Source: Clostridia bacterium (lineage in GTDB: Bacteria; Bacillota; Clostridia; Oscillospirales; Acutalibacteraceae). From it: a stretch of 64,000 bases of DNA. The notes below the pieces were generated by a model. It was not told the DNA's origin. It saw only the letters and a list, made by a program, of their open reading frames with translations, and made no database searches. The stretch lies in assembly GCA_017549105.1 (NCBI GenBank), contig JAFYVN010000006.1, forward strand, positions 1 to 64,000, read 5' to 3'. A program made the translations under genes and the position numbers. This document shows, piece by piece, positions 1 through 64,000 of the stretch (position 1 is the first letter of the stretch; every line of letters begins with the position of its first letter).

Positions 1-2489
1 CCTTCGGGTGCGGCATTTGCGGTGAGAGTGATTGTTTCACCCGCTTCAGCCTCACCCTTTGAAGCTGTACCGTTTGTTACGGTGATTGTGTAAGTTGTCG
101 GTGCGGGAGGAACAACAGGTTTATCTTTATATGTTGCATTTGCAGTCACATTTGCGGTAGGCATTGCAAACGTGGTTGTTGCTTTTGTTGCATCGGCAAC
201 AGTTGCGCCTGTTACAACCCACTTATCAAACACTTTGCCTTCGGGCGCGGCATTTGCGGTGAGAGTTATTGTTTCGCCTGCCTCAGCTTCTGTCTTTGAA
301 GCTGTTCCGTTTGTTACGGTGATTGTATAAGTTGCCGGTACGGGAGGAGTAACGGGTTTATCCTTATAAACTGCCTTTACGGTTACATTTGCAGCAGGCA
401 TATAGAAATATGTTGAAACTTCACCCGAATTAAGTGTTGCACCGCTGATTTCCCACTTATCAAATTCCTTGCCTTCGGGTGCGGCATTTGCGGTAACGGT
501 TATTTTTTCACCCGCTCCGGCTTTTGTTGCTGATGCAGTTGCATTTTCGACAGTTACTGTATATTCATACACAGGTTCACCGATTTTAACATAGTCTGCA
601 CCAAAATAAAAACCATCTATTGCGTTGCTGCCGTCAGATTTATCAGAGGACAAAACTTTCAGAGCAGGATCAATTATAACATCGCCGTCAGCTGAAACAA
701 TAGCGAAATTTGATAAATCGTCTCCCGTATCGGCTGAAACAACAGTCATCGCACAGTCGGAAATAACAATATCATCATAAGCAGCAAGACCGTATTCGTT
801 TGAAACGATTTTATATGTACCGCCTTCTATCGTTAATCCGGAATCTGAAAAAATACAATCACCGGAACTTGTTTTAATATCAGCCACGCAATTTTTAATT
901 GTTATATCATTGTAAGCCACGATTCCATCTTCCACAGCATCTATTGATATAACGCACTCTGTCAGTTCTATAGTCGAATCCGAATAGATCGATGCATATT
1001 CTTTTGCTTTAAGATTGAAGTTTGCATTCTTTGCAATAAATTCGGTTGAATAAATTGCATCGTCAACAACATCAATATTGTAATTGCCACCGTTAAATTC
1101 AAGTTCATATGCACTTATTCCTTCATCAACACCTGTTACGGTCAATGAAGCAAATGAATCGCCCGTAATTTCACACTCTCTTGAAAGATAGATTGCAACA
1201 TCGTATCTTTCATCAACATTGTTCATTGTGATTTTGTTTTCGCCCTTGAGAACGATGTCAATTTTCTCATCCGAAAAAACAACGTAGGCAGAAGGTGTAT
1301 ATAAAAAGCGCTCATTGAACTTGCCTTCATTATCAAAATTATCAAGGGTAAGAACATTATCTTTGAGATATGCATAGCCGCCGTCGGGCTTTGTTGACTG
1401 AACGGCAGTTGCACCGTTTGCAAGATAATCGCCATCCTGCATCTTAACACCTGAAACAATGATTTCCGAATCCCTGTAAACGGCTTTAACTGTTACATCA
1501 CATGAAGGCATTGTGAACGGTGCATCCATGATAAACTGAGAGTGATCAAAATTTCTGATACCTGTGTACTCCCAATGGTCAAACACCTTGCCGGCGGGTG
1601 CAGGGTCAGCTTCAAGCCAGATAACAGAGCGAGGAGTTGCGGTTGTTACGGTAGAATCGTTATATAACGCTTTGCCGTTTTCAACCGTTACGGAGTAGAT
1701 CTTTGATGTGTCGTAAATATAATAACCCTGCTCGGCGATAACTTCGGTGCGTGATTCGTTAATCTCGTAATCTTCAATATCGCCCTGGCTGTTGATTGTC
1801 ACACTGGGTTCATCAGCAAGATAATAACCGGGATGCACGGTATATTTAATCTTTACGAAATATTCTTTATTCTCTTCAAAAACGGTGGGTACAGCATCGG
1901 TGCCCTCTTCTCTCCACGAAAGCACTTCGCAAGTATATCCCTCATCTTCACTTGCATCAAGAAATCCTCCGCTTATTGTTGCACCGCAATAAGGTAAATC
2001 GACACCCGAGCTGAGATAATATATCTCTTTCATTTCAATCACGTCGAAAAAGAAAACAACCTCGGCATTTTCTTCATCGGGGTATGATTCAACGTGACCG
2101 TCAACATAGCCGGCGGAAGTTTTAAGAGTGAACCATGCATCCTCTATAGGATATCCGACCTCGGTAAAAAGGTTAATATAAAGGCAATATGCCTTGCCCT
2201 CTTCAAAGGTTGATTTGTCATAGGGACTGTAATCTGCTTTGTCTTCCGAATAAGAATCAGCCGAAAACCAGTAAGCCTCTATGCTTTCAACATATCCTTT
2301 CTTATCCGTTTCTCCGTTAACGCTGTATGACACGGGAGTGAACACACTGCCACCGACGGCAGGTGAAGATTCGTTATACAAAACGATTCCCGTTACAGCT
2401 TCATCAGCTGCAAAAGCACTGAACGGTGCAATTGCCGCAACCATAAGAACGCATAGAAAAACTGCCAATGATTTTTTGAGTGATTTCAT
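1..2489 (-). CDS. Large secreted surface protein with InlB-type repeats, C-terminus cut by window edge
   Basis: Partial gene: 829 codons are visible and the frame runs open through base 1. The start is an ATG at 2489 preceded by an AAGGGG ribosome site. Residues 1-28 form a clear signal peptide (MKSLKKSLAVFLCVLMVAA, ending near AFA). Residues from about 400 to 640 show short alternating strands (such as LTIEGGTYKI and DIVISDCAMTV) that resemble the beta-helix-like carbohydrate-binding/adhesin repeats of Clostridia. After that, repeats of about 79 residues of the InlB B-repeat type follow (TITVTNGTAS, GETITLTANAAPEGK, FDKWVVTGATV, ATYKDKP), separated by Pro-rich linkers. The same repeat occurs in the next gene at near-identical DNA level, so the two are tandem paralogues. 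Likely an exported adhesin or matrix protein; no enzymatic motif was seen. The exact role is unknown. Confidence 0.8.
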   Translation of the reverse strand, partial: MKSLKKSLAVFLCVLMVAAIAPFSAFAADEAVTGIVLYNESSPAVGGSVFTPVSYSVNGETDKKGYVESIEAYWFSADSYSEDKADYSPYDKSTFEEGKAYCLYINLFTEVGYPIEDAWFTLKTSAGYVDGHVESYPDEENAEVVFFFDVIEMKEIYYLSSGVDLPYCGATISGGFLDASEDEGYTCEVLSWREEGTDAVPTVFEENKEYFVKIKYTVHPGYYLADEPSVTINSQGDIEDYEINESRTEVIAEQGYYIYDTSKIYSVTVENGKALYNDSTVTTATPRSVIWLEADPAPAGKVFDHWEYTGIRNFDHSQFIMDAPFTMPSCDVTVKAVYRDSEIIVSGVKMQDGDYLANGATAVQSTKPDGGYAYLKDNVLTLDNFDNEGKFNERFLYTPSAYVVFSDEKIDIVLKGENKITMNNVDERYDVAIYLSRECEITGDSFASLTVTGVDEGISAYELEFNGGNYNIDVVDDAIYSTEFIAKNANFNLKAKEYASIYSDSTIELTECVISIDAVEDGIVAYNDITIKNCVADIKTSSGDCIFSDSGLTIEGGTYKIVSNEYGLAAYDDIVISDCAMTVVSADTGDDLSNFAIVSADGDVIIDPALKVLSSDKSDGSNAIDGFYFGADYVKIGEPVYEYTVTVENATASATKAGAGEKITVTANAAPEGKEFDKWEISGATLNSGEVSTYFYMPAANVTVKAVYKDKPVTPPVPATYTITVTNGTASKTEAEAGETITLTANAAPEGKVFDKWVVTGATVADATKATTTFAMPTANVTANATYKDKPVVPPAPTTYTITVTNGTASKGEAEAGETITLTANAAPE

Positions 2490-2535
2490 AAAAATATCCC
2501 CTTTCAATAATATTACATGATAAACATATCATATA

Positions 2536-2565
2536 TTTTCGGTTTACACATTGTACTTTAGTGCA
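2536..2565 (-). promoter_or_regulatory. Conserved upstream element, copy 1
   Basis: This 30-nt sequence lies about 50 nt upstream of the first surface-protein gene and matches 6521-6550 at 29 of 30 positions. On the minus strand it contains TGCAC...GTGTA flanking AAAGTACAAT. The identical placement in front of two paralogous secreted-protein genes suggests a promoter or regulator site. I cannot identify the factor. Confidence 0.4.
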
Positions 2566-2599
2566 AAAATTAAACTTTTTTGAAATATTTTATCTTTTT

Positions 2600-2632
2600 A
2601 TATATAAAAAGACGGCAGATTGCTCTGCCGCC
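2600..2632 (-). terminator. Intrinsic terminator of the 1263-residue surface protein gene
   Basis: The stem CGGCAGA/TCTGCCG (2613-2619 and 2624-2630) has a 4-nt loop and is followed on the minus strand by TCTTTTTAT. It sits just after the stop codon of the 2649-6440 gene. Confidence 0.75.
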
Positions 2633-2648
2633 TTATGATAATTAATTT

Positions 2649-5600
2649 TTAATGTTTTGCTCCGCAAGCTTCGCAAACAAGATTATTACCAAAGAGCTTC
2701 TGGAAGAAGAGAATAATCTTATAGAAGAAGCCTACTATTCCACCCTTGTGGCAGTTGCACTCACAATCGGTATAAACCGCTTCGGCATTTACTGCACTGT
2801 CACCCATTGTGAACGATGTTTCTTTTGCATTTGCGTCTTCAACAGTTGCACCTTCAACAACCCAATGGCTGAACACTTTGCCGTCAATCTGCTCTGCGGT
2901 AAGATATACGGTTGTGCCTGCTGCCGAATACTCGGAAGAAGTTGTGCCGTTGACTACTGTAACCGGACGGAGTGCAGGTTCTGCAGGAGGTGTAACAGGT
3001 TCATCGGGAGGTGTTACAACCTTATCCTTGTATGTTGCTTTTGCGGTTACATTTGAAGCAGGCATTGTAAACGTGGTTGTTGCTTTTGTTGCATCGGCAA
3101 CAGTTGCGCCTGTTACAACCCATTTATCAAACACCTTGCCTTCGGGTGCGGCATTTGCGGTGAGAGTGATTGTTTCACCTGCTTCAGCCTCAACCTTTGA
3201 AGCTGTACCGTTTGTTACGGTGATTGTGTAAGTTGTCGGTACGGGAGGAACAACGGGTTTATCTTTATATGTTGCATTTGCAGTCACATTTGCGGTAGGC
3301 ATTATAAACGTGGTTGTTGATTTTGTTGCATCGGCAACAGTTGTGCCTGTTACAACCCACTTATCAAACACCTTGCCTTCGGGTGCGGCATTTGCGGTGA
3401 GAGTGATTGTTTCACCCGCTTCAGCCTCACCCTTTGAAGCTGTACCGTTTGTTACGGTGATTTTATACTGTTTATTTGCATAAATGATATCTTTCTTTAT
3501 TTCTCCGCAAACAGAGCAGAAATATTCTGTATATCCGTCTTCGGTATCAGTGGCATCCTTATGAGAAAGCTGTTCAAAAGTATGATTTAAAGCGGCAATA
3601 TCCACTTTCTTTGCGTGGCCGCAGTCGGCACACTTATATTCTGCTGTACCACCTTTTGTGCAAGAATCTATCTTATATGATTCTTCAACGTAATTATGTT
3701 CCTTTACGTTTGAAGCCTCTGTATAGCTTGCGGAGCAGGTGTTGCACTTATAGGTTGCAGTGCCTGCTGATGTGCAGGTTGCTGTGTCTGAAACAAGTCC
3801 GTAGATATGACCTGTTGCAGGAGAATCAACAACCTTTGTTTCTGTGCAGCCTGTTGTTGTGCACTTGTATGTTGCCTTGCCGCCTGCCTTACAGGTTGCG
3901 GTGTCGCTTACAAGAGTCCATGTATGATCTGTTTTCGGGATTGTGACATACTTGTAGCCACAGTTGACTGTGTTGCCGAGAGGGTCAATTTTGCCGCTGT
4001 TTGAACACTTATATTTGAAATAACCTTCGGAATAGCAGGTTGCAGGTTTTTTTGAGTTGACAACCCATTCATGGTTGCCTGTTTCGCCGAAGTAATGACC
4101 GCAGCCGTCGCAGACATAGCCTTCGCCACAGTTGTAGAGTGTGTTTGTAACGCCGTCCAATGTACTTCCCTCAAGATCTTCATAAGAACACGCTTCGTGT
4201 GCACCATATTCCAACTTGTGGTCATTGGGGCAGACATCTTCGGGAGCATGAGTTTCACAAGCCCACCAATGGTGAGTTTCATTGCGTTCAAGATCCATTG
4301 CGTTGCCGTAGTCGCAGCTGTTGTCAAGACCGCAGGTCACGCATACGCTTTCACCTGCTCTGTAACCGTGGACTCCTTTATCGACAGTCTGATTACATCT
4401 GTAGCAATACTTCCAATGGTACATACTATCAGATGACCAGGGATCTGAATATTCTACATAAGTGTGGTTGAGGGCAGCACTGGTTTCTGTATTGACATTA
4501 CCGCACTTGGTACAGATTTCGGTTATTGTGCCATGCCATGTGCAGGTTGCAGTGTTTTTGATTACATTGTAATTGTGAGTTTCACAAGGAGTAACGGCAT
4601 TGATAAGCACTGTGTAGGGTTTAACACCGCAAAGCTTACCATCCTTATCCATAAGCACAAAGGTAACCTTATATGTATATGTGCCGGGAGTTGTGCAATA
4701 GTCCTCAGGATACAAAGTAACATAGCTGTCATCTTCTGCTTCCATATACAACTGCTTGCCGGACGGGTCAAACAAAGTACCTCTGATATTAAGTACATAA
4801 CCCTTGTCGATAAGGTACTGCGGAGGTAACTTTGCTGAATAGAGGAACTTAGTGTATGTTGTTGATGTTTGACCAACAACGGTGAATTCTTCTGTACCTA
4901 TAGCATAATTTACCTCTGCTATTATGTTTTTGCCTGAAAGTCCGGGATTTGCACGATAAAAATCGATTTTGAAAATATCAATGCGAGCATCCTCTGCATA
5001 GTCCTCAAGATAATCCTTTGCAGGGTTGAAGCAAAGCTTTCCGTCCTTGAGGAAAAGAGAATCATTGCTATTCCATGAACCTTCAGGAATATTGAATGTT
5101 GCAATTTTCCAATCCTTGCAAGAGTTATCGAGTTGGTTTCTGATGGGAACACGCAATTTAGAATGCTTTTTAGCATCGAAACTGCCGTTGATAATCCTCA
5201 GTTTTGATGAATTTTCTTCGTCAACAAAATTTCCGACGCCCTCATTGATGAAATCGCCGCCGTTTATTGTAATGTTACCGCTGAGTACGTAATACGGTCC
5301 ACCTTTAAATGAAAGGAATTCATCAAGCTGGGGTCCCGACATGTTTTGGCGATAATATTGTTCAATATTTTCAGAAAATGTATGGCCGATAAATTCGCCG
5401 CCGTTAAAAGTCGCCTGACCACTGCCTTCAGTTTTACAGATATAGCCTGCTGCAATCTGATAAGCATTGCATGCTTCATCGGCAAGATATTGCTCTTTAG
5501 CACCACCGGCATCAAATTTACCGCCGTTTACGGTAAGCTTACCGTGAACATTAAACATATTTCTTTCAGGAACGCTGAAATAGAAAGCTTCATCATGAAC

Positions 5601-6440
5601 CAAAGCAAAAAAGTTTGGCGAAATAAAATGAGCATCGTATTTTATTTCACCTTTGCCACGGGTATCGTCAACTGTAAATTCAGCACCCTCTGAAACGGTG
5701 AAAAGAGTTCTGTATGACCGAAGTGATTCATCCTTGTCGCTTGTTACATCGGAATGGTCAACAACCTTGAGTTTTTTGCCGTTGAGGTTGAGCCACTTTT
5801 TGCCGTTGACGGTAAGCTGAGCCGCTTCGCTCTCTTCTGTTTTTCCGAGACCGATTTCTTTTGTAATATCTTTTCCGAGAGTGATTACATAGTCCTCGCT
5901 CTTGAGAAGCGCAGACTGAAGTTCGTCATAAGTTGTAACTTTATGACCTAACTCGGTAAAAGGAATGTAGAAATATGCCAATGTATAAGGCTGATGATAA
6001 TACAAAACATTGCTTTGGCGAAGTGCAACGCCGCTGCTTGTTCCATATGAAGTATATGTACTGTCACCGGTTTTCAGCGTGAATTTTTCTACATCGACTT
6101 CCTTCTGATCGGAATAGAAAGTCAATACAAGCTCATAACCGCGACCCTTCTCAAATGTGTCGCCTGCGTAGGAAAAGGCACCGAGTGATTTGTAATCCCA
6201 TTCATTGTAGACTTCGGTACAAGACCAATCTACATCCTCCAATTTGAACAGATGGTCAGTATAATCTGCTTTGAAGTTTTTAGGTAACGCTTCACCAACT
6301 TTAAAGATGCTGTCTGTCTTAACGGTAACGTGGTCTACCTTAACCACATCATAATCTTTTGCGACTGCAGAGAGAGGCATAATACAGACCGCCATAATCA
6401 GGCAGAGCAGTATCGCCAAGGTTTTTTTGAGTAATTTCAT
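2649..6440 (-). CDS. 1263-residue secreted protein with Cys-rich repeats, InlB repeats and amphipathic tail
   Basis: The signal peptide is residues 1-27 (MKLLKKTLAILLCLIMAV...AVA), and the ATG has a good AAAGGAG site. Residues about 170-450 are beta-rich with NGGKF/NGGDF repeats, like the paralogue to its left. Residues about 650-1020 hold several repeats of the form H-x-W/Y...TC-x(3)-G-x-x-x-Y-x-C-x-x-C/G, the cysteine-pair repeat common in Clostridial cell-wall proteins. Residues about 1030-1220 hold three InlB B-repeats. The last 38 residues are CECNCHKGG, then GFFYKIILFFQKLFG, then CEACGAKH: an amphipathic helix bracketed by cysteine clusters. No LPxTG motif was seen. It is probably exported and held at the surface by an unknown mechanism. 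It is convergent with nothing; all neighbours run the same way. Confidence 0.85.
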   Translation of the reverse strand: MKLLKKTLAILLCLIMAVCIMPLSAVAKDYDVVKVDHVTVKTDSIFKVGEALPKNFKADYTDHLFKLEDVDWSCTEVYNEWDYKSLGAFSYAGDTFEKGRGYELVLTFYSDQKEVDVEKFTLKTGDSTYTSYGTSSGVALRQSNVLYYHQPYTLAYFYIPFTELGHKVTTYDELQSALLKSEDYVITLGKDITKEIGLGKTEESEAAQLTVNGKKWLNLNGKKLKVVDHSDVTSDKDESLRSYRTLFTVSEGAEFTVDDTRGKGEIKYDAHFISPNFFALVHDEAFYFSVPERNMFNVHGKLTVNGGKFDAGGAKEQYLADEACNAYQIAAGYICKTEGSGQATFNGGEFIGHTFSENIEQYYRQNMSGPQLDEFLSFKGGPYYVLSGNITINGGDFINEGVGNFVDEENSSKLRIINGSFDAKKHSKLRVPIRNQLDNSCKDWKIATFNIPEGSWNSNDSLFLKDGKLCFNPAKDYLEDYAEDARIDIFKIDFYRANPGLSGKNIIAEVNYAIGTEEFTVVGQTSTTYTKFLYSAKLPPQYLIDKGYVLNIRGTLFDPSGKQLYMEAEDDSYVTLYPEDYCTTPGTYTYKVTFVLMDKDGKLCGVKPYTVLINAVTPCETHNYNVIKNTATCTWHGTITEICTKCGNVNTETSAALNHTYVEYSDPWSSDSMYHWKYCYRCNQTVDKGVHGYRAGESVCVTCGLDNSCDYGNAMDLERNETHHWWACETHAPEDVCPNDHKLEYGAHEACSYEDLEGSTLDGVTNTLYNCGEGYVCDGCGHYFGETGNHEWVVNSKKPATCYSEGYFKYKCSNSGKIDPLGNTVNCGYKYVTIPKTDHTWTLVSDTATCKAGGKATYKCTTTGCTETKVVDSPATGHIYGLVSDTATCTSAGTATYKCNTCSASYTEASNVKEHNYVEESYKIDSCTKGGTAEYKCADCGHAKKVDIAALNHTFEQLSHKDATDTEDGYTEYFCSVCGEIKKDIIYANKQYKITVTNGTASKGEAEAGETITLTANAAPEGKVFDKWVVTGTTVADATKSTTTFIMPTANVTANATYKDKPVVPPVPTTYTITVTNGTASKVEAEAGETITLTANAAPEGKVFDKWVVTGATVADATKATTTFTMPASNVTAKATYKDKVVTPPDEPVTPPAEPALRPVTVVNGTTSSEYSAAGTTVYLTAEQIDGKVFSHWVVEGATVEDANAKETSFTMGDSAVNAEAVYTDCECNCHKGGIVGFFYKIILFFQKLFGNNLVCEACGAKH

Positions 6441-6520
6441 AAAAAATCGCTCCTTTCGTGTTGTTCATAATGGGTATACTTTTGTCAGTATACATTCTTA
6501 CATCGTAATTCTATCACCTT

Positions 6521-6550
6521 TTTTCGGTTTGCACATTGTACTTTAGTGCA
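6521..6550 (-). promoter_or_regulatory. Conserved upstream element, copy 2
   Basis: Same 30-nt sequence as 2536-2565 with one difference, here about 80 nt upstream of the ATG at 6440. It is followed downstream on the minus strand by a TATACT that could be a -10 box, but no convincing -35 is seen. Confidence 0.4.
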
Positions 6551-6574
6551 GAAACGGAAGTTTTTTTACAATTA

Positions 6575-6606
6575 TTTTAAAAAAGACGGCAGATTGCTCT
6601 GCCGTC
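6575..6606 (-). terminator. Intrinsic terminator of the HTH/HipA-like operon
   Basis: The stem GACGGCAGA/TCTGCCGTC (6585-6593 and 6598-6606) has a 4-nt loop and is followed on the minus strand by TTTTTT. It lies 15 nt after the kinase stop codon. The core hairpin is the same as the one at 2613-2630. Confidence 0.8.
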
Positions 6607-6621
6607 AAAAATCCTATTATC

Positions 6622-7440
6622 TCAATTTGTTGCTACAAGATATCTGAATTTATTTTTTCTCGCAAGGAGAACGTTTTTTACACGGTTGCGGATTGCTTCA
6701 TCATAGTATTCCTTGCATTCTTCAACAGAATTTATAATATCGTTTTCCGTAAACCCGATTGTAAGCTGAATGCCGTAGAGTTCTTCTGCAGAATCCATCT
6801 GAAGGTCGAAATCTGCATCAAACGGTTTTGCTTTTACTTTTGAAATACAATCATAAATATCCGCATCAATCAGATAGTCGTTTGTATCGGATAAAAGTGA
6901 AAGTCCGAAATCAAAATATGGACAAAAACTGAATTCTTCCGTATCATCATTTCTGATGAATGCGATGTTATTTGTGTGTCTGTCCTCATTGAGGAAAAAC
7001 GCATCGAGTTCATGCATAACCGTCAGATAAGCACCAACGTTTTCAAGATTGGTGTGTTCTTCGATGAAATCAACGGTGAACTTTATTTTGTCTTTCACTT
7101 CGGGATAGTCAAGAAGAGCCTTTGCCAGAGACTGACCTGTATATGCTCTGAAAAGCTTTTCGAGAGTATAAATTGTTTCGTTATCCTTCTTGAAATTCTC
7201 GGAGTAACAGCCGACAAGTTTTTTGCCTTCGTATTCAATGTACGTTGGCTTGTATATTACAAAATTCTGAATATTCGTTTTTGCAAGAAGTTTTGAAATA
7301 ACAATTTCACTCAGACCTTCATATCCCATATGGTCTGCTTTATACCATAAGCCGTCTGCAAGCCATTTAGGCTGATTCCCTTTTGAAGATGAATCCGTAA
7401 TCATCTTCACGGGTTTAGTATTGATTACTTTGTTGTTCAT
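6622..7440 (-). CDS. Small HipA-like protein kinase (toxin-like), 272 residues
   Basis: The kinase fold of the HipA/CtkA group is supported by WYKAD (candidate ATP lysine K34) with EGLSE close after it. Further on are the catalytic loop NEDRHTNN at residues 151-158 (D153, N158) and FDFG at 176-179 as the metal-binding motif. At 272 residues it lacks the N-terminal subdomain of full HipA (about 440 residues), as CtkA-type kinases do. It probably phosphorylates a protein target on Ser/Thr. It starts 3 nt after the stop of the HTH gene, so the two are cotranscribed and probably translationally coupled, in the order regulator then kinase as in toxin-antitoxin modules. Family membership is seen from motifs; toxicity and target are inferred. 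Confidence is good for a HipA-like kinase, low for a specific role. Confidence 0.75.
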   Translation of the reverse strand: MNNKVINTKPVKMITDSSSKGNQPKWLADGLWYKADHMGYEGLSEIVISKLLAKTNIQNFVIYKPTYIEYEGKKLVGCYSENFKKDNETIYTLEKLFRAYTGQSLAKALLDYPEVKDKIKFTVDFIEEHTNLENVGAYLTVMHELDAFFLNEDRHTNNIAFIRNDDTEEFSFCPYFDFGLSLLSDTNDYLIDADIYDCISKVKAKPFDADFDLQMDSAEELYGIQLTIGFTENDIINSVEECKEYYDEAIRNRVKNVLLARKNKFRYLVATN

Positions 7441-7443
7441 AAA

Positions 7444-8004
7444 TCAACACCTGCTTTCATAAACAAAGTTGATATATTGGTTATCCTCTGCCATTCTGCC
7501 CTTGGTAGCCTCAACAATCTGAAGCGGGTCAAAGTGGTCAATGCCGAGATAATTGAGGATATCTTTTTTGTTGCCACGCTCTTCAGGGAAGCATCTTTCT
7601 CGCAGGAAATACTGAAAATCTTCCCACGTCGGATTTTCGATAACACCGAATGCACGGCGGAGAATATCGTTTGTGCGATTAATGATTGAAATTTTTTCGT
7701 TGAGGAAATCAACGTAGATTTCCGTGCAAACTTTCTGACGGAACATATAGTTCATTCGCATTGTGTAATTACCTTTTGGAAATGCGTTAAGATATTTTGA
7801 GATGGTCTGACGGCTGACACCAAAGTGCTCTGCAATTTTCTGAGTGGTTATTCCCTGCTGCTGCATCTCAATTATTTTCTGAATGTCGGTATCGTTCAAG
7901 GCTTTCTTCCGACCTATTTTTTGCTTGCCTGCAATTTTGCGAAGCTCTGCAACATTGTCTGTTCCAAAAAGTTCAATGCAAAGCTTGCGGTAATCCGTTG
8001 CCAT
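7444..8004 (-). CDS. HTH DNA-binding protein with GRMAED-motif C-terminal domain; partner of HipA-like kinase
   Basis: Residues 31-72 (GRKKALNDTDIQKIIEMQQQ onwards through SRQTISKYL) form a resolvase/invertase-type helix-turn-helix, not the Xre type of classical HipB. Residues 84-186 are a separate domain ending in the block LGIDHFDPLQIVEATKGRMA with EDNQYI (residues 153-178). I recognise this as a recurrent C-terminal pattern (YDPxxI...TxGRMxED) of small Clostridial proteins encoded next to HipA-like kinases; it has no function I can name. The ATG has a GAGGTGA ribosome site. A palindrome lies between the promoter and the start, so the protein probably represses its own operon. It may also neutralise the kinase. 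It could instead be a positive regulator; the sequence does not decide. Confidence 0.7.
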   Translation of the reverse strand: MATDYRKLCIELFGTDNVAELRKIAGKQKIGRKKALNDTDIQKIIEMQQQGITTQKIAEHFGVSRQTISKYLNAFPKGNYTMRMNYMFRQKVCTEIYVDFLNEKISIINRTNDILRRAFGVIENPTWEDFQYFLRERCFPEERGNKKDILNYLGIDHFDPLQIVEATKGRMAEDNQYINFVYESRC

Positions 8005-8022
8005 AATCTCACCTCACAATAT

Positions 8023-8048
8023 AGTGTAAACAATTATTTCTTTACACT
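8023..8048. promoter_or_regulatory. Perfect inverted-repeat operator of the HTH/kinase operon
   Basis: AGTGTAAA (8023-8030) and TTTACACT (8041-8048) are perfect 8-bp arms separated by 10 bp. The palindrome covers the expected transcription start just downstream of the -10 box. The position fits autorepression by the HTH protein. Confidence 0.65.
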
Positions 8049-8049
8049 T

Positions 8050-8078
8050 ATTATATTATGAAGCAAACAAATTGTCAA
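8050..8078 (-). promoter_or_regulatory. Sigma-A promoter of the HTH/HipA-like operon
   Basis: On the minus strand TTGACA (8073-8078), a 17-bp spacer and TATAAT (8050-8055): a perfect consensus promoter. Confidence 0.85.
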
Positions 8079-8170
8079 TATACAGATTTGTCAGCTCTTT
8101 TGCAAGTAAGATAATAAGTAAGAACTTCTGAATAAATCAAGAGCTATACAGCTAATCAAATCAGCTGATA

Positions 8171-8235
8171 TATTGTTGCAATCCATTCGGGGTTTATTAA
8201 TGTTAATTTTTTGATTAATTTGAAAGTTTTGAAAC
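8171..8235. repeat. Dispersed 65-nt intergenic repeat, copy 1
   Basis: Aligns without gaps to 13921-13985; I count about five mismatches up to the last few bases. Copy 1 abuts the terminator hairpin of the MFS operon. No reading frame. Most of the 8005-8344 gap consists of this repeat, the operator and promoter of the HTH operon, and that terminator. Confidence 0.65.
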
Positions 8236-8268
8236 AAAAACCGCCTCACAAAAAGTGAAGCGGTTTAT
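8228..8268 (-). terminator. Intrinsic terminator of the glycan/MFS operon
   Basis: On the minus strand AAACCGCTTCAC, a TTTTT loop, GTGAGGCGGTTT and then a T-rich stretch. One mismatch in a stem of about 12 bp. Confidence 0.75.
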
Positions 8269-8344
8269 AATAATGGAAATCAGATTATGCACAGAGTTGA
8301 TTGTGCGGCTTTTCTCATCCGCTTTTCATCGCACTTTGAAAGCT

Positions 8345-10222
8345 TTAAACCACTCCTCCTGCTATGGTTTCTTCTGCTGCCGTTGATTCTTTGAGTGTCT
8401 CCTGCATATTTGCGATTATGTTGTTCCGCCTTTCAATCATAGCGGCAGAATCAACCGGAATACCTGCATGAAGCTCGCCCGGTTCGCTGAAATTAAGTCC
8501 GCCTTCGTATTCTGACGGATAATAACCTTCTTTTGCAAGTTTTTCTCTTTGTTTCAGAACCTCCATGACATATTCATGCTGTGGGTTGTTGAAATCCCAG
8601 AACAGATACGGAATAATCATCATAACAAAGCCGACAAGGTCAAATATCAGCGGAACTGCAAGAATATTGAATCTTGCAGAATCTATATAAAGAACATCCC
8701 AGTTTGAATTGAAGCCGTTTCTGAGAATGATTACGGGTATTATCAGGCTGACAAATGTGGTAACGGGAGAAATAATCCAGTTGAACACTCCGCTGAAATT
8801 TTCAAGACGCTCACCGGAAAGATACATCTGATAGTCGTTCTTTCTGACCCCCATATCGCCGTCGGCAACATCGGGAATTGATGTTGCAAGACCTTTGAAG
8901 AATTCACACGCAAAAATTACGGTACCGCATAAATTCTGTTTTGTGGGAAAAGCCATAATCGTCAGCATTTCTGCTACGGCACTGACCGCACATATTACAA
9001 GCTTGATGATTTTCAGACTTCTGTATGAAAAACGCCTTACAAAGTACGGTGCAACAAAGCTGAGAGGCGTTGATCTGAAGCTCATAAGTGTTTTCATCAG
9101 ACCGTAAATTGCACATTGGGTATACATACGGAACGAGAAAAAATACATAACGTTTACTATGCTTATCATTCCGTTACCGAATGAATCAAGAAGTGTGGAA
9201 ATAGTGTTCAGCCAGTTATACTTGTTTTTCATAACCTGAGAAATTCCGTACCACAGGGATATCTTCTGCTTTTTTTCGAGCGGAGGCTGAGGAATTCTCT
9301 CTGAAATGTTTCTGACACTCAGCAGGGTTAACGCTCCCATAGGAATGAATACTGCAGGAATAACAAACTTATAAAACCTTATGTCGCTGAAGGCAATTCC
9401 GAAAATCGGTATTATAACATCAAATATATTCTTTACAAAATGCGAAAGTTTTACAGGCCAGGTTCTTATAAGCATTCTTTCGTGAGGGTTGGGAGAAATG
9501 TTCTGAGTACACTGCTCAATAACATTATCAAACGGGAACATATCATATACCATAAACAGAAGATATGCCATCCACATTCTGTCTTCAACCAGCTTTACAT
9601 TATATATCGGAAGCCATCCTATAAGAATTATCATAGCAGACTTCTGGACAAAGTTTGCAAAAAGCACATATTTATATCTTCCGTATTTGGGAACAAGTTT
9701 CTTTCTCCAAAGAATATTACGGAAACCGCCGTATGCATTCACAAACAGCTGTATGCCGAATATTTTAAGAAAGCTTCTTGCGCTTACACCGTTTATTCCG
9801 TTAAGCACTTTAACCAACGACAAGGGAAGAAACGCAGAGGAGTCAAACAGTATCATACACAATCCGACAAGTGAAACTGCGCCGTAAAAAACAAGAAGTT
9901 TTTTCTCTGTTTTCTTTTCAAGAATACCGAGATTATCATTAACGAACCAGTTAAGAACATTCCACAGATAGGTCAGCGGAAGTCCGATGAGAGTAATGAC
10001 GGAAAATGCAAGATAAGGAAGCTTATAATGGTACATTATGAGGAAACAAGATGCACTGAAGCCAAGATATTCGAGAGGAGATTTGATGCTGTAATTCATT
10101 CCTACGCCGAAAAACACCGTCATATATTCTTTAAACGGAACGTAGTTTCCTTTTTCTCTGTCAGGTTCATTCCAATGATTTTTTACATTCTGAAATAAAG
10201 CTGTCATTTTACCGTTGCCCAT
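8345..10222 (-). CDS. MFS-type transporter, 625 residues
   Basis: A polytopic membrane protein with about twelve hydrophobic segments (for example FSASCFLIMYHYKL, LLVFYGAVSLVGLCMILF, IIPVIILRNGF, IFDLVGFVMMIIPYLFW). The overall pattern is that of a major facilitator/GPH-like sugar transporter, with a hydrophilic C-terminal tail of about 80 residues that is longer than usual. Its start overlaps the stop of the preceding leucine-rich-repeat gene by one base (TGATG), so translation is coupled. As the last gene of an operon that also encodes a glycosidase and a GDPD-like enzyme, it most likely imports the released sugar or glycoside. The substrate cannot be read from the sequence. An exporter role is the alternative. 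Confidence 0.7.
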   Translation of the reverse strand: MGNGKMTALFQNVKNHWNEPDREKGNYVPFKEYMTVFFGVGMNYSIKSPLEYLGFSASCFLIMYHYKLPYLAFSVITLIGLPLTYLWNVLNWFVNDNLGILEKKTEKKLLVFYGAVSLVGLCMILFDSSAFLPLSLVKVLNGINGVSARSFLKIFGIQLFVNAYGGFRNILWRKKLVPKYGRYKYVLFANFVQKSAMIILIGWLPIYNVKLVEDRMWMAYLLFMVYDMFPFDNVIEQCTQNISPNPHERMLIRTWPVKLSHFVKNIFDVIIPIFGIAFSDIRFYKFVIPAVFIPMGALTLLSVRNISERIPQPPLEKKQKISLWYGISQVMKNKYNWLNTISTLLDSFGNGMISIVNVMYFFSFRMYTQCAIYGLMKTLMSFRSTPLSFVAPYFVRRFSYRSLKIIKLVICAVSAVAEMLTIMAFPTKQNLCGTVIFACEFFKGLATSIPDVADGDMGVRKNDYQMYLSGERLENFSGVFNWIISPVTTFVSLIIPVIILRNGFNSNWDVLYIDSARFNILAVPLIFDLVGFVMMIIPYLFWDFNNPQHEYVMEVLKQREKLAKEGYYPSEYEGGLNFSEPGELHAGIPVDSAAMIERRNNIIANMQETLKESTAAEETIAGGVV

Positions 10223-11295
10223 CAGCTTACTCTCCTTTCCTGACCGTAAACAGCCTCTATATCTTTAAGAGAGGTCGGACTTTGCTTCGGAAGCCAGTTT
10301 TCACCGGTTTCAACCGAGTCTTCATTTTCAGCACCGAGATAGATTTTTTCGCATCCCAGATCGCCGTAAAAAGCATGGTGTCCGATAAACCTTACGCTTT
10401 CGGGCACATAGATATATGTAACTCTTTCGCAATACGAAAAACCGTCGGAACCGATTGATTCAACTCCGTCGGGTATTGTAATCGTTTCAAAGCTCTTGCA
10501 CTTGAAAAAAGCAAGATTACCGATTTCTTTAACTGACGGAGGAATGTCAACATATATCAGCGCTTCGCAGTCGCTGAAACACGAATCCTCAATTTTTGAA
10601 ACCGAATCGGGTATTTTGTAAAAGGCTTCCTTTGAGAACTGCTTTCCGTATTCTTCGGCATCAGCCATTGTTTCATCGCCGTATTTCTTTGAAAACTCAC
10701 TCAAAAATACTTCGGCGGTTTTTTCATCGGTCGGCGCAGCAATTCCTGCTCCGAGCGCCGATCTGTACTGATGATTTCTCATAGGATGGAGAATGATTTC
10801 TTTCATATCCTCGGAATAAAGAACACCGTCAACAGAAGCATAGTTCTGATTTTCGGGATCAACTATTACCGCCATAAGGTTTTTGGTATAGTAAAAACAA
10901 TGCGGTTCAAGCTTTGAAACATCTTTTCCGATAAATATAAAACGCACATATTCATTACAGCTCATCGAGAATTCACGCACTTCAGTAACAGGTTTTGACT
11001 GATCGGCATTGCCCGATTCATCTCTGACATAATCAATATGCAGTGTTATATCATCTTCCTTACCGACAAACTGATAAAGAGTATATCCGCTGTCATTTTC
11101 CTTGTATGTATATTTGTCGGAACTGATTGAGTTAAAGCTGAAAAATAAAGAAAGACCGACAAAAACCGATATTATTATAATAAACAAAGCTTTGAATACC
11201 GTGTTTTTTTTGCCTTTCATTTTCAAATCAGGCTTTTTTTCAAAAAGCGGATCGTAAAGCAATTCTGTTTTGCTGATTGTAATATTGTCAGCCAT
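10222..11295 (-). CDS. Membrane-anchored BspA-type leucine-rich-repeat protein
   Basis: 357 residues. A cytoplasmic N-terminus of about 32 residues is followed by one membrane segment (ALFIIIISVFVGLSLFFSF, about 36-54) and an extracellular part. The extracellular C-terminal third (about 225-330) has three to four LRR_5/BspA units (IPDSVSKIEDSCF, IPPSVKEIGNLAF, IPDGVESIGSDGF, VPESVRFIGHHAF). It sits between the GDPD-like gene and the MFS gene and shares a TGATG junction with the latter, so it is probably a functional partner of the transporter or enzymes, for example a surface glycan or ligand contact. That role is inferred. The family fits well; the function is unknown. Confidence 0.75.
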   Translation of the reverse strand: MADNITISKTELLYDPLFEKKPDLKMKGKKNTVFKALFIIIISVFVGLSLFFSFNSISSDKYTYKENDSGYTLYQFVGKEDDITLHIDYVRDESGNADQSKPVTEVREFSMSCNEYVRFIFIGKDVSKLEPHCFYYTKNLMAVIVDPENQNYASVDGVLYSEDMKEIILHPMRNHQYRSALGAGIAAPTDEKTAEVFLSEFSKKYGDETMADAEEYGKQFSKEAFYKIPDSVSKIEDSCFSDCEALIYVDIPPSVKEIGNLAFFKCKSFETITIPDGVESIGSDGFSYCERVTYIYVPESVRFIGHHAFYGDLGCEKIYLGAENEDSVETGENWLPKQSPTSLKDIEAVYGQERRVS

Positions 11296-11314
11296 TCATC
11301 TCTTCCTCCTTTTT

Positions 11315-12157
11315 TCAGCAGGTGCTTAACCACCATTCGGTGTAGGCTTCGGGATAGTTGGTTTTGAATCCAGCTATGCCCATATCGCATATCTGCTGCC
11401 ACCACTCGGGATAATCACCGAGATTTGAAAACACTTTGATGCCCATAGACTCAAACATTTCAACATCCTCTTTAGTGAACGCTTCGTTATTGAGACCTAC
11501 TTCCCAAAGGTCGGAGTGTTTAACGAAATCCATTGTCTTTTCGTTGATAAAGCGAATGTTTGCGCCGAAACGCAGCCCTTCAGGCTTGCCGTTTTTACGG
11601 TAATGTTCCTGCATCTCTTCAAGCACTTCCCAATCGCCCGAGAAAAATATATATCTTGAAACATTGGCCGATTCAGCAAGAATTTCATCCATACGCGGAC
11701 ACATTCCCTTGCACTTGAATTCAACCTCAACGGTGAGGTCATAGTCAACAGTTGACAGCCACGCATCAAATTCGGGGAAGGTTATCAGATGGGTCACTCT
11801 GTCTTCAACATAATCGGGTGGTGTGATCATGCGTCTTCCGCCGTAATGCTCTGTCCAGGGATACGGAGGATATTTAAGTTTGAGTGAATTGCGGTACGGT
11901 ATATCGTATTTCTTGATCTGCTCAGCTGTCATATCTTTGAGAAAAGCGTCACGACAACGCTCGTGTGTCATATAACCCATATTATCGTTGTGAGTTACGA
12001 TGATTTCCCCGTCTCCGCACAGTTGGATATCCAGCTCAATGCCCTCAAAACCGAGTTCGGCAGTTTTTCTGAATGCTTCAAGGGTGTTTTCGGGAGCAAA
12101 CTGTGTAATTCCTGTGTGAGCAATTCTCATCGGCATTCCGCAATATTCTTTTTTCAT
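11315..12157 (-). CDS. GDPD-like phosphodiesterase with altered HR motif
   Basis: Glycerophosphodiester phosphodiesterase TIM-barrel family: the N-terminus reads RIAHTGITQFAPENTLEAF, then GIELDIQLCGDG and VTHND. Family members normally have HRG at the first motif. Here it is HTG, so the conserved arginine next to the catalytic histidine is missing, while PENT, ELD and the second histidine are kept. The ATG at 12157 is chosen over the upstream in-frame start at 12187 because GGAG lies 8 nt before it and the upstream one overlaps the previous gene. No signal peptide, so it is cytoplasmic. Second gene of the glycan operon. It may act on a sugar-phosphodiester other than glycerophosphodiesters. 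Confidence 0.75.
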   Translation of the reverse strand: MKKEYCGMPMRIAHTGITQFAPENTLEAFRKTAELGFEGIELDIQLCGDGEIIVTHNDNMGYMTHERCRDAFLKDMTAEQIKKYDIPYRNSLKLKYPPYPWTEHYGGRRMITPPDYVEDRVTHLITFPEFDAWLSTVDYDLTVEVEFKCKGMCPRMDEILAESANVSRYIFFSGDWEVLEEMQEHYRKNGKPEGLRFGANIRFINEKTMDFVKHSDLWEVGLNNEAFTKEDVEMFESMGIKVFSNLGDYPEWWQQICDMGIAGFKTNYPEAYTEWWLSTC

Positions 12158-12176
12158 TATTTTTTCTCCGTACTTT

Positions 12177-13553
12177 TTATTCTGCAATAACAGCCACAGC
12201 CTGACCTGCCGTTAAATTGAGTGATATTTTTTTGTTTTCAACCGTAACATCGTATATATATTCATTGCCGTCAGCGGTGATGTTATATACCTTGGCTTTG
12301 CCAAATTCAGCATCGGGAACATTCCACTCGCCGTCTTTTCCGTTTTCGGAATATGCGATAAAGATTTTGTTATCTTCCGTTAACGGCAGAATAACATCGT
12401 AACCTTTTTTCAGTTCAATGCCGTTCTTGGTGATTGAAAGTTCATTTCCGCAGGTTTCAACACCGTCAGAGAAAGTCACGGTATAGCCTTCTTCGTCATT
12501 ACCCGTATAGCCAAGCCTCTTATATCTGTTAAGATATGTATATGGGACCTGCATTGTGCAGAACTGTCTGATAAACATCGGCACCCATATGTCTTTTTCA
12601 ATGCCGTTGTTCATCCAGATATCTTCGCCGTGCACCGTACCGTAGAATACATTTCTCAAAGGCTCAATGTTGAGATATCCGCTGAATTCACCGGCCTGAA
12701 TATTTATGCAATCGTCAATTGTCATATTGCTCATCCACCATACGGCAGGAATTCTGCCCAGCGTGCGGACAGGTGCATCGCGCCAGTCTGTATCAATAAT
12801 TTCAGCACCGCATTTTTCGTAATACTTTCTTATGGGGTGATTGCTCTCGGAGCGTAAAGGCATTTCACGGTATGTATATTCGCTCGTAACATCAATTCCG
12901 AGGCTCATAATGTAGTCGAGCATCTTGTTTCTTGCCTCATCCTGCTCATGCATTTCTGTTCTCGGTCCGAAATTTTCCGCAATGCAGAAGTTATCGAGAT
13001 GAACCGTTCCTGCCTCTCTGACGGGAATAACCTCGCAGAAGCGGTCAAAATATTTTTTGAAAAGACCGCTTTCCCAATACTGCTTATATGATGTTTTATA
13101 TGCGTTTCTGCCGTAGAAAACCTCAATAATCGCAGGAGTTCCGTTGGGATACTTTGTTATTGCGCTTGCTTCAACAAATTCAGGATGTGATTGATTTGCA
13201 TCATATTCGTCGGCAAGGTTACCGTGAACACTTACTACCGTGTTGTATTTTTTTGCTTCTTCAAAAAGCCACATAAAGCTGTCTCTCGGCGTAGCATCGC
13301 AGTCTCGCTTGAGATACGGATTGATAACTTCCATCTCGGGGTAACAGTCATCATGTCCAAGTCCCTGCCAACCGACAAGGTAAACAATCTTCTTTATACC
13401 CTGGGTTATGTTATCCATCATCCTGATTATTTCAAGTGCCTGTTCAAAAGTGATAAGAACTTCGGATGTTTTTTTCTCCCAATCGGGTTTTGCAAGAAAC
13501 ATCTTCATCCACAATGTTTTTGAATAGTCATAGTTGAATTTTTTCTGATTCAT
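12177..13553 (-). CDS. Putative glycoside hydrolase, GH101/GH129-like
   Basis: 458 residues, no signal peptide. The barrel-like N-terminal part has KKIVYLVGWQGLGHDDCYPE (about 54-73), VSVHGN, VHLDNFC (a candidate nucleophile Asp near 195) and SEYTYRE (a candidate acid/base Glu near 232). The C-terminal part is beta-sheet-like. The GWQ..GHD..YP pattern and the Asp/Glu placement resemble endo- and exo-alpha-N-acetylgalactosaminidases (GH101, GH129) acting on mucin O-glycans. The family call is from memory of motifs and could be off by a related clan member. It is first in the operon with the GDPD-like, leucine-rich and MFS genes, which suggests intracellular breakdown of an imported mucin-type glycan. 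The promoter lies at 13617-13645. Confidence 0.5.
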   Translation of the reverse strand: MNQKKFNYDYSKTLWMKMFLAKPDWEKKTSEVLITFEQALEIIRMMDNITQGIKKIVYLVGWQGLGHDDCYPEMEVINPYLKRDCDATPRDSFMWLFEEAKKYNTVVSVHGNLADEYDANQSHPEFVEASAITKYPNGTPAIIEVFYGRNAYKTSYKQYWESGLFKKYFDRFCEVIPVREAGTVHLDNFCIAENFGPRTEMHEQDEARNKMLDYIMSLGIDVTSEYTYREMPLRSESNHPIRKYYEKCGAEIIDTDWRDAPVRTLGRIPAVWWMSNMTIDDCINIQAGEFSGYLNIEPLRNVFYGTVHGEDIWMNNGIEKDIWVPMFIRQFCTMQVPYTYLNRYKRLGYTGNDEEGYTVTFSDGVETCGNELSITKNGIELKKGYDVILPLTEDNKIFIAYSENGKDGEWNVPDAEFGKAKVYNITADGNEYIYDVTVENKKISLNLTAGQAVAVIAE

Positions 13554-13616
13554 TATTTACCCTCCCGTTTGGCATACTTTTATTTTGCACAAATCACAAA
13601 TAGAATTAATATTCAT

Positions 13617-13645
13617 ATTATAATATAACAAAATGCACAAATCAA
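13617..13645 (-). promoter_or_regulatory. Promoter of the glycan operon with flanking direct repeats
   Basis: On the minus strand TTGATT (13640-13645), a 17-bp spacer and TATAAT (13617-13622). The 11-mer TGCACAAATCA occurs at 13586-13596 and again at 13634-13644, the second copy overlapping the -35 box, so a regulator could bind both. Confidence 0.6.
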
Positions 13646-13659
13646 TACCGCGAAGTGTG

Positions 13660-13920
13660 TTATTTTTGTGTTATTTAATTAATCCAATATGAAAAATCTC
13701 TGATTTTTGAAGAATCTGTTGTGATCTGAAATATATTACCTTTTTTCAAAAATTCGTAAAAATCACCTTTCAGAAAAAGCTGCCTTTGTGATTCAAAGAC
13801 AACTTTTGGCACATTATATTGAATATATAGTCATAGAAAAACTATTTGTTTTCTCTGATAAGGAATCGAACGTCAACCTCTCTTGCTGCTTCCGTCTTGA
13901 ACCGGTCAAGAGCATATTAT
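13660..13920. other. Noncoding AT-rich stretch
   Basis: No open frame with a ribosome site, no tRNA fold and no clear promoter was found here. A fragment near 13861-13915 is less AT-rich than its surroundings and reads openly on the minus strand for a short way; it may be a decayed gene fragment, but nothing identifies it. Confidence 0.3.
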
Positions 13921-13985
13921 TGTTGTTGCAATTGATTCAGGGTTTATTAATGTTAATTTTTTGATTATTTTGAAAGTTTTGAAAC
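13921..13985. repeat. Dispersed 65-nt intergenic repeat, copy 2
   Basis: Gapless match to 8171-8235. Here it is followed directly by the palindromic MITE-like element instead of a terminator hairpin. Confidence 0.65.
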
Positions 13986-13993
13986 ATTAAAAA

Positions 13994-14120
13994 GGCTCCC
14001 TCTGATGAGGGAGCTGTCGAGCAAAGCGAGACTGAGGGCGAGAATGATTTCGCAAATTTTTATATTTCTCTCCTTCCGTCTTTTGCTTCGCAAAATCCAC
14101 CTTCCTCATCAGAGGGAGGC
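13994..14120. repeat. MITE-like palindromic element
   Basis: The termini are inverted: GGCTCCCTCTGATGAGG (13994-14010) and CCTCATCAGAGGGAGGC (14104-14120). Inside are further GC-rich partial palindromes (GAGGGAGCTGTCGAGCAAAG; CTTTTGCTTCGCAAAA). I know this type of 'gctccctctgatgagggag' element as a high-copy intergenic repeat in gut Clostridia. It has no coding capacity. Confidence 0.65.
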
Positions 14121-14145
14121 AAATAAAACTCTGCAGTTCAATTGC

Positions 14146-14176
14146 AAACCCCGTACATTTCTGTACGGGGCTGAAA
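14146..14176 (-). terminator. Terminator hairpin of the leucine-rich-repeat gene
   Basis: CCCCGTACA and TGTACGGGG form a perfect 9-bp stem about 5 nt after the stop codon. The T-run on the minus strand is short, so efficiency is uncertain. Confidence 0.55.
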
Positions 14177-14177
14177 T

Positions 14178-15386
14178 TTAATATATGCCTTTGAATATCT
14201 GGGGAATGACTTTTGTTAAACCAAACAGTTTCTTGAAGAATGCGACAAATTTGTCAAAGAAACCTGCTTTTGAGGTCATTGTCTGCTCGTCTGCAGACAC
14301 AACATTTCCCTCCGCATCATAAATCAATGCTGTGAATGTTGTATCACCCTTTGATGACGGGGTGATTGTGCAGGTTGTTTTGTCTTCCGATACAATATAT
14401 TCAAAATTTCTGTTGCTTGCGTGCCATTCAACCCGTCCGCCCTCGGGAATCTTTGACGGATCAACATGAAGAACGATTGCATCGCCGTAGCTGATTGTAG
14501 ATTCGGAAGGTGTAGGAACAACCGATTCATCTTTAAGAGACGGATCATATACAGGATTGTTATTAGGTGTTTCGTCTGAATCGTCTTCAGAAGAACCTGC
14601 AGAATTATAGTGTATCCATGCAGAAGTAAGATTTTCATTACCGCTTGCAATTGCAATTTCTTGCCACTCAGTTTTTGAGCCGGCATAATAAACATTTACT
14701 ATATATTCGCAATAACCAAAAGCATCTTTGCCTATGAATGTCATACTCTTTGGAATTGTTACGCTGTCAGGGATTATTATTTTGGGAAGATTTATGCAGC
14801 CGCTGAATGCATAATCGCCGATACTTGTTACCGTGTCGGGAATTACATAGCTTGATGCAGTTTTACCTTCGGGATATCGAACGAGCTCTGTTTTATCTTT
14901 GCTGAACATCACCCCGTTTTCATCGCTTGAATATACCGTGTTGGCGGCATCAACGATTATTCCCGTAAGACTGTTACAACCGCTGAAAGTATGACTGCCG
15001 ATGCTTGTTACGCTTTTGGGAATTGTTATACTTGTAAGACATTCGAAATCGTAAAATGCATAATCGCCTATGCTTGTTACTCCGTCGGAAAGTGTTACGG
15101 TTTTTATTGATGAACGGTAACTGTTCCACGGAACCGATGAACCATATGACCAGTTTGTCATCGAACCCGTGCCGCTGATGGAGAGTTCTCCTGTTGTTTC
15201 ATTGAAAGTCCAGGTAAGGTTTTCTCCGCAAGTGCCGCTTATTGTCGATTCTTCGGCCTTCGCTTTTGAACTGAAAAGATTCAGTTCGGGCAGTTCAAGA
15301 CCCACAAATCCTGCAATGGGTGCGGCGCCGAAAACCATAACGGCAACGAGCAGAATTGAAATTGCTTTTTTGAACACGTTTTTCAT
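14178..15386 (-). CDS. Secreted BspA-type leucine-rich-repeat protein with amphipathic C-terminal tail
   Basis: 402 residues from the ATG at 15386, chosen because GGAGG lies 7 nt upstream; an earlier in-frame start has no such site. Signal peptide about 1-25 (MKNVFKKAISILLVAVMVFG). Residues about 48-90 form the usual N-cap (SGTCGENLTWTFNETTGELS). About five LRR_5 units follow (IGDYAFYDF, IGSHTFSGC, IGDYAFSGC). An Asp-rich linker leads to an Ig-like module of about 95 residues (SYGDAIVLHVD ... TTFTALIYDAEGNVV). The last 28 residues are GFFDKFVAFFKKLFG followed by LTKVIPQIFKGIY. The Ig-like module plus tail is shared with the 828-residue protein at 59094-61580. Probably surface-held and involved in adhesion; ligand unknown. 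Confidence 0.85.
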   Translation of the reverse strand: MKNVFKKAISILLVAVMVFGAAPIAGFVGLELPELNLFSSKAKAEESTISGTCGENLTWTFNETTGELSISGTGSMTNWSYGSSVPWNSYRSSIKTVTLSDGVTSIGDYAFYDFECLTSITIPKSVTSIGSHTFSGCNSLTGIIVDAANTVYSSDENGVMFSKDKTELVRYPEGKTASSYVIPDTVTSIGDYAFSGCINLPKIIIPDSVTIPKSMTFIGKDAFGYCEYIVNVYYAGSKTEWQEIAIASGNENLTSAWIHYNSAGSSEDDSDETPNNNPVYDPSLKDESVVPTPSESTISYGDAIVLHVDPSKIPEGGRVEWHASNRNFEYIVSEDKTTCTITPSSKGDTTFTALIYDAEGNVVSADEQTMTSKAGFFDKFVAFFKKLFGLTKVIPQIFKGIY

Positions 15387-15508
15387 AGCATAACCTCCGT
15401 AAAGTTTAAAAATCTGCAAACGCAGTTCTAATTTGATAGTATTTCACAAATATAATTATATTTCAACCAAAAACATAATAAAGAAAGAAACAACTGACGA
15501 TTTTTGGC

Positions 15509-15537
15509 TTGAACATATTCCTTGTTTGTGATACACT
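15509..15537 (+). promoter_or_regulatory. Promoter of the GH141-like gene
   Basis: TTGAAC (15509-15514), a 17-bp spacer and TACACT (15532-15537), about 45 nt upstream of the ATG. Confidence 0.5.
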
Positions 15538-15584
15538 TCAAGAACAGACAGTTCAAAAAAAAGAAAGAGTGAGGATGAACTTTT

Positions 15585-17735
15585 ATGAACGTACTTTTCA
15601 CAAAAATTGCTGCTGTTTTCACTTCGGTTATAACTATGCTTACAGCAGTTTTATTTCCGCCCGAAAGCATCACACCCGAGTTCCCCGAACCTCATGAACA
15701 GGTTAAAACCGCTTTTGATGAAGGCGAATTTGACATGGGTAAATATGACCTTATTGTTGCACCCGACGGTGACGACGCTAACGAAGGCACACTCGAAGCA
15801 CCGCTGAAAACTTTTGAAAAAGCAAAAGAACTTATCAAAAACATTGAGTCTGACGAAACAGTTACCGTCTGGTTCAGAGAGGGTACATATCCGATTGAGA
15901 ATACCGTTGAATTCACCGCTGAAGACAGAGGAAATGTTCTTTACCGTTCGTATCCCGATGAAGAAGTTGTTTTCTCGGGCGCAAAAGAGATTTCCGGTTG
16001 GAGCGAAACAACAATCAACGGTATCAACGCTTTTGTTACCGATATGCCCATTGAAAGCGATGATGATTATTTCCGCTCACTTTTCAAAGACGGAAAGAGA
16101 CTTTCACGCTCAAACTATCCCAAAACTGGCGTTTTTAAGGTTTTTGGAGAACCTCTTGCCGAGGAATCGGTTCCCGGTTCACACGCGCCTGATTTCTTTA
16201 CCCACGCATTGGCTTTCTACGCTGACAAAAACGATATTATTGATTTTGAAAATTCTAATGATGTTGATGTAAGAATTATGCATTTCTGGCGCGATGACCT
16301 TCTGCCGATACATTCCGTCAACACCGAAACAGGAAGAATTCAAATAACCAAGCCTTCGGCAATGAGAATAAGAGTTGAAGACAATTATATTTTTGAAAAC
16401 GTAAAGGAAGCTCTTTCGCTTCCCGGTGAATGGTATCTCGACAGAAGCGAAGACAAACTTTATTACATTCCTCAGGTTGGTGACACAGTTGAAAACACTG
16501 TGCTTTATGCAGGAATCAATGAACAGCTGCTTACTTTAAACGGTGCTTCCGGCATTTCTTTCCAGGGAATCAACTTTGAAAATACGGACTGGGATCATGT
16601 GGACGGAATTCATACCGGTAAGGCTTTTGATCCTTCTCATCCCATGTATCAGACAATTAAATACGGAGCGGATCATCCGCAGGCGGCATTTGAGGTGCCT
16701 GCAGCAATTTATATTTCTTCATCATCAAATATCAACTTTACCGATTGCCGTTTTGAAAACATATCATATACCGCCGTCAAGTTTGACAAAGCATCTGAAA
16801 ACTGCGATGTAACAAGCTGTATGTTCAACGAAATCGGTGCAAACGCCATCTTTATCCACGGTGATTTTGTTGTTCCCGCAACAACAAAAAATATCAATGT
16901 AAGGGATTGTCATATCAATAAATACGGCAGAATTTTCAACAATGCCATCGGCATTCTTCTGACCCACGCAATTGACTGTGACCTCACAAACAACGAAATC
17001 CACGACGGTTGGTACACAGGAATTTCCGTTGGCTGGAACTGGGGATATTCGGATAATTCAACCAACAACATAAAAATCTGCGATAATCTTATTTATGATA
17101 TCGGCAACGGCTGGCTTTCGGATATGGGTGCAATCTACACTCTCGGAATTCAGCCTGATACCGTGATTTCAGGCAATGTGATTTATAACGTCGGCTGTGA
17201 CGAAGGCAGATACGGTTACGGCGGCTGGGGCATTTATCTTGATGAAGGTTCAAGCGGTATGCTTGTTGAAAACAACCTTGTTTATGATTGCTCTTCACAG
17301 ACCTTCCATCAACACTACGGTAAAGATAATGTCGTCAGAAACAATATCTTTGCTTTCGGCGGTGACGGTGCATTCAGAATTACAAGAAACGAAGAGCACA
17401 ACTCGCTCACTCTTTCCAACAACATTCTTGTTACCGATAACGCAACTATGTATGCTCTCACAACCGACCCCGACTGGTTTGTTGACGACAGCAACACCTA
17501 TTGGGACTACAAGCACGGCGGAAACGTTTATTCGGGCGATTCAATGAGCTTCTTCGAAAGAAAATCAATGGTGATTATGACTGCAAGAGGATATTATAAC
17601 AACGCTGTTTTCGCAGACCCGATGTTTAAAGATCCCGAAAACCATGATTTCACGCTTGCGCTCAACAGCCCTGCACTTGAAACAGGATTCACACCTTGGG
17701 AATACACCGCAGGCACAAAAACTTTATTTGAATAA
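15585..17735 (+). CDS. Secreted beta-helix glycosidase, GH141-like
   Basis: 716 residues, with an N-terminal hydrophobic segment (residues about 5-24) that acts as a signal peptide or anchor. Residues about 53-95 match the opening of family members (LIVAPDGDDANEGT, APLKTFEKA, VWFREGTYPI). From residue about 320 a right-handed parallel beta-helix follows, with the conserved catalytic-region blocks WLSDMGAIYTLG and YGGWGIYLDEGSSG, and FHQHYGKDN behind them. The two Asp in SDMG and YLDEG are in the positions expected for the catalytic pair of GH141 enzymes (alpha-L-fucosidase and xylanase activities are known in that family). Substrate therefore cannot be fixed. It stands alone between divergent and convergent neighbours. 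Confidence 0.7.
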   Translation: MNVLFTKIAAVFTSVITMLTAVLFPPESITPEFPEPHEQVKTAFDEGEFDMGKYDLIVAPDGDDANEGTLEAPLKTFEKAKELIKNIESDETVTVWFREGTYPIENTVEFTAEDRGNVLYRSYPDEEVVFSGAKEISGWSETTINGINAFVTDMPIESDDDYFRSLFKDGKRLSRSNYPKTGVFKVFGEPLAEESVPGSHAPDFFTHALAFYADKNDIIDFENSNDVDVRIMHFWRDDLLPIHSVNTETGRIQITKPSAMRIRVEDNYIFENVKEALSLPGEWYLDRSEDKLYYIPQVGDTVENTVLYAGINEQLLTLNGASGISFQGINFENTDWDHVDGIHTGKAFDPSHPMYQTIKYGADHPQAAFEVPAAIYISSSSNINFTDCRFENISYTAVKFDKASENCDVTSCMFNEIGANAIFIHGDFVVPATTKNINVRDCHINKYGRIFNNAIGILLTHAIDCDLTNNEIHDGWYTGISVGWNWGYSDNSTNNIKICDNLIYDIGNGWLSDMGAIYTLGIQPDTVISGNVIYNVGCDEGRYGYGGWGIYLDEGSSGMLVENNLVYDCSSQTFHQHYGKDNVVRNNIFAFGGDGAFRITRNEEHNSLTLSNNILVTDNATMYALTTDPDWFVDDSNTYWDYKHGGNVYSGDSMSFFERKSMVIMTARGYYNNAVFADPMFKDPENHDFTLALNSPALETGFTPWEYTAGTKTLFE

Positions 17736-17742
17736 AGCAAAA

Positions 17743-17777
17743 ACGGGCAGTGTCATTATCCGACACTGCCCGTAACT
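17743..17777. terminator. Bidirectional terminator between the GH141-like gene and ridA
   Basis: A perfect 12-bp stem, ACGGGCAGTGTC (17743-17754) with GACACTGCCCGT (17762-17773), lies between convergent genes, with TTTT on the plus side and TTTTTG on the minus side. Confidence 0.85.
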
Positions 17778-17813
17778 TTTTGCAGAACAACATTTTGGTT
17801 CAGTCAATATATT

Positions 17814-18185
17814 TTAAACTTCCGCAACGGTTTCGATTTCAACAAGAACATTTTTGGGAAGTTCCTTTACTGCAACGCATGAACGTGCAGGCTTGCCGAC
17901 AAAATATTTTGCATAAACTTCGTTGAAAGCAGCAAAATCGCCCATATCCTTAAGAAAACAAACCGTTTTAACAACCTTTTCAAGACCGCTTCCAGCTGCT
18001 TCAAGAACAGCTTTTAAATTCTCACAAACCTGCTCGGTCTGCTCCGTTACTGTCTGAGCTTCAACCGCACCGCTCACGGGATTAATGGGTATCTGACCGG
18101 AAGTAAAAACAAGTCCGCCCGTAACAATCGCCTGCGAATAAGGTCCGATTGCGTCGGGTGCATTTTTTGTGTAAATAACGTCCAT
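17814..18185 (-). CDS. ridA: RidA-family enamine/imine deaminase
   Basis: 123 residues, the usual size of the RidA/YjgF/UK114 family. Visible family blocks are IGPYSQAI near the N-terminus, FTSGQIPINPVSG, and the C-terminal PARSCVAVKELPKNVLVEIE that carries the substrate-carboxylate arginine (R in PARS) and the active-site glutamate. It forms trimers and hydrolyses reactive 2-aminoacrylate and related imines made by PLP enzymes, in the cytoplasm. Monocistronic: a bidirectional terminator is downstream and the ACT gene's terminator is upstream. Confidence 0.9.
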   Translation of the reverse strand: MDVIYTKNAPDAIGPYSQAIVTGGLVFTSGQIPINPVSGAVEAQTVTEQTEQVCENLKAVLEAAGSGLEKVVKTVCFLKDMGDFAAFNEVYAKYFVGKPARSCVAVKELPKNVLVEIETVAEV

Positions 18186-18304
18186 AACATTTCTCCTTTT
18201 TTAAGTAAACTTTTTAAAATATTCTACCACATTTTTAAAAAAATTCAAGAATTATACTTTTCTCTGTCCGTAATTTTTATTCACCCGCTCTTTTGTTGCC
18301 AAAC

Positions 18305-18340
18305 AAAAATCGGCCTGAACATATAAATTCAAGCCGATTG
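18305..18340 (-). terminator. Terminator of the paaK-ACT operon
   Basis: ATCGGCCTGAA (18309-18319) pairs with TTCAAGCCGAT (18328-18338) with one mismatch; TTTTTGTTT follows on the minus strand. Confidence 0.75.
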
Positions 18341-18376
18341 CGGTTATTTAAATTCCATCAAATTATCATTCAGATA

Positions 18377-18808
18377 TTACAGCTTACAGATATCCGCATT
18401 TGTAATAAGATGAAGTCCTGCATTTTCAAGTGCGGTTTCTGCTGCATCGTTATCTTCAACACGAAGAACAACATAGGCGTGCTTTTCTGTTCTTGCCATA
18501 AATGCGTAAAGATATTCAACATTTATATCTGCTTTATCAAGCACACCGAGTGCAGCTGTAAGCGCACCGGGATTATCACGGAGTTTAACACCGACAACAT
18601 CGATTGTTTTGATAAGATATCCGTTTTCTTTGAGAATTTCTTTTGCAGTATCTTCGTTATCAACGATAAGACGGAGAATGCCGAATTCCTCTGTTTCCGC
18701 AATGGAAAGAGCACGGATATTTATATTATTCTTAGCAAGAATATCTGTAAGCGAAACAACTGTTCCTTTTCTGTTCTGAACAAAAACCGTTAACTGTTTA
18801 ATTGCCAT
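18377..18808 (-). CDS. Tandem ACT-domain regulatory protein
   Basis: 143 residues made of two ACT domains: residues 1-67 (KQLTVFVQNRKGTVVSLTDI ... FGILRLIVDN) and 70-143 (VGVKLRDNPGALTAALGVLD ... AYVVLRVED). There is no enzymatic domain. ACT domains bind amino acids as allosteric signals. It lies 15 nt downstream of the PaaK-type ligase in the same T-box-controlled transcript, an arrangement seen in many anaerobes next to aryl-acetate CoA ligases and indolepyruvate oxidoreductases. The likely ligand is an aromatic amino acid, supported by the Phe-type specifier of the T-box. The partner enzyme is inferred, not shown. Confidence 0.85.
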   Translation of the reverse strand: MAIKQLTVFVQNRKGTVVSLTDILAKNNINIRALSIAETEEFGILRLIVDNEDTAKEILKENGYLIKTIDVVGVKLRDNPGALTAALGVLDKADINVEYLYAFMARTEKHAYVVLRVEDNDAAETALENAGLHLITNADICKL

Positions 18809-18823
18809 TTTCTATTTCTCCTC

Positions 18824-20131
18824 TCAGATTAATTTACGCTTATCGATAACTCGGACTGCCTTGCCTTCGCTTCGTGTAATGCTCTTGGGAGCAACAAGAT
18901 GAACGGAAGGATTGATGCCGAGCATAATTTTCATTGCGCCTGCAAGTGACTTTTCCATTGAAAGAATTTCACTGACCTTATCGGTGAACTTCTCGGGTGT
19001 CATTTCAACATTAACTTCAAATGTATCGTTGTTGTTTACGCGGTCAACGATAATCTGATAGTTGGGTTCATAACCTTCGTTGAGAAGAACCGTTTCAATC
19101 TGACTCGGGAATACGTTAACGCCTCTGATGATGAGCATATCGTCTGTTCTGCCCATAGGCTTTGCCATTTTGATAAGGGTTCTTCCGCAGGAACACTTTT
19201 TACGTGAAAGAACGCAGATGTCACGGGTTCTGTAGCGAAGAAGCGGGAATGCTTCTTTATCAAGAGAAGTGAAAACAAGCTCTCCCTTGCTTCCTTCGGG
19301 AAGAACTTCGCCTGTTTCGGGGTCGATGATTTCTGCATAGAAATGGTCTTCGTTAACGTGCATACCGCTCTGTTCGGAGCATTCGAACGCAACACCCGGT
19401 CCGGATGTTTCGGTCAGACCGTAAATATCATATGCCTTGATTCCAAGAGCCTTTTCGATTCCTTTGCGCATCTCTTCAGTCCAGGGTTCTGCACCGAAAA
19501 TACCTGCTTTGAGGGGGATATCTTCAGGCTTATAGCCCTGCTCTTTGAGGGATTCGCCGATATATGCAGCATAGGAAGGTGTGCAGCAAAGAATGGTTGC
19601 ACCGAGATCTGTCATAAACTGAATCTGACGTTCGGTATTACCCGATGACATCGGAAGTGTAAGACTGCCGACTTTGTGCGAACCGCCGTGAAGACCTGCA
19701 CCGCCTGTGAAAAGTCCGTAGCCGTAAGCAACCTGGCAAACATCCTTCTTTGTTCCGCCGGCTGCAGTGATTGCTCTTGCACAGCAGTCTTCCCAAAGGT
19801 CAACGTCGTGCTGAGTATAGAAAGCAACAACACGTCTGCCGGTTGTACCCGATGTTGACTGAATACGTACACACTCATCAAGGGGCTTTGCAAGAAGTCC
19901 GTAGGGATAAGCATCACGAAGGTCGGCTTTTGTAAGGAAAGGAAGCTTATGAAGATCATCTATATCTTTGATATCCTCCGGTGTTACTCCCTTTTCATCC
20001 ATAAGATTGCGGTAATAAGGAACGTTTTCATAAACGTGCTTTACCTGCTTTACAAGTTTTTCCGACTGAAGCTTTTTCATTTCTTCAGTCGACATTGTTT
20101 CGATTTCTTTCTGATAGTAATTCTGTGACAT
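18824..20131 (-). CDS. paaK: Phenylacetate-CoA ligase family (PaaK-type) adenylate-forming enzyme
   Basis: 435 residues from the ATG at 20131 (AAAGGG 9 nt upstream; a TTG three codons earlier is less likely). Adenylation motifs: STSGTTGRRVVAFY (phosphate loop), YGLTETSGPGVAFE, YRTRDIC, and GRTDDMLIIRGVNVFPSQIE (hinge and acyl-adenylate binding). This is the short PaaK architecture, which lacks the long N-terminal part of acyl-CoA synthetases. It activates an aryl acid (phenylacetate, indoleacetate or similar) with ATP and CoA. Together with the ACT gene and an upstream Phe-type T-box it probably belongs to aromatic amino acid fermentation or salvage (aryl acid back to aryl-CoA and the 2-oxo acid). 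Confidence 0.85.
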   Translation of the reverse strand: MSQNYYQKEIETMSTEEMKKLQSEKLVKQVKHVYENVPYYRNLMDEKGVTPEDIKDIDDLHKLPFLTKADLRDAYPYGLLAKPLDECVRIQSTSGTTGRRVVAFYTQHDVDLWEDCCARAITAAGGTKKDVCQVAYGYGLFTGGAGLHGGSHKVGSLTLPMSSGNTERQIQFMTDLGATILCCTPSYAAYIGESLKEQGYKPEDIPLKAGIFGAEPWTEEMRKGIEKALGIKAYDIYGLTETSGPGVAFECSEQSGMHVNEDHFYAEIIDPETGEVLPEGSKGELVFTSLDKEAFPLLRYRTRDICVLSRKKCSCGRTLIKMAKPMGRTDDMLIIRGVNVFPSQIETVLLNEGYEPNYQIIVDRVNNNDTFEVNVEMTPEKFTDKVSEILSMEKSLAGAMKIMLGINPSVHLVAPKSITRSEGKAVRVIDKRKLI

Positions 20132-20179
20132 TTTTAACAACCCTTTCTGTTTTTATTTCGGATTGTGAAGTAAGCGAAT

Positions 20180-20486
20180 AAAAAACGCCCTCCGCATTCC
20201 GATAAAGAATACAGAGGACGAGAAATTACAAATCCCGTGGTACCACCTCAGTTCGCCATCATCTCACGGTGACGGCCTTGTCGGGTACTGACATACCCTA
20301 GTTCTGTAACGGGAACTCCCGTTGCATCCTACTTAAGATTGCTCTTGTTCAGCGCACTGCTAACAGAATGAATTCGTGAAGGACTTCCTCATTGCCTCGC
20401 ACCGCCCGGCAACTCTCTCCAGATTCTTTCCAACCTACTGGTTTCTGCTCATCGCATTTAACTTGTGTCCAACTATCTGATTGGTT
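20180..20486 (-). ncRNA. T-box riboswitch, probable phenylalanine specifier
   Basis: On the minus strand the leader contains the canonical T-box sequence TGGTACCACGGGATT (revcomp around 20230-20246), preceded by stem I with GATGAGCAGAAACCAGTAGG and an apical region GGAGAGAGTTGCCGGG. After the apical region the 3' strand reads CACGAA-TTC-ATTCTG, which fits the usual GAA-codon-A layout of the specifier loop, so the specifier is UUC (Phe). The leader ends in a strong terminator (stem GTCCTCTGTATTC/GAATGCGGAGGGC, then TTTTTT, 20180-20220). Uncharged tRNA-Phe would favour the antiterminator and expression of paaK and the ACT gene. T-box identity is near certain; the Phe reading is by eye. Confidence 0.9.
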
Positions 20487-20492
20487 GAAATC

Positions 20493-20521
20493 ATAGTATC
20501 ACGTTAAAGTGAAAAAGTCAA
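20493..20521 (-). promoter_or_regulatory. Promoter of the T-box/paaK operon
   Basis: Minus strand TTGACT (20516-20521), a 17-bp spacer and TACTAT (20493-20498), directly upstream of the T-box leader. Confidence 0.8.
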
Positions 20522-20668
20522 GATTTTTTCAAAAAAAATTCTTAAGCGCCCACGAAAGGTCTCATTTGGCGCGTAACAGTAATCAGATTATAAAGGCACT
20601 ATTATTACACAAATTGTTCCCGAAATGTTCAAATATCAGATATTTACAGTCTGAAAAACCGTTATATG

Positions 20669-20697
20669 TTGACAAAGCATCCTATTTATCGCAAAAT
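20669..20697 (+). promoter_or_regulatory. Probable promoter of the oxidoreductase gene
   Basis: TTGACA (20669-20674), a 17-bp spacer and CAAAAT (20692-20697), about 65 nt upstream of the ATG. The -10 is weak. Confidence 0.45.
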
Positions 20698-20761
20698 AAA
20701 ATATAAATCAAAACCGATTATTACAATAGAACTTACAGTATTGATTTGAGGATGTGTGAAT

Positions 20762-21748
20762 ATGGAGAACAAAAAAATCCGTTTCGGAATAGTCGGCACG
20801 GGCACAATCGCCCATCGCTTTGCAAATGCCATAAAAAACGTTGCCAACGCAGAACTTGTTGCCGTTGCATCAAGAACAAAAGAAAACGCAGAAAAATTCG
20901 GTGATGAATTTGATATTCCCGTCCGTTTTGACAGCTATGAAAAAATGGCGCAATCGGACGTAATTGATGCTGCGTATATTGCTGTCCCCCATTCGGGTCA
21001 CATCGGTTGCTCCTGCCTTATGATGAATAACAGCAAGCACGTTCTCTGCGAAAAACCTATGGCTGTCAACACCGCAGAAGCAGAAGAAATGTTCCGCTGT
21101 TCAAAAGAAAACAAAGTTCTTCTTATGGAAGCAATGTGGGCAAGACTTGTGCCCGGCACTCTGAAAATGCTTGAACTCGTTGAAAGCGGAGTTCTTGGAA
21201 ATATCCTTGGAGTTGAAGGCAAATTCTGTTACACAATGGATGAAGATGAAATGGATCACCACGTTTTCAAGCCGGAAAACGGTGGAGGCTCTCTGCTCGA
21301 TGTCGGTGTTTACGGACTTAACTTTGCACAGTGGTACCTCGGAAATGATGTTACCGAAATAAACGCACAATCCGATTTGTATAACGGAGTTGACAGCCAC
21401 ACCTGCGCTCTGCTCAAATATAAAAGCGGCGCAATCGCCGATATATCAAGCGCAATTCTTCTGCAAAAACCCAACGAAGGATATATTTACGGCTCAAAGG
21501 GTTATGCTCACCTTCGCAGATTCTATGCACCGCAGGAAATCGAACTTCATTTTAACAACGGAGAAACGCAAAACATCCCCACACCCTATGCGGGCAACGG
21601 ATTTGAAGAACAGATTACGCACTTCTGCGAATGTGTTTCTCTCGGTCTGAAAGAAAGTCCCATTGTCACATCCGAACAGACAATTTACATCACCCGTCAG
21701 ATGGACGAAATCAGAAAAATGACGGGAATTGTTTATCCCCAGGACTAA
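20762..21748 (+). CDS. Gfo/Idh/MocA family NAD(P)-dependent oxidoreductase
   Basis: 328 residues from the ATG at 20762 (GAGG 10 nt upstream; a GTG two codons earlier would be too close to it). The Rossmann motif is FGIVGTGTIAHRFANAI at residues about 7-23; the family lysine block is LCEKPMAVNTAEAEEM; the second domain follows (EAMWARLVP, GGGSLLDVGVYGLNFAQWYL). The size and the EKP motif are typical of sugar, inositol and trans-dihydrodiol dehydrogenases of this family. It probably oxidises a sugar or polyol; the substrate is not evident. Monocistronic, with its own terminator. Confidence 0.85.
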   Translation: MENKKIRFGIVGTGTIAHRFANAIKNVANAELVAVASRTKENAEKFGDEFDIPVRFDSYEKMAQSDVIDAAYIAVPHSGHIGCSCLMMNNSKHVLCEKPMAVNTAEAEEMFRCSKENKVLLMEAMWARLVPGTLKMLELVESGVLGNILGVEGKFCYTMDEDEMDHHVFKPENGGGSLLDVGVYGLNFAQWYLGNDVTEINAQSDLYNGVDSHTCALLKYKSGAIADISSAILLQKPNEGYIYGSKGYAHLRRFYAPQEIELHFNNGETQNIPTPYAGNGFEEQITHFCECVSLGLKESPIVTSEQTIYITRQMDEIRKMTGIVYPQD

Positions 21749-21770
21749 TAAAATATCCCTGAATATCAGA

Positions 21771-21815
21771 ACCAACCGTAATCGGCACAAAAGCTCACCT
21801 ACGGTTGGTTTTTCA
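21771..21815 (+). terminator. Terminator of the oxidoreductase gene
   Basis: ACCAACCGTA (21771-21780) pairs perfectly with TACGGTTGGT (21800-21809) and is followed by TTTTTC. It overlaps the 3' end of the convergent SpoIVFB-like gene. Confidence 0.75.
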
Positions 21816-22398
21816 TTTTTAAAAAGATCCACACAAGATATGATGCAACCGCAGCAAGGGTAAAATTTCCGTTTATAAAAATCAGTATAATTCCCGTAAC
21901 CGACATCGGAACAAGCGTAACACAAGAAACAAAAAAGCTGATTTTCTCCGCTCTTTCATCATCGGTCATAAAAGCCAGAAAAGTCGAAAGAATATTTCCA
22001 CCGTCAAGAGGTGCGCAAGGAAGCAGATTAAAAATACCAACGCAAAAGCTGATTGCAGCCGCAGTTTCAGCTCCCGTGTTTTTATCCGAAAACGGAAGCA
22101 AAAACGCAGAGAAAATAAAATTCATAACCGGACCCGCGGCAAAAACCGCAACTTCCTCTGCGGGAGACAATACTGAGTGACTTTGTCTTTCAAGCTTTAT
22201 ACCGTAAAATGAAAGCTCGACCGATACGGGTTTTTCTCCCCAAATCAGCAGGCAAGCAATGTGACCGATTTCATGGATTATACAGCAAAAAAGAGCAACG
22301 GCACACGTTCCGCTTTCATCAAAAATCAGCATAAGCGTTATCACTGCCGCAAAAGAAACGTTAATTTTCAGGGTCGTTTTTCCGAGATTAAGTTTCAT
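21799..22398 (-). CDS. spoIVFB: M50 intramembrane metalloprotease, SpoIVFB-like
   Basis: 199 residues from the ATG at 22398, which lies inside the upstream gene's last codons (11-nt overlap, translational coupling). An in-frame TTG at 22434 is less likely. Site-2-protease motifs: HEIGH (zinc ligands and catalytic Glu) in the first membrane region, and APLDGGN (third zinc ligand Asp) further on. Several membrane segments surround them. In Bacillus, SpoIVFB cleaves pro-sigmaK in the mother cell and is held inactive by SpoIVFA. The neighbouring LytM-type gene matches that pairing. The pairing is the main reason for the SpoIVFB name; a general S2P is the alternative. Confidence 0.75.
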   Translation of the reverse strand: MKLNLGKTTLKINVSFAAVITLMLIFDESGTCAVALFCCIIHEIGHIACLLIWGEKPVSVELSFYGIKLERQSHSVLSPAEEVAVFAAGPVMNFIFSAFLLPFSDKNTGAETAAAISFCVGIFNLLPCAPLDGGNILSTFLAFMTDDERAEKISFFVSCVTLVPMSVTGIILIFINGNFTLAAVASYLVWIFLKMKNQP

Positions 22399-23323
22399 CG
22401 GCACTTTCGGGATAAAGAAGTTTTTCGGGGTCAACCCTGACGTTATTTATTCTCACTTCAAAATGAAGATGCGGTCCCGTTGACCACCCCGTTGAGCCTA
22501 CAAGACCGACGGTTTCGCCTTGGCGTATAACAGCATTTTCCTCAACATAGATTTCAGAAAGATGGCAGTAATAGGTTGTCAGTCCGTCAGAATGCTCCAT
22601 AAGCACATATTTGCCCCACACATCGCTCTCTCCCGTTTCGGTAACACGTCCGAAGAACACCGCCGATATCGGCGTACCCTCTGCTGCTGCGAGATCAAGC
22701 CCTGTATGAAAACCGTAATTGCCTGACACCGGATTTGTTCTGTAGCCGAAGCGTGAAGTAACTCTTGCGCCCTTGACTGGAATAACCGGTTCAACACTAA
22801 TATAGTACGGAGCAAAGGATGTACCCTTCACAGCCTCTCTGCCCTTGATATCTCCCCCACCCGAACCGTTTATTATTTCACCTACGGCAACCGTTTCGCC
22901 CGTTTCATCGCTTGTAACATCAAACGAATCAAGCTTCACTTCGCTTACGGAAGATTCTGTTGCAACATTCGGTGAAAAAGCAGATTCTGCATTCTCTGAC
23001 GGTTTAAAAACAAACTCAGCCGTATCTTTCAACTGTTCAAACATCTCTCCCGCAGACATATCCGTCTGCATTATTTTAAGATAATCCTCACGCATTTTTG
23101 CATACGCAGTCGGGCTGACCTTTGAAATGAGAAAAACTACCGCAACAACAAAAATACATAATGCACTCTGCAAAAGGATAAGCCTCACAAGATAATCGGT
23201 TTTTGTTTTGGGCGACGGTTTTTGAGAAGATTTTCTTTTGGGTGCATCCTCATCGGTAAACTTGAATCTGCTTCTGTATTCATCCCTCTCCGTGCGCTGA
23301 GACGGATATTCAAAATCGTTCAT
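22388..23323 (-). CDS. Membrane-anchored M23/LytM protein, SpoIVFA-like
   Basis: 311 residues. A basic cytoplasmic N-terminus of about 43 residues precedes one membrane segment (LVRLILLQSALCIFVVAVVFLI, 45-66), a linker, and a C-terminal LytM domain. The domain has GFHTGLDLAA, TTYYCHLSEIYV and TGPHLHFEVR: all zinc ligands and the catalytic HxH are intact, unlike many purely structural SpoIVFA/SpoIIQ proteins. Position directly before and overlapping the SpoIVFB-like protease supports a sporulation role in the engulfment or sigmaK checkpoint; active peptidoglycan cleavage is also possible. Start chosen at the ATG preceded by GGGGGAA. Confidence 0.75.
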   Translation of the reverse strand: MNDFEYPSQRTERDEYRSRFKFTDEDAPKRKSSQKPSPKTKTDYLVRLILLQSALCIFVVAVVFLISKVSPTAYAKMREDYLKIMQTDMSAGEMFEQLKDTAEFVFKPSENAESAFSPNVATESSVSEVKLDSFDVTSDETGETVAVGEIINGSGGGDIKGREAVKGTSFAPYYISVEPVIPVKGARVTSRFGYRTNPVSGNYGFHTGLDLAAAEGTPISAVFFGRVTETGESDVWGKYVLMEHSDGLTTYYCHLSEIYVEENAVIRQGETVGLVGSTGWSTGPHLHFEVRINNVRVDPEKLLYPESADET

Positions 23324-23367
23324 TGCAATTCCCCCGAAAAAAGTTTTCGGTTAATTATATGAAACAA

Positions 23368-23405
23368 ACAAAAAAATAATGACGGCTTAAAATCAAGCCG
23401 TCATA
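23368..23405 (-). terminator. Terminator of the 129-residue gene
   Basis: GACGGCTT and AAGCCGTC form a perfect stem (about 23381-23402); the minus strand continues ATTATTTTTTTG. Confidence 0.75.
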
Positions 23406-23410
23406 TAAAT

Positions 23411-23800
23411 TTAAAGTTCTGCAATTATCTGCCAATAGTCGAACGAATAATATTTCGTCAGCTTTTCTTCAGCCGAAGCCACACTGTCAAAATATTCCTT
23501 ATTAAAATCGCCTTCGGGGTCTGCATACAAGCCCCACGCCGACGCTTCATTCACTGAGGGAAAATACTTATCCCACAAAAGCTTACTGCCTTTTTTATCT
23601 CTGTTGTAGTTCAGATAATGCGCATCCTCGCGGATTCCGTCTCTCACTCTGACAAAATCGCAGTTAAGTTCTTTCCGCTCTTTTTCGGGACATTGACCGA
23701 GAGAATAATATTCAGCTCTGACAGCTATGCTCTGCAAAGTTGCAATATAATCCGACATACGCTTTGCAAGCTGTAAATCCGTCATTTTTTCGAGTTTCAT
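23411..23800 (-). CDS. Hypothetical 129-residue soluble protein
   Basis: I do not recognise this protein. It is hydrophilic, rich in charged and aromatic residues, with no signal peptide or membrane segment. The N-terminal half (LQLAKRMSDYIATLQSIAVR) looks helical, and the C-terminal half contains WGLYADPEGDFNKEYFDS and ends SFDYWQIIAEL. It has its own terminator and is separated from both neighbours. Gene status is supported by length, the downstream hairpin and codon usage like its neighbours. Confidence 0.55.
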   Translation of the reverse strand: MKLEKMTDLQLAKRMSDYIATLQSIAVRAEYYSLGQCPEKERKELNCDFVRVRDGIREDAHYLNYNRDKKGSKLLWDKYFPSVNEASAWGLYADPEGDFNKEYFDSVASAEEKLTKYYSFDYWQIIAEL

Positions 23801-23886
23801 AAGGGTGTCGAGGACAATAAAAAACGTGTTTTTAACGTTTTATCCTCTCCTCCTTTTTAAAAAATTCCTATGTTAAAAATCTTGAG

Positions 23887-24005
23887 ATCCGAAAGCGAAG
23901 ATTTTTCGGATTATTTTTTGGTTGTTGGGATGCAGGAAGGCGAGTGCCTTTCAAATCCGAAACGCCGAAAAGAACCGAAAAAGCTCACTTTCGGACAGTT
24001 TTTTT
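23887..24005 (+). other. Gene-free spacer with two hairpins
   Basis: The 23801-24023 gap contains ATCCGAAA/TTTCGGAT (23887-23894 and 23904-23911, then TATTTTTTG) and CCGAAA/TTTCGG (23975-23980 and 23989-23994, then TTTTTTT at 23999-24005). Both have T-runs on the plus strand although no plus-strand gene is near. The second could also terminate the minus-strand oxidoreductase gene. A small plus-strand RNA is possible but unproven. Confidence 0.3.
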
Positions 24006-24023
24006 ATTGTTACCGACGCCCTC

Positions 24024-25631
24024 TTACCACTCGTCACTTTCATCAATCAGAACTGCGTGTGCGCATCTTATGCCGTCAACAGCTGCCGAAACAATTCCGC
24101 CCGCATAACCTGCACCCTCACCGCAGGGATAAAGACCTCTGATATTTGCCTGATAAAGTTCATCACGAAGAATTCTTACGGGAGCGGATGAACGTGTTTC
24201 GGGGGCTGTGAGAACACCATCTGGAAGTGCAAAACCGTTGAGGCTTCTGTCCATTTTAACAATCGCCTGAGCCATGATATCCGTCACCTTTTCAGGCAGA
24301 ACCTTACGGATATCACCGGGAGTTACACCCGTTGCACAAGTCGGCTTGACATAAGAAAGCTTTGTTGAAGGTGTGTTATTAAGAAAATCACCGATGGTCT
24401 GACACGGTGCGCTGTAGTCACCTCCGCCAAGCTCAAAAGCAGTCTTTTCGATTTTTCTTTGAAGTTCAATACCTGCAAGAGGATGGTCGCTTCCGAAATG
24501 TTCGGGTTCAATGCCTACAAGCAGAGCGGCATTTGAGTTTTCACCGTCACGGGCATATTCGCTCATACCGTTGACAACAACGTGTCCCTCTTCCGATGCT
24601 GCCGCAACAACCGTACCGCCCGGACACATACAAAAAGTATATGCGCCTCTGCCATGCTCCGGATGGCAGGCAAGCTTGTAGTTAGCCGCACCGAGTGACG
24701 GATGACCTGCAAACGAACCGTACTGCGCTCTGTCAATCATCTCTCTCGGATGTTCGATACGCACACCGACCGAGAAAGGCTTCTGCATAATCTTTATGCC
24801 TTTTTTATAGAGCATTTCAACGGTATCTCTTGCCGAATGACCGATGCAAAGCAGAAGAGTATCTGTTTCAATATCCTCTTCACCGCCGTCGGATCTTTTA
24901 CAGCTTATGCCCTGAATAACACCGTTTGCAACAATAATATCCGTCAGTTTCCATCCGAAACGAACCTCTCCACCGAGTGAAATAATTTCTTCTCTGAACG
25001 CTTTGACAACTGCACCGAGTCTGTCCGTACCGATATGGGGAGTTGATGAATATGCAATTTCTTCGGGTGCACCGTGAAGCACCAATTCCTCAACAACCTT
25101 TCGGCAGAGAGGGTCTTTGATACCTGTTGTCAGCTTTCCGTCGGAAAAAGTTCCCGCACCGCCTTCGCCAAATTGAACATTGCTTTCGGGATTGAGCTTT
25201 CGGGTTGTCCAGAATCCGTTGACATCCTTTGTTCTTGTGTCAACATCCGCACCTCTTTCGATAACAAGAGGTTTCAACCCTGCTCTTGCAAGGATAAGCG
25301 CACAGAAAAAACCGGCAGGTCCGAATCCTGCAATAACGGGTCGGAGAGTGCTTGTTCTTCTGATTTCGGGCATTTCATATTTATATGCAACACCCGTTTC
25401 AACCTTCGGGTTTTTTGCGTGAGCAACCACGGCATTTTCATCCGAATCAACCTCAACGCTGACATTATACACAAAGAAAATGTTATCTTTTTTCCTTGAA
25501 TCAACCGCCTTTTTGGTAATCTGCAAAGATGTGATTTTTTCTTCTTTGCATCTGAGCGCCTTCGCCGCCGCCCTTCTGAGTGCAGATTCATCACTGTCGA
25601 GCGGAAGTTTTATTTCATTAATTTTTATCAT
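24024..25631 (-). CDS. FAD-dependent dehydrogenase of the COG2509 type
   Basis: 535 residues. An N-terminal domain of about 95 residues (MIKINEIKLPLDSDESALRR...) is followed by the dinucleotide-binding loop VIAGFGPAGFFCALILARAG (about 98-117) and VIERGADVDTR. Family blocks follow: NVQFGEGGAGTFSDGKLTTG and PHIGTDRL. The C-terminal FAD contact is GLYPCGEGAGYAGGIVSAAV. The layout is that of the uncharacterised FAD dehydrogenases common in Firmicutes. The role is unknown; a soluble cytoplasmic flavoprotein is certain. The gene 18 nt upstream encodes a second, unrelated FAD enzyme, and the two are probably cotranscribed. Confidence 0.85.
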   Translation of the reverse strand: MIKINEIKLPLDSDESALRRAAAKALRCKEEKITSLQITKKAVDSRKKDNIFFVYNVSVEVDSDENAVVAHAKNPKVETGVAYKYEMPEIRRTSTLRPVIAGFGPAGFFCALILARAGLKPLVIERGADVDTRTKDVNGFWTTRKLNPESNVQFGEGGAGTFSDGKLTTGIKDPLCRKVVEELVLHGAPEEIAYSSTPHIGTDRLGAVVKAFREEIISLGGEVRFGWKLTDIIVANGVIQGISCKRSDGGEEDIETDTLLLCIGHSARDTVEMLYKKGIKIMQKPFSVGVRIEHPREMIDRAQYGSFAGHPSLGAANYKLACHPEHGRGAYTFCMCPGGTVVAAASEEGHVVVNGMSEYARDGENSNAALLVGIEPEHFGSDHPLAGIELQRKIEKTAFELGGGDYSAPCQTIGDFLNNTPSTKLSYVKPTCATGVTPGDIRKVLPEKVTDIMAQAIVKMDRSLNGFALPDGVLTAPETRSSAPVRILRDELYQANIRGLYPCGEGAGYAGGIVSAAVDGIRCAHAVLIDESDEW

Positions 25632-25649
25632 TTTCTGTCCTCACAAAAA

Positions 25650-26870
25650 TTAGTCTTTGAGTTCGCCAGCAAGCATTCCCGATGCCCACGCCCACTGCAG
25701 ATTAAAACCTCCGCAGCCGCCGTCAACATCAATTATTTCGCCCGCAAAATAGAGACCTCTGCATTTTTTCGACTGCATCGTTTCGGGATTAATTTCATCC
25801 GTTTTTATACCACCCGAAGTGACCTGAGCATTTACAAAACCCTTTGTTCCCGTGATTTCAAGCGGAAAATTCTTGACTTTTTCAGCGATAAGCTTAATTT
25901 CTTTAACTGACAGCTCATCAATTCTTCTTTCACCTTTGTAAAGGCTTGTAGCTTTACAAATTGCAATTCCCACGGTTTTCGGAAGAAATCCCGTAAGAAA
26001 ATTATCAACATTGCAGGAACCCTTTATTTTACAAAGGTTTTGCAGATATTCTACAATCTCATTATAAGTCATACGGGGCATAAAATCTATAATCGTAAAG
26101 GGATTGCGCTTTACATTATTGATATATTTCTGTGCCGGTGCCGCAAGCTCCATAGCCGCAATTCCTGACAATCCGTAGTCGGTAAAAAGTATTTCACCCT
26201 GAGTTTTTGCAAGAATCTTATCGCCTTTGAGCGTAAGATTAACTTCTCTGACTCTCATACCTTTCATCGGCTTGGTTATTTCGGGTGAACCGCAAAGCGG
26301 AACAAGCGCGGGAACAAGATTTGTAACGGAGTGACCGAGTTTTTTTGCAAGCGGATATCCGCTTCCGTCGGAACCTTGAGAAGGAGAAGATTTTCCTCCC
26401 GCTGCAAGAATTATTTTTTTGCATCCGTATGCATTATTGACAATAAAGCTGTCACCGTTTTTCTTTATATCGGTTACGGGAGTATCGCAGATAACCTCAA
26501 CACCGAGTCTTTCAAGTTCAAACCGAAGCGAATCAACAACCGATGCCGCCATATTGCTTTCCGGATAAACTCTTGCGCACGAATCGGAATAACAAATCAG
26601 ACCGAGACTCTCAAAAAATTCAACAACCTTATCGGGAGTGTATCGGTTTTGTGCATACTCGGTAAAGCCCTTGTTTACATAACCGTGTTCAAGGGCAAAA
26701 AGATTGGTTATATTGCATTTTCCGTTACCGGTTGCAAGAAGCTTCTTTCCGATTCTCGGAAGTTTTTCGATAACGGCAATTTTATTTTGGGGATAAAGCC
26801 TTTTGCAGTTGATTGCCGCCGCAATTCCCGCCGAACAACCGCCAACAATTATCAGGTCGTAGTTTTTCAT
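25650..26870 (-). CDS. HI0933/YhiN-family FAD-binding oxidoreductase
   Basis: 406 residues. The FAD loop YDLIIVGGCSAGIAAAINC is at residues 4-22, followed by VIEKLPRIGKKLLATGNGKC with the family signature K-K-x-x-x-T-G-N-G-K-C-N-x-T-N. An insert domain follows (NPFTIIDFMPRMTYNE ... GFLPKTVG). The C-terminal motif is GLYFAGEIIDVDGGCGGFNL plus QWAWASG. This is the HI0933/COG2081 family (sometimes annotated aminoacetone oxidase). Biochemical role uncertain. Start at the ATG at 26870. Confidence 0.85.
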   Translation of the reverse strand: MKNYDLIIVGGCSAGIAAAINCKRLYPQNKIAVIEKLPRIGKKLLATGNGKCNITNLFALEHGYVNKGFTEYAQNRYTPDKVVEFFESLGLICYSDSCARVYPESNMAASVVDSLRFELERLGVEVICDTPVTDIKKNGDSFIVNNAYGCKKIILAAGGKSSPSQGSDGSGYPLAKKLGHSVTNLVPALVPLCGSPEITKPMKGMRVREVNLTLKGDKILAKTQGEILFTDYGLSGIAAMELAAPAQKYINNVKRNPFTIIDFMPRMTYNEIVEYLQNLCKIKGSCNVDNFLTGFLPKTVGIAICKATSLYKGERRIDELSVKEIKLIAEKVKNFPLEITGTKGFVNAQVTSGGIKTDEINPETMQSKKCRGLYFAGEIIDVDGGCGGFNLQWAWASGMLAGELKD

Positions 26871-26969
26871 TCCGATACTTCCTAAAAAATTTATAATATT
26901 ATATTTTAACCTTTACTGAGCGGAATGTCAAACAGTTCTTTAACAGTCTTTGAATTCATTTTGTTTTCA

Positions 26970-26998
26970 TTGACTTTTACCGTGGGTGATGTTATTAT
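26970..26998 (+). promoter_or_regulatory. Promoter of the FHA-M16-proBA-mutS2 run
   Basis: TTGACT (26970-26975), a 17-bp spacer and TATTAT (26993-26998), 34 nt before the FHA start codon. Confidence 0.6.
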
Positions 26999-27032
26999 AA
27001 ATTATATATAACATTTTATAATGGAGAATTTT

Positions 27033-27431
27033 ATGCAAGAACTTGTATTTGAAGCGGCACATTATATGCTGCCCGTACTTGCAGTTGCCGTTCTTGTGCT
27101 GTGCGTCTCGGCTCTTTTTAAGCGTAGACCGTCTTCACTCGGCAGAGCAAGACTCATAAACACCGTAAATGCCGATGTTTTTCCGCTTGTGAGCCGTGAA
27201 ACATCAATCGGACGGCACAAAAACTGCGATATAATACTTAACTATCCGACCGTTTCGAGAATCCACGCAGTTATCATATGCGCAAAAGACGGCTGGTATA
27301 TAACCAACGTACGCTCGGATACACCCGTAACCGTAAACGGAAAAAACATTGAGAAAAAGGAACTTCTCAAATCAGGCGATAAAATCACCTTTGGCAGTAT
27401 CAATTTAATTTTTGAAAACAAGCAGGGTTGA
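27033..27431 (+). CDS. Membrane-anchored FHA-domain protein
   Basis: 132 residues from the ATG at 27033, preferred over the ATG at 27021 because GGAG lies 6 nt before it. One membrane segment (YMLPVLAVAVLVLCVSALF, about 11-29), then a forkhead-associated domain at about 48-130. The domain has ETSIGRHKNCDIILNYPTVSRIHA, with the phosphothreonine-binding residues G-R, S-R-x-H, and the closing block SGDKITFGSINLIFE. FHA domains bind phosphothreonine peptides, so a Ser/Thr kinase target or partner is expected; none is in the window. It is followed after 4 nt by the M16 peptidase gene, so the two are an operon. Confidence 0.85.
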   Translation: MQELVFEAAHYMLPVLAVAVLVLCVSALFKRRPSSLGRARLINTVNADVFPLVSRETSIGRHKNCDIILNYPTVSRIHAVIICAKDGWYITNVRSDTPVTVNGKNIEKKELLKSGDKITFGSINLIFENKQG

Positions 27432-27435
27432 CAAT

Positions 27436-28698
27436 ATGGCAGAAAAATCAAAAATCATAACACTCGACAACGGTCTGAGAATAATAACACAAAAAGTTGA
27501 GGGCGCAAAAACCTGCTCTCTCGGCGCCTGGGTTGCAAGCGGTTCAGGGTATGAAACGCCTGAAACCTCGGGTTTTTCCCATTTTATCGAACACATTCTT
27601 TTCAGAGGCACTCACACCCGCTCGGCTCTCGATATAGCTGTTGAAATGGATGAAATCGGCGGTGTTCTGAATGCATACACAGCAAAAGAAATGACGTGTT
27701 TTTATGCTCACACTCTTTCTGAACACGCAACAAAAGCTCTCGACATTATCTGCGATATGCTGATGAATCCGAAGCTCGACAAAAAAGATATCGAACTCGA
27801 AAAGGGTGTTATCAAAGAGGAAATCGCTCTTTATAATGACAGCCCCGAGGATTTGTGTGCAGACACATTCTATAAGAGCATCTGGAGCGAAAGTATGCTT
27901 GGCTCCAACATTCTCGGCACAGAAGAAACCGTTGACTCGGTAACAAAAGAAAAACTTGAAGCGCATATGAAGAAATTCTATGTGCCCGAAAGAACGGTTA
28001 TCAGCATCGGCGGAAATTTTGATGAGGAAACCGTACTTGACATATGCAAAAAATACTTTTCTGGTATGGTAAACACAGATTTCCCGCTCAATCCGGATAA
28101 AGCAGAATATTTTCCGGGTATTACAACCGTAAAAAGAAAATTCATGCAGAATCAGCTTGTTATCGGTTTCCCCGGCATTCCGCTTGGCGATAAACGCAGA
28201 GAAGACACGCTTCTTATTTCAACGATTCTCGGTTCCGCTTCATCATCAAGACTGTTTCAGCATCTGAGAGAAAAACTCGGTCTTGTTTATTCGGTTGACA
28301 GCTTTTCGGTTTCTTATCTTAAATCAGGTGTATTCGCTCTGAGTATGGGTCTCAACGAAAAATCAGAAAAGCAGGCAATCCGTGAAACTTTGAAAATCAT
28401 CTCGGAATTCAGCAAAACCGTTACCGAAAAAGAGCTTTCAAGAGCAAAAGAACAAGCCGTTGCGGGCTTTGTTATGGACCTCGAAAGTATTTCCGCACGC
28501 GCTTCAAGAAACGGCAGAAACCTTCTGCTTTACGGCAAGGTTATTTCCGAAGATGACGTCATCAGAAACATCCGATCCGTAACACTTGATAATATCCGCA
28601 CCACCGCAGACGATATCTTTGATTTCACCAAAATATCGCTCTGCGTTGCAGGTAAAACCAAATCCAAAAAAACTTACAAAGAAATTTTAGATATATAA
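27436..28698 (+). CDS. M16-family zinc peptidase (insulinase type)
   Basis: 420 residues from the ATG at 27436 (AGGG 9 nt upstream). The inverted zinc motif HFIEHILFRGT (HxxEH) is at about residues 50-60, and the second glutamate lies about 77 residues on (EKGVIKEEIALYND). The C-terminal half has the family block FPGIPLGDKRREDTLLIST and LREKLGLVYSVDSF, where the RLF/Y arginine contact lies. This is the one-subunit-like processing peptidase of the PqqL/YmxG type, which in Bacillus is near dapA/sporulation genes. Likely a cytoplasmic oligopeptidase. No signal peptide. Confidence 0.85.
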   Translation: MAEKSKIITLDNGLRIITQKVEGAKTCSLGAWVASGSGYETPETSGFSHFIEHILFRGTHTRSALDIAVEMDEIGGVLNAYTAKEMTCFYAHTLSEHATKALDIICDMLMNPKLDKKDIELEKGVIKEEIALYNDSPEDLCADTFYKSIWSESMLGSNILGTEETVDSVTKEKLEAHMKKFYVPERTVISIGGNFDEETVLDICKKYFSGMVNTDFPLNPDKAEYFPGITTVKRKFMQNQLVIGFPGIPLGDKRREDTLLISTILGSASSSRLFQHLREKLGLVYSVDSFSVSYLKSGVFALSMGLNEKSEKQAIRETLKIISEFSKTVTEKELSRAKEQAVAGFVMDLESISARASRNGRNLLLYGKVISEDDVIRNIRSVTLDNIRTTADDIFDFTKISLCVAGKTKSKKTYKEILDI

Positions 28699-28712
28699 AG
28701 GAAGTTACCCCG

Positions 28713-29507
28713 ATGATTAACAAAAAAGAGATCAGACGTATCGTTGTTAAGGTTGGTACATCAACACTAACCTATGATACGGGAAAAATAAATATCCGCC
28801 GCCTTTCAAAACTTGCTCAGGTGCTCAGCGACCTTAAAAATGCGGGCATTGAGGTTGCACTTGTTACTTCAGGTGCAATCGGCGTAGGGGTCGGCAAGCT
28901 CGGACTCAAAGAAAGACCCAAGGACACTCCTGGCAGACAGGCGGCAGCAACCGTCGGTCAGTGCGAGCTGATGTTCCTTTATGATAAATTTTTCGGTGAA
29001 TTCGGTAATATCACCGGTCAGCTTCTTGTCACAAAGGGCGACTTTGAAAATGAAGAACGCCACGGAAATCTTCACAACGCATTTATGAAGCTTTTTGAAT
29101 ACGGTGCAATTCCTATCGTAAACGAAAACGACAGCGTCGCTGTTGAAGAAATTGTTTTCGGCGATAACGACAGTCTTTCGGCTCACGTTGCAAAAATCGT
29201 TGATGCAGATACGCTTATCATCCTTACCGATATCGACGGTCTTTTCAGCGCCAATCCCCGAGAAGACGAAAATGCAGTGCTTATCCATTGCGTTGACGAT
29301 ATTACCGATGATATTCTTGCTCTTGCGGGCGGCACAGGTACAAACCGCGGCACAGGCGGAATGATAACCAAGCTCCACGCAGCTCAGATTGCAACCGAGG
29401 CAGGAATCGATACCGTTGTTATGAACGGAAGCGACCCCGAGGATTTATATAAGCTTATCGACGGACGTCAGATAGGTACACTTTTCAAGGCACACAAGGA
29501 GAATTAA
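28713..29507 (+). CDS. proB: Glutamate 5-kinase, short form without PUA domain
   Basis: 264 residues, amino-acid-kinase fold only; the C-terminal PUA domain of E. coli ProB (about 367 residues) is absent, as in many Clostridia. Motifs: RIVVKVGTSTLT (ATP), LVTSGAIGVGVGKLG, PGRQAAATVGQ, IVNENDSVAVEE and FGDNDSLSAHVA, then LTDIDGLFSANP and GTGGMITKLHAA. It makes gamma-glutamyl phosphate, the first step of proline synthesis. It directly precedes proA with a 1-nt gap. Feedback control by proline is usual for the family. Confidence 0.95.
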   Translation: MINKKEIRRIVVKVGTSTLTYDTGKINIRRLSKLAQVLSDLKNAGIEVALVTSGAIGVGVGKLGLKERPKDTPGRQAAATVGQCELMFLYDKFFGEFGNITGQLLVTKGDFENEERHGNLHNAFMKLFEYGAIPIVNENDSVAVEEIVFGDNDSLSAHVAKIVDADTLIILTDIDGLFSANPREDENAVLIHCVDDITDDILALAGGTGTNRGTGGMITKLHAAQIATEAGIDTVVMNGSDPEDLYKLIDGRQIGTLFKAHKEN

Positions 29508-29508
29508 A

Positions 29509-30753
29509 ATGAGCGATATGATTAACATAGGCGCACGTTCAAAACAGGCGCAAAGAGAGCTTTCAAAAGCGGGCGGAGCATTAATAGACAAAGCTCTGAA
29601 CGCAATTGCAAACGCTCTTGAAAAAAATGCAAACTATATTCTTGAAGAAAATTCAAAGGATATCCGCACCGCATCGGAAAACGATATGGCTCAGGCAATG
29701 ATTGACCGTCTCACCCTCACTCATGACCGAATTTCCGGTATGGCTCAGGGTATGCGTCAGGTTGCATCAAGTGAAAATCCCGTGGGCAAAGTTCTTTGGG
29801 GTGAAACAAGACCTAACGGACTCAGAATAGAAAAGGTTGCAGTACCCATCGGTGTTATTGCGGTTATTTTTGAAGCAAGACCCAACGTTACCGCAGATGC
29901 TGCGGCTATCTGCCTTAAAGCGGGCAACTCCGTAATCCTTAAGGGCGGCAAAGAAGCAATAAATTCAAACAAAGCCGTTGCGGCTGTTATGAGAAACGCT
30001 CTTGCCGATTCAGGACTGCCTGAAGACTGTATAATTCTTATTGACAATATTTCACGTCAGGCAACTACAGAACTTATGAAGCTTAACGGCTATGTTGACC
30101 TTCTTATTCCCAGAGGCGGTGCAGGTCTTATCCGTTCTGTTGTTGAAAATGCAACCGTACCCGTTATTGAAACCGGAGTCGGCAACTGCCACATTTATGT
30201 TGACAGCGATGCCGATATCGAAATGGCGGCAAGCATTGTTGCAAACGCAAAAGCCTCAAGAGTTTCCGTCTGTAACGCTTGTGAAAGTCTGCTTATTCAC
30301 AAGGATATCGCTGAAGATGCGCTTCTTGTTATCGGTGAAGCGCTCAAAGAGAAAAATGTTGAAATCAGAGGCGATGAAGCAGTCTGCGAAATTCTTCCCT
30401 TTGCCGTACCCGCAACCGATGAGGATTGGGACACCGAATATCTTGACTATATAATCAGCGTCAAAACCGTTGCTGATATCGACGAAGCAATTGACCATAT
30501 TGCAAAACACAGTACCGGTCACAGCGAAGCGATAATTACCGACAGTTATGCCGCTGCCGAAAAATTCAAATCGGAGGTTGATTCTGCCGCTGTTTATGTC
30601 AATGCTTCAACCCGTTTTACAGACGGCGGAGAATTCGGATTCGGCGCAGAAATCGGAATTTCAACTCAAAAACTTCACGCAAGAGGACCTTTGGGTATTG
30701 CTCATATGGTAAGCTCAAAGTATGTTATCAGCGGCAACGGTCAGATCCGTTAA
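29509..30753 (+). CDS. proA: Gamma-glutamyl phosphate reductase
   Basis: 414 residues, full length for ProA. Aldehyde-dehydrogenase fold with the NADPH-binding region VPIGVIAVIFEARPNVTADA and the catalytic cysteine block ASRVSVCNACESLLIH (candidate Cys in VCNAC). C-terminal family blocks are FTDGGEFGFGAEIGISTQKL and HARGPLGI. It converts gamma-glutamyl phosphate to glutamate semialdehyde in proline synthesis. Coupled to proB; no proC is in the window. Confidence 0.95.
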   Translation: MSDMINIGARSKQAQRELSKAGGALIDKALNAIANALEKNANYILEENSKDIRTASENDMAQAMIDRLTLTHDRISGMAQGMRQVASSENPVGKVLWGETRPNGLRIEKVAVPIGVIAVIFEARPNVTADAAAICLKAGNSVILKGGKEAINSNKAVAAVMRNALADSGLPEDCIILIDNISRQATTELMKLNGYVDLLIPRGGAGLIRSVVENATVPVIETGVGNCHIYVDSDADIEMAASIVANAKASRVSVCNACESLLIHKDIAEDALLVIGEALKEKNVEIRGDEAVCEILPFAVPATDEDWDTEYLDYIISVKTVADIDEAIDHIAKHSTGHSEAIITDSYAAAEKFKSEVDSAAVYVNASTRFTDGGEFGFGAEIGISTQKLHARGPLGIAHMVSSKYVISGNGQIR

Positions 30754-30768
30754 CGGAGGGTAAAATTT

Positions 30769-31725
30769 ATGGCATCAAAAAAAAGAAAAAAGAATAAGCT
30801 CGCATTTCCGATAGGGGTTATCACCGTTATTCTGGCAATAATCGGACTTGTGACCGTTGTGAGTTTTTCGGTTGATACAGTAAAAAATCTTACCGATAAA
30901 ACAGCGGATAAAAAAGAATACGAACAGTTTCTCAAACCCGTTGTAATGTTTGACCCCGACCCGTTTGACGACCTCACTCAGGCTGATGTTTCTCAGCTTC
31001 TCAACAGTGCGGTATGGGCTCTTCTTATGAGTGAAGAAGGAACAGACAAATACCCCTATTCCGAAGGTGAAACTTTTGGAATCGTTGTTCCCCAGGCAGA
31101 CATCGAGAATTTTTTTGTCAGCCTTTTCGGAACCGAAATAGACATTGCATCCATGCACTCATCAATTGATATGAGCAGTTATGATATTGTGTATGATGCG
31201 GCTCTCAAGAGTTACATTCTTCCCATTACGGGCGTTGAATCCGCATACACTCCGAAAATATACGACATCGAAAAGCAGGGCAGCTCCCTCATTCTCAGCG
31301 TCGGATACATCGGCAACAGCGCCTGGGTTCAGGTTGCTGACGGAGAATATACTGCTCCCGAACCCGATAAATATATGAAGATCACTCTCCGCGAAAGAAG
31401 CGGAGGAATTATGTATGTTTCTTCAATTCAGTCAACCGACAGCAATGAAGTTATCGGCACAACCAAACGCAGAGAAGAACGTCCTTCCGAAACCGAACCT
31501 CCCGAAACTCTTCCCGCCATTGCCGAAACCCAGCCCATACCCGTAACAGACGAAAACGGTGAAGTTATAACAACCGAAGCTCTCACCGATGAAAACGGCG
31601 AAATTATAACAACCGAACCCCTTACGGATGAAAACGGTGAAGTTTTAACAACCGAACCTCTTACCGATGAAAACGGTGAAATCGTTACGGAAGAAGTAAC
31701 AGAAGAAGAAACAAACGAAGAATAA
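30769..31725 (+). CDS. Membrane-anchored protein with acidic tandem-repeat C-terminus
   Basis: 318 residues, no family recognised. A very basic N-terminus (MASKKRKKNK) is followed by one membrane segment (LAFPIGVITVILAIIGLVTVVSF, 11-33). An extracytoplasmic domain spans about 60-235. The Pro/Glu/Thr-rich end (about 236-318) contains four near-identical 13-residue units of the form LTDENGEVITTEP. The gene is 15 nt after proA and 33 nt before mutS2 in the same direction. The repeat tail looks like a flexible wall-spanning or spacer segment. Function unknown. Confidence 0.7.
   Translation: MASKKRKKNKLAFPIGVITVILAIIGLVTVVSFSVDTVKNLTDKTADKKEYEQFLKPVVMFDPDPFDDLTQADVSQLLNSAVWALLMSEEGTDKYPYSEGETFGIVVPQADIENFFVSLFGTEIDIASMHSSIDMSSYDIVYDAALKSYILPITGVESAYTPKIYDIEKQGSSLILSVGYIGNSAWVQVADGEYTAPEPDKYMKITLRERSGGIMYVSSIQSTDSNEVIGTTKRREERPSETEPPETLPAIAETQPIPVTDENGEVITTEALTDENGEIITTEPLTDENGEVLTTEPLTDENGEIVTEEVTEEETNEE
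31540..31710 (+). repeat. In-frame tandem repeat of about 39 bp
   Basis: Four copies of a 39-bp unit (GATGAAAACGGTGAA with ACAACCGAA) lie inside the preceding gene and encode the acidic 13-residue repeats. The copies differ mostly at third positions. Confidence 0.75.
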
Positions 31726-31758
31726 TAATAACAGGTTTATCCAATCAGGAGATTTCAG

Positions 31759-34152
31759 ATGAATTCATTCGATAAACACGCAAAGTCAATAGAATTTGAC
31801 AAGGTGCTTGAGAGGCTTGCGGAATTCACAAGCTGTGACGATGCCCGATATAATGCGCTTCATCTCAAGCCCGAAAGCAACCTTGACCTTGCAAGGGCTT
31901 TGCTCAGTCAGACTGCAGATGCACACATGCTTCTTGCACGTTTCGGAGGACCTTCCTTCGGCGGTCTAAAAAACGTAAACAATGCACTCAGCCGTGCAAA
32001 TGCGGGAAGTGTTCTTAACACAAGGGAGCTTCTTGATATCGGCGGTGTTCTCAGAGTTATCCGTACTCTTTCTCAATGGAGAGCATCGAATGCAGGGGTT
32101 CAGAGCGTTCTTGATCCTCTTTTTAACGCACTCTCTCCCAACAAATTTCTTGAAACAGCAATTTTTAACGCAATTATCTCCGAAGAAGAAATTTCAGATA
32201 ATGCATCCCCCACCCTTGCTGATATCAGACGCAAAATACGCCGTCAGGAAGCAAAGGTCAGAGAACAGCTTGAAAAGTTCTCACGTTCCCAGGTGCATTC
32301 GAAATACCTTCAGGAAAACATTATCACTCAGCGTAACGGAAGATATGTTGTTCCCGTCAAAAACGAATACCGCAATGAGGTGGCAGGTCTTGTTCACGAC
32401 ACATCGGCAAGCGGTGCAACGGTTTTTATCGAACCGATGGCAGTTGTTGAGGCAAACAATGAAATCCGTGTTCTTCAGACAAAAGAACGTGAAGAAATTG
32501 AACGCATTCTTGCAGAACTTTCTGCCGCCGCAGGCGATTTTGCCCAGAGCATAAAAGACAGCTACGAATGCGCATTGGAACTCAATCTTATCTTTGCAAA
32601 AGCGCAGTATGCTTATAAAATCAAAGCCGCTCCCCCGATTCTCAATGATAAAGGAATCGTCAATCTCCGTGCGGCAAGACATCCGCTGATTGACCCGAAA
32701 AAAGTCGTGCCCGTTGACATTATACTCGGCAAGGATTTTGATACTCTTGTTATTACCGGACCAAATACAGGCGGTAAAACCGTTTCAATCAAAACTCTCG
32801 GACTTCTTTCAATGATGGCGATGTGCGGACTTATGATACCCGCAGGCGACAGAAGCGAAATTTCCGTATTTGATAAAATTCTTTCGGATATCGGTGATGA
32901 ACAGTCAATCGAACAGTCGCTTTCAACTTTTTCTGCACATATGACAACCATCATTGATATTTTCAACGAAGCCGACGAAAAGAGTCTTATTCTCATAGAC
33001 GAGCTCGGTGCAGGTACAGACCCTGTTGAAGGTGCGGCGCTTGCAATCGCAATTCTCGAATCGCTCCATTTCAAAGGTGCAAAAATCGCCGCAACAACTC
33101 ACTATGCGGAACTTAAAGCGTATGCACTCGAAACTCCGAGGGTTGAAAACGGATGCTGCGAATTTGACGTTGCCACTCTCCGTCCGACATACAGACTTCT
33201 TATCGGTGTACCCGGCAAATCAAACGCACTTGCAATCAGCGAAAAGCTCGGTCTTGATATGTCCGTTATCAACAGGGCAACAGAGCTTGTTTCAAGCGAA
33301 AACAAGGCATTTGAGAACGTAGTTGACAAGCTCGAAGAAACCCGTCGCCGTATGGAAGATGAATACGGTCGTGCAAAACAGCTTTCCGATAAAGCCGACA
33401 AAGAAAAAGCAGATGCAGAAAAACTCAAAGAAGAAATTGCAGCTCTGCGTGAAAAAGAACTTGAAAAAGCAAGATCGCAGGCTCTTAAGGTTGTTGACCA
33501 GGCAAAGCGTGAAGCTTATGCGCTTATGCAGGAGCTCGACAAGCTCAAAAAAGAACAGCAGAAAACAAAGAATGCCGCAGAACTTGCAAGACGTGCAAAA
33601 TCACTTGTCAGAAAAGGTATTGAATCCATCGACTCTGCTGCCGACCCGATTATCGGCATAGAGGATGATGACAAAGATTATGTGCTCCCCCGTCCGCTTG
33701 TTACCGGTGATACGGTTATTATCCGTGACATTGCCAAAACAGCAAAAGTTCTTTCACCTGCCGATAAAAACGGTAATGTTGAAGTTCAGGCAGGCTCAAT
33801 CAAAACAAGAGTCAAGCTTTCTAACCTCAAACTCTGCGAAAACGTTCCCAAGAAAAAAGAAACAAAATCAACCGCAAGACTTCAGGGTGACGGAAGACTG
33901 AATATGGCAGCTTCAACCAGACTTGACCTCAGAGGTATGACCGTTGATGACTGCCTTATCGAACTCGACAGATTCATAGATATGGGTCTTCGAACCGGAC
34001 TCAACGAGTTCACCGTTGTTCACGGAAAGGGTACGGGCGCACTCAGAACCGCAGTCACCCGTTATCTTAAGGCTTCTCCATACGTCAAATCAAGCAGACT
34101 CGGCCTTTACGGTGAAGGTGAAGACGGCGTAACAATTGTTGTTTTGAAGTGA
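31759..34152 (+). CDS. mutS2: MutS2 family ATPase/endonuclease
   Basis: 797 residues. N-terminal core of MutS type without the mismatch-recognition domain; Walker A TGPNTGGKTVSIKTLGL near residue 335; Walker B SLILIDELGAGTDPVEGAAL; signature STFSAHMTTI. A charged coiled coil runs over about 520-640 (many Lys/Glu/Arg). The C-terminal Smr domain (about 720-797) has LDLRGMTVDDCLIELDRFID and VVHGKGTGALR, the nuclease motifs. MutS2 acts in suppression of recombination or in ribosome-collision rescue, depending on species; it does not act in mismatch repair. Last gene of the plus-strand run from 27033. Confidence 0.95.
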   Translation: MNSFDKHAKSIEFDKVLERLAEFTSCDDARYNALHLKPESNLDLARALLSQTADAHMLLARFGGPSFGGLKNVNNALSRANAGSVLNTRELLDIGGVLRVIRTLSQWRASNAGVQSVLDPLFNALSPNKFLETAIFNAIISEEEISDNASPTLADIRRKIRRQEAKVREQLEKFSRSQVHSKYLQENIITQRNGRYVVPVKNEYRNEVAGLVHDTSASGATVFIEPMAVVEANNEIRVLQTKEREEIERILAELSAAAGDFAQSIKDSYECALELNLIFAKAQYAYKIKAAPPILNDKGIVNLRAARHPLIDPKKVVPVDIILGKDFDTLVITGPNTGGKTVSIKTLGLLSMMAMCGLMIPAGDRSEISVFDKILSDIGDEQSIEQSLSTFSAHMTTIIDIFNEADEKSLILIDELGAGTDPVEGAALAIAILESLHFKGAKIAATTHYAELKAYALETPRVENGCCEFDVATLRPTYRLLIGVPGKSNALAISEKLGLDMSVINRATELVSSENKAFENVVDKLEETRRRMEDEYGRAKQLSDKADKEKADAEKLKEEIAALREKELEKARSQALKVVDQAKREAYALMQELDKLKKEQQKTKNAAELARRAKSLVRKGIESIDSAADPIIGIEDDDKDYVLPRPLVTGDTVIIRDIAKTAKVLSPADKNGNVEVQAGSIKTRVKLSNLKLCENVPKKKETKSTARLQGDGRLNMAASTRLDLRGMTVDDCLIELDRFIDMGLRTGLNEFTVVHGKGTGALRTAVTRYLKASPYVKSSRLGLYGEGEDGVTIVVLK

Positions 34153-34155
34153 TTT

Positions 34156-34178
34156 TGTAAAGGTGTATTGCTTTACAG
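34156..34178 (+). other. Small hairpin after mutS2
   Basis: TGTAAAG (34156-34162) and CTTTACA (34171-34177) form a 7-bp stem with an 8-nt loop, 4 nt after the stop codon. No T-run follows, so it is not a clear terminator. Its sequence resembles the core of the hairpin at 34384-34413. Confidence 0.4.
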
Positions 34179-34351
34179 CAACTGAACACCGGCTGCGTGT
34201 AAAAAAGTTTTCCACTTTATGAATGTGAAAAAGTGGATACATCTTGTGTTTTGAACCGATTTTTTCCACAATCTATGGTTTTTTCCACGTCTTTTTGGAT
34301 AAAAAGTGAGAAAAAGGTGAAAAAGTCGTGAAAATCGGTCAAAATTAACAC

Positions 34352-34380
34352 TTGACATATGCTTTAATATTTAGTATAAT
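34352..34380 (+). promoter_or_regulatory. Consensus promoter of the ylxM-ffh operon
   Basis: TTGACA (34352-34357), a 17-bp spacer and TATAAT (34375-34380): a perfect sigma-A promoter, about 140 nt upstream of ylxM. Confidence 0.9.
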
Positions 34381-34383
34381 ATC

Positions 34384-34480
34384 GACCTGTAAAGCGGATT
34401 TGCTTTACAGGTCAGCTTTTTTCGGAGTTAAGATTCTCCGGCATTTTTACGTCGGAGGTTCTTTATTTTTGCCTTAACGG
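34384..34480 (+). promoter_or_regulatory. Structured leader with early terminator hairpin upstream of ylxM
   Basis: A perfect 12-bp stem, GACCTGTAAAGC (34384-34395) with GCTTTACAGGTC (34402-34413), is followed by AGCTTTTTT, right at the expected transcription start. Then CGGAG (34423-34427), CTCCG (34436-34440) and CGGAG (34453-34457) can form two mutually exclusive hairpins; GTTAAG (34427-34432) can also pair with CTTAAC (34473-34478). The layout looks like an attenuator or structured 5' region. No known riboswitch class was recognised. Confidence 0.5.
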
Positions 34481-34519
34481 CATAAAAACAAATGATTTTC
34501 AGAGAAGGGAGGGTCAGAA

Positions 34520-34885
34520 GTGGCAAAGAATTATGAAATGGCAGTGCTGATAGATTTCTACGGTGAAATGCTCACCGCCAAGCAGCGTGATTTTTTGGAA
34601 TACTACTATAACGATGACCTTTCGCTCTCCGAAATTGCAGAAAACGAAGGCATAACCCGTCAGGGTGTGCGTGATGCAATAAAACGTGCGGAAACCCAGC
34701 TCCAGGAGATGGAAAGCCGTCTCGGCGTTGCAAAGCGATTTGAAGATATGCGACGCAGTCTTGACGAAATCATTGAATGCTCAAATCAGATTTCCGAATA
34801 CAATCTGCGCCACAGCCTTTCAAAAGAAATCAACGATTGCAGCGTGCGTATCAAAGCCGCCGCAATGGCGCTTCTCGAAAGCTGA
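34520..34885 (+). CDS. ylxM: YlxM-type HTH protein (SRP operon)
   Basis: 121 residues, GTG start with GGGAGGG upstream. N-terminal sigma-70 region-4-like helix-turn-helix: LTAKQRDFLEYYYNDDLSLS, then EIAENEGITRQGVRDAIKRA. The C-terminal half is helical. The family (YlxM/p13) is nearly always encoded immediately before ffh, as here (40 nt), and is thought to modulate signal-recognition-particle function. First gene of the operon. Confidence 0.9.
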   Translation: MAKNYEMAVLIDFYGEMLTAKQRDFLEYYYNDDLSLSEIAENEGITRQGVRDAIKRAETQLQEMESRLGVAKRFEDMRRSLDEIIECSNQISEYNLRHSLSKEINDCSVRIKAAAMALLES

Positions 34886-34925
34886 AATACATACATTTAA
34901 TAATATAGTATAAGAGGTGAAACAA

Positions 34926-36287
34926 TTGGCATTTGAAGGTCTTTCAGACAGACTCGAATCTGCGTTTAAAAATCTGCGCAGCAAGGGCAGCCTTACCGAA
35001 GCAGACGTACGCAGTGCGATGCGTGAGGTACGTATGGCTCTGCTTGAAGCTGACGTTAACTATAAAGTTGCCAAGGATTTCACAAACACCGTAACCGAAA
35101 AAGCCATCGGCGAAAAGGTTATGGAAAGTCTCACTCCTTCACAGATGGTTATCAAAATCGTTAAGGAGGAGCTTGTGAGCCTCATGGGCGGTACTCAGAG
35201 CCGCCTTGCGTATGCAAGCCATCCGCCAACAGTTATTCTTATGTGCGGTCTGCAGGGTTCAGGTAAAACAACCCACTGTGCAAAGCTTGCTCTCAAACTC
35301 AAAAAAGAAAACCACCGTCCCCTTCTCGTTGCGTGTGACATCTACCGTCCCGCTGCTATCAAGCAGCTCCAGGTTGTCGGTGAGCAGGTTGGCGCTCCGG
35401 TTTTTGAAATGGGTCAGAGTGACCCCGTCAGGATTGCAAAAGAAGCAATCGCCTACTCAAAGGACCACGGTCACGACTATGTTATTCTTGACACAGCAGG
35501 CCGTCTCCATATAGACGAAGAACTCATGAATGAGCTTAAAGCTGTCAAAGCCGAAGCCAAACCTCACGAAATTCTTCTCGTAGTTGACGCTATGACAGGT
35601 CAGGATGCCGTTAACGTTGCAACATCGTTTGATGAAGCTCTCGGAATCGACGGTTTGATTCTCACAAAGCTTGACGGTGATACCCGAGGCGGTGCCGCTC
35701 TTTCAGCAAGAGCCGTAACCGGTAAGCCCATCAAGTTTGTCGGTATGGGTGAAAAGCTCGACAATCTCGATGCTTTCCATCCCGACAGAATGGCTTCAAG
35801 AATTCTCGGCATGGGCGACGTTCTTTCACTTATCGAAAAAGCTGAAATGGCTATCGATGAAAAGAAAGCGGAAGAGCTTGAGAAAAAGCTTATGCAGAAT
35901 AAGTTCGACCTCAACGACCTTCTTGACCAGTTCGACCAGATTCGCAAGATGGGTTCACTTCAGGATATTCTTGCAATGATTCCCGGAATCGGCAACAAAG
36001 CAAAAGATATCGAGGTTGATGAGCGTAAGTTCGACAGAATGAAGGCTATCATCTATTCGATGACCGAAAAAGAACGCGCTAACCCCGACATAATCAATCC
36101 CTCTCGCAAGAAGAGAATTGCCGCAGGCTGCGGTCAGCCGATTGAAGAGGTCAACAGACTTCTTGCTCAGTTCAGACAGATGCAGAAAATGTTCAAGCAG
36201 ATGGGCGGCAAAAAAGGCGGTAAACGCCGCAGAAAGCAAAAATTCAGAATGCCCCAGGGATTCGATCCCTCGCAGCTCGGAATGTAA
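34926..36287 (+). CDS. ffh: Signal recognition particle GTPase Ffh
   Basis: 453 residues. I chose the TTG at 34926 (GAGGTG 6-7 nt upstream), giving the standard N-terminus AFEGLSDRLESAF; a GTG three codons earlier is part of the ribosome site. N domain about 1-90; G domain with GLQGSGKTTHCAKLA (P-loop), DIYRPAAIKQL, DTAGRLHIDEELM, LTKLDGDTRGGAAL; methionine-rich M domain from about 300 to the end (MQKMFKQMGGKKGGKRRRKQ), which binds the signal peptide and SRP RNA. Cotranslational targeting to the membrane with FtsY. The SRP RNA gene is not in this window. Confidence 0.97.
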   Translation: MAFEGLSDRLESAFKNLRSKGSLTEADVRSAMREVRMALLEADVNYKVAKDFTNTVTEKAIGEKVMESLTPSQMVIKIVKEELVSLMGGTQSRLAYASHPPTVILMCGLQGSGKTTHCAKLALKLKKENHRPLLVACDIYRPAAIKQLQVVGEQVGAPVFEMGQSDPVRIAKEAIAYSKDHGHDYVILDTAGRLHIDEELMNELKAVKAEAKPHEILLVVDAMTGQDAVNVATSFDEALGIDGLILTKLDGDTRGGAALSARAVTGKPIKFVGMGEKLDNLDAFHPDRMASRILGMGDVLSLIEKAEMAIDEKKAEELEKKLMQNKFDLNDLLDQFDQIRKMGSLQDILAMIPGIGNKAKDIEVDERKFDRMKAIIYSMTEKERANPDIINPSRKKRIAAGCGQPIEEVNRLLAQFRQMQKMFKQMGGKKGGKRRRKQKFRMPQGFDPSQLGM

Positions 36288-36349
36288 TACAGCAAAAAGC
36301 TGATACATTATATATTAATTAAGTTTATAATTTTTTGGAGGAATTTAAA

Positions 36350-36592
36350 ATGGCAGTAAAAATCAGACTTCGCCGTATGGGCGCAAAGAAGGCACCTTTC
36401 TATCGTATCGTTGTTGCAGATTCAAGATATCCCCGTGATGGCAGATTCATCGAAGAAATCGGCACATACAACCCCGTTGCAACTCCCACAGAGATTAAGG
36501 TAGACGCTGAAAAGGCAAAGCAGTGGATTGCAAACGGCGCTCAGCCCACAGACACAGTTAAGGCTATCCTCAAGAAGGAAGGCGTTCTTTAA
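36350..36592 (+). CDS. rpsP: 30S ribosomal protein S16
   Basis: 80 residues from the ATG at 36350 (GGAGGAA upstream). N-terminus [20 protein letters not shown] followed by [19 protein letters not shown]: unmistakable S16. Part of the ffh-rpsP-khpA-rimM-trmD order. Confidence 0.97.
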
Positions 36593-36624
36593 TCCTTAAA
36601 GATTAAAGAAAACGAGGTAAACCA

Positions 36625-36858
36625 ATGAAAGATTTACTTGTCAGCATTGCACAGGGTCTTGTTGACGATCCCGCAGCGGTAACAGTTACCGTTGACGAAC
36701 CTGCTGAAGACGGCACAATCGTTTATCACCTCCACGTCGGTGAAGAAGATATGGGCAGAGTTATCGGCAAGCAGGGCAGAATCGCCAAGGCTATCCGCAC
36801 AGTTATGCGTGCGGCAGCAACCCGTCAGAATGCAAGGGTAGTTGTAGAAATTGATTAA
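36625..36858 (+). CDS. khpA: KH-domain RNA-binding protein KhpA
   Basis: 77 residues. Single KH domain with the GxxG-type loop in GRVIGKQGRIAKAIRTVMRA. It matches the KhpA/YlqC family, always located between rpsP and rimM. It binds RNA, usually as a heterodimer with KhpB (Jag), and affects cell elongation in other Firmicutes. Confidence 0.95.
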   Translation: MKDLLVSIAQGLVDDPAAVTVTVDEPAEDGTIVYHLHVGEEDMGRVIGKQGRIAKAIRTVMRAAATRQNARVVVEID

Positions 36859-37372
36859 GAAATTTCTTGAAATCGGAGAAATAGTCGGCACTCACGGCAT
36901 ACGCGGAGAAATGCGTGTTAATCCGTGGTGCGACTCGCCCGATTTTGTATGCAAATTCAAAACCTTATACTACGACAGCACCGGAAGCTGTGCGGCGCAG
37001 ATTAAATCTGCAAGACCGCACGGCAATATTGTTTTACTGTCGGTTTCGGGAATTGACACAGTTGAAGCAGCTCAGAAGATGAGAGGCAAAGTTCTCTATA
37101 TGAAACGAAGCGATGCAAAACTTCCCGATGGCTCCTATTTCATCGCAGAGCTCATCGGTTGCACCGTTTATGATGCTGATAATCCCGAAAAGGTTTACGG
37201 AACTCTTTCCGATGTAAGCGCAACGGGTGCAAATGACGTGTGGCACATCAAAGACGAAAACGGAAAGGAATACCTTATTCCGTCAATCCCCGATGTTGTA
37301 ATTGAAACCGACGTTGCAGCTGACCGTATTGTTATAAGACCGCTGAAAGGTATTTTTGACGATGAGGATTGA
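36851..37372 (+). CDS. rimM: Ribosome maturation factor RimM
   Basis: 173 residues. The TTG at 36851 overlaps the khpA stop by 8 nt; [20 protein letters not shown] follows, the family N-terminus. The C-terminal PRC-barrel has [20 protein letters not shown] and ends [13 protein letters not shown]. It assists maturation of the 30S head together with S19. Translationally coupled on both sides. Confidence 0.95.
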
Positions 37373-38099
37373 TATTTTAACCCTTTTTCCTGAGATGTGC
37401 GAAAGCGTACTCGGTGAAAGTATTATCGGCAGAGCAAGAGCCAACGGATGCGTTGAAATCAACTGTCACAATATCAGAGACTACACTCTCGATAAGCACA
37501 ACAGAGTTGACGATGCGCCATACGGCGGCGGCACAGGTATGATAATGCAGACTCAACCGATTTATGACTGCTACACTTCTCTTTGTGAAAAAATCGGTGC
37601 AAAACCGCATCTTATCTACCTTTCACCCCAAGGCAAGGTTCTCAATCAGGAGCGTGTAAAAGAGCTTTCACAGCTCGATAACGTCGCTCTCCTCTGCGGA
37701 CACTATGAGGGTATCGACCAGCGTGTTATTGACGAAATCGTTGATGAAGAAATTTCAATAGGCGATTATGTTTTAACCGGAGGCGAGCTTCCCGCACTTA
37801 TCCTTGCCGACAGCATTTCGAGAATGCTGCCCGGAGTTCTTGCAAATGAAGATGCATTCACTCTTGAAAGCCACTATTCGGGGCTTCTTGAGCATCCGCA
37901 ATACACAAGACCCTACGAGTGGCACGGAGAAAAAGTACCCGACGTTCTCATTTCGGGTCATCATGCCAACATTGAAAAATGGCAGCGTGAACAAAGCCTT
38001 AAACGCACTCTCGAACGCAGACCCGATATGCTCAAAAAAGCGGAACTTACCAAAAAAGATAAAGAATATCTCGATAAACTTAAAACCACCGAAGTCTGA
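37362..38099 (+). CDS. trmD: tRNA (guanine37-N1)-methyltransferase
   Basis: 245 residues from the ATG at 37362 ([17 protein letters not shown]), overlapping rimM by 11 nt. SPOUT fold: [15 protein letters not shown], the trefoil-knot SAM site [20 protein letters not shown] and [15 protein letters not shown]. It methylates G37 of tRNAs to prevent frameshifting. rplS, which often follows trmD, is absent here. Confidence 0.97.
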
Positions 38100-38118
38100 C
38101 GACCTCGGTGGTTTTTTC
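38085..38118 (+). terminator. Terminator of the ffh-trmD operon
   Basis: ACCACCGAAGT (38085-38095) pairs with ACCTCGGTGGT (38102-38112) with an internal mismatch; TTTTTTC follows. It sits directly at the end of the convergent TRAP gene. Confidence 0.75.
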
Positions 38119-38119
38119 T

Positions 38120-40111
38120 TTACGCCGCTTTGGCGGATGTTTTGTTTTTGTCTTTTTTCTCGCCGATTTTCTGGAGAATAATGACGAGAGCCATAAGTGC
38201 GATACCGGCAATATCGGTTGTCCAGCCGGGAATAATCATCAACAGACCGCCTGCAAGAGCCATCAGTCTTTCCCATACGGGCATATGCTTGAACATATAG
38301 CCTTCCATGCCTGCGGAAATAATATATATACCGCAGAGAGCTGTTATAACAAGAAGAACGATGTCATACCAAGGCTTGTCAGAGTCGACAATAAGCATTT
38401 CGGGACTGAAAGCGAAGATATAGGGAACGATAAATGCAGTGATTGCAAGACGTGTTGCGGTAACACCTGTTTTCATCGGATTTGACTTCGCAATTGCCGA
38501 ACCCGCATAAGCAGCAAGGGCAACAGGCGGAGTAATATCCGCAACGATACCGAAATAGAAAACAAACATATGAGCCGCAAGAACGGGTATGCTCAGACTT
38601 CTCATAAGGATGGGAGCAACCATCGATGCCATAATAACGTAGTTAGCCGTTGTGGGAACACCCATTCCGAGCACGATGCACATAAGCATAGTGAGTGCAA
38701 GCGCAAAAATCGGATGAACCTGAGCCGCAGACTGAACAAGTGCTGAGAGCACATTTGCAAGACCTGTCTGCTGAACCATAGCTGAAATACAGCCTGCAAC
38801 CGCACAAGCAAGTGCAACACCGATTGCGTTCTTTGTGCCGTTTGCAAGTGACTGGATATAGAGGTTAAATTCAAACTCAAACTTCTTATGTGCAATTGAT
38901 TTAACTGCACCTTCAATAAATTTCACCCCGATTGCAACAAGGATTGCTATAATAGCCGACTTTGCAGGTGAGAATGAATTCATTGCAACAACAAGCGCAA
39001 CAACGGGAAGAAGAAGGTATCCTTTTGTGAACAGAAGCTTGAAGAAGTTGGGAATAGCTTCAGCAGGAAGGCCCTTGAGGCCGAGCTTCTTGGCTTCAAA
39101 ATGAATCATCATAAAGATGCCTGTGAAATAAAGAGCCGCGGGAAGGATAGCTGCAATTGCAATCTGTGAATAAGGCATACCTGTATATTCCGTCATAAGG
39201 AATGCCGCCGCACCCATAATCGGGGGCATAATCTGACCGCCGGTTGATGCCGCCGCTTCAACAGCCGCTGCAAATTCGGGCTTGTAGCCACAACGCTTCA
39301 TTGTGGGGATTGTAACAGAGCCGCTGCCGACTGTGTTTGCAACCGACGAGCCTGAATACATACCTTCCATAGCACTTGAGATAACGGCAACCTTTGCAGG
39401 GCCGCCTGTTGCCTTACCTGCAATTGAGTTTGCAAGGTCAACAAAGAATGCACCGATACCCGACTGCTCAAGGAAGGATGCAAAGATGATAAAAAGAACA
39501 ATAAATGATGCGCAAACGTTGAGAGGTGTACCCGCAATGCCTTCTGTTGTGTAGAAAAGCTTATACATAATAACTCTCAGCGGATTACGGTCAACAACAA
39601 TAAATGCATATGCAATGAATGCTGCCGATACGCAGACAATAGGAAGACCGACAACTCTGCGGCACGCTTCAAAAAGAAGGATTGTGCCGATAATAGCAAT
39701 TACAATATCAACCTCAGTAATTCTTGATGCTCTGTCAACAATTGCCTGACAGTTGATTGCATAGTAGAAAAATGAGCCAGAACCAACAACCGCAAAAATA
39801 TAATCATAAAACGGAACTCGGTTAACTCTCATCTTTTCTTTTTTTCTTACGGGATAAAGAATATAGGCAAAGAAAACGATTATGCCTATAAACAGTGCCA
39901 TCTTCTGTCTTTCCTCCATTGTTCCGGTCCAACCGTCGAACATAACATAGAGAGAAAACAGAACCATAGCGATTTTGATTATTTTCTGAAATATACCTGA
40001 AAAATGGCGTGTGTTCGACTCTTTGTCGAATTCTGCCATGAGTTTGTCAACGTCAATAACTTCATCCTCATCTGGTTGCATACCGATGGGTTTTGTGTTT
40101 ACATCTGACAT
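38120..40111 (-). CDS. Fused TRAP transporter permease (TAXI type)
   Basis: 663 residues with many membrane segments. An N-terminal DctQ-like part (about 40-200, four segments) is fused to a DctM-like large subunit. Visible DctM blocks are GTPLNVCASFIVLFIIFASF, STGGQIMPPIMGAAAFLM and LGMGVPTTANYVIMASMVAP. The C-terminal extra segments are typical of TAXI-TRAP fused permeases. A Na+-coupled secondary importer of an organic acid or amino acid (family knowledge); the solute is unknown. Operon order binding protein, DUF1850, permease. Confidence 0.9.
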   Translation of the reverse strand: MSDVNTKPIGMQPDEDEVIDVDKLMAEFDKESNTRHFSGIFQKIIKIAMVLFSLYVMFDGWTGTMEERQKMALFIGIIVFFAYILYPVRKKEKMRVNRVPFYDYIFAVVGSGSFFYYAINCQAIVDRASRITEVDIVIAIIGTILLFEACRRVVGLPIVCVSAAFIAYAFIVVDRNPLRVIMYKLFYTTEGIAGTPLNVCASFIVLFIIFASFLEQSGIGAFFVDLANSIAGKATGGPAKVAVISSAMEGMYSGSSVANTVGSGSVTIPTMKRCGYKPEFAAAVEAAASTGGQIMPPIMGAAAFLMTEYTGMPYSQIAIAAILPAALYFTGIFMMIHFEAKKLGLKGLPAEAIPNFFKLLFTKGYLLLPVVALVVAMNSFSPAKSAIIAILVAIGVKFIEGAVKSIAHKKFEFEFNLYIQSLANGTKNAIGVALACAVAGCISAMVQQTGLANVLSALVQSAAQVHPIFALALTMLMCIVLGMGVPTTANYVIMASMVAPILMRSLSIPVLAAHMFVFYFGIVADITPPVALAAYAGSAIAKSNPMKTGVTATRLAITAFIVPYIFAFSPEMLIVDSDKPWYDIVLLVITALCGIYIISAGMEGYMFKHMPVWERLMALAGGLLMIIPGWTTDIAGIALMALVIILQKIGEKKDKNKTSAKAA

Positions 40112-40114
40112 TAA

Positions 40115-40639
40115 TCACATTCCTTTCGTCAGAATTTCTCCTGCGGTGCAAATCTCAAAAACCACTTTTGCATTTCTGCCGCAAAGATTTCTGAGACTGA
40201 TTTCCTCACCGCCAAAGGTGAGAATATGGTCGGAAACCGTTCCGACGATATATCTCAAAGGGTCATATGTTGTATCGAACCCTGTGATGACCATATTGCC
40301 TTCGTCATCATAAGTCATTTTCTGATTGCCTTCAAGCGCTGTCTGAACACCTGCGCCGAAAGAACGGTAGGTTGTTGAATACGCACGGATTTCGCCGTTT
40401 TCAATTATGTAAGTATCTTTTACGGGAGTCTGATTGACCGAATGAATAAACTCAACCGAAAACATCAGTCCGTCATCGGCTTTCTCTGTTATGTATCTTT
40501 TCCCGGTTTCTGAATCATACATAACAAGATATTCAGCCGAAAGCATATTTACAGCAAAAGCAGCCGCTGTAATGAATACCATTAGAACGGCTGCTGCGAT
40601 TAACTTTTTTTTGAAGCCGGAAGAATACTTACAGCTCAT
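40115..40639 (-). CDS. DUF1850 protein of the TRAP operon
   Basis: 174 residues. One N-terminal membrane segment (LIAAAVLMVFITAAAFAVNML, about 12-32), then an exported domain with FSVEFIHSVNQTPVKDTYII and FGAGVQTALEGN, matching DUF1850 proteins found next to TAXI-TRAP genes. Start overlaps the stop of the binding-protein gene (TGATG) and the stop lies 3 nt before the permease start. Probably an accessory subunit; role unknown. Confidence 0.8.
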   Translation of the reverse strand: MSCKYSSGFKKKLIAAAVLMVFITAAAFAVNMLSAEYLVMYDSETGKRYITEKADDGLMFSVEFIHSVNQTPVKDTYIIENGEIRAYSTTYRSFGAGVQTALEGNQKMTYDDEGNMVITGFDTTYDPLRYIVGTVSDHILTFGGEEISLRNLCGRNAKVVFEICTAGEILTKGM

Positions 40640-41631
40640 CAGCTGATAGCGCCAACCTCTTTAAAGTATCTTTCTGCACCGGGATGGAAGGGAACCGAGA
40701 TGCTTGAAACTGCATATTCAAGGTTCATTTCGGATGCCTTTTCGTGTGAATATTCGCCTGCGTTTTCGTAGATAGCCTTTGTAAGCTGATATACTGTTTC
40801 TTCTTCAAGGTCGTTGCTTACAATGAATGTAGCCTTAACTGCAACTGTTGTTGCATCAGCATCAATACCTGTGTATGTGCCTGCGGGAACTGTGTATTCA
40901 GCGTAGAAGCCGTAGTCAGCCTGGAGCTTTGCAAGATGCTCTGCATCGATTTCAACAAGAACAATACCTGTTGTTGTTGCAAGGTCTGTGATAGCAACTG
41001 TGGGTGCACCTGCTGTGCAGAAGAAAGCATCAATCTTGCCGTCCTTAAGTGCATCAGCTGATGCCTGGAAGCTGAGGTTCTGCTTGTCAATATCTTCAAA
41101 AGTAATGTCGTATGCACCGAGAATCTGCTGAGCGTTGAATTCAACACCGCTGCCGCTGTCACCTACTGAAACCTTCTTGCCCTTGAGGTCAGCAACAGTC
41201 TTGATGCCTGAATCAGCCTTTGCAACGATCTGGCAAACTTCTGCGTATGCTGCGCCAAGAGTTGAGAAGCTGCCGATAGCACCAACATCTGCAAAGAGTG
41301 ATGTTCCGTTGTAAGCATAGTCCATAACGTCGTTCTGAACAATAGCCATATCAACGATACCGTCGTCGATATCAAGGATATTAGCCTTTGATGCGCCCGA
41401 TGAGTTGATTATGAGGTTTGCACCGGTCTTCTCTTTAAGAAGAGATGAAATAACATTGCAGAAGCCGTAGTATGTGCCGGTTGAACCGCCTGTACCTACG
41501 TTGATGCTGATGGATGAAAGGTCGCCGCTTGTTGTTTTGCCTTCATCAGTTGTTGCGTCACCGCAAGCTGTGCAAAGAATCATTGCAAAAGCAAGGATAA
41601 GAGCGAGAGCGATTGATAACTTTTTCTTCAT
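40639..41631 (-). CDS. TAXI-family TRAP solute-binding lipoprotein
   Basis: 330 residues. Lipoprotein signal: residues 1-23 with the lipobox LCTACGD. Mature N-terminus ISINVGTGGSTGTYYGFCNV followed by INSSGASKANILDIDDGIVD, the TAXI signature. C-terminal part has VPFHPGAERYFKEVGAI. It captures the solute outside and hands it to the fused permease. Good GGAGG site before the ATG. Promoter at 41705-41733. Confidence 0.92.
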   Translation of the reverse strand: MKKKLSIALALILAFAMILCTACGDATTDEGKTTSGDLSSISINVGTGGSTGTYYGFCNVISSLLKEKTGANLIINSSGASKANILDIDDGIVDMAIVQNDVMDYAYNGTSLFADVGAIGSFSTLGAAYAEVCQIVAKADSGIKTVADLKGKKVSVGDSGSGVEFNAQQILGAYDITFEDIDKQNLSFQASADALKDGKIDAFFCTAGAPTVAITDLATTTGIVLVEIDAEHLAKLQADYGFYAEYTVPAGTYTGIDADATTVAVKATFIVSNDLEEETVYQLTKAIYENAGEYSHEKASEMNLEYAVSSISVPFHPGAERYFKEVGAIS

Positions 41632-41690
41632 TTTGTTAACCTCCTGTTATTGTGAACCCCCGATTCTGACTGAATCAGACATCTGCGGTT

Positions 41691-41704
41691 CAGTTTACTG
41701 AATC
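41691..41704. promoter_or_regulatory. Palindrome at the TRAP promoter
   Basis: TTCAGT-TT-ACTGAA, perfect arms, just downstream of the -10 box of the TRAP operon. A second, related element with GATTC and GAATC lies nearby around 41662-41677. Candidate operator. Confidence 0.4.
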
Positions 41705-41733
41705 ATTATAACCTAAAATGAATAATATTGCAA
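41705..41733 (-). promoter_or_regulatory. Promoter of the TAXI-TRAP operon
   Basis: Minus strand TTGCAA (41728-41733), a 17-bp spacer and TATAAT (41705-41710). Confidence 0.75.
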
Positions 41734-41758
41734 TACTTTATTGAATTAAAATACTGAA

Positions 41759-43399
41759 TTAATACCAAAGGAAGCCGAGAGCAAGAATCCAGATTATCCA
41801 CTGCCACCATGCAAAAGATACCGTAACATCAAATTCTGCGGTTTTTCCTTCGTATTCAACAGTTACGGTCTGGGTACCTCTTTCGGTAAAAGTAAGAGGA
41901 CTTACACTGTAACCGCTTTTAACAATTTCTCTGCTGCCGTCGGAATAAACAACCTCAAGCTCGATTCCGGTTGTATCTATCGCTTCTTTGTAGAGATAAT
42001 TTGTTTTTGCGGGAAGCTTTTCAACGGATACCGAAACCACGGTTTTCTTGGTTGTGGGCTGTGTTGAAGGCTTGGTCGGTGGCTGAGTTGAAGGTTCGGT
42101 TGAAGGCTTTGTTGAAGGCTCAGTCACCGGAGGAGCATCACCCTTGATTTCATAAGGAATCGAATTGCTTTCCGCATATGTATGAGCATAGGAATCCTCA
42201 ACAACGATAAGCTTGATTTTTGCACAGTTTGCAAACGCATTGGTGCCGATTGTGTTCACCGAAGCGGGAATTTCAACGTCTCCAAGTTTTTCGCAACCGT
42301 AAAACGCACCGAAGTCAATCTTCGTGACGCTTTCGGGAATGCTGACACTTTCAAGACTTACACATCCTTCAAATGCCTTTGCCGAAACGGTTTTTACTCC
42401 GTCTGCAATTGTTACATTTTTAAGACCCGACATATAAAACGCACTGCCGAAATCAGTTACGGATGCGGGAATTTCAATGCTTTCAAGTGCGGCACACTTA
42501 CCGAAAGCGAGTGAGCCGATTTTGGTTACACCTGAAGGGATATTGACTGTTTTAAGAGCCTTGCATTCATTGAACGCATAGCTGTCAATCTTTTTAAGAC
42601 CGTCAGGAAGAACAATTGAAACAAGTTTTTCGCTTGTACCGAAAGCACTGTCGCCTATAACAAGAGTATCAGCCTGAACATTGTAGCTTGTATCGGCTTT
42701 GCCGACGGGATACTGAATAAGAGTTTTATCGGATACAGATGAACTGTGAGGGCCGTAAAGCACACCGTCTGCCGATGAATAAACGGTATTACCGCTTGCA
42801 ACAGTAAATGCCATCGTGCCTGTGCAACCGATAAAGGCATTCTTTCCGATGTATGTAACCGAAGCAGGAATATCAAACACCTTGATGCCCGTGCAGATTC
42901 TGAACGCTTCTTTGTCTATCGTTTCAACGGTATCGGGAATATCAATCTCTGAAAGTGATTTACAGTCATAAAATGCGTTTTCGGGAATTGTTTTGAGTGC
43001 AGACGGAAGAACGATATCTGTCATTGCGCTGCAATGAGCAAAAGCAGAAGCGCCGATTGTGCATTCATCACCGTCAAAACCGATCTTTTTAAGTCCGACA
43101 CAGCCGTCAAAAGCCGACTTGCCGACTTTTTTTATGCTGTCGGGAATGTTGATCTGTGTTATGCCGTTACAATCAGAAAAAGCTCCATCTGCTATCTGTG
43201 TTACGGCAACTCCGTTGTAGCTTGACGGAATATCAATAACACCCGATGCATTCTGACGGCAAGCGGTAACAACAGCAAATCCGTCGTAAACATTGATCGT
43301 CAGTAAATCTTCGCCTGCGGCAAAAGCCGAAACAGCAAGTCCGCTGAACATAAATATCACTGCAAGAAGCAGGCTTGTTATTTTTGCGATTTTTTTCAT
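41759..43399 (-). CDS. Secreted BspA-type leucine-rich protein with Ig-like domain and C-terminal membrane segment
   Basis: 546 residues. Signal peptide 1-27. About a dozen LRR_5 units of about 23 residues (for example IADGAFSDCNGITQINIPDS, IGKNAFIGC, IGSLAFGKCAALESIEIPAS) span about 30-405. A Thr/Pro linker (TEPSTKPSTEPSTQPPTKPS) leads to a bacterial Ig-like group-3 domain (VSVEKLPAKTNYLYKEAID ... YSDGSREIVKSGY ... QTVTVEYEGKTAEFDVTV). The last 17 residues, AWWQWIIWILALGFLWY, are a hydrophobic membrane or anchor segment without a charged tail: different from the amphipathic tail of the other surface proteins here. Strong GGGGGG site. Surface display, ligand unknown. Confidence 0.85.
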   Translation of the reverse strand: MKKIAKITSLLLAVIFMFSGLAVSAFAAGEDLLTINVYDGFAVVTACRQNASGVIDIPSSYNGVAVTQIADGAFSDCNGITQINIPDSIKKVGKSAFDGCVGLKKIGFDGDECTIGASAFAHCSAMTDIVLPSALKTIPENAFYDCKSLSEIDIPDTVETIDKEAFRICTGIKVFDIPASVTYIGKNAFIGCTGTMAFTVASGNTVYSSADGVLYGPHSSSVSDKTLIQYPVGKADTSYNVQADTLVIGDSAFGTSEKLVSIVLPDGLKKIDSYAFNECKALKTVNIPSGVTKIGSLAFGKCAALESIEIPASVTDFGSAFYMSGLKNVTIADGVKTVSAKAFEGCVSLESVSIPESVTKIDFGAFYGCEKLGDVEIPASVNTIGTNAFANCAKIKLIVVEDSYAHTYAESNSIPYEIKGDAPPVTEPSTKPSTEPSTQPPTKPSTQPTTKKTVVSVSVEKLPAKTNYLYKEAIDTTGIELEVVYSDGSREIVKSGYSVSPLTFTERGTQTVTVEYEGKTAEFDVTVSFAWWQWIIWILALGFLWY

Positions 43400-43502
43400 A
43401 CGGGTCCCCCCTTGGTTAGATTTATCGCATTATAGATTATATAATAAAAAACAATAAAAATCGAGAACATAATAAATTTTGATTAAAAAGGTTTGTTTTT
43501 TA

Positions 43503-43531
43503 TTGACAAAACTGTATGAAATAACTAAAAT
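43503..43531 (+). promoter_or_regulatory. Promoter of the phosphoesterase-glycosidase pair
   Basis: TTGACA (43503-43508), a 17-bp spacer and TAAAAT (43526-43531), about 35 nt before the ATG. Confidence 0.7.
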
Positions 43532-43564
43532 TGATTTTAATATAAACACATTGGAGAATCAACT

Positions 43565-45211
43565 ATGATCGACGAACACGGCAATTTTTATAAACCCGAG
43601 AGAGGTTCAACACCCTCGCCCGACCACATTATGCTTTCCTTTTGCGGCGATGCAAAAACCGAAATGGCGATAACCTGGCGCACAAGTGCAGATGTCGATT
43701 CGGGGTATGTTCTTTACCGCAAAAAAGACAGCTCTGACTGGACAAAAGAAGAAAGCAAAGTCAGATTCAAAGAAACCGATATTGATATCAGCAACTATCA
43801 TTCGGTAAGGCTCAGCGGACTTATTCCCGGAACGGAGTATGTTTATACTGTTGGTTCGGATGAATTAAGAAGTGAAGAGTTCATCTTTGAAACAGAAGCA
43901 GAAAACACCGACAAATTCAGCTTCATTGTTATCACCGACCATCAGAAGGGCGAACCCTGCCATCTTCCCGATTACAGTATGGTTGGCAGAATGCTCAAAG
44001 ATGCTCTTGAAAGACACCCCGAATGCAAATTTATTTTCACCGCCGGTGACAACTGCGATAACGGTCAGAACGATCTGCAGTGGAACGGTATGTTTGAGGG
44101 GCTCAAGGGCATTATTGAAAGCAAACCTTATATGATGTGCACAGGCAACCATGACAACAGAGGATATATAACATATTTTCCCGAACCGACAGGCAAGTTT
44201 TACCTTGAACACGCTGACTTCTTTGATTTTCAGTATGAAGAAGCTTATCCGCAGAACGGTCCCGAAGGTTACACAACCGAAAACTATTCTTTCGACTACG
44301 GCAACACTCATTTTCTTGTTCTCGGCATCAATGCTCCCGATGTTGTTGAGGATTGGGCATATAACGACCTTCAGAGCAGCAAAAAGACATGGAAACTCGG
44401 CGCATATCACTTCCCTATTTATCCCGTTATGCCCGAGGGTCAGAACAACGACGGATATCCCTGGCTCAGAAAACCGATTGAAGACGGCAAACTCGATATT
44501 CTGTTTGAAGGTCATGAGCATTCATTTGCAAGAACATTCCCGATAAAAAACGACGAGATGTTTGACAAGCCGTCGGAAGGAACCGTTCATTATATTGTAG
44601 GCAACGGCGGCGGCAACATCTACCACTCAAATGCACGCAAAATATGGCATTCAGCATTCTGGCCGCAGGAACTCCGTATGGGTTCATATACTCTTGTTGA
44701 GATTGACGGTGATGTTATTACCGCAACCGCATATCTTGCCGACGGCAGAATTTACGACGTATTCACCATCGATAAAACAAAGGATTTAATCACCCCCTGT
44801 GCATTTGCCCCGACCTATGACTGGACAAAAATGGCATTCAAGGGTCAGATGCTTGAACTTATCGCAAGAGAATTCTATGCCGAGAAAAAAGACGGTATAT
44901 GGTATGCACCATTCGGCATTCTTATGCAGTTTATCGGCGGTAAGATTGATAAAACGAAAGACTCCCTTTATGTTGAAGCTTACGGTCACAGAGCAACCTT
45001 CACCGTCGGAAGCAAATTTGCAAAAACCGACCTCGGAACCGTTGAAATGCAGGGTGAACCGTATTTCTACAGAAATCAACTTTACATTCCGATTGACGAC
45101 AGCGCAAAAATGTTTGAACTCGAATGGTATCACGTAGAAAGAAACAATTATATAAACTGGAATACTCCGAGCGAAGACAAACCGCTCTGGAAACATCCCG
45201 AGGAGGAATAA
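43565..45211 (+). CDS. Metallophosphoesterase with Fn3-like N-domain and stalk-like C-domain, no signal peptide
   Basis: 548 residues. Residues 20-115 form a purple-acid-phosphatase-type Fn3-like domain (MAITWRTSADVDSGYVLYRK). Calcineurin-type phosphoesterase motifs: VITDHQKG (D/H), FTAGDNCDNG, CTGNHDNRGY, GHEHSFARTF. Residues about 430-545 (WYAPFGILMQFIGGKID, YFYRNQLYIPIDD) resemble the copper-amine-oxidase-N/stalk domain, a domain usually seen on exported proteins. No signal peptide is visible (MIDEHGNFYKPERG). Followed after 1 nt by a glycosidase-like gene, so one operon; it probably removes phosphate from a glycan-linked or sugar phosphate. Inferred. Confidence 0.75.
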   Translation: MIDEHGNFYKPERGSTPSPDHIMLSFCGDAKTEMAITWRTSADVDSGYVLYRKKDSSDWTKEESKVRFKETDIDISNYHSVRLSGLIPGTEYVYTVGSDELRSEEFIFETEAENTDKFSFIVITDHQKGEPCHLPDYSMVGRMLKDALERHPECKFIFTAGDNCDNGQNDLQWNGMFEGLKGIIESKPYMMCTGNHDNRGYITYFPEPTGKFYLEHADFFDFQYEEAYPQNGPEGYTTENYSFDYGNTHFLVLGINAPDVVEDWAYNDLQSSKKTWKLGAYHFPIYPVMPEGQNNDGYPWLRKPIEDGKLDILFEGHEHSFARTFPIKNDEMFDKPSEGTVHYIVGNGGGNIYHSNARKIWHSAFWPQELRMGSYTLVEIDGDVITATAYLADGRIYDVFTIDKTKDLITPCAFAPTYDWTKMAFKGQMLELIAREFYAEKKDGIWYAPFGILMQFIGGKIDKTKDSLYVEAYGHRATFTVGSKFAKTDLGTVEMQGEPYFYRNQLYIPIDDSAKMFELEWYHVERNNYINWNTPSEDKPLWKHPEEE

Positions 45212-45212
45212 T

Positions 45213-48200
45213 ATGCTTTACAAGAAGAATTCATCATCTTCACTTTCCGAAGATCTTTTCAGAAATCCGACCAGCGAATACAGAGGCACTCCGTTCTGGG
45301 CGTGGAACAGCGATCTCAAAGCTGAGGAGCTTTGCCGTCAGATAGAAATTTTCAAAAAGATGGGTCTCGGTGGCTTTCATATGCACGTACGAACAGGTAT
45401 GTCCACCAATTATCTTTCGGACGAATTTATGTCACTTATCAAGTGCTGCTGCGAAAAAGCAGACAAAGAGCATATGCTCGCCTGGCTCTATGACGAGGAC
45501 AGGTGGCCTTCAGGTGCAGCAGGCGGTCTTGTTACAAAAGACGAAGAATACAGGGCGCGCTGCCTTCTTATGACAACCGAACCCTGCGAAAGCACCGACG
45601 AAGAAGCAGAATATATTGATTCAAGAGCAGAAGGCAGCAGAGCCGGAAAAGGCTGGCTTATTGCTTGCTACGATGTTATGCTCGACGAAAACGGATTCCT
45701 GAAAAACTATAAGCTCATCGGTGAAAACGACGAAGCAGAAGGCACAAAATGGTATGCATACATCAAAATTCACGCAGCATCGCCCTGGTACAATAATCAG
45801 ACATATCTTGACACTCTCAACCCCAAGGCAGTCAAGCGTTTTGTTGAAGTAACTCACGAAAGATACAAAGAGGTTATCGGCAGCCACTTCGGCAACGTTG
45901 TGCCTGCAATATTCACTGACGAACCGCAGTTCACACGCAAAAAAGTTCTTGCAAACTCAACCGACAAGGAAGATATTCATATGCCTTGGACGGACGATTT
46001 TGCAGACACATATAATGCACAGTACGGTGAAAACATCATCGAGACTCTTCCCGAAATTTTCTGGGAACTCCCCGAAGGAAAAGTTTCAACAATAAGATAT
46101 CACTATCACGACCATATTTCGGAACGTTTCAGCGAAGCTTTTGCAGACGTTTGCGGTGAATGGTGCCGTGAAAACGGAATTGCTCTTACCGGTCATATGA
46201 TGGAAGAACCCACTCTTCACAGCCAGACCGCTGCTCTCGGCGAAGCAATGCGTTCATACCGAGGATTCGACCTTCCCGGTATCGATATGCTTTGCGCAAG
46301 TTTTGAGTTCACAACCGCAAAGCAGGCTCAGTCCGCTGTTCATCAGTTTGGCAGAGAAGGTATGCTTTCCGAACTTTATGGCGTTACCGGTTGGGATTAT
46401 GATTTCAGAGGATATAAGCTTCACGGTGATTGGCAGGCCTGCCTCGGTGTTACAATAAGAGTTCCTCACCTTTCGTGGTACGCAATGGGAGGCGAAGCCA
46501 AGCGAGATTACCCCGCATCAATCCATTATCAGTCACCCTGGTGGGAAGAATTCTCATACCTCGAAGATCACTTTGCAAGAGTCAACACCGCAATGACAAG
46601 AGGCAAACCCGTTGTCAAAGTCGGTGTTATCCATCCCGTTGAAAGCTACTGGCTCCATTGGGGACCCAACGATAAAACAGCTCTTGTCCGTGAAAATATG
46701 GATGAGAAATTCAGCAATCTCTGTGACTGGCTCCTCAAAGGAAGTATCGATTTCAACTATATCAGCGAATCCCTTTTCCCGACTCTCTGCAAAAATGCAA
46801 CCGCACCTCTTAAAGTGGGCGAAATGGAATATGATGCAATTATCGTTCCCGACTGCGAAACACTCCGTTCAACAACTCTTGAACGCCTTGAAGCCTTCAG
46901 AAATGCCGGCGGAAAGCTCATCTTCCTCGGCAACGCACCAACACTCGCAGACGGCATTCCATCTGATAAGGGTAAGGCACTTTATGAAAAATCAACGGTT
47001 GTTTCTTTTGACAGAGCAAAGATTCTCGATGCTCTTGACGAAAACAGAGAAATCACGCTCCGTTATGACAACGGCAGACTTTCGGACGAATTCATCTATC
47101 AGCTGCGCCGTGACGGTAACAGCAAATGGCTCTTTATCAGCCGTTGCACCGAGCCTTACAACAAAGATTGCGTGCGTGAACACAATCTGCGCATAACCGT
47201 CAAATGTGAACTTACACCCTATATTTATGACACAATCAGCGGCAATATTTCTCCCGTTGCCTGTGAATATATAAACGGAAATACCGTTATCGCCAAAACA
47301 ATGTATGAATATGACAGCCTTCTTCTCAGACTTGATGACGGTAAGGCTCAGTCTCAGCCTGCAGCAGAAAAGGAATATCAGCTTTCGGATGCAACCGCAA
47401 TGCCTGCACTCGTTCCCTACACCCTTTCCGAGCGCAACGTTATGCTTCTTGACACAGCAGAATTCTCGCTTGACGGCGGTGAATTTATGGCAGAAGAAGA
47501 AATTCTCCGTCTTGACAACGTTTGCAGAAAGATGCTCGGATTTGTCGAAAGAGGCGGCAACGTTGCACAACCCTGGGTGCTTGCCCCCGAAACAATTGAA
47601 CACTATGTGACACTCCGATTCACAGTCAAGAGCGACATTGCTTACAGCGGTGCAGAGCTTGCACTTGAAGATGCTGAAAACGCAAAAATCAAATTCAACG
47701 GCAAAGATGTTGCAATCAACATCACCGGCTGGTACACGGATAAAGATATCAAAACCGTACCTGTTCCCGAAATCTTAAAGGGCGAGAATATCATTGAAAT
47801 CACTCTCCCCTTCGGCAAGAGAACAAACACTGAATGGTGCTATCTTCTCGGTGATTTCGGTGTAAGACTTGCAGGCAGAGAAAAGGTTATCACCGCTCTC
47901 CCTGAAAAGCTCGGCTTTGGTTCAATCACAACCCAAGGTCTTCCCTTCTACGGAGGAAATATCACCTATCATCTTGAAGCAGAGGGCAAAAACCTTCAGA
48001 TTGATGCAACCCATTACAGAGGTACTCTTATAGGTGTTTCGGTTGACGGCAAAAACAAAGGCAAAATTGTTTATCCGCCCTATATTCTTGAAGTTGACGG
48101 ACTGGATGCGGGTACACACAAGGTTGACATCACACTCTTCGGCAACCGCTATAACGCTTTCGGTGCAGTTCATCTGACCGATGTCAAGCATTCGTGGCAC

Positions 48201-48299
48201 GGACCGGGAGCCTGGAGAAGCAATGAAGAATGCTGGAGCTATGAATATTCACTCCGTGATGTAGGTATTCTTTCGCATCCCATCATTAAAACAAAATAA
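45213..48299 (+). CDS. GH106-like glycoside hydrolase, 1028 residues
   Basis: No signal peptide. Family blocks near the N-terminus: YRGTPFWAWNSDLKAEELCR, GGFHMHVRTGMSTNYLS and WLYDEDRWPSGAAGG. Later IFTDEPQF (a candidate acidic catalytic residue in TDEP), a Rossmann-like middle part (IIVPDCETLRSTTLERLEAF) and a C-terminal beta-rich carbohydrate-binding part (about 750-1025). This is the architecture of the GH106 alpha-L-rhamnosidase-like proteins of Firmicutes and Bacteroidota. The substrate could be another deoxyhexose. Coupled to the upstream phosphoesterase; followed by a bidirectional terminator. Confidence 0.75.
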   Translation: MLYKKNSSSSLSEDLFRNPTSEYRGTPFWAWNSDLKAEELCRQIEIFKKMGLGGFHMHVRTGMSTNYLSDEFMSLIKCCCEKADKEHMLAWLYDEDRWPSGAAGGLVTKDEEYRARCLLMTTEPCESTDEEAEYIDSRAEGSRAGKGWLIACYDVMLDENGFLKNYKLIGENDEAEGTKWYAYIKIHAASPWYNNQTYLDTLNPKAVKRFVEVTHERYKEVIGSHFGNVVPAIFTDEPQFTRKKVLANSTDKEDIHMPWTDDFADTYNAQYGENIIETLPEIFWELPEGKVSTIRYHYHDHISERFSEAFADVCGEWCRENGIALTGHMMEEPTLHSQTAALGEAMRSYRGFDLPGIDMLCASFEFTTAKQAQSAVHQFGREGMLSELYGVTGWDYDFRGYKLHGDWQACLGVTIRVPHLSWYAMGGEAKRDYPASIHYQSPWWEEFSYLEDHFARVNTAMTRGKPVVKVGVIHPVESYWLHWGPNDKTALVRENMDEKFSNLCDWLLKGSIDFNYISESLFPTLCKNATAPLKVGEMEYDAIIVPDCETLRSTTLERLEAFRNAGGKLIFLGNAPTLADGIPSDKGKALYEKSTVVSFDRAKILDALDENREITLRYDNGRLSDEFIYQLRRDGNSKWLFISRCTEPYNKDCVREHNLRITVKCELTPYIYDTISGNISPVACEYINGNTVIAKTMYEYDSLLLRLDDGKAQSQPAAEKEYQLSDATAMPALVPYTLSERNVMLLDTAEFSLDGGEFMAEEEILRLDNVCRKMLGFVERGGNVAQPWVLAPETIEHYVTLRFTVKSDIAYSGAELALEDAENAKIKFNGKDVAINITGWYTDKDIKTVPVPEILKGENIIEITLPFGKRTNTEWCYLLGDFGVRLAGREKVITALPEKLGFGSITTQGLPFYGGNITYHLEAEGKNLQIDATHYRGTLIGVSVDGKNKGKIVYPPYILEVDGLDAGTHKVDITLFGNRYNAFGAVHLTDVKHSWHGPGAWRSNEECWSYEYSLRDVGILSHPIIKTK

Positions 48300-48304
48300 C
48301 AGTA

Positions 48305-48342
48305 TGAAAACGGAGCAGTTCATCAGAACTGCTCCGTTTTTA
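48305..48342. terminator. Bidirectional terminator
   Basis: AAAACGGAGCAGTTC and GAACTGCTCCGTTTT form a stem of about 15 bp with a short loop between the GH106-like gene and the convergent CAP gene. Confidence 0.85.
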
Positions 48343-48358
48343 GATTATATTCAATTAT

Positions 48359-49402
48359 TTACTTCGCTCTGTAAAAATTCTGACCGCCATAGGTTGTTCC
48401 GTCATCCGCAATAACAAATGCAATACCTACATATTCATAATCTGTGCTGAGCATTCCTTCGCGGTGACCGTCATGCGAATTATACCAGGCATCGGCATAA
48501 CCGAAGGTGTTGCTTCCTGTTGCCTGCAGAATATTTTCAGCACAAACCGAGAATTCAATTCCCTGAGCATGAAGTCTGTCCTGTATTTGTGATCCCTCGG
48601 GTGAGACATGGTCAAAGAAACCTCTTGCCGCCATATCTTCACTGTAAAGACGGATTGTTGTTTCGGCAACATCGCAATACTCAAGCGGTTGTGAACCGTG
48701 AATCGCTCTCAGACCGTTGACAACATAGAAATTCAGCGTTGCCTGACCGTCCTGGTTTACAAGGTCTCTGGATCTGAAACTGAAACCGTTATATGAAACA
48801 TAGATTGCATAAACGATATCACCCTGATGCGAATCCTTATATTCCTTGATGCTGAGTTTCGACTGCGAAGTTTTACCTGACGAAGCGATTGAATATTCAT
48901 TTGTGCCATCGGTAACAACAGCATCGGTGTCAATTGTGTAGAATCCCGAGAACACACCGTCAACAAGCTGGCAAACAGAAACTGCGCTGTAATCATCTGA
49001 ATAGACTAAACTTTTAAGACTTCTGCCATCTTTGAACGACTCATAAACAACCGCCGATGTCTCACCGAGAGCATCTTTGATTTCCTGTTCACCCCAACCG
49101 AAACACACATATCTTCCGTTAACAACAACTCGCTGAGCTGTTGTTTCAACCGGATTCTGCGGCGGAAGAGTAGTTGTTGCTGCAGGCTCGGTTTCAGGTT
49201 CAACATATGCTGTCGTAGGCTCAATATATTCCGTTGTCGGTTCTTCAAAAAATGTTGTTTCTTCTTCAATAACCGCTGTTTCGGAAGGCTCTTCAGGCTG
49301 AGTGGGAATCAGATCGCCTATGCCGAGAAAATTGCCGATTGAATTAAAAAACACTGCGAACGCAAGGATAGCGGTTGAAAAGAACTTGATAATAGAATTC
49401 AT
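48359..49402 (-). CDS. Secreted CAP-domain (SCP/YkwD-like) protein
   Basis: 347 residues. Signal peptide about 1-28, a Thr/Glu/Pro-rich stretch (about 35-90), then a CAP-associated N domain (VVNGRYVCFGWGEQEIKDAL) and the C-terminal CAP domain about 215-347. CAP motifs: FYVVNGLRAIHGSQPLEYC, SEDMAARGFFDHVSPEG, GIEFSVCAENIL and WYNSHDGHREGML; the metal/active-site histidines and glutamate are kept. Function of bacterial CAP proteins is unsettled (possible adhesion, protease-like or lipid binding). Last gene of the minus-strand group starting at 53809. Confidence 0.85.
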   Translation of the reverse strand: MNSIIKFFSTAILAFAVFFNSIGNFLGIGDLIPTQPEEPSETAVIEEETTFFEEPTTEYIEPTTAYVEPETEPAATTTLPPQNPVETTAQRVVVNGRYVCFGWGEQEIKDALGETSAVVYESFKDGRSLKSLVYSDDYSAVSVCQLVDGVFSGFYTIDTDAVVTDGTNEYSIASSGKTSQSKLSIKEYKDSHQGDIVYAIYVSYNGFSFRSRDLVNQDGQATLNFYVVNGLRAIHGSQPLEYCDVAETTIRLYSEDMAARGFFDHVSPEGSQIQDRLHAQGIEFSVCAENILQATGSNTFGYADAWYNSHDGHREGMLSTDYEYVGIAFVIADDGTTYGGQNFYRAK

Positions 49403-49432
49403 TTTAACTCACCTTTCTGATTACACTGAATT

Positions 49433-50620
49433 TTAAGCAAACCAACTTTTCACCTGAAGCGCAAGAACATTGAAAACATTTTTTATCCCTGCAAAGAACG
49501 CTTCGATTTCGCTATCATAAACCGCATAGGGTTCATCTGTCTGAAGTTCAAAACGTGCATCGCCTGTTCTCACACTGCCTTCGTAGGTGTAAATAACATT
49601 ATCAAAATTCGTGATATCATCCTCATAAACAGTAAAAACTCTGATGCCGTAGGGACCTGTTTTTGCAAATTCGCATCCGTAGGTCATACCAAGCTCAATT
49701 CCGTCGTATGTGCCTGTAAAACCTTCGGTGTGCCAATGACCGAAATATGCACCGAGAACATCGCCACATTCCTTCCACGCTTTGAACTGTGCGCTTGTAT
49801 CCTCGGGAATTGCGAATGCGCTTGCATTATAGCCGTTTGCAACTTCTTTGTTGAGGCGGAGAATCTTTCCGTCAACAAGTCTTGCACCCTCATCAGTCAT
49901 CTTGCATTCCTCAAAAAGAAAACCGGGATCGCTCGTAGGAACATGCTCGAAAAGAATCGAGGGTACGGGATTGCCACCGTTTTCAGCTTTGAGTGATGCA
50001 CTTTCGGATTTATACCACTCAAGCTGTTCATCCGTAACGGAACCGGACTTTGTATCCATCATCCAGATATTAAAAGCCGTTTTTCCGTCGCTTCCCTTTA
50101 TTTCAAGATTGAAATCAATTCTGCCGTCAGCATCACTGCTTTCATCAACGGTGAGACTGTTTTCATAACTGTCATAAATCTTAAGCCAATCCTCATTTGT
50201 AACACCGCTGTTGTGGTCGTTATTACCCTGACAGACCGCAAAAGGAATACCCTTGCTTTCGGCTTCGGCAAAAACAGCTTCACAAGCCTTGGTGACATTC
50301 ATAACGGTCTGATAATAATCACCGTCAACCTCAACGCCTTCTCTGAAGCTCTGACCGTCGATACCGAGGTCACCGATTCGGCTGTCCTCAACAATATCGC
50401 CCGTAAAAACAATAAGGTCGGGATCGGTTTCTTCAATTGCAAGCTTCAGAAAATTAACAAGGTCATACGCGGGATAATGGTCATCCTGCGGGTCGCTTAT
50501 CTGAAGCACGGTAAATTTGCCGTCTGTACTGAATTTCAGCTCATTATCCTCTGCACTTGCAAAAATGCAGAAAGAAAACGCAAGCGAAACAGCAAGCAAA
50601 ATACTTGTAAGTTTTTTCAT
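49433..50620 (-). CDS. Secreted calcineurin-type metallophosphoesterase
   Basis: 395 residues. Signal peptide 1-23 (MKKLTSILLAVSLAFSFCIF...ASA). Metal motifs: LQISDPQDDHYP (D and H), VFTGDIVEDSR, CQGNNDHNSG, LFEHVPTSD and GHWHTEGFTG. The last 25 residues (EAFFAGIKNVFNVLALQVKS plus WFA) are an amphipathic helix resembling in character, not sequence, the tails of the leucine-rich proteins. Probably a surface phosphatase or nucleotidase-like enzyme. Confidence 0.85.
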   Translation of the reverse strand: MKKLTSILLAVSLAFSFCIFASAEDNELKFSTDGKFTVLQISDPQDDHYPAYDLVNFLKLAIEETDPDLIVFTGDIVEDSRIGDLGIDGQSFREGVEVDGDYYQTVMNVTKACEAVFAEAESKGIPFAVCQGNNDHNSGVTNEDWLKIYDSYENSLTVDESSDADGRIDFNLEIKGSDGKTAFNIWMMDTKSGSVTDEQLEWYKSESASLKAENGGNPVPSILFEHVPTSDPGFLFEECKMTDEGARLVDGKILRLNKEVANGYNASAFAIPEDTSAQFKAWKECGDVLGAYFGHWHTEGFTGTYDGIELGMTYGCEFAKTGPYGIRVFTVYEDDITNFDNVIYTYEGSVRTGDARFELQTDEPYAVYDSEIEAFFAGIKNVFNVLALQVKSWFA

Positions 50621-50640
50621 TTTATATCCTCCTTTAAAAT

Positions 50641-50666
50641 TAACGGCGGGATGATGGCATCCCGCC
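50641..50666 (-). other. Intercistronic hairpin between darA and the phosphoesterase gene
   Basis: GGCGGGATG and CATCCCGCC form a perfect 9-bp stem. No T-run follows on the minus strand (GTTAATTTTAAAGGAGG), and there is no room for a promoter before the next start, so it may be an RNA-processing or partial termination site rather than a full stop. Confidence 0.5.
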
Positions 50667-50686
50667 CTGCTTTATTTACGATCAAA

Positions 50687-51013
50687 TCAATATTTATCCA
50701 TACTTTCTACGTTAAGAACAAATACAGTTGCACCGCCGACGGTGATTTCTTCTTCAAGACTGTTCTTCTGAAGACCTCTGCCGAGCGAGTCGGTTGTCAT
50801 TGCAACCTTGCTTCTTGTTTTTGAGTATTCATTGATAATTTCTTTTGCTCTTCCTACACGGTCATCCTCCGCACCGATGAGAAGCGTTGTGTTGCCTATC
50901 ATAAGGAATCCGCCCGTGGTCGAGAGCTTTGTTACACTGTAGTTTTCTCTTGTAAGAGTTGCGGAAACAACCGCACTGTCGTCGTTATTTACTATAGCAA
51001 GAATAAGTTTCAT
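50687..51013 (-). CDS. darA: Cyclic-di-AMP receptor (DarA/PstA, PII-like)
   Basis: 108 residues, whole-length match to the PII-like c-di-AMP receptor family: MKLILAIVNNDDSAVVSATL, VTKLSTTGGFLMIGNTTLLI and GAEDDRVGRAKEIINEYSK, with the ligand-contact Thr/Gly region STTGGFL and GNTTLLIG. It is a trimeric cytoplasmic sensor; target in other Firmicutes is still unclear. Placed 33 nt after the DUF1854 gene and before the secreted phosphoesterase. Confidence 0.9.
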   Translation of the reverse strand: MKLILAIVNNDDSAVVSATLTRENYSVTKLSTTGGFLMIGNTTLLIGAEDDRVGRAKEIINEYSKTRSKVAMTTDSLGRGLQKNSLEEEITVGGATVFVLNVESMDKY

Positions 51014-51046
51014 ATCATCTGTTTCCTTTCGATTTAAGGTTATGTA

Positions 51047-51535
51047 TTACATATCGGGAAGTATGAGTTTCTGACTGCGTTTGTCAAGTTCATAAATATT
51101 CGGAATTTCATAGCGGTTGTCGTTACCGTCTTTGATGAGTATGCGCTTATCGTAGAACATCTTCATGGACTGGATATGGTTGATAATTTCGAAGGTATAA
51201 TTGCCTCTGTCGGTTTCAACATTCCAGAGCCAGATTCTGTGCTTTTCGCTTCTGCTGATGAGCCTTGTTATCTTGGGAATTCTGTAATATTCTTCAAGAC
51301 ATCCGAGAAGAAGTTCTCTCTGCGAAGGCTCCATATTATCAAGCTTGCGGAGGATAAACTTTTCTTCACCCTCACTGTCGAGGAAGGTTATATACTCACT
51401 GTGACCGCTGACGGGAAAAAGTCTTCTCGGCTCAAGGTCTGTGATTTTTTCTCCCGTGAAGAACTCAACGTCACAAAAGATTTTGTCTTTAACGGTTATA
51501 CGGATTTCAGACCCGTCAATAAAATTTCTTGACAT
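51047..51535 (-). CDS. DUF1854 protein
   Basis: 162 residues, soluble, beta-rich. Blocks EPRRLFPVSGHSEYITFLDS, GCLEEYYRIPKITRLIS and NYTFEIINHIQSMKMFYDKR fit the DUF1854 family, which is found next to ABC exporters and in some bacteria near cyanophycin genes. It starts 12 nt after the ABC transporter stop, so the two are coupled. No cyanophycin enzyme is in the window. Role unknown. Confidence 0.75.
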   Translation of the reverse strand: MSRNFIDGSEIRITVKDKIFCDVEFFTGEKITDLEPRRLFPVSGHSEYITFLDSEGEEKFILRKLDNMEPSQRELLLGCLEEYYRIPKITRLISRSEKHRIWLWNVETDRGNYTFEIINHIQSMKMFYDKRILIKDGNDNRYEIPNIYELDKRSQKLILPDM

Positions 51536-51547
51536 ATAAGCTCCTCC

Positions 51548-53809
51548 TTATTCAAAATTTTCTGCAGCTTTTTCAGCGGCAACCTGCTCACTCATTGACT
51601 GAATCTTGATGAGTTTGTAGTATTTACCCTTCATCGCCATAAGATCGTCGGGCGAGCCGAACTCAATTATGTTGCCTTTATCAACAACAATAATCTTATT
51701 TGCCTTGCGCAGAGTTGAGAGTCTGTGGGCAATCATAAGGGTGGTTCTGCCTCTGATAAGATTGTTGATAGCATCCTGGATAAGCTTTTCGGTTTCGGAG
51801 TCAACCGCCGAAGTTGCTTCGTCAAAAATGAGAATACCGGGATTTTTAAGAACAGCTCTTGCAATTGAAAGACGCTGCTTTTCACCGCCCGAAAGACCTA
51901 CACCTCTTTCACCGAGCATCGTATCATAAGCATCGGGAAGCCTTGAAATAAAACCGTGTGCGTTTGCAACATCAGCCGCATTAAGCACCTGCTCCGGATG
52001 CGCCGACGGGAATGAATAAGCAATATTATTGAATATTGTATCACGGAACATCATGGGTTCCTGCTGAACATAACCAATCTGTGAGCGGTAATACGCCATA
52101 TCAATATCGCGGATATTGATGTCATCAATAAATATTTCGCCCTCATAGTCGTCATAAAAACGCATAAGAAGATTGATGAGAGTTGATTTACCTGAACCTG
52201 TTGTGCCGACAATACCTACAACATCACCGGGTTCAATAACAAAGTTGACATCGTTGAGAACCTTCTTTGAACGGTCAAACGAGAAGTTAACATTGCGGAA
52301 CTCAATCTTGCCGCTGATATGGTCAAGAGTCTTATCCTTGCCGAAATCGTGCTCGGGTTCGGCATTGATGATATCCATAATCTTTTCGGTTGATGCGAGT
52401 GCATTCTGATAAGAGTCGCTGAGGTTTGCAAAGAAGTTGACGGGATTATAGAACATACTTGTGTAAGAAATAAACGATACAAGAACACCGAGTGAAAGTC
52501 TTTCGGGTGTATCTATAACCATATTTCCGCCTACAAACCAGATGATAACCGAACCGCAGGTGATGAGGAAGGTTATGACATTCGGGAATATTGCCGCAAC
52601 CTTACCCGCTTTTTTATCTTCATAAAGCCAATCGTCAACGTGGCGAGCAAAACGCTTGACAGCCTTATCTTCACTCGAGAATGATTTTACGATTCTTACA
52701 GCGGGAATGGTATCCGAAAGAATACTTGAAATCGAAACACCTCTTCGCCAGATACGGCGGTAGAGAGGACCGATTTTCTTGCCGAAATAGCGGCTGCAAA
52801 GAACAACAACGGGAACGGGAATAAGCGAAAGGAGAGTCAGTCGCCAGTTCATGCACATCATTATAACGATAATGCCTATCATTGTGAAAAGCTGAACAAC
52901 AGCTTCCTGTGTTATTCTGAGCATAAACTGCTGAAGCACGGTGGTATCTGAATTGACACGGTTGATAACCGAACCGGTTGAAGTCTTATCATAAAACTTC
53001 ATCGGGAGATACTGCGCTTTTGCATAAATTTCTTTTTTCAGGTCGGCAATAATGCCGTCGCCCGCAATTCTCAGATGATAAGAACGCAGAGCACCGATAC
53101 CGTACTGCATAAGATAAACAATCAGCAGGAATGCAATAACCGCAATAAGCATTTTTTTGTTTCCGCCAGGTATAACCGAGTCAACCATAAGGCTTGTGAC
53201 ATAGGGCGGAACAAGCGCCGCAACGGTTGTTACAACAGAAAGAAAAATGCAGAAAATAAGTTTGCCCGTATACGGCTTTATGTAACGGAACATAGTTGCC
53301 GCCATTTTGCCTTTACCCTGGCAGTTAAGACAGTCGGCATTGGGCGACGGAAGCTTTCTTCCGCACTTGGGGCAGAATGAACGCAGATTTCTGAACGAAA
53401 CCTCAACCGCCGCAAAACGGTTTTCAACACTCTCGCCCTCATTGACTTTCGAAACAAAATCGGCTGCCGCATCGCAGATATCCGCCATTGCAAAAGTGAA
53501 ACGCATAAGGTCGATTGATGAACCGCCCTTTGTTTTTGCCTTCAGGACAGCATTTCCGTACATTCTTTTTACGGAAATTTCGGCAATATCGGCAAAATCA
53601 AGACTCAGAAATCCGCCGTCAAAATTTTCACCGATTGCAACAATACGGTCCTTGGCAACATAAACTCCGCCCTCACCGTAGTTGCTGTTGATATCAAGGT
53701 CGCCGATAACCGCAAAAAGCGGTGCATCGTCTTTTTTGAACTGTTTTTCGGCAATTTTTCTGATTGACGGACTTGCAGGTCTGTTTATTAATAAATCCTT
53801 GGGAATCAT
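51548..53809 (-). CDS. ABC exporter (fused permease-ATPase) with N-terminal PH-like and zinc-ribbon region
   Basis: 753 residues. An extra N-terminal part of about 165 residues ends in a zinc ribbon (CPKCGRKLPSPNADCLNCQG). Six membrane segments lie at about 175-440 (KLIFCIFLSVVTTVAALVPP, IAVIAFLLIVYLMQ). The nucleotide-binding domain has GTTGSGKSTLINLLMRF (Walker A), the signature LSGGEKQRLSIARAVLKNPG and ILIFDEATSAVDSETE (Walker B), plus IAHRLSTLRKAN. This is a homodimeric exporter type of DUF1854-linked transporters. The substrate is unknown. Promoter 53857-53885. Confidence 0.9.
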   Translation of the reverse strand: MIPKDLLINRPASPSIRKIAEKQFKKDDAPLFAVIGDLDINSNYGEGGVYVAKDRIVAIGENFDGGFLSLDFADIAEISVKRMYGNAVLKAKTKGGSSIDLMRFTFAMADICDAAADFVSKVNEGESVENRFAAVEVSFRNLRSFCPKCGRKLPSPNADCLNCQGKGKMAATMFRYIKPYTGKLIFCIFLSVVTTVAALVPPYVTSLMVDSVIPGGNKKMLIAVIAFLLIVYLMQYGIGALRSYHLRIAGDGIIADLKKEIYAKAQYLPMKFYDKTSTGSVINRVNSDTTVLQQFMLRITQEAVVQLFTMIGIIVIMMCMNWRLTLLSLIPVPVVVLCSRYFGKKIGPLYRRIWRRGVSISSILSDTIPAVRIVKSFSSEDKAVKRFARHVDDWLYEDKKAGKVAAIFPNVITFLITCGSVIIWFVGGNMVIDTPERLSLGVLVSFISYTSMFYNPVNFFANLSDSYQNALASTEKIMDIINAEPEHDFGKDKTLDHISGKIEFRNVNFSFDRSKKVLNDVNFVIEPGDVVGIVGTTGSGKSTLINLLMRFYDDYEGEIFIDDINIRDIDMAYYRSQIGYVQQEPMMFRDTIFNNIAYSFPSAHPEQVLNAADVANAHGFISRLPDAYDTMLGERGVGLSGGEKQRLSIARAVLKNPGILIFDEATSAVDSETEKLIQDAINNLIRGRTTLMIAHRLSTLRKANKIIVVDKGNIIEFGSPDDLMAMKGKYYKLIKIQSMSEQVAAEKAAENFE

Positions 53810-53856
53810 AGAATTTCCCTCCCTGTCAATATCTTTTGATATGTGATTTTGTCTGC

Positions 53857-53885
53857 ATTATAGTTCCGATTTTTTGATTAGTCAA
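53857..53885 (-). promoter_or_regulatory. Promoter of the ABC-DUF1854-darA group
   Basis: Minus strand TTGACT (53880-53885), a 17-bp spacer and TATAAT (53857-53862). Confidence 0.8.
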
Positions 53886-53979
53886 CCCAAATTCGGACAT
53901 TTTTAAATTTTTGCTTTTTTGACGGATTTGAACACACGTTTTTGGTCAATTTAACAACAGTATATTATGTAATAAATAT

Positions 53980-54012
53980 ACCTCCTACCGCAGAAACAGG
54001 TAAGAGGCATTG
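53980..54012 (-). terminator. Possible terminator of the trmN6-rsmI operon
   Basis: CCTC-TACC and GGTA-GAGG form an interrupted stem around 53982-54008 just after the stop codon; the downstream T-run on the minus strand is poor. Confidence 0.35.
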
Positions 54013-54015
54013 AAA

Positions 54016-54627
54016 CTATATGAATTTCACGGCATTTTCAGCAATGAATTTTCCGCCTGCGATGCAGATTGAATCTGTATCGGCAAGAGCCGAAAACTCG
54101 ATATCGAGCTTTTCGATTTCTTCGGCAATAACGGAAGCTTCTTCGTTATCGGGGTCAAATGAATTATATTCGCTCTCAAAGATTTCATACAGTCTGCCGT
54201 CAAAAAGTTTTTTGAATGCATCAAGAGCATTTTCGGTCACAGGTTTGCCGTTGATTCTGAAAAAATTGCTGAGCTTTTCGCTTCCGTCTTCAACAACAAA
54301 CGAGAGAGCATACATCATTTTCTGCTCATCGCTGAACTTTGCAAATTCGCGCTCCATATCCGATGCATCTGATATTTTTTTCTGCAGATTGAGGGCAACG
54401 CCCTTGAAAAGACGTGCAGAATCCGCATTCTTCACCAGCGTTTCGGTAAGAACGGCAAATTCGTTTCTCAATTCGTTTTCTTCTTTGAGTTTTTTTATCA
54501 GAGCCTCATTAGCTCTGCCTCTTCTTGCACTTGCCTGACCTGCTTTAATACAGACAAACAGAGTAAGCACAACAAGTGCGGCAAGAATTGCTATGAGATA
54601 AGGTCTTTCAAGAAAATAAGCAATCAT
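54016..54627 (-). CDS. Membrane-anchored coiled-coil protein of unknown function
   Basis: 203 residues from the ATG at 54627 (GGAG 7 nt upstream; another ATG lies one codon earlier). N-terminal membrane segment (PYLIAILAALVVLTLFVCI), a basic stop, then a charged helical region (NEALIKKLKEENELRNEF) likely to form a coiled coil, and a mixed C-terminal domain. No family recognised. 9 nt after rsmI, so part of the trmN6-rsmI operon. Confidence 0.6.
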   Translation of the reverse strand: MIAYFLERPYLIAILAALVVLTLFVCIKAGQASARRGRANEALIKKLKEENELRNEFAVLTETLVKNADSARLFKGVALNLQKKISDASDMEREFAKFSDEQKMMYALSFVVEDGSEKLSNFFRINGKPVTENALDAFKKLFDGRLYEIFESEYNSFDPDNEEASVIAEEIEKLDIEFSALADTDSICIAGGKFIAENAVKFI

Positions 54628-54636
54628 CATTTTCTC

Positions 54637-55458
54637 CTATATAATTAATTTGTAGATATCGCCTTTTTTGAGTCCGCTTTCCTTTGCGGCAAGCTTTGCG
54701 GCATCGGATTTGCCCTCGCCTCTTGCGATAAGCTCTCTCGCATATTCCGCCGCCTGTTCAAGAGTCATCTGCACCTTTTCGGGAGCCTCGGCACCCTTGA
54801 TAATAAGCACAAGCTCGCCCTTTATCTGCTCTTCGGAATATTTTTCGTAAGCGGCACAAAGGGTTGTTTTTATTACCTGCTCGTGAATTTTGGTAAGCTC
54901 ACGGACTATCGCCATATCTCTGTCACCCAAAGCATTGGCAAGGTCTTTGAGAGCCTGCGAAAGCTTATGAGGTGCTTCGTAAAATATCATTGTCCGTCTT
55001 TCGCCGATAAGCGATTCAATATGTTCACGTCTTTCGCTTTTCTCCATCGGAAGGAAACCCTCGAAAGTAAATCTTTTTGACGGCATTCCAGAAATCGCAA
55101 GCGCTGTTGTAAACGCACACGGACCGGGAACAGACTCAACCTTTATCCCCTTTTCGATGCAGAGTTTCACCAAATCTTCGCCCGGGTCGGATATCGCAGG
55201 CATACCCGCATCCGTCACAAGCGCACAGCTTTCTCCCGAAAGAATTCTTTCCGCAATCATCGGACCTCTTTCGAATCGGTTATGTTCAAAGTAGCTAACC
55301 ATCGGTTTTTTTATTTCAAAACGGTTGAGAAGCTTGAGCGTTACTCTTGTATCCTCAGCCGCTATAAAATCGCAGTTTGTGAGTGTTTCAAGCGCTCTCG
55401 GAGAAATGTCACCAAGATTGCCTATCGGTGTTCCGACAACATAAAGCGTTCCGCTCAA
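54637..55458 (-). CDS. rsmI: 16S rRNA (cytidine1402-2'-O)-methyltransferase
   Basis: 273 residues. Tetrapyrrole-methylase fold: GTLYVVGTPIGNLGDISPRA at the N-terminus, CDFIAAEDTRVTLKLLNRF, ALVTDAGMPAISDPGEDLV and VPGPCAFTTALAISGM. It 2'-O-methylates C1402 in the decoding centre with SAM. Its start overlaps the trmN6 stop by 4 nt (ATGA). Confidence 0.95.
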   Translation of the reverse strand: MSGTLYVVGTPIGNLGDISPRALETLTNCDFIAAEDTRVTLKLLNRFEIKKPMVSYFEHNRFERGPMIAERILSGESCALVTDAGMPAISDPGEDLVKLCIEKGIKVESVPGPCAFTTALAISGMPSKRFTFEGFLPMEKSERREHIESLIGERRTMIFYEAPHKLSQALKDLANALGDRDMAIVRELTKIHEQVIKTTLCAAYEKYSEEQIKGELVLIIKGAEAPEKVQMTLEQAAEYARELIARGEGKSDAAKLAAKESGLKKGDIYKLII

Positions 55459-56198
55459 GAATTTTCACCTCTGTTTTTCAAAAGATAATCGCCGTAGATT
55501 TTTTTCATTTCATCGGAATATCCACCGTCATCCCCATGAACAAAAAGCTCGGGTTCAACAGTCATTCCGCTTTTACCGCCCCGTCTGCCTTCAACAAGAG
55601 CAAGCCACGGCGCTTTTCCGGGGCATTTCGAGACGAGTTTCAGTCTTTTGGGCTCAATACCTGCGGATTTCATTTCAAAGAAAAGCTCACAGAGTCTTTC
55701 GGGTCTTATGCACATACAAAGTCTGCCGCCGAAATTAAGCAGTTTTTTTGCGGTTTCGCAGATATCGGTGAAGGAACACATTGTTTCGTGCCTTGCAATT
55801 TTATCTGCACTGCTCCTGCTTTCGATACCGGCTCCGCTTGCTTTATACGGAGGATTCATCGTCACAACATCAAAGCAACCGAAGGGAACAATTCCTTTAA
55901 GCTCTTTGAGGTCAGCATTGACCGCTGTAAGACGTTCCGAAAGAGAATTATATTCAATTGCCGCATTAATCTGCTCTGCTCCGAGAGGCTGAATTTCAAC
56001 AGCGGTGATTTTGCCCGTCTCTTTTTTGCACCAGAGAAGAGGTATTATTCCGCAACCCGAGCCGAGGTCACAGCAAACAGCTCTTTTTGAAGGTGAGGCA
56101 AAATCGGCAAGCAAAACAGCATCCGTGCCGAAAGTGTGCGCCTGAGAAACAAAAACGGTCACTCCGCCTCCGATATATTCCTTTCTGAATCCGTCCAT
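55455..56198 (-). CDS. trmN6: tRNA1(Val) (adenine37-N6)-methyltransferase-like
   Basis: 247 residues. SAM-binding block CCDLGSGCGIIPLLWCKK and the N6-adenine motif FDVVTMNPPYKASG (NPPY). Full-length match to the TrmN6/YfiC family, which precedes rsmI in Firmicutes as here. Some family members modify other substrates, so the specific tRNA is assumed from the family. Confidence 0.85.
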   Translation of the reverse strand: MDGFRKEYIGGGVTVFVSQAHTFGTDAVLLADFASPSKRAVCCDLGSGCGIIPLLWCKKETGKITAVEIQPLGAEQINAAIEYNSLSERLTAVNADLKELKGIVPFGCFDVVTMNPPYKASGAGIESRSSADKIARHETMCSFTDICETAKKLLNFGGRLCMCIRPERLCELFFEMKSAGIEPKRLKLVSKCPGKAPWLALVEGRRGGKSGMTVEPELFVHGDDGGYSDEMKKIYGDYLLKNRGENS

Positions 56199-56226
56199 TT
56201 TTCACTCCTGAATTTTGTTGGTATAT

Positions 56227-56255
56227 ATTATATCATTTTCTAAATAAATTGTAAA
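56227..56255 (-). promoter_or_regulatory. Promoter of the trmN6-rsmI operon
   Basis: Minus strand TTTACA (56250-56255), a 17-bp spacer and TATAAT (56227-56232). Confidence 0.7.
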
Positions 56256-56274
56256 GAGCAGCAAAACAGCTGTA

Positions 56275-56303
56275 TAGACAAATTAAATTTATTGTGATAT
56301 AAT
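56275..56303 (+). promoter_or_regulatory. Promoter of the SGNH hydrolase gene
   Basis: TAGACA (56275-56280), a 17-bp spacer and TATAAT (56298-56303), divergent from the trmN6 promoter. Confidence 0.7.
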
Positions 56304-56348
56304 TCAACTGTATGTCCCTGATTTCAACAAAAAAGTAGGGTGTTGTAT

Positions 56349-57230
56349 ATGAAAATTCTTCTGGGGATAACCATTGTTATTGCGGTAATCGTTTTCGGAA
56401 TGGTGGGTGCAAAAATCGGTTATTACGAATATACTCACCGCGACGGTTATGCTGCCGTAACGGTTTCTTCAAACAAAATCACAGCCGTGCATCCGACAGA
56501 ATATCAGACCAAACCGCCCGAATCAACTCCGACAGACGCTCCGAAAAGCCTGACGGTTGAAATTCCCGACAGATTTGTTATTTATTCTGCTGAAGATTCA
56601 AAAGGTTCTCCGCAAGGCTCAACGGTTGAAAAGCCTGACCTTTCAAAGTCAGCGTTCATCGGCGACTCGGTTTCACTCGGATTCTCACGCTACTGTGCAA
56701 AAAACGGTCTTATGAAAGATACCGTATTCCTCACCGCAGGTTCGTATTCCATCGATCACGCACTCAGCAGCAGCACAGCCAAAGACAAAGGCTATCAGCA
56801 CCCGATGTATAAAGGCAAAGAAACTCCTGTCATAAATGCGGTTGCCGAAATCAAACCAAAAAACGTTTACATCTGCCTCGGCATCAACGACATTGCCGGC
56901 TCCGGAGTTGAAGGCACGGTCAAAAACTACTGCAAGCTGATTAACGCAATCCGCAAGGAATTGCCTGACGCAAATATCTATATTGTCAGCACAACTTTCC
57001 TTGTTGAGTCGGCACAGAAAACAAATCTCAACAATCTCAACCTTGCAAACGTCAACCATAATATGAAACTTCTCTGTCTGAAATACGATAATCTTGATTA
57101 TATCGATGTTATGTCATCTCTTCAGGACGAAAAATTCGCACTCAAATCCGAATACTGCAGTGACGAATATATTCATCAGACCGATTCAGCATACGCTGTC
57201 TGGGCAAAAACGCTCGGCGCATCAAAATAA
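56349..57230 (+). CDS. Membrane-anchored SGNH/GDSL hydrolase
   Basis: 293 residues from the ATG at 56349 (TAGGG upstream). N-terminal membrane segment (LLGITIVIAVIVFGMVGAKI), a Thr/Pro linker, then an SGNH domain from about 95. Block I is AFIGDSVSLGFSRY (catalytic Ser), the Asn block is CLGINDIAGSG, and the terminal His is in YIHQTDSAYAVWA with the Asp three residues before it (DEYIH). Such enzymes deacylate wall polysaccharide or peptidoglycan; substrate unknown. 13 nt upstream of the lipoprotein gene, so one operon. Confidence 0.85.
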   Translation: MKILLGITIVIAVIVFGMVGAKIGYYEYTHRDGYAAVTVSSNKITAVHPTEYQTKPPESTPTDAPKSLTVEIPDRFVIYSAEDSKGSPQGSTVEKPDLSKSAFIGDSVSLGFSRYCAKNGLMKDTVFLTAGSYSIDHALSSSTAKDKGYQHPMYKGKETPVINAVAEIKPKNVYICLGINDIAGSGVEGTVKNYCKLINAIRKELPDANIYIVSTTFLVESAQKTNLNNLNLANVNHNMKLLCLKYDNLDYIDVMSSLQDEKFALKSEYCSDEYIHQTDSAYAVWAKTLGASK

Positions 57231-57243
57231 AAGGAGAATGTAT

Positions 57244-57759
57244 ATGAAGAAAATTATATCCGCTATCATCTGCATTACAATCTGCATTTGCTGTTTTGCA
57301 TCCTGCTCCGGCACCAAAACTGCAGTTCAGCCTCTCAGTGAAGTTTACGCGGGTCTTGAAGGTATAGAAAATATGCCTGAAATGGAAATTATGCCCGACT
57401 CACTCATAGAAACGCTTTTCGGCTTTAACCTTGCCGATTTTGAGGAATATGTTTTCGCTGAAGCGGCTGATCCCTCGGTCTACGCCGACGCAATTATTCT
57501 TATCAAGCTTGCTGACGGTGCAGACCTTAACGCAACCTGCGAGACCCTTGACGGTTATCTCAGAAGCGTCGCAGACAACACTCAGTCATATTCTCCCGAA
57601 AACTATGCAAAGACAAACGGAAATGCAGTATGCGTTATCGGAGATTATGTTTATCTCGTCATCACAAGCGAATATCAGCAGGCAAGACAGCTTGTTGATA
57701 ACGCTCTTCACGGCGGAAATATTGACTCCGCAGTACAGACTCTTGTTAATCCCGAATAA
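57244..57759 (+). CDS. DUF4358 lipoprotein
   Basis: 171 residues from the ATG at 57244, chosen for its AAGGAG site and a proper lipoprotein signal (MKKIISAIICITICICCFAS followed by Cys). The mature part has DFEEYVFAEAADPSVYADAI and GNAVCVIGDYVYLVITSE, the pattern of DUF4358 lipoproteins of Clostridia. Function unknown. Cotranscribed with the SGNH hydrolase, so perhaps an outer partner of that enzyme. Confidence 0.8.
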   Translation: MKKIISAIICITICICCFASCSGTKTAVQPLSEVYAGLEGIENMPEMEIMPDSLIETLFGFNLADFEEYVFAEAADPSVYADAIILIKLADGADLNATCETLDGYLRSVADNTQSYSPENYAKTNGNAVCVIGDYVYLVITSEYQQARQLVDNALHGGNIDSAVQTLVNPE

Positions 57760-57778
57760 AAAATTAACGGATACGCAA

Positions 57779-57812
57779 GCCGAGTGTTCACAAGAACACT
57801 CGGCAGTTTTAT
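57779..57812 (+). terminator. Terminator of the SGNH-DUF4358 operon
   Basis: GCCGAGTGTTC (57779-57789) and GAACACTCGGC (57794-57804), perfect 11-bp stem with ACAA loop, followed by AGTTTTATT. Confidence 0.85.
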
Positions 57813-57822
57813 TCGCCCGCAG

Positions 57823-57945
57823 CGAGTTGTATTGCTACACAGTGATATTCGGTTAACACCGAGTGTTATTTGCTTCGCAAGTTTTTATTGAATAAAATAT
57901 CACTGAAACTGCAAGTTTCAATACCACTGTTGTCGAAGACAATAA
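57823..57945. repeat. Intergenic inverted-repeat element
   Basis: CAGTGATATT (57840-57849) and AATATCACTG (57896-57905) face each other, with a second hairpin TAACAC/GTGTTA inside and GCTTCGCAAG-type sequence between. It resembles the small repetitive intergenic elements of gut Clostridia. Together with the terminator before it and the aldolase promoter after it, this accounts for most of the 57760-58099 gap; 57946-58029 shows nothing further. Confidence 0.4.
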
Positions 57946-58029
57946 TATAACTATGCTTTCACGCAAAATATCATTTGAATCGTCATCAAAAAACCCTGCT
58001 CATTGTATATGTATCCGTTTCAAAAAGTA

Positions 58030-58057
58030 TTGACAAGAACTGAATTTTTGATATAAT
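58030..58057 (+). promoter_or_regulatory. Promoter of the aldolase gene
   Basis: TTGACA (58030-58035), a 16-bp spacer and TATAAT (58052-58057), 42 nt before the start codon. Confidence 0.8.
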
Positions 58058-58099
58058 TAATAAGGTTAAATTAAATAAAATTTTTCAGGAGTGATAAAA

Positions 58100-59035
58100 A
58101 TGGCACTTGTAACAACCAAGAAAATGTTCGAAGATGCATACAAGGGCGGCTACGCTGTTGGTGCATTCAATGTTAACAACATGGAAATCATCCAGGGTAT
58201 CGTTGAAGCAGGTAAAGCTCTCAATGCTCCCCTCATCCTTCAGGTTTCCAAGGGCGCAAGAGCTTATGCAAACCACACATACCTTGTTAAGCTCGTTGAG
58301 GCTGCTGTTGAAACAACAGGTCTCCCCATCGCTCTTCACCTCGACCACGGCCCCGATTTTGAAACATGTAAGGCTTGCATCGACGGCGGCTTCACATCAG
58401 TTATGATCGACGGCTCACACCTTCCCTACGAAGAGAACGTTGCTCTCACAAAGAAGGTTGTTGACTATGCACACGCTCACGGTGTTGTTGTTGAAGGCGA
58501 ACTCGGTCAGCTCGCAGGCATCGAAGACGATGTTAACGTTTCAGCTGAAGACGCTTCATACACAAACCCCGCTGAAGTTATTGATTTCGTAACAAGAACA
58601 GGTGTTGACTCACTTGCAATCGCTATCGGCACAAGCCACGGCGCATTCAAGTTCAAGCCCGGTCAGGATCCCAAAATCCGCATCGACATCCTTGAAGAAA
58701 TCGAGAAGAAGCTCCCCGGCTTCCCCATCGTTCTTCACGGTGCATCATCTGTTGTTCCCGAGTTTGTTGATCAGATCAACGAGTTCGGCGGCAAGATGGA
58801 AGACGCTATCGGTATCCCCGAAAGCGAACTTCGCAAGGCTGCTTCACACGCTGTTTGTAAGATCAACATCGACTCCGACCTTCGTCTTGCAATGACAGCT
58901 GCTATCAGAAAGTATATGGCTGAGAATCCCGGTCACTTCGATCCCAGACAGTATCTTGCTCCCGCTCGTACCGCTATCCAGGGTATGGTTGAGCACAAGA
59001 TCAAGAACGTTCTCGGCTGCGACAACAAGGCATAA
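58100..59035 (+). CDS. fba: Class II fructose-1,6-bisphosphate aldolase
   Basis: 311 residues from the ATG at 58100 (AGGAG 9 nt before). Zinc aldolase blocks: YAVGAFNVNNMEIIQGIVEA, LHLDHGPDFETCKACIDGGF (catalytic Asp and zinc His), VVEGELGQLAGIEDDV, AIGTSHGAFKFKPG and FPIVLHGASSVV. Glycolysis/gluconeogenesis, cytoplasmic. Codons are noticeably more biased (GTT, CTC, AAG) than in neighbouring genes, as expected for a highly expressed glycolytic gene. Confidence 0.95.
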   Translation: MALVTTKKMFEDAYKGGYAVGAFNVNNMEIIQGIVEAGKALNAPLILQVSKGARAYANHTYLVKLVEAAVETTGLPIALHLDHGPDFETCKACIDGGFTSVMIDGSHLPYEENVALTKKVVDYAHAHGVVVEGELGQLAGIEDDVNVSAEDASYTNPAEVIDFVTRTGVDSLAIAIGTSHGAFKFKPGQDPKIRIDILEEIEKKLPGFPIVLHGASSVVPEFVDQINEFGGKMEDAIGIPESELRKAASHAVCKINIDSDLRLAMTAAIRKYMAENPGHFDPRQYLAPARTAIQGMVEHKIKNVLGCDNKA

Positions 59036-59057
59036 GTTAATTTCTGTATATAAGCAA

Positions 59058-59097
59058 CACACCCAAATCCGTTTGGACTTGGGTGTGTTATTTTTAT
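59058..59097. terminator. Bidirectional terminator between fba and the leucine-rich gene
   Basis: ACACACCCAA and TTGGGTGTGT form a stem with a loop of about 14 nt (59059-59092), followed on the plus side by TATTTTTAT. Confidence 0.7.
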
Positions 59098-61580
59098 ATC
59101 GTGTTTTTGAAAACCTCGGGAATAATTTTTGTCATTCCAAAAATTTTCTTGAAGAACGCAATGATTTTCTGAAAAAATCCCGCCTTTGCGGTCATAGTCT
59201 GTGTGTCAGATCCAATTGCATTTCCTTCTGCATCAACAAGAGTTGCGATAAAAACGGTTTCACCGTTTGCATTAGGTGTTACAACACACGAACTTCCGTT
59301 TGCTGTTGTTTCAACAATCGTAAAATTCGCATTATCGGTTGCCCATATAACCTTTGCGCCCTCGGGGATTTCAGTGCCAAAATCGGCGTAAAGAATAATG
59401 CTGTCGCCATAGGTTATTTCTGTCTGCGATGGCTTGCGGATTTTCACCTCAACTTTTTTCTCTGTCGTTGGAACATCAACAGGTTTCGTTGTTGAAGGTT
59501 CGGTTGAAACAGGCTTTGCTGTTGTCGGAACATCAATAGGTTTCGTTGTTGAGGGTTCGGTTGCAACAGGCTTTGCTGTTGTCGGAACATCAACAGGTTT
59601 CGTTGTTGAGGGTTCGGTTACAACCGGCTTTGCCGTTGTCGGAACCTCGACAGGTTTCGTTGTTGAAGGCTCGGTTACAACAGGCTTTACCGTTGTCGGA
59701 ACCTCGACAGGTTTCGTTGTTGAAGGCTCGTTTACAACAGGCTTTGTCGTTGTCGGAACTTCAACAGGTTTCGTTGTTGAAGGCTCGGTTACAACAGGCT
59801 TTGTCGTCGCAGGAACTTCAACCGGTTTCGTTGTTGAAGGCTCGGTTACAACAGGCTTTACCGTTGTCGGAACCTCGACAGGTTTCGTTGTTGAAGGTTT
59901 GGTTATAACAGGTTTTGTAGTCGATACAACATAAGGCTTAGTTGTTACAGGTTTTGTAGTTACAGCAGGTTCGGTCTGTGCAGGCTTTGTCGTTGAAGGT
60001 TCTGTTGTTGCTGATTTAGTTGTAGAAACCTCAACAGGTTTCGTAGTCGGAGGTTCGGTTACAACCGAAAGCGTTGAGTGCTCCGTTAATGGATCATCTT
60101 CCAAAGTATAATTAAACAAAATGTATGCATTTGTTAATTTAGTGTTATTGATACCTATTGATATTCTATTCCACTCTTCTTTTGATCCGGTATAATAAAC
60201 ATCGGTAAGTTTATAACAATAGCAGAATGCATTATCACCTATGTTTGCTACATTGTCACAGATTGTTACGCTTATCAGTCTGCCACAATTGTTAAAAGCA
60301 TAATCACCTATGTTAGTAACGCTATTGCCAAATGTTACGTTTTTGAGGCGGTCGCAAGAGTAGAACGCATACTCACCTACGCATGTTACTTTGTTGCCAA
60401 TCGTTACACCCGTTAGACCGTTGCACTCATAGAATGCATACTCACCTATACTGGTTACATTATTACCTATTGTTACGTTTGAGAGATACCCACAATTGTA
60501 GAACGCTCTCGCACCTATTCCGGTAATACTGTCAGGAATTGTAACACTGGTAAGATAACGGCAATCCTCAAACACACTATTACCTATACTTGTTATACTG
60601 CTTCCGATTATTGTGTTTGCAAGTTTGTCGCAATCAAAAAAAGTATAATCGCCCATACTTATTACGCTATCAGGAATAACTATACTTTTGAGTATGTCAC
60701 AATTGGAGAATGCATAATCACCTATACTTGTCACACTGTTTCCGATTGTTATATCTGTAAGGCTGTCACAATCAGAGAATGTATAATCACCTATACTTAA
60801 TACGCCATTACCAACTATTACACTTGCGAGACTGTCGCAATCACTGAACGCAGAATCACCTATATTTATTACGCTTTCAGGAATTGTTATGCTTGTAAGG
60901 CTGTCACAATCATTGAATGCATTAACACCTATATTTTTTACGCCATCTCCAATTGTTACACTTGTAAGACCGGTACATCGTCTGAACGCCGTTCTGCATA
61001 TGTTGGTTACGCTGTTAGGTATTGTAATATTTGTAAGACTATCACAATAATAAAACGCGTTGTTTCCTATCCTTGTTACGCCTTCTCCGATTGTTACACT
61101 TTTAAGTCCGGAACAATATTCAAACGCATTATTACCTATATCCTTCACATTGTCAGGCAGCGTAATGTTCGTGAGACTTTCGCAATAATGAAACGAAAAT
61201 TCACCTATGTCGACCACACTGTCGGGAATTACTACACTTGTGAGATTGGAGCAGCCATAGAAAGCATAATCTCCAATACTTTTTACACCATTGTTGATTA
61301 CAATCTTTTTAATACCTAATCGCATGTTGAACCAAGGCACATCCGATTCCAATACATAATCTGTCATCATTCCCGTACCACTAATAATAAGTGTGCTTGT
61401 ATCGGATGACCAAGTAACATTGTCACCGCAAGTGCCACTCGTTGTCGCCTCTGCTTTTATTGCGAAATCGTGCCAATCAATCTCCGACCAATCAACATCC
61501 GCAAAGCCGAATGCAAGGGTGCCGAAAACGAGTGTAAAGGCAAGCAAAAGTGATAATATTTTTCTGAAAGTCCTTTTCAT
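59094..61580 (-). CDS. 828-residue secreted leucine-rich-repeat protein with Thr/Pro repeat wall and amphipathic tail
   Basis: ATG at 61580 with GGAGG 7 nt upstream; an earlier in-frame start lacks a site. Signal peptide about 1-27 (MKRTFRKILSLLLAFTLVFG). N-cap SGTCGDNVTWSSDTSTLIIS. Then 16 consecutive BspA/LRR_5 units of 23 residues (IGDYAFYGCSNLTSVVIPDS and so on), alternating between 'IPDSV' and 'IGNSV' versions. A repeat wall of about eight 19-residue Thr/Pro units (TTKPVEVPTT, KPVVTEPS) follows, then the Ig-like module (TYGDSIILYADF ... ETVFIATLVDAEGNAI) and the tail GFFQKIIAFFKKIFG with MTKIIPEVFKNTI. The Ig module and tail match the 402-residue protein at 14178. Large surface adhesin with a long stalk, as far as can be seen. 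Confidence 0.88.
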   Translation of the reverse strand: MKRTFRKILSLLLAFTLVFGTLAFGFADVDWSEIDWHDFAIKAEATTSGTCGDNVTWSSDTSTLIISGTGMMTDYVLESDVPWFNMRLGIKKIVINNGVKSIGDYAFYGCSNLTSVVIPDSVVDIGEFSFHYCESLTNITLPDNVKDIGNNAFEYCSGLKSVTIGEGVTRIGNNAFYYCDSLTNITIPNSVTNICRTAFRRCTGLTSVTIGDGVKNIGVNAFNDCDSLTSITIPESVINIGDSAFSDCDSLASVIVGNGVLSIGDYTFSDCDSLTDITIGNSVTSIGDYAFSNCDILKSIVIPDSVISMGDYTFFDCDKLANTIIGSSITSIGNSVFEDCRYLTSVTIPDSITGIGARAFYNCGYLSNVTIGNNVTSIGEYAFYECNGLTGVTIGNKVTCVGEYAFYSCDRLKNVTFGNSVTNIGDYAFNNCGRLISVTICDNVANIGDNAFCYCYKLTDVYYTGSKEEWNRISIGINNTKLTNAYILFNYTLEDDPLTEHSTLSVVTEPPTTKPVEVSTTKSATTEPSTTKPAQTEPAVTTKPVTTKPYVVSTTKPVITKPSTTKPVEVPTTVKPVVTEPSTTKPVEVPATTKPVVTEPSTTKPVEVPTTTKPVVNEPSTTKPVEVPTTVKPVVTEPSTTKPVEVPTTAKPVVTEPSTTKPVDVPTTAKPVATEPSTTKPIDVPTTAKPVSTEPSTTKPVDVPTTEKKVEVKIRKPSQTEITYGDSIILYADFGTEIPEGAKVIWATDNANFTIVETTANGSSCVVTPNANGETVFIATLVDAEGNAIGSDTQTMTAKAGFFQKIIAFFKKIFGMTKIIPEVFKNTI
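59466..59935 (-). repeat. 57-bp in-frame tandem repeat (Thr/Pro wall)
   Basis: About eight copies of a 57-bp unit (spacing 57 between GGAACATCAA-type landmarks at 59470 and 59527) inside the leucine-rich-protein gene. Each encodes 19 residues rich in Thr, Pro, Lys and Val. Some adjacent copies differ by only a few bases, so copy number probably varies between strains. Confidence 0.8.
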
Positions 61581-61614
61581 TGCAATTCCTCCGTGGTTTA
61601 TTCTATAATTGTAT

Positions 61615-61643
61615 ATTATATCATATATTTTGTATAAATTCAA
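61615..61643 (-). promoter_or_regulatory. Promoter of the 828-residue protein gene
   Basis: Minus strand TTGAAT (61638-61643), a 17-bp spacer and TATAAT (61615-61620). Confidence 0.7.
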
Positions 61644-61657
61644 TTACAATTATTATG

Positions 61658-61686
61658 TTGCTAAAACCTGTTTTGTTTGATATAAT
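61658..61686 (+). promoter_or_regulatory. Promoter of rarA
   Basis: TTGCTA (61658-61663), a 17-bp spacer and TATAAT (61681-61686), 31 nt before the start codon. Confidence 0.65.
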
Positions 61687-61717
61687 ATCTTTATTCTCAT
61701 TTAAAAAGGTGATTTTT

Positions 61718-62983
61718 ATGTCGGCACCGCTTGCGGACAGACTCCGTCCAAAGAAAATTGAAGATATCATCGGTCAGCCCCATCTTTTAGGTGAGGGCAA
61801 GCCTTTGCGCAATATAATCGAATCGGGCGAGCTGCCCAATATGGTTTTTTACGGCCCTCCCGGTGTCGGAAAAACCACTCTTGCAAGCATCATTGCAAAG
61901 AAAACCGACCGTCATCTTGTCAAGCTCAACGGCACAACAGCGGGTACATCGGATATTAAAGAAGTAGTTGCAAAGCTCGATACCTTCCTTGCACCCAACG
62001 GAATTCTGCTCTACCTCGATGAAATTCAGTATTTCAATAAAAAACAGCAACAGACTTTGCTTGAATATATCGAAAACGGTGCGATAACTCTCATTGCATC
62101 AACAACCGAAAACCCCTATTTCTATGTATACAGCGCTATTCTCAGCCGATCAACCGTTTTTGAATTCAAGAGTGTCACTCCGTCGGAAGCCGAAAAAGCG
62201 GTAAGACGTGCGTTTGACTTTATGTCGGAAGACAGAAACGAAGAATATATCATCGACGACGGTGTCTATTCTCATATTGCAACCGCAAGTGCGGGCGATG
62301 TAAGAAAAGCACTCAACAGCGTTGAGCTATGCGTGCTTTCGGCAAACTATGATGACGGCAAAAAGCTCATCACTCTCGAAAACGCAAAATCGCTCACGCA
62401 AAAAAGTGCGATGAGATATGATAAAGACGGCGACGAGCATTACGACATCATCTCCGCATTTCAGAAATCTATGAGAGGCTCTGATCCCGATGCGGCGGTA
62501 CATTATCTTGCAAGGCTTCTTGAGGCGGGCGATATGCCTTCGGCTTGCAGAAGACTTATGGTATGTGCGTGCGAAGATGTGGGTCTTGCGTATCCGCAGA
62601 TAATCCCCATCGTAAAAGCAGCAATTGATGCGGCACAGATGCTCGGTCTTCCCGAAGCAAGAATCCCCCTTGCAGATGCAGTTGTGCTTGTTGCAACAAG
62701 CCCAAAATCCAACACAGCTTACGGTGCAATCAATGCCGCAATGGCTGATGTTACCGCAGGAAAAACGGGTCCCGTACCCCGTCAGCTTCAGAATATGCAC
62801 TACGACGGTGAAGACAATCCCAATAAGGGACAGTTTTATAAATACGCTCACGATTATCCCGGTCATTGGGTTGACCAGCAATATCTCCCCGACGCAATCA
62901 AACATAAAAAATATTATGAATTCGGTGACAATAAAAACGAGCAGGCAGCCCGTGAATATTGGTCAAGAATCAAAAAAAGATAA
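61718..62983 (+). CDS. rarA: Replication-associated recombination protein RarA (MgsA)
   Basis: 421 residues from the ATG at 61718 (AAAGGTG upstream; longer in-frame starts run into the divergent promoter region). AAA+ ATPase: PLADRLRPKKIEDIIGQPHL, FYGPPGVGKTTLASIIAKKT (Walker A), LYLDEIQYFNKKQQQTLLEY (Walker B), LIASTTENPYFYV (sensor 1). The C-terminal MgsA tetramerisation part has DAAVHYLARLLEAGDMPSAC and ends with HYDGEDNPNKGQFYKYAHDY PGHW. It acts at stalled replication forks. Confidence 0.95.
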   Translation: MSAPLADRLRPKKIEDIIGQPHLLGEGKPLRNIIESGELPNMVFYGPPGVGKTTLASIIAKKTDRHLVKLNGTTAGTSDIKEVVAKLDTFLAPNGILLYLDEIQYFNKKQQQTLLEYIENGAITLIASTTENPYFYVYSAILSRSTVFEFKSVTPSEAEKAVRRAFDFMSEDRNEEYIIDDGVYSHIATASAGDVRKALNSVELCVLSANYDDGKKLITLENAKSLTQKSAMRYDKDGDEHYDIISAFQKSMRGSDPDAAVHYLARLLEAGDMPSACRRLMVCACEDVGLAYPQIIPIVKAAIDAAQMLGLPEARIPLADAVVLVATSPKSNTAYGAINAAMADVTAGKTGPVPRQLQNMHYDGEDNPNKGQFYKYAHDYPGHWVDQQYLPDAIKHKKYYEFGDNKNEQAAREYWSRIKKR

Positions 62984-62990
62984 AAAATTA

Positions 62991-63025
62991 TCGGATGCAC
63001 TTCACTGCGCATCCGGTTTTTTGTT
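62991..63025 (+). terminator. Terminator of rarA
   Basis: CGGATGC and GCGCATCCG form a stem around 62994-63018, followed by GTTTTTTG. It overlaps the 3' end of the convergent EamA gene. Confidence 0.75.
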
Positions 63026-63910
63026 GAATAATGAAATAATGAGTACCGTAGAAATTATCATAACAAAACCGATTATATCCGCACCCGAAAATTCAGTGCC
63101 AAGCCAGACAGCCGAAATAACCGTTGCCGCAACGGGCTCAATGCTCGAAATTATGCTTGCTTTTGTTGCACCGATAAGGTGTATTCCTTCAAGATAAAAA
63201 GTGTAGGCAAGCACTGTTCCGAAAACAACTATTCCCGAAACCGCACCGACAAGCGGAAAACTGATAACGGGCATTATCTCCCAAGGTCTGAAAATAAAGA
63301 AAATTACAATTCCGCCTATCAGCATCCCCCAACCGAGCACCGTCGGTGCATCCGAAATCTTAAGAAGCTTACCGGGAATAAGTGAATAGCAAACGAGAAA
63401 CACTGCCGCAAGAAGTCCCCACACAAGTGCAGTAGGAGTGACTGAAAAAGTGCTGAAATTACCGCCCGTTGCAATTAAAAATGTTCCGCCAATGGCAAGA
63501 ACGATAGCAAAAATCTCTGTTAAAGCAGGGATTTTTTTGTTTTTCAGACACATAAAAACAAGTATCATCGCAGGCGAAAGATACTGCAGAACAGTTGCCG
63601 TACCTGCGTTTGAATGCTCTATAGCAGTGAAATATGCATACTGACACATAATCAGACCAAAAGCCGTGAATGCCGCCATTCTTATACAGTTGCTTTTGCC
63701 CTGCCACACATCAAGAATTTTCTTTTTGTTTTTGAATGCACAGAAGGTCAGAAGAATTATTCCTGTCAGAATCATTCTTATCGGCACAAGCCACTTTGAA
63801 CTGACGTTATGGTATGTAAATAAATACTGACCGCATGAACCCGAAAATCCCCAGAAAATTCCGCCCATGAGCGATAGAATTATACCAAGTGCGGTTTTTG
63901 ACTTTTTCAT
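63002..63910 (-). CDS. EamA/DMT-family transporter
   Basis: 302 residues from the ATG at 63910 (AAGGTG 7 nt upstream). Ten hydrophobic segments in two EamA repeats: ALGIILSLMGGIFWGFSGSC ... and, in the second half, ALVWGLLAAVFLVCYSLIP ... VSGIVVFGTVLAYTFYLEGI plus EPVAATVISAVWLGTE, a family hallmark. Drug/metabolite transporter superfamily; members export amino acids or metabolites. The substrate is unknown. Upstream of the start, 63911-64000 shows no further gene. Confidence 0.85.
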   Translation of the reverse strand: MKKSKTALGIILSLMGGIFWGFSGSCGQYLFTYHNVSSKWLVPIRMILTGIILLTFCAFKNKKKILDVWQGKSNCIRMAAFTAFGLIMCQYAYFTAIEHSNAGTATVLQYLSPAMILVFMCLKNKKIPALTEIFAIVLAIGGTFLIATGGNFSTFSVTPTALVWGLLAAVFLVCYSLIPGKLLKISDAPTVLGWGMLIGGIVIFFIFRPWEIMPVISFPLVGAVSGIVVFGTVLAYTFYLEGIHLIGATKASIISSIEPVAATVISAVWLGTEFSGADIIGFVMIISTVLIISLFNKKPDAQ

Positions 63911-64000
63911 TTTTATCACCTTGCGAATGATAACATAAATATTGGTCAAATGCAACCGTAATCGGCATAAGAAATGTTGTTTCGGTCTATAATTTTTATG

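What the first reader, a model, noticed from the sequence alone, without database searches (positions are those of the whole stretch)
6575..8080. Self-contained HTH plus HipA-like kinase module with perfect operator: candidate new toxin-antitoxin type
Seen: a consensus promoter, a perfect 8-bp inverted repeat (AGTGTAAA-N10-TTTACACT) over the start site, an HTH gene, a 3-nt gap, a 272-residue HipA/CtkA-like kinase with NEDRHTNN and FDFG, and a terminator. The regulator is not HipB: its HTH is of invertase type and its C-terminal domain carries the LGIDHFDP...ATKGRMAED block. From memory, small Clostridial proteins with this block sit next to HipA-like kinases, but I know of no characterised member. 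Inference: an autoregulated kinase module in which the GRMAED domain may restrain or position the kinase.
Basis: partly seen in the sequence, partly recalled or inferred. Interest (0 to 1): 0.75.

Follow-up and report, generated by a model that had tools for sequence, protein, structure and literature searches.

The report
Split HipA-type kinase toxin-antitoxin module
Two neighbouring genes in a gut bacterium look like a self-regulated toxin-antitoxin pair in which a growth-arrest kinase is held in check by a small lid domain (a relative of the piece found at the front of HipA kinases) that has been joined to an interchangeable DNA-binding part; it is an uncharacterised variant of a known kind, not a new type.

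Summary
In detail: consensus promoter, palindrome over the start site, 186-aa HTH gene, 3-nt gap, 272-aa kinase, terminator. The pairing is real: all 46 kinase relatives found have the partner just upstream, 37 overlapping. Searched from the partner side in 291 genomes, 31 of 34 places lie in or beside a HipA-like kinase. The "GRMAED" domain is not a new invention but probably a divergent HipA N-terminal (HipS-like) domain: it recurs in the same chain as other HipA-like kinases and resembles the HipS-like half of HipN (hipIN, PADLOC PDC-M03). A direct match to canonical HipA N-domains failed. The DNA-binding half varies: resolvase-type HTH_7 here; XRE-type, weakly MazE/AbrB-like, or none elsewhere; operators differ with it. 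In the HTH_7 group two palindrome classes track two recognition-helix classes (14 and 19 loci; 5 fit neither). Best reading: a two-gene HipBST-like system with HipB and HipS roles fused. Toxicity, neutralisation, target and DNA binding are untested; structure prediction was off. Nearest published layouts are hipRG (same order, partner called Stl-like) and hipMP (resolvase-like partner, opposite order); overlap with either could not be excluded. New variant of a known kind.

The parts
8050..8078 (-). consensus sigma-A type promoter TTGACA-17-TATAAT
   Evidence: 12/12 match; an exact TTGACA picked in 45 of 52 upstream regions
8023..8048 (.). operator-like palindrome AGTGTAAA-N10-TTTACACT just downstream of the -10
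   Evidence: read directly; 0 of 100 dinucleotide shuffles as good in the 45 bp from the -10; only exact copy in the held assembly; class I operator in 14 loci, all with recognition helix VSRQT
8009..8015 (-). ribosome-binding site GAGGTGA of the HTH gene
   Evidence: read directly
7444..8004 (-). partner gene, 186 aa: DNA-binding half plus HipS-like (GRMAED) half; proposed fused HipB/HipS antitoxin-autorepressor
7783..7914 (-). HTH_7 (resolvase-type) DNA-binding domain, residues 31-74
   Evidence: PF02796 E 1.4e-12
7471..7752 (-). GRMAED / HipS-like domain, residues about 85-178
   Evidence: hhalign to N-terminal domain of single-chain HipA-like kinases E 4.8e-16 and to HipN N-domains E 4.7e-7; 0 of 200 column shuffles reach either score; not significant against canonical HipA N-domains
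6622..7440 (-). short HipA/HipT-like Ser/Thr kinase, 272 aa, no N-terminal lid of its own; proposed toxin
7363..7392 (-). Gly-rich loop SSSKGNQPKW (residues 17-26) with conserved Ser19 (40 of 41)
6967..6993 (-). catalytic loop LNEDRHTNN (residues 150-158); D153, R154, H155, N158 in 41 of 41
6904..6915 (-). Mg-binding FDFG motif (residues 176-179); D177 and G179 in 41 of 41
6585..6606 (-). intrinsic terminator-like hairpin after the kinase
   Evidence: 9-bp stem with T run

Best explanation
A two-gene split-HipA toxin-antitoxin module. The 272-aa protein is a HipT-like Ser/Thr kinase that lacks the N-terminal lid of HipA. The 186-aa protein carries that lid as a HipS-like (GRMAED) domain, fused to a resolvase-type HTH, so one protein does the work of HipS (holding the kinase) and HipB (binding the operator). 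Proposed working: the HipS-like domain docks on the kinase near the Gly-rich loop and blocks ATP binding; the HTH, probably as a dimer, binds the palindrome over the start site and represses the operon; when the partner is lost or a trigger frees the kinase, it phosphorylates a target (by analogy an aminoacyl-tRNA synthetase) and stops growth. Shown here by sequence: gene layout, constant pairing, domain relationships, variation of the DNA-binding half with a matching change of operator, conserved kinase motifs. Inferred: neutralisation, repression, toxicity, target and trigger.
For: Pairing: 46 of 46 kinase loci have the partner upstream on the same strand, spacing -38 to +39 nt, 37 overlapping. 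Partner-first search: 34 places in 28 of 291 genomes; 29 have a kinase-profile hit within 1.2 kb on the same strand, two more lie in ORFs with sub-threshold HipA_C matches. Domain: hits include N-terminal domains of single-chain HipA-like proteins; two of these run HTH_3, GRMAED-like domain, kinase; hhalign 98.6%, E 4.8e-16, colinear over both genes E 1.6e-22. Link to HipS: PADLOC PDC-M03B is matched by 29 of 44 GRMAED domains at E up to 1, best 1.4e-6; the PDC-M03B-like protein L137 is Couple_hipA (2e-7, above cut-off) plus HIRAN, and three more HipN proteins match Couple_hipA weakly (0.003-0.008); hhalign to 5 HipN N-domains E 4.7e-7, 0 of 200 shuffles as high. DNA-binding half: HTH_7; XRE-type in E. 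eligens (HTH_3 2.2e-8); MazE/AbrB-like in L007 and L011 (0.0075, 0.0046); none in L009, L065 and stand-alone forms. Operators: class I 14 of 14 with VSRQT, class II 19 of 19 with [TA][ST]RQ. HipS blocking HipT is published (PMC10627512, PMC9325769: passages).
Against: Direct profile comparison of the GRMAED domain with six canonical HipA N-domains is not significant (with the wider set 3 of 200 shuffles score as high), so the HipS link is transitive, and HipN against canonical HipA is itself weak (15.7%). Of six HipN proteins scanned, two (L138, L156) show no Couple_hipA match. The window's own domain matches PDC-M03B only at E 0.035. MazE matches are below cut-off and L008 has none. In the single-chain relatives the domain sits in cis, where it could be a structural part of the enzyme. 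Five of 38 HTH_7-type loci fit neither operator class, one of them (L062) with VSRQT. HipA_C is below cut-off for the kinase. No toxicity, binding or kinase data exist.
Confidence: 0.62

Rival explanations
1. The partner's GRMAED domain is an obligate structural or activating subunit of the kinase, and the pair is a regulatory kinase with its own repressor, not a toxin with an antitoxin.
For: The same domain sits in cis at the N-terminus of single-chain HipA-like proteins, as N-subdomain-1 does in HipA, where HipB and not this domain is the antitoxin (PMC8262856, text read).
Against: Patchy distribution (close copies in 6 of 45 genus genomes; E below 1e-40 in 11 of 99 relatives), different flanks in some close relatives, autorepressor-like layout and the HipS precedent favour a TA module.
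Confidence: 0.2
2. It is an anti-phage (abortive infection) module: phage infection frees or activates the kinase. Not exclusive with the best explanation.
For: Related to PADLOC phage-defence candidate PDC-M03; one copy in a 99-kb viral contig beside genes that look, by eye, like lysis genes and a serine recombinase; four records of the phage collection cover 80% or more of the kinase, three were opened (marked UNVERIFIED) and all three have the partner domain; a few flanking ORFs match defence models.
Against: In the window the neighbouring ORFs do not look like defence genes (by eye); flank matches are scattered and no control set was run; viral-collection scans confirmed 0 and 1 relatives.
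Confidence: 0.3
3. It belongs to an organisation already named by Gerdes and co-workers: hipRG (HipR with HTH, then short kinase HipG) or hipMP (short kinase HipM, HipP resembling gamma-delta resolvase) with reversed order.
For: hipRG is written with an HTH partner before a short lid-less kinase; HipP is described as resolvase-like and HTH_7 is the resolvase HTH (PMC8262856).
Against: HipG is said to lack a conserved Ser/Thr beside the Gly-rich loop; here Ser19 is in 40 of 41. HipR is said to be Stl-like; no chain named Stl is among the 14 matches of the partner profile in the PDB. HipP is said to be downstream; here the partner is upstream in 46 of 46. A downstream partner with DUF2442 and HTH_17 (L111) may be the real hipMP; kinases of that layout fall outside this clade. 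HipG and HipM sequences are only in a supplement that could not be opened.
Confidence: 0.3
4. The HTH gene is a remnant of a serine recombinase and sits beside the kinase by chance.
For: HTH_7 match; weak similarity to the Hin recombinase HTH (E 0.51).
Against: Constant pairing with mostly overlapping reading frames; C-terminal domain better conserved (0.585 mean pairwise identity) than the HTH (0.453) in 38 sequences.
Confidence: 0.02

Closest known systems
HipBST (E. coli O127, Legionella; HipB, HipS, HipT)
   Same: short kinase without N-terminal lid; lid-like domain encoded by the upstream gene; DNA-binding autoregulator in the operon
   Different: two genes, not three; DNA-binding and HipS-like parts are one protein; HTH is resolvase-type; HipS-like domain too divergent for Pfam Couple_hipA
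hipRG (HipR with HTH, HipG short kinase; PMC8262856)
   Same: HTH-containing partner first, short lid-less kinase second
   Different: HipR is described as Stl-like and HipG as lacking the Ser/Thr beside the Gly-rich loop; here Ser19 is in 40 of 41; sequences not compared
hipMP (HipM kinase, HipP resolvase-like partner; PMC8262856)
   Same: partner with a resolvase-like feature; [quoted passage not shown]
   Different: published order is kinase first; sequences not compared
hipIN (HipI kinase, HipN = HipS-like + HIRAN), apparently PADLOC PDC-M03
   Same: short kinase plus partner with HipS-like domain; kinase matches PDC-M03A, GRMAED domains weakly match PDC-M03B
   Different: hipIN has the partner downstream with HIRAN; here it is upstream with an HTH; the four HipI kinases fall outside the clade
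hipBA (canonical; the same genome has one at contig C4, L132)
   Same: antitoxin first, kinase second, HipA-type catalytic motifs
   Different: HipA carries its lid in cis; HipB of L132 is HTH_3/HTH_31 and has no lid domain
CtkA (PDB 3akj)
   Same: nearest solved kinase by sequence
   Different: known (recalled, and abstracts) as a pro-inflammatory H. pylori kinase; no partner compared here

Membership tests
HipA-type kinase superfamily | Gly-rich loop with adjacent Ser/Thr, catalytic DRHxxN, Mg-binding DFG-like motif | tested here: met
   G21, Q23, K25, K34, D153, R154, H155, N158, D177 in 41 of 41; Ser19 in 40 of 41; CtkA E 7.3e-7
HipA-type kinase superfamily | Pfam HipA_C above curated cut-off | tested here: not met
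   13.7 bits against 30.5
HipBST | kinase lacks N-subdomain-1 | tested here: met
   Gly-rich loop begins at about residue 17
HipBST | separate HipS gene and separate Cro-like HipB gene (three genes) | tested here: not met
   HTH_7 and GRMAED domain are one 186-aa protein
HipBST | HipS-like domain encoded just upstream of the kinase | tested here: inconclusive
   transitive: to HipN N-domain E 4.7e-7, 0 of 200 shuffles; direct to canonical HipA N-domain not significant; no Pfam family for the window domain
HipBST | HipS neutralises HipT by blocking its ATP site | not testable with these tools
   needs growth and kinase assays; structure prediction switched off
hipIN / PDC-M03 | partner downstream of kinase with HIRAN domain | tested here: not met
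   partner upstream in 46 of 46; residues 80-186 match no Pfam family at E up to 1
hipRG | kinase without conserved Ser/Thr beside the Gly-rich loop | tested here: not met
   Ser19 in 40 of 41, Thr in 1; feature from PMC8262856
hipRG | partner HipR Stl-like | tested here: inconclusive
   no chain named Stl among 14 PDB matches of the partner profile; sequence search only
hipMP | kinase first, resolvase-like partner downstream | tested here: not met
   order reversed; order of hipMP from PMC8262856
hipMP | kinase groups with HipM sequences | not tested
   Table S1 of that paper could not be opened (no supplement look-ups allowed)
type II toxin-antitoxin | small bicistronic operon, antitoxin gene first, coupled genes | tested here: met
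type II toxin-antitoxin | autoregulation by the antitoxin on an operator in the promoter | tested here: inconclusive
   recurrent palindrome that differs with the DNA-binding domain; no binding assay
type II toxin-antitoxin | toxin arrests growth and antitoxin protein relieves it | not testable with these tools
   wet-lab only
serine recombinase / resolvase | resolvase catalytic domain PF00239 | tested here: not met
   not among the best 25 of 44 Pfam families shown for the protein; residues 80-186 match no Pfam family

The most novel reading that the evidence does not exclude
A large, unnamed family of bipartite 'plug-in' HipBST systems in Clostridia and Bacilli, in which a HipS-like lid is the constant antitoxin core and the DNA-binding module (HTH_7, AbrB/MazE-like, XRE, or none) is exchanged together with its operator, including a move of the operator from downstream of the -10 to between -35 and -10; the exchange retunes how the same kinase is triggered, perhaps for anti-phage defence, and the kinase hits a target other than GltX or TrpS.
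Probability: 0.25. Interest if true: 0.65.

Novelty: new variant of a known kind. Interest (0 to 1): 0.5.

Why it matters
It gives a likely identity to a domain without a Pfam family and to a kinase that NCBIfam does not name and that is annotated 'hypothetical protein' in E. eligens. It offers a clean test of what a HipS-like lid does: natural relatives have the same lid fused to different DNA-binding domains, standing alone, or in cis with a kinase. That makes it possible to ask separately which part neutralises and which part represses. It also ties the PADLOC candidate PDC-M03 to the published hipIN organisation.

Tried and rejected
Rejected: 'new TA type' (the partner's core domain looks HipS-like); recombinase remnant; chance adjacency. 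Tried without result: structure prediction of the two proteins as one chain (tool switched off), so no fold search was made; profile match of the GRMAED domain to the PDB (best E 0.93, BzdO), to Pfam (44 members, none convincing), to PHROGs and to canonical HipA N-domains; a first alignment of joined and separate chains that misplaced most kinase N-termini, replaced; a search for 'PDC-M03' in papers (0 hits). Paper searches for described members; the rows shown (capped) did not name this pair, and the library is partial. The flanking-gene scan took 99 of the 145 flanking ORFs selected, has no control, and is not used as evidence of enrichment. Operator classes were defined after looking and follow two clades, so they are not independent events; one search used the 44 partners of alignment A2, near-duplicates left out. 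In one search near-duplicates were kept, and the promoter pick was wrong for some loci (L008, L011). The HipN set A10 has 5 members; L138 and L150 were left out.
Full report
WHAT IS THERE. On the minus strand of 6585-8078 the sequence holds a perfect TTGACA-17-TATAAT promoter, a palindrome AGTGTAAA-N10-TTTACACT one base after the -10, a ribosome-binding site, a 186-aa ORF, a TTT spacer, a 272-aa ORF and a terminator-like hairpin. The first protein has a resolvase-type HTH_7 at residues 31-74 (E 1.4e-12); its residues 80-186 match no Pfam family at E up to 1. The second has only a sub-threshold HipA_C match and no NCBIfam match. Its nearest solved relative is CtkA.

THE PAIR IS CONSTANT. A scan of one-genome-per-species contigs with the kinase gave 46 loci, three of them (L059, L067, L070) cut by contig ends inside the kinase. 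All 46 have a homologue of the 186-aa protein upstream on the same strand; spacing runs from -38 to +39 nt, 37 of 46 overlap, most often by 4 (18 loci) or 14 nt (10 loci), with start codons chosen by script. These loci are not independent: L025-L029 are 88-94% identical to the window's kinase. Searched the other way, with the C-terminal (GRMAED) domain in 291 genomes of the class, 34 places in 28 genomes matched. Twenty-nine have a kinase-profile hit within 1.2 kb on the same strand, 19 with the domain first and 10 with the kinase first. Two more are in ORFs with sub-threshold HipA_C (L081 E 8.5e-4, L095 E 7.7e-5). Three have none: G289, where the frame is broken, G165, and a second place in G192 whose surroundings were not fetched. 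Among the ten strongest (E below 1e-18) nine have the kinase and the tenth is G289.

WHAT THE GRMAED DOMAIN IS. Nine of the weaker hits that I read out are N-terminal parts of single-chain proteins of 369-495 aa. All nine have a HipA_C match, E 4.5e-9 to 0.0085, two of them above cut-off. Two (L093, L100) run HTH_3, GRMAED-like domain, kinase in one chain, the same order as the two genes of the window. Profile comparison of 44 GRMAED domains with these nine N-terminal domains gives 98.6%, E 4.8e-16; the joined pair and the single chains align colinearly over 212 columns, E 1.6e-22. PADLOC's phage-defence candidate PDC-M03 is related to both proteins: part A to the kinase (3.5e-8) and part B to the GRMAED domain, in 29 of 44 members at E up to 1 (best 1.4e-6; the window's own domain only 0.035). 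Of six proteins of the PDC-M03B/HipN kind scanned in Pfam, all have HIRAN (one, L156, below cut-off); one (L137) has Couple_hipA, the HipA N-terminal domain, above cut-off (2e-7), three have it weakly (0.003-0.008) and two not at all. They thus fit HipN of the published hipIN modules. The GRMAED domain matches five HipN N-domains at E 4.7e-7 (0 of 200 column shuffles as high). Comparison with six canonical HipA N-domains is not significant, and with a wider 22-member GRMAED set 3 of 200 shuffles score as high. HipN against canonical HipA N-domains is weak too (15.7%, E 0.0017); no shuffle of 200 reached its score, but narrowly (22.0 against a maximum of 19.8). So membership of the HipS-like group rests on a chain of links and on position, not on one direct match. 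E-values of these comparisons are for a single pair.

THE KINASE. In 41 sequences the residues expected for HipA-type catalysis are invariant, and a Ser sits next to the Gly-rich loop in 40. The protein starts near its Gly-rich loop, without the HipA lid. In a tree of 44 kinases, 14 of them from the 41 of alignment A1, the HTH_7, AbrB-type, E. eligens, Bacilli and S. salivarius members fall together (local support 0.85), apart from HipI, canonical HipA, the single chains and the L110 type (kinase followed by a partner with a HipS-like start; in L111 also DUF2442 and HTH_17). Other deep support values range from 0.2 to 1.0.

THE DNA-BINDING HALF VARIES, AND THE OPERATOR WITH IT. Of the 44 partners aligned, 38 are of the HTH_7 kind. 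Four (L007, L008, L010, L011) have an AbrB/MazE-like start; Pfam support is weak (MazE_antitoxin 0.0075 for L007 and 0.0046 for L011, below cut-off, none for L008; L010 not scanned). E. eligens ATCC 27750 has an XRE-type HTH (HTH_3 2.2e-8). L065 and L009 lack a DNA-binding half. In three Bacilli plasmids a stand-alone domain of about 130 aa follows the kinase, and a fourth, L166, has the same layout. S. salivarius has a stand-alone 115-aa domain before the kinase. In the HTH_7 group a palindrome sits directly after the -10: of 52 upstream regions tested, all types and near-duplicates included, 24 have a repeat that at most 5% of dinucleotide shuffles match. Two classes appear: AGTGTAAA...TTTACAC in 14 loci, all with recognition helix VSRQT, and a TGTAATTAAATTAA-like class in 19, all with [TA][ST]RQ; five further HTH_7 loci fit neither, one of which (L062) has VSRQT. 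In the four AbrB-type loci a different palindrome (ATTCGGTCCGAAT or TATTGGTTACCAATA) lies between -35 and -10, and L009, which lacks that domain, also lacks the palindrome. The window's operator is the only exact copy in the held, incomplete assembly.

MOBILITY. Six of 45 genomes of the genus drawn, the own one included, have a close copy (E below 1e-160). L029 shares with the window essentially only 8172-6638 plus short repeats, with other genes around; L028 shares 8084-6638 and has a different downstream flank (its upstream side ends at the contig end); L026 shares the upstream transporter, and L025 and L027 share some downstream sequence. So the module is found in more than one setting. One copy lies in a 99-kb viral contig beside genes that look, by eye, like an amidase, a holin and a serine recombinase. 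Flanking ORFs of relatives (99 of 145 selected) include scattered defence-model matches but no control was run.

HOW IT MOST LIKELY WORKS. By analogy with HipBST, where HipS binds HipT at the Gly-rich loop and blocks ATP binding (PMC10627512 and PMC9325769: passages seen), the GRMAED domain would restrain the kinase and the HTH would repress the operon. HipS of E. coli uses Trp65; a section title of PMC10653801 says the Legionella HipS does not (outline and abstract seen). The GRMAED domain has one invariant Trp (W127, 44 of 44), a candidate to test, not a shown equivalent. Target and trigger are unknown.

RELATION TO WHAT IS KNOWN. PMC8262856 (parts 1-4 of 7 of the text and passages) lists ten Hip organisations. 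Its text describes no partner that joins an HTH to a HipS-like domain. Two of its layouts are near: hipRG, an HTH partner named first and a short kinase second, but with a Stl-like partner and a kinase lacking the Ser/Thr beside the Gly-rich loop; and hipMP, with a resolvase-like partner placed downstream. Its sequence table could not be opened, so overlap with either cannot be excluded. I therefore call this a new variant of a known kind.

Noticed in passing
window 8171/8172; L025, L026, L027, L029: Close relatives carry about 612 bp next to the module that the window lacks: two small genes, one resembling an alpha/beta small acid-soluble spore protein (name from recall) and one of 85 aa of unknown kind.
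   Followed up: partly
G000 contig C4 (L132), about 1577-2631: The window's genome has a canonical hipBA (Couple_hipA E 6.4e-20), and the only spore-protein-like match in the held, incomplete assembly lies next to it; the same gene family lies near the split-HipA module in L025-L027, L029, L030, L032, L038, L050 and L053. It may mark a hotspot for such modules.
   Followed up: partly
L065 1-2435: A relative with a stand-alone lid domain lies next to ORFs that look like McrB/McrC restriction genes (by eye; one McrBC match among the 99 flank ORFs).
   Followed up: no
L137, L138, L153-L156: PADLOC candidate PDC-M03 appears to be the published hipIN organisation: HipA-like kinase, then HipS-like + HIRAN protein.
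   Followed up: yes
L110, L111, L116: A further layout: short HipA-like kinase followed by a protein with a HipS-like start; in L111 it also has DUF2442 and a C-terminal HTH_17; possibly the real hipMP.
   Followed up: partly
L060, L061, L064 promoters: In this subgroup the palindrome seems to overlap the -35 box instead of following the -10.
   Followed up: no
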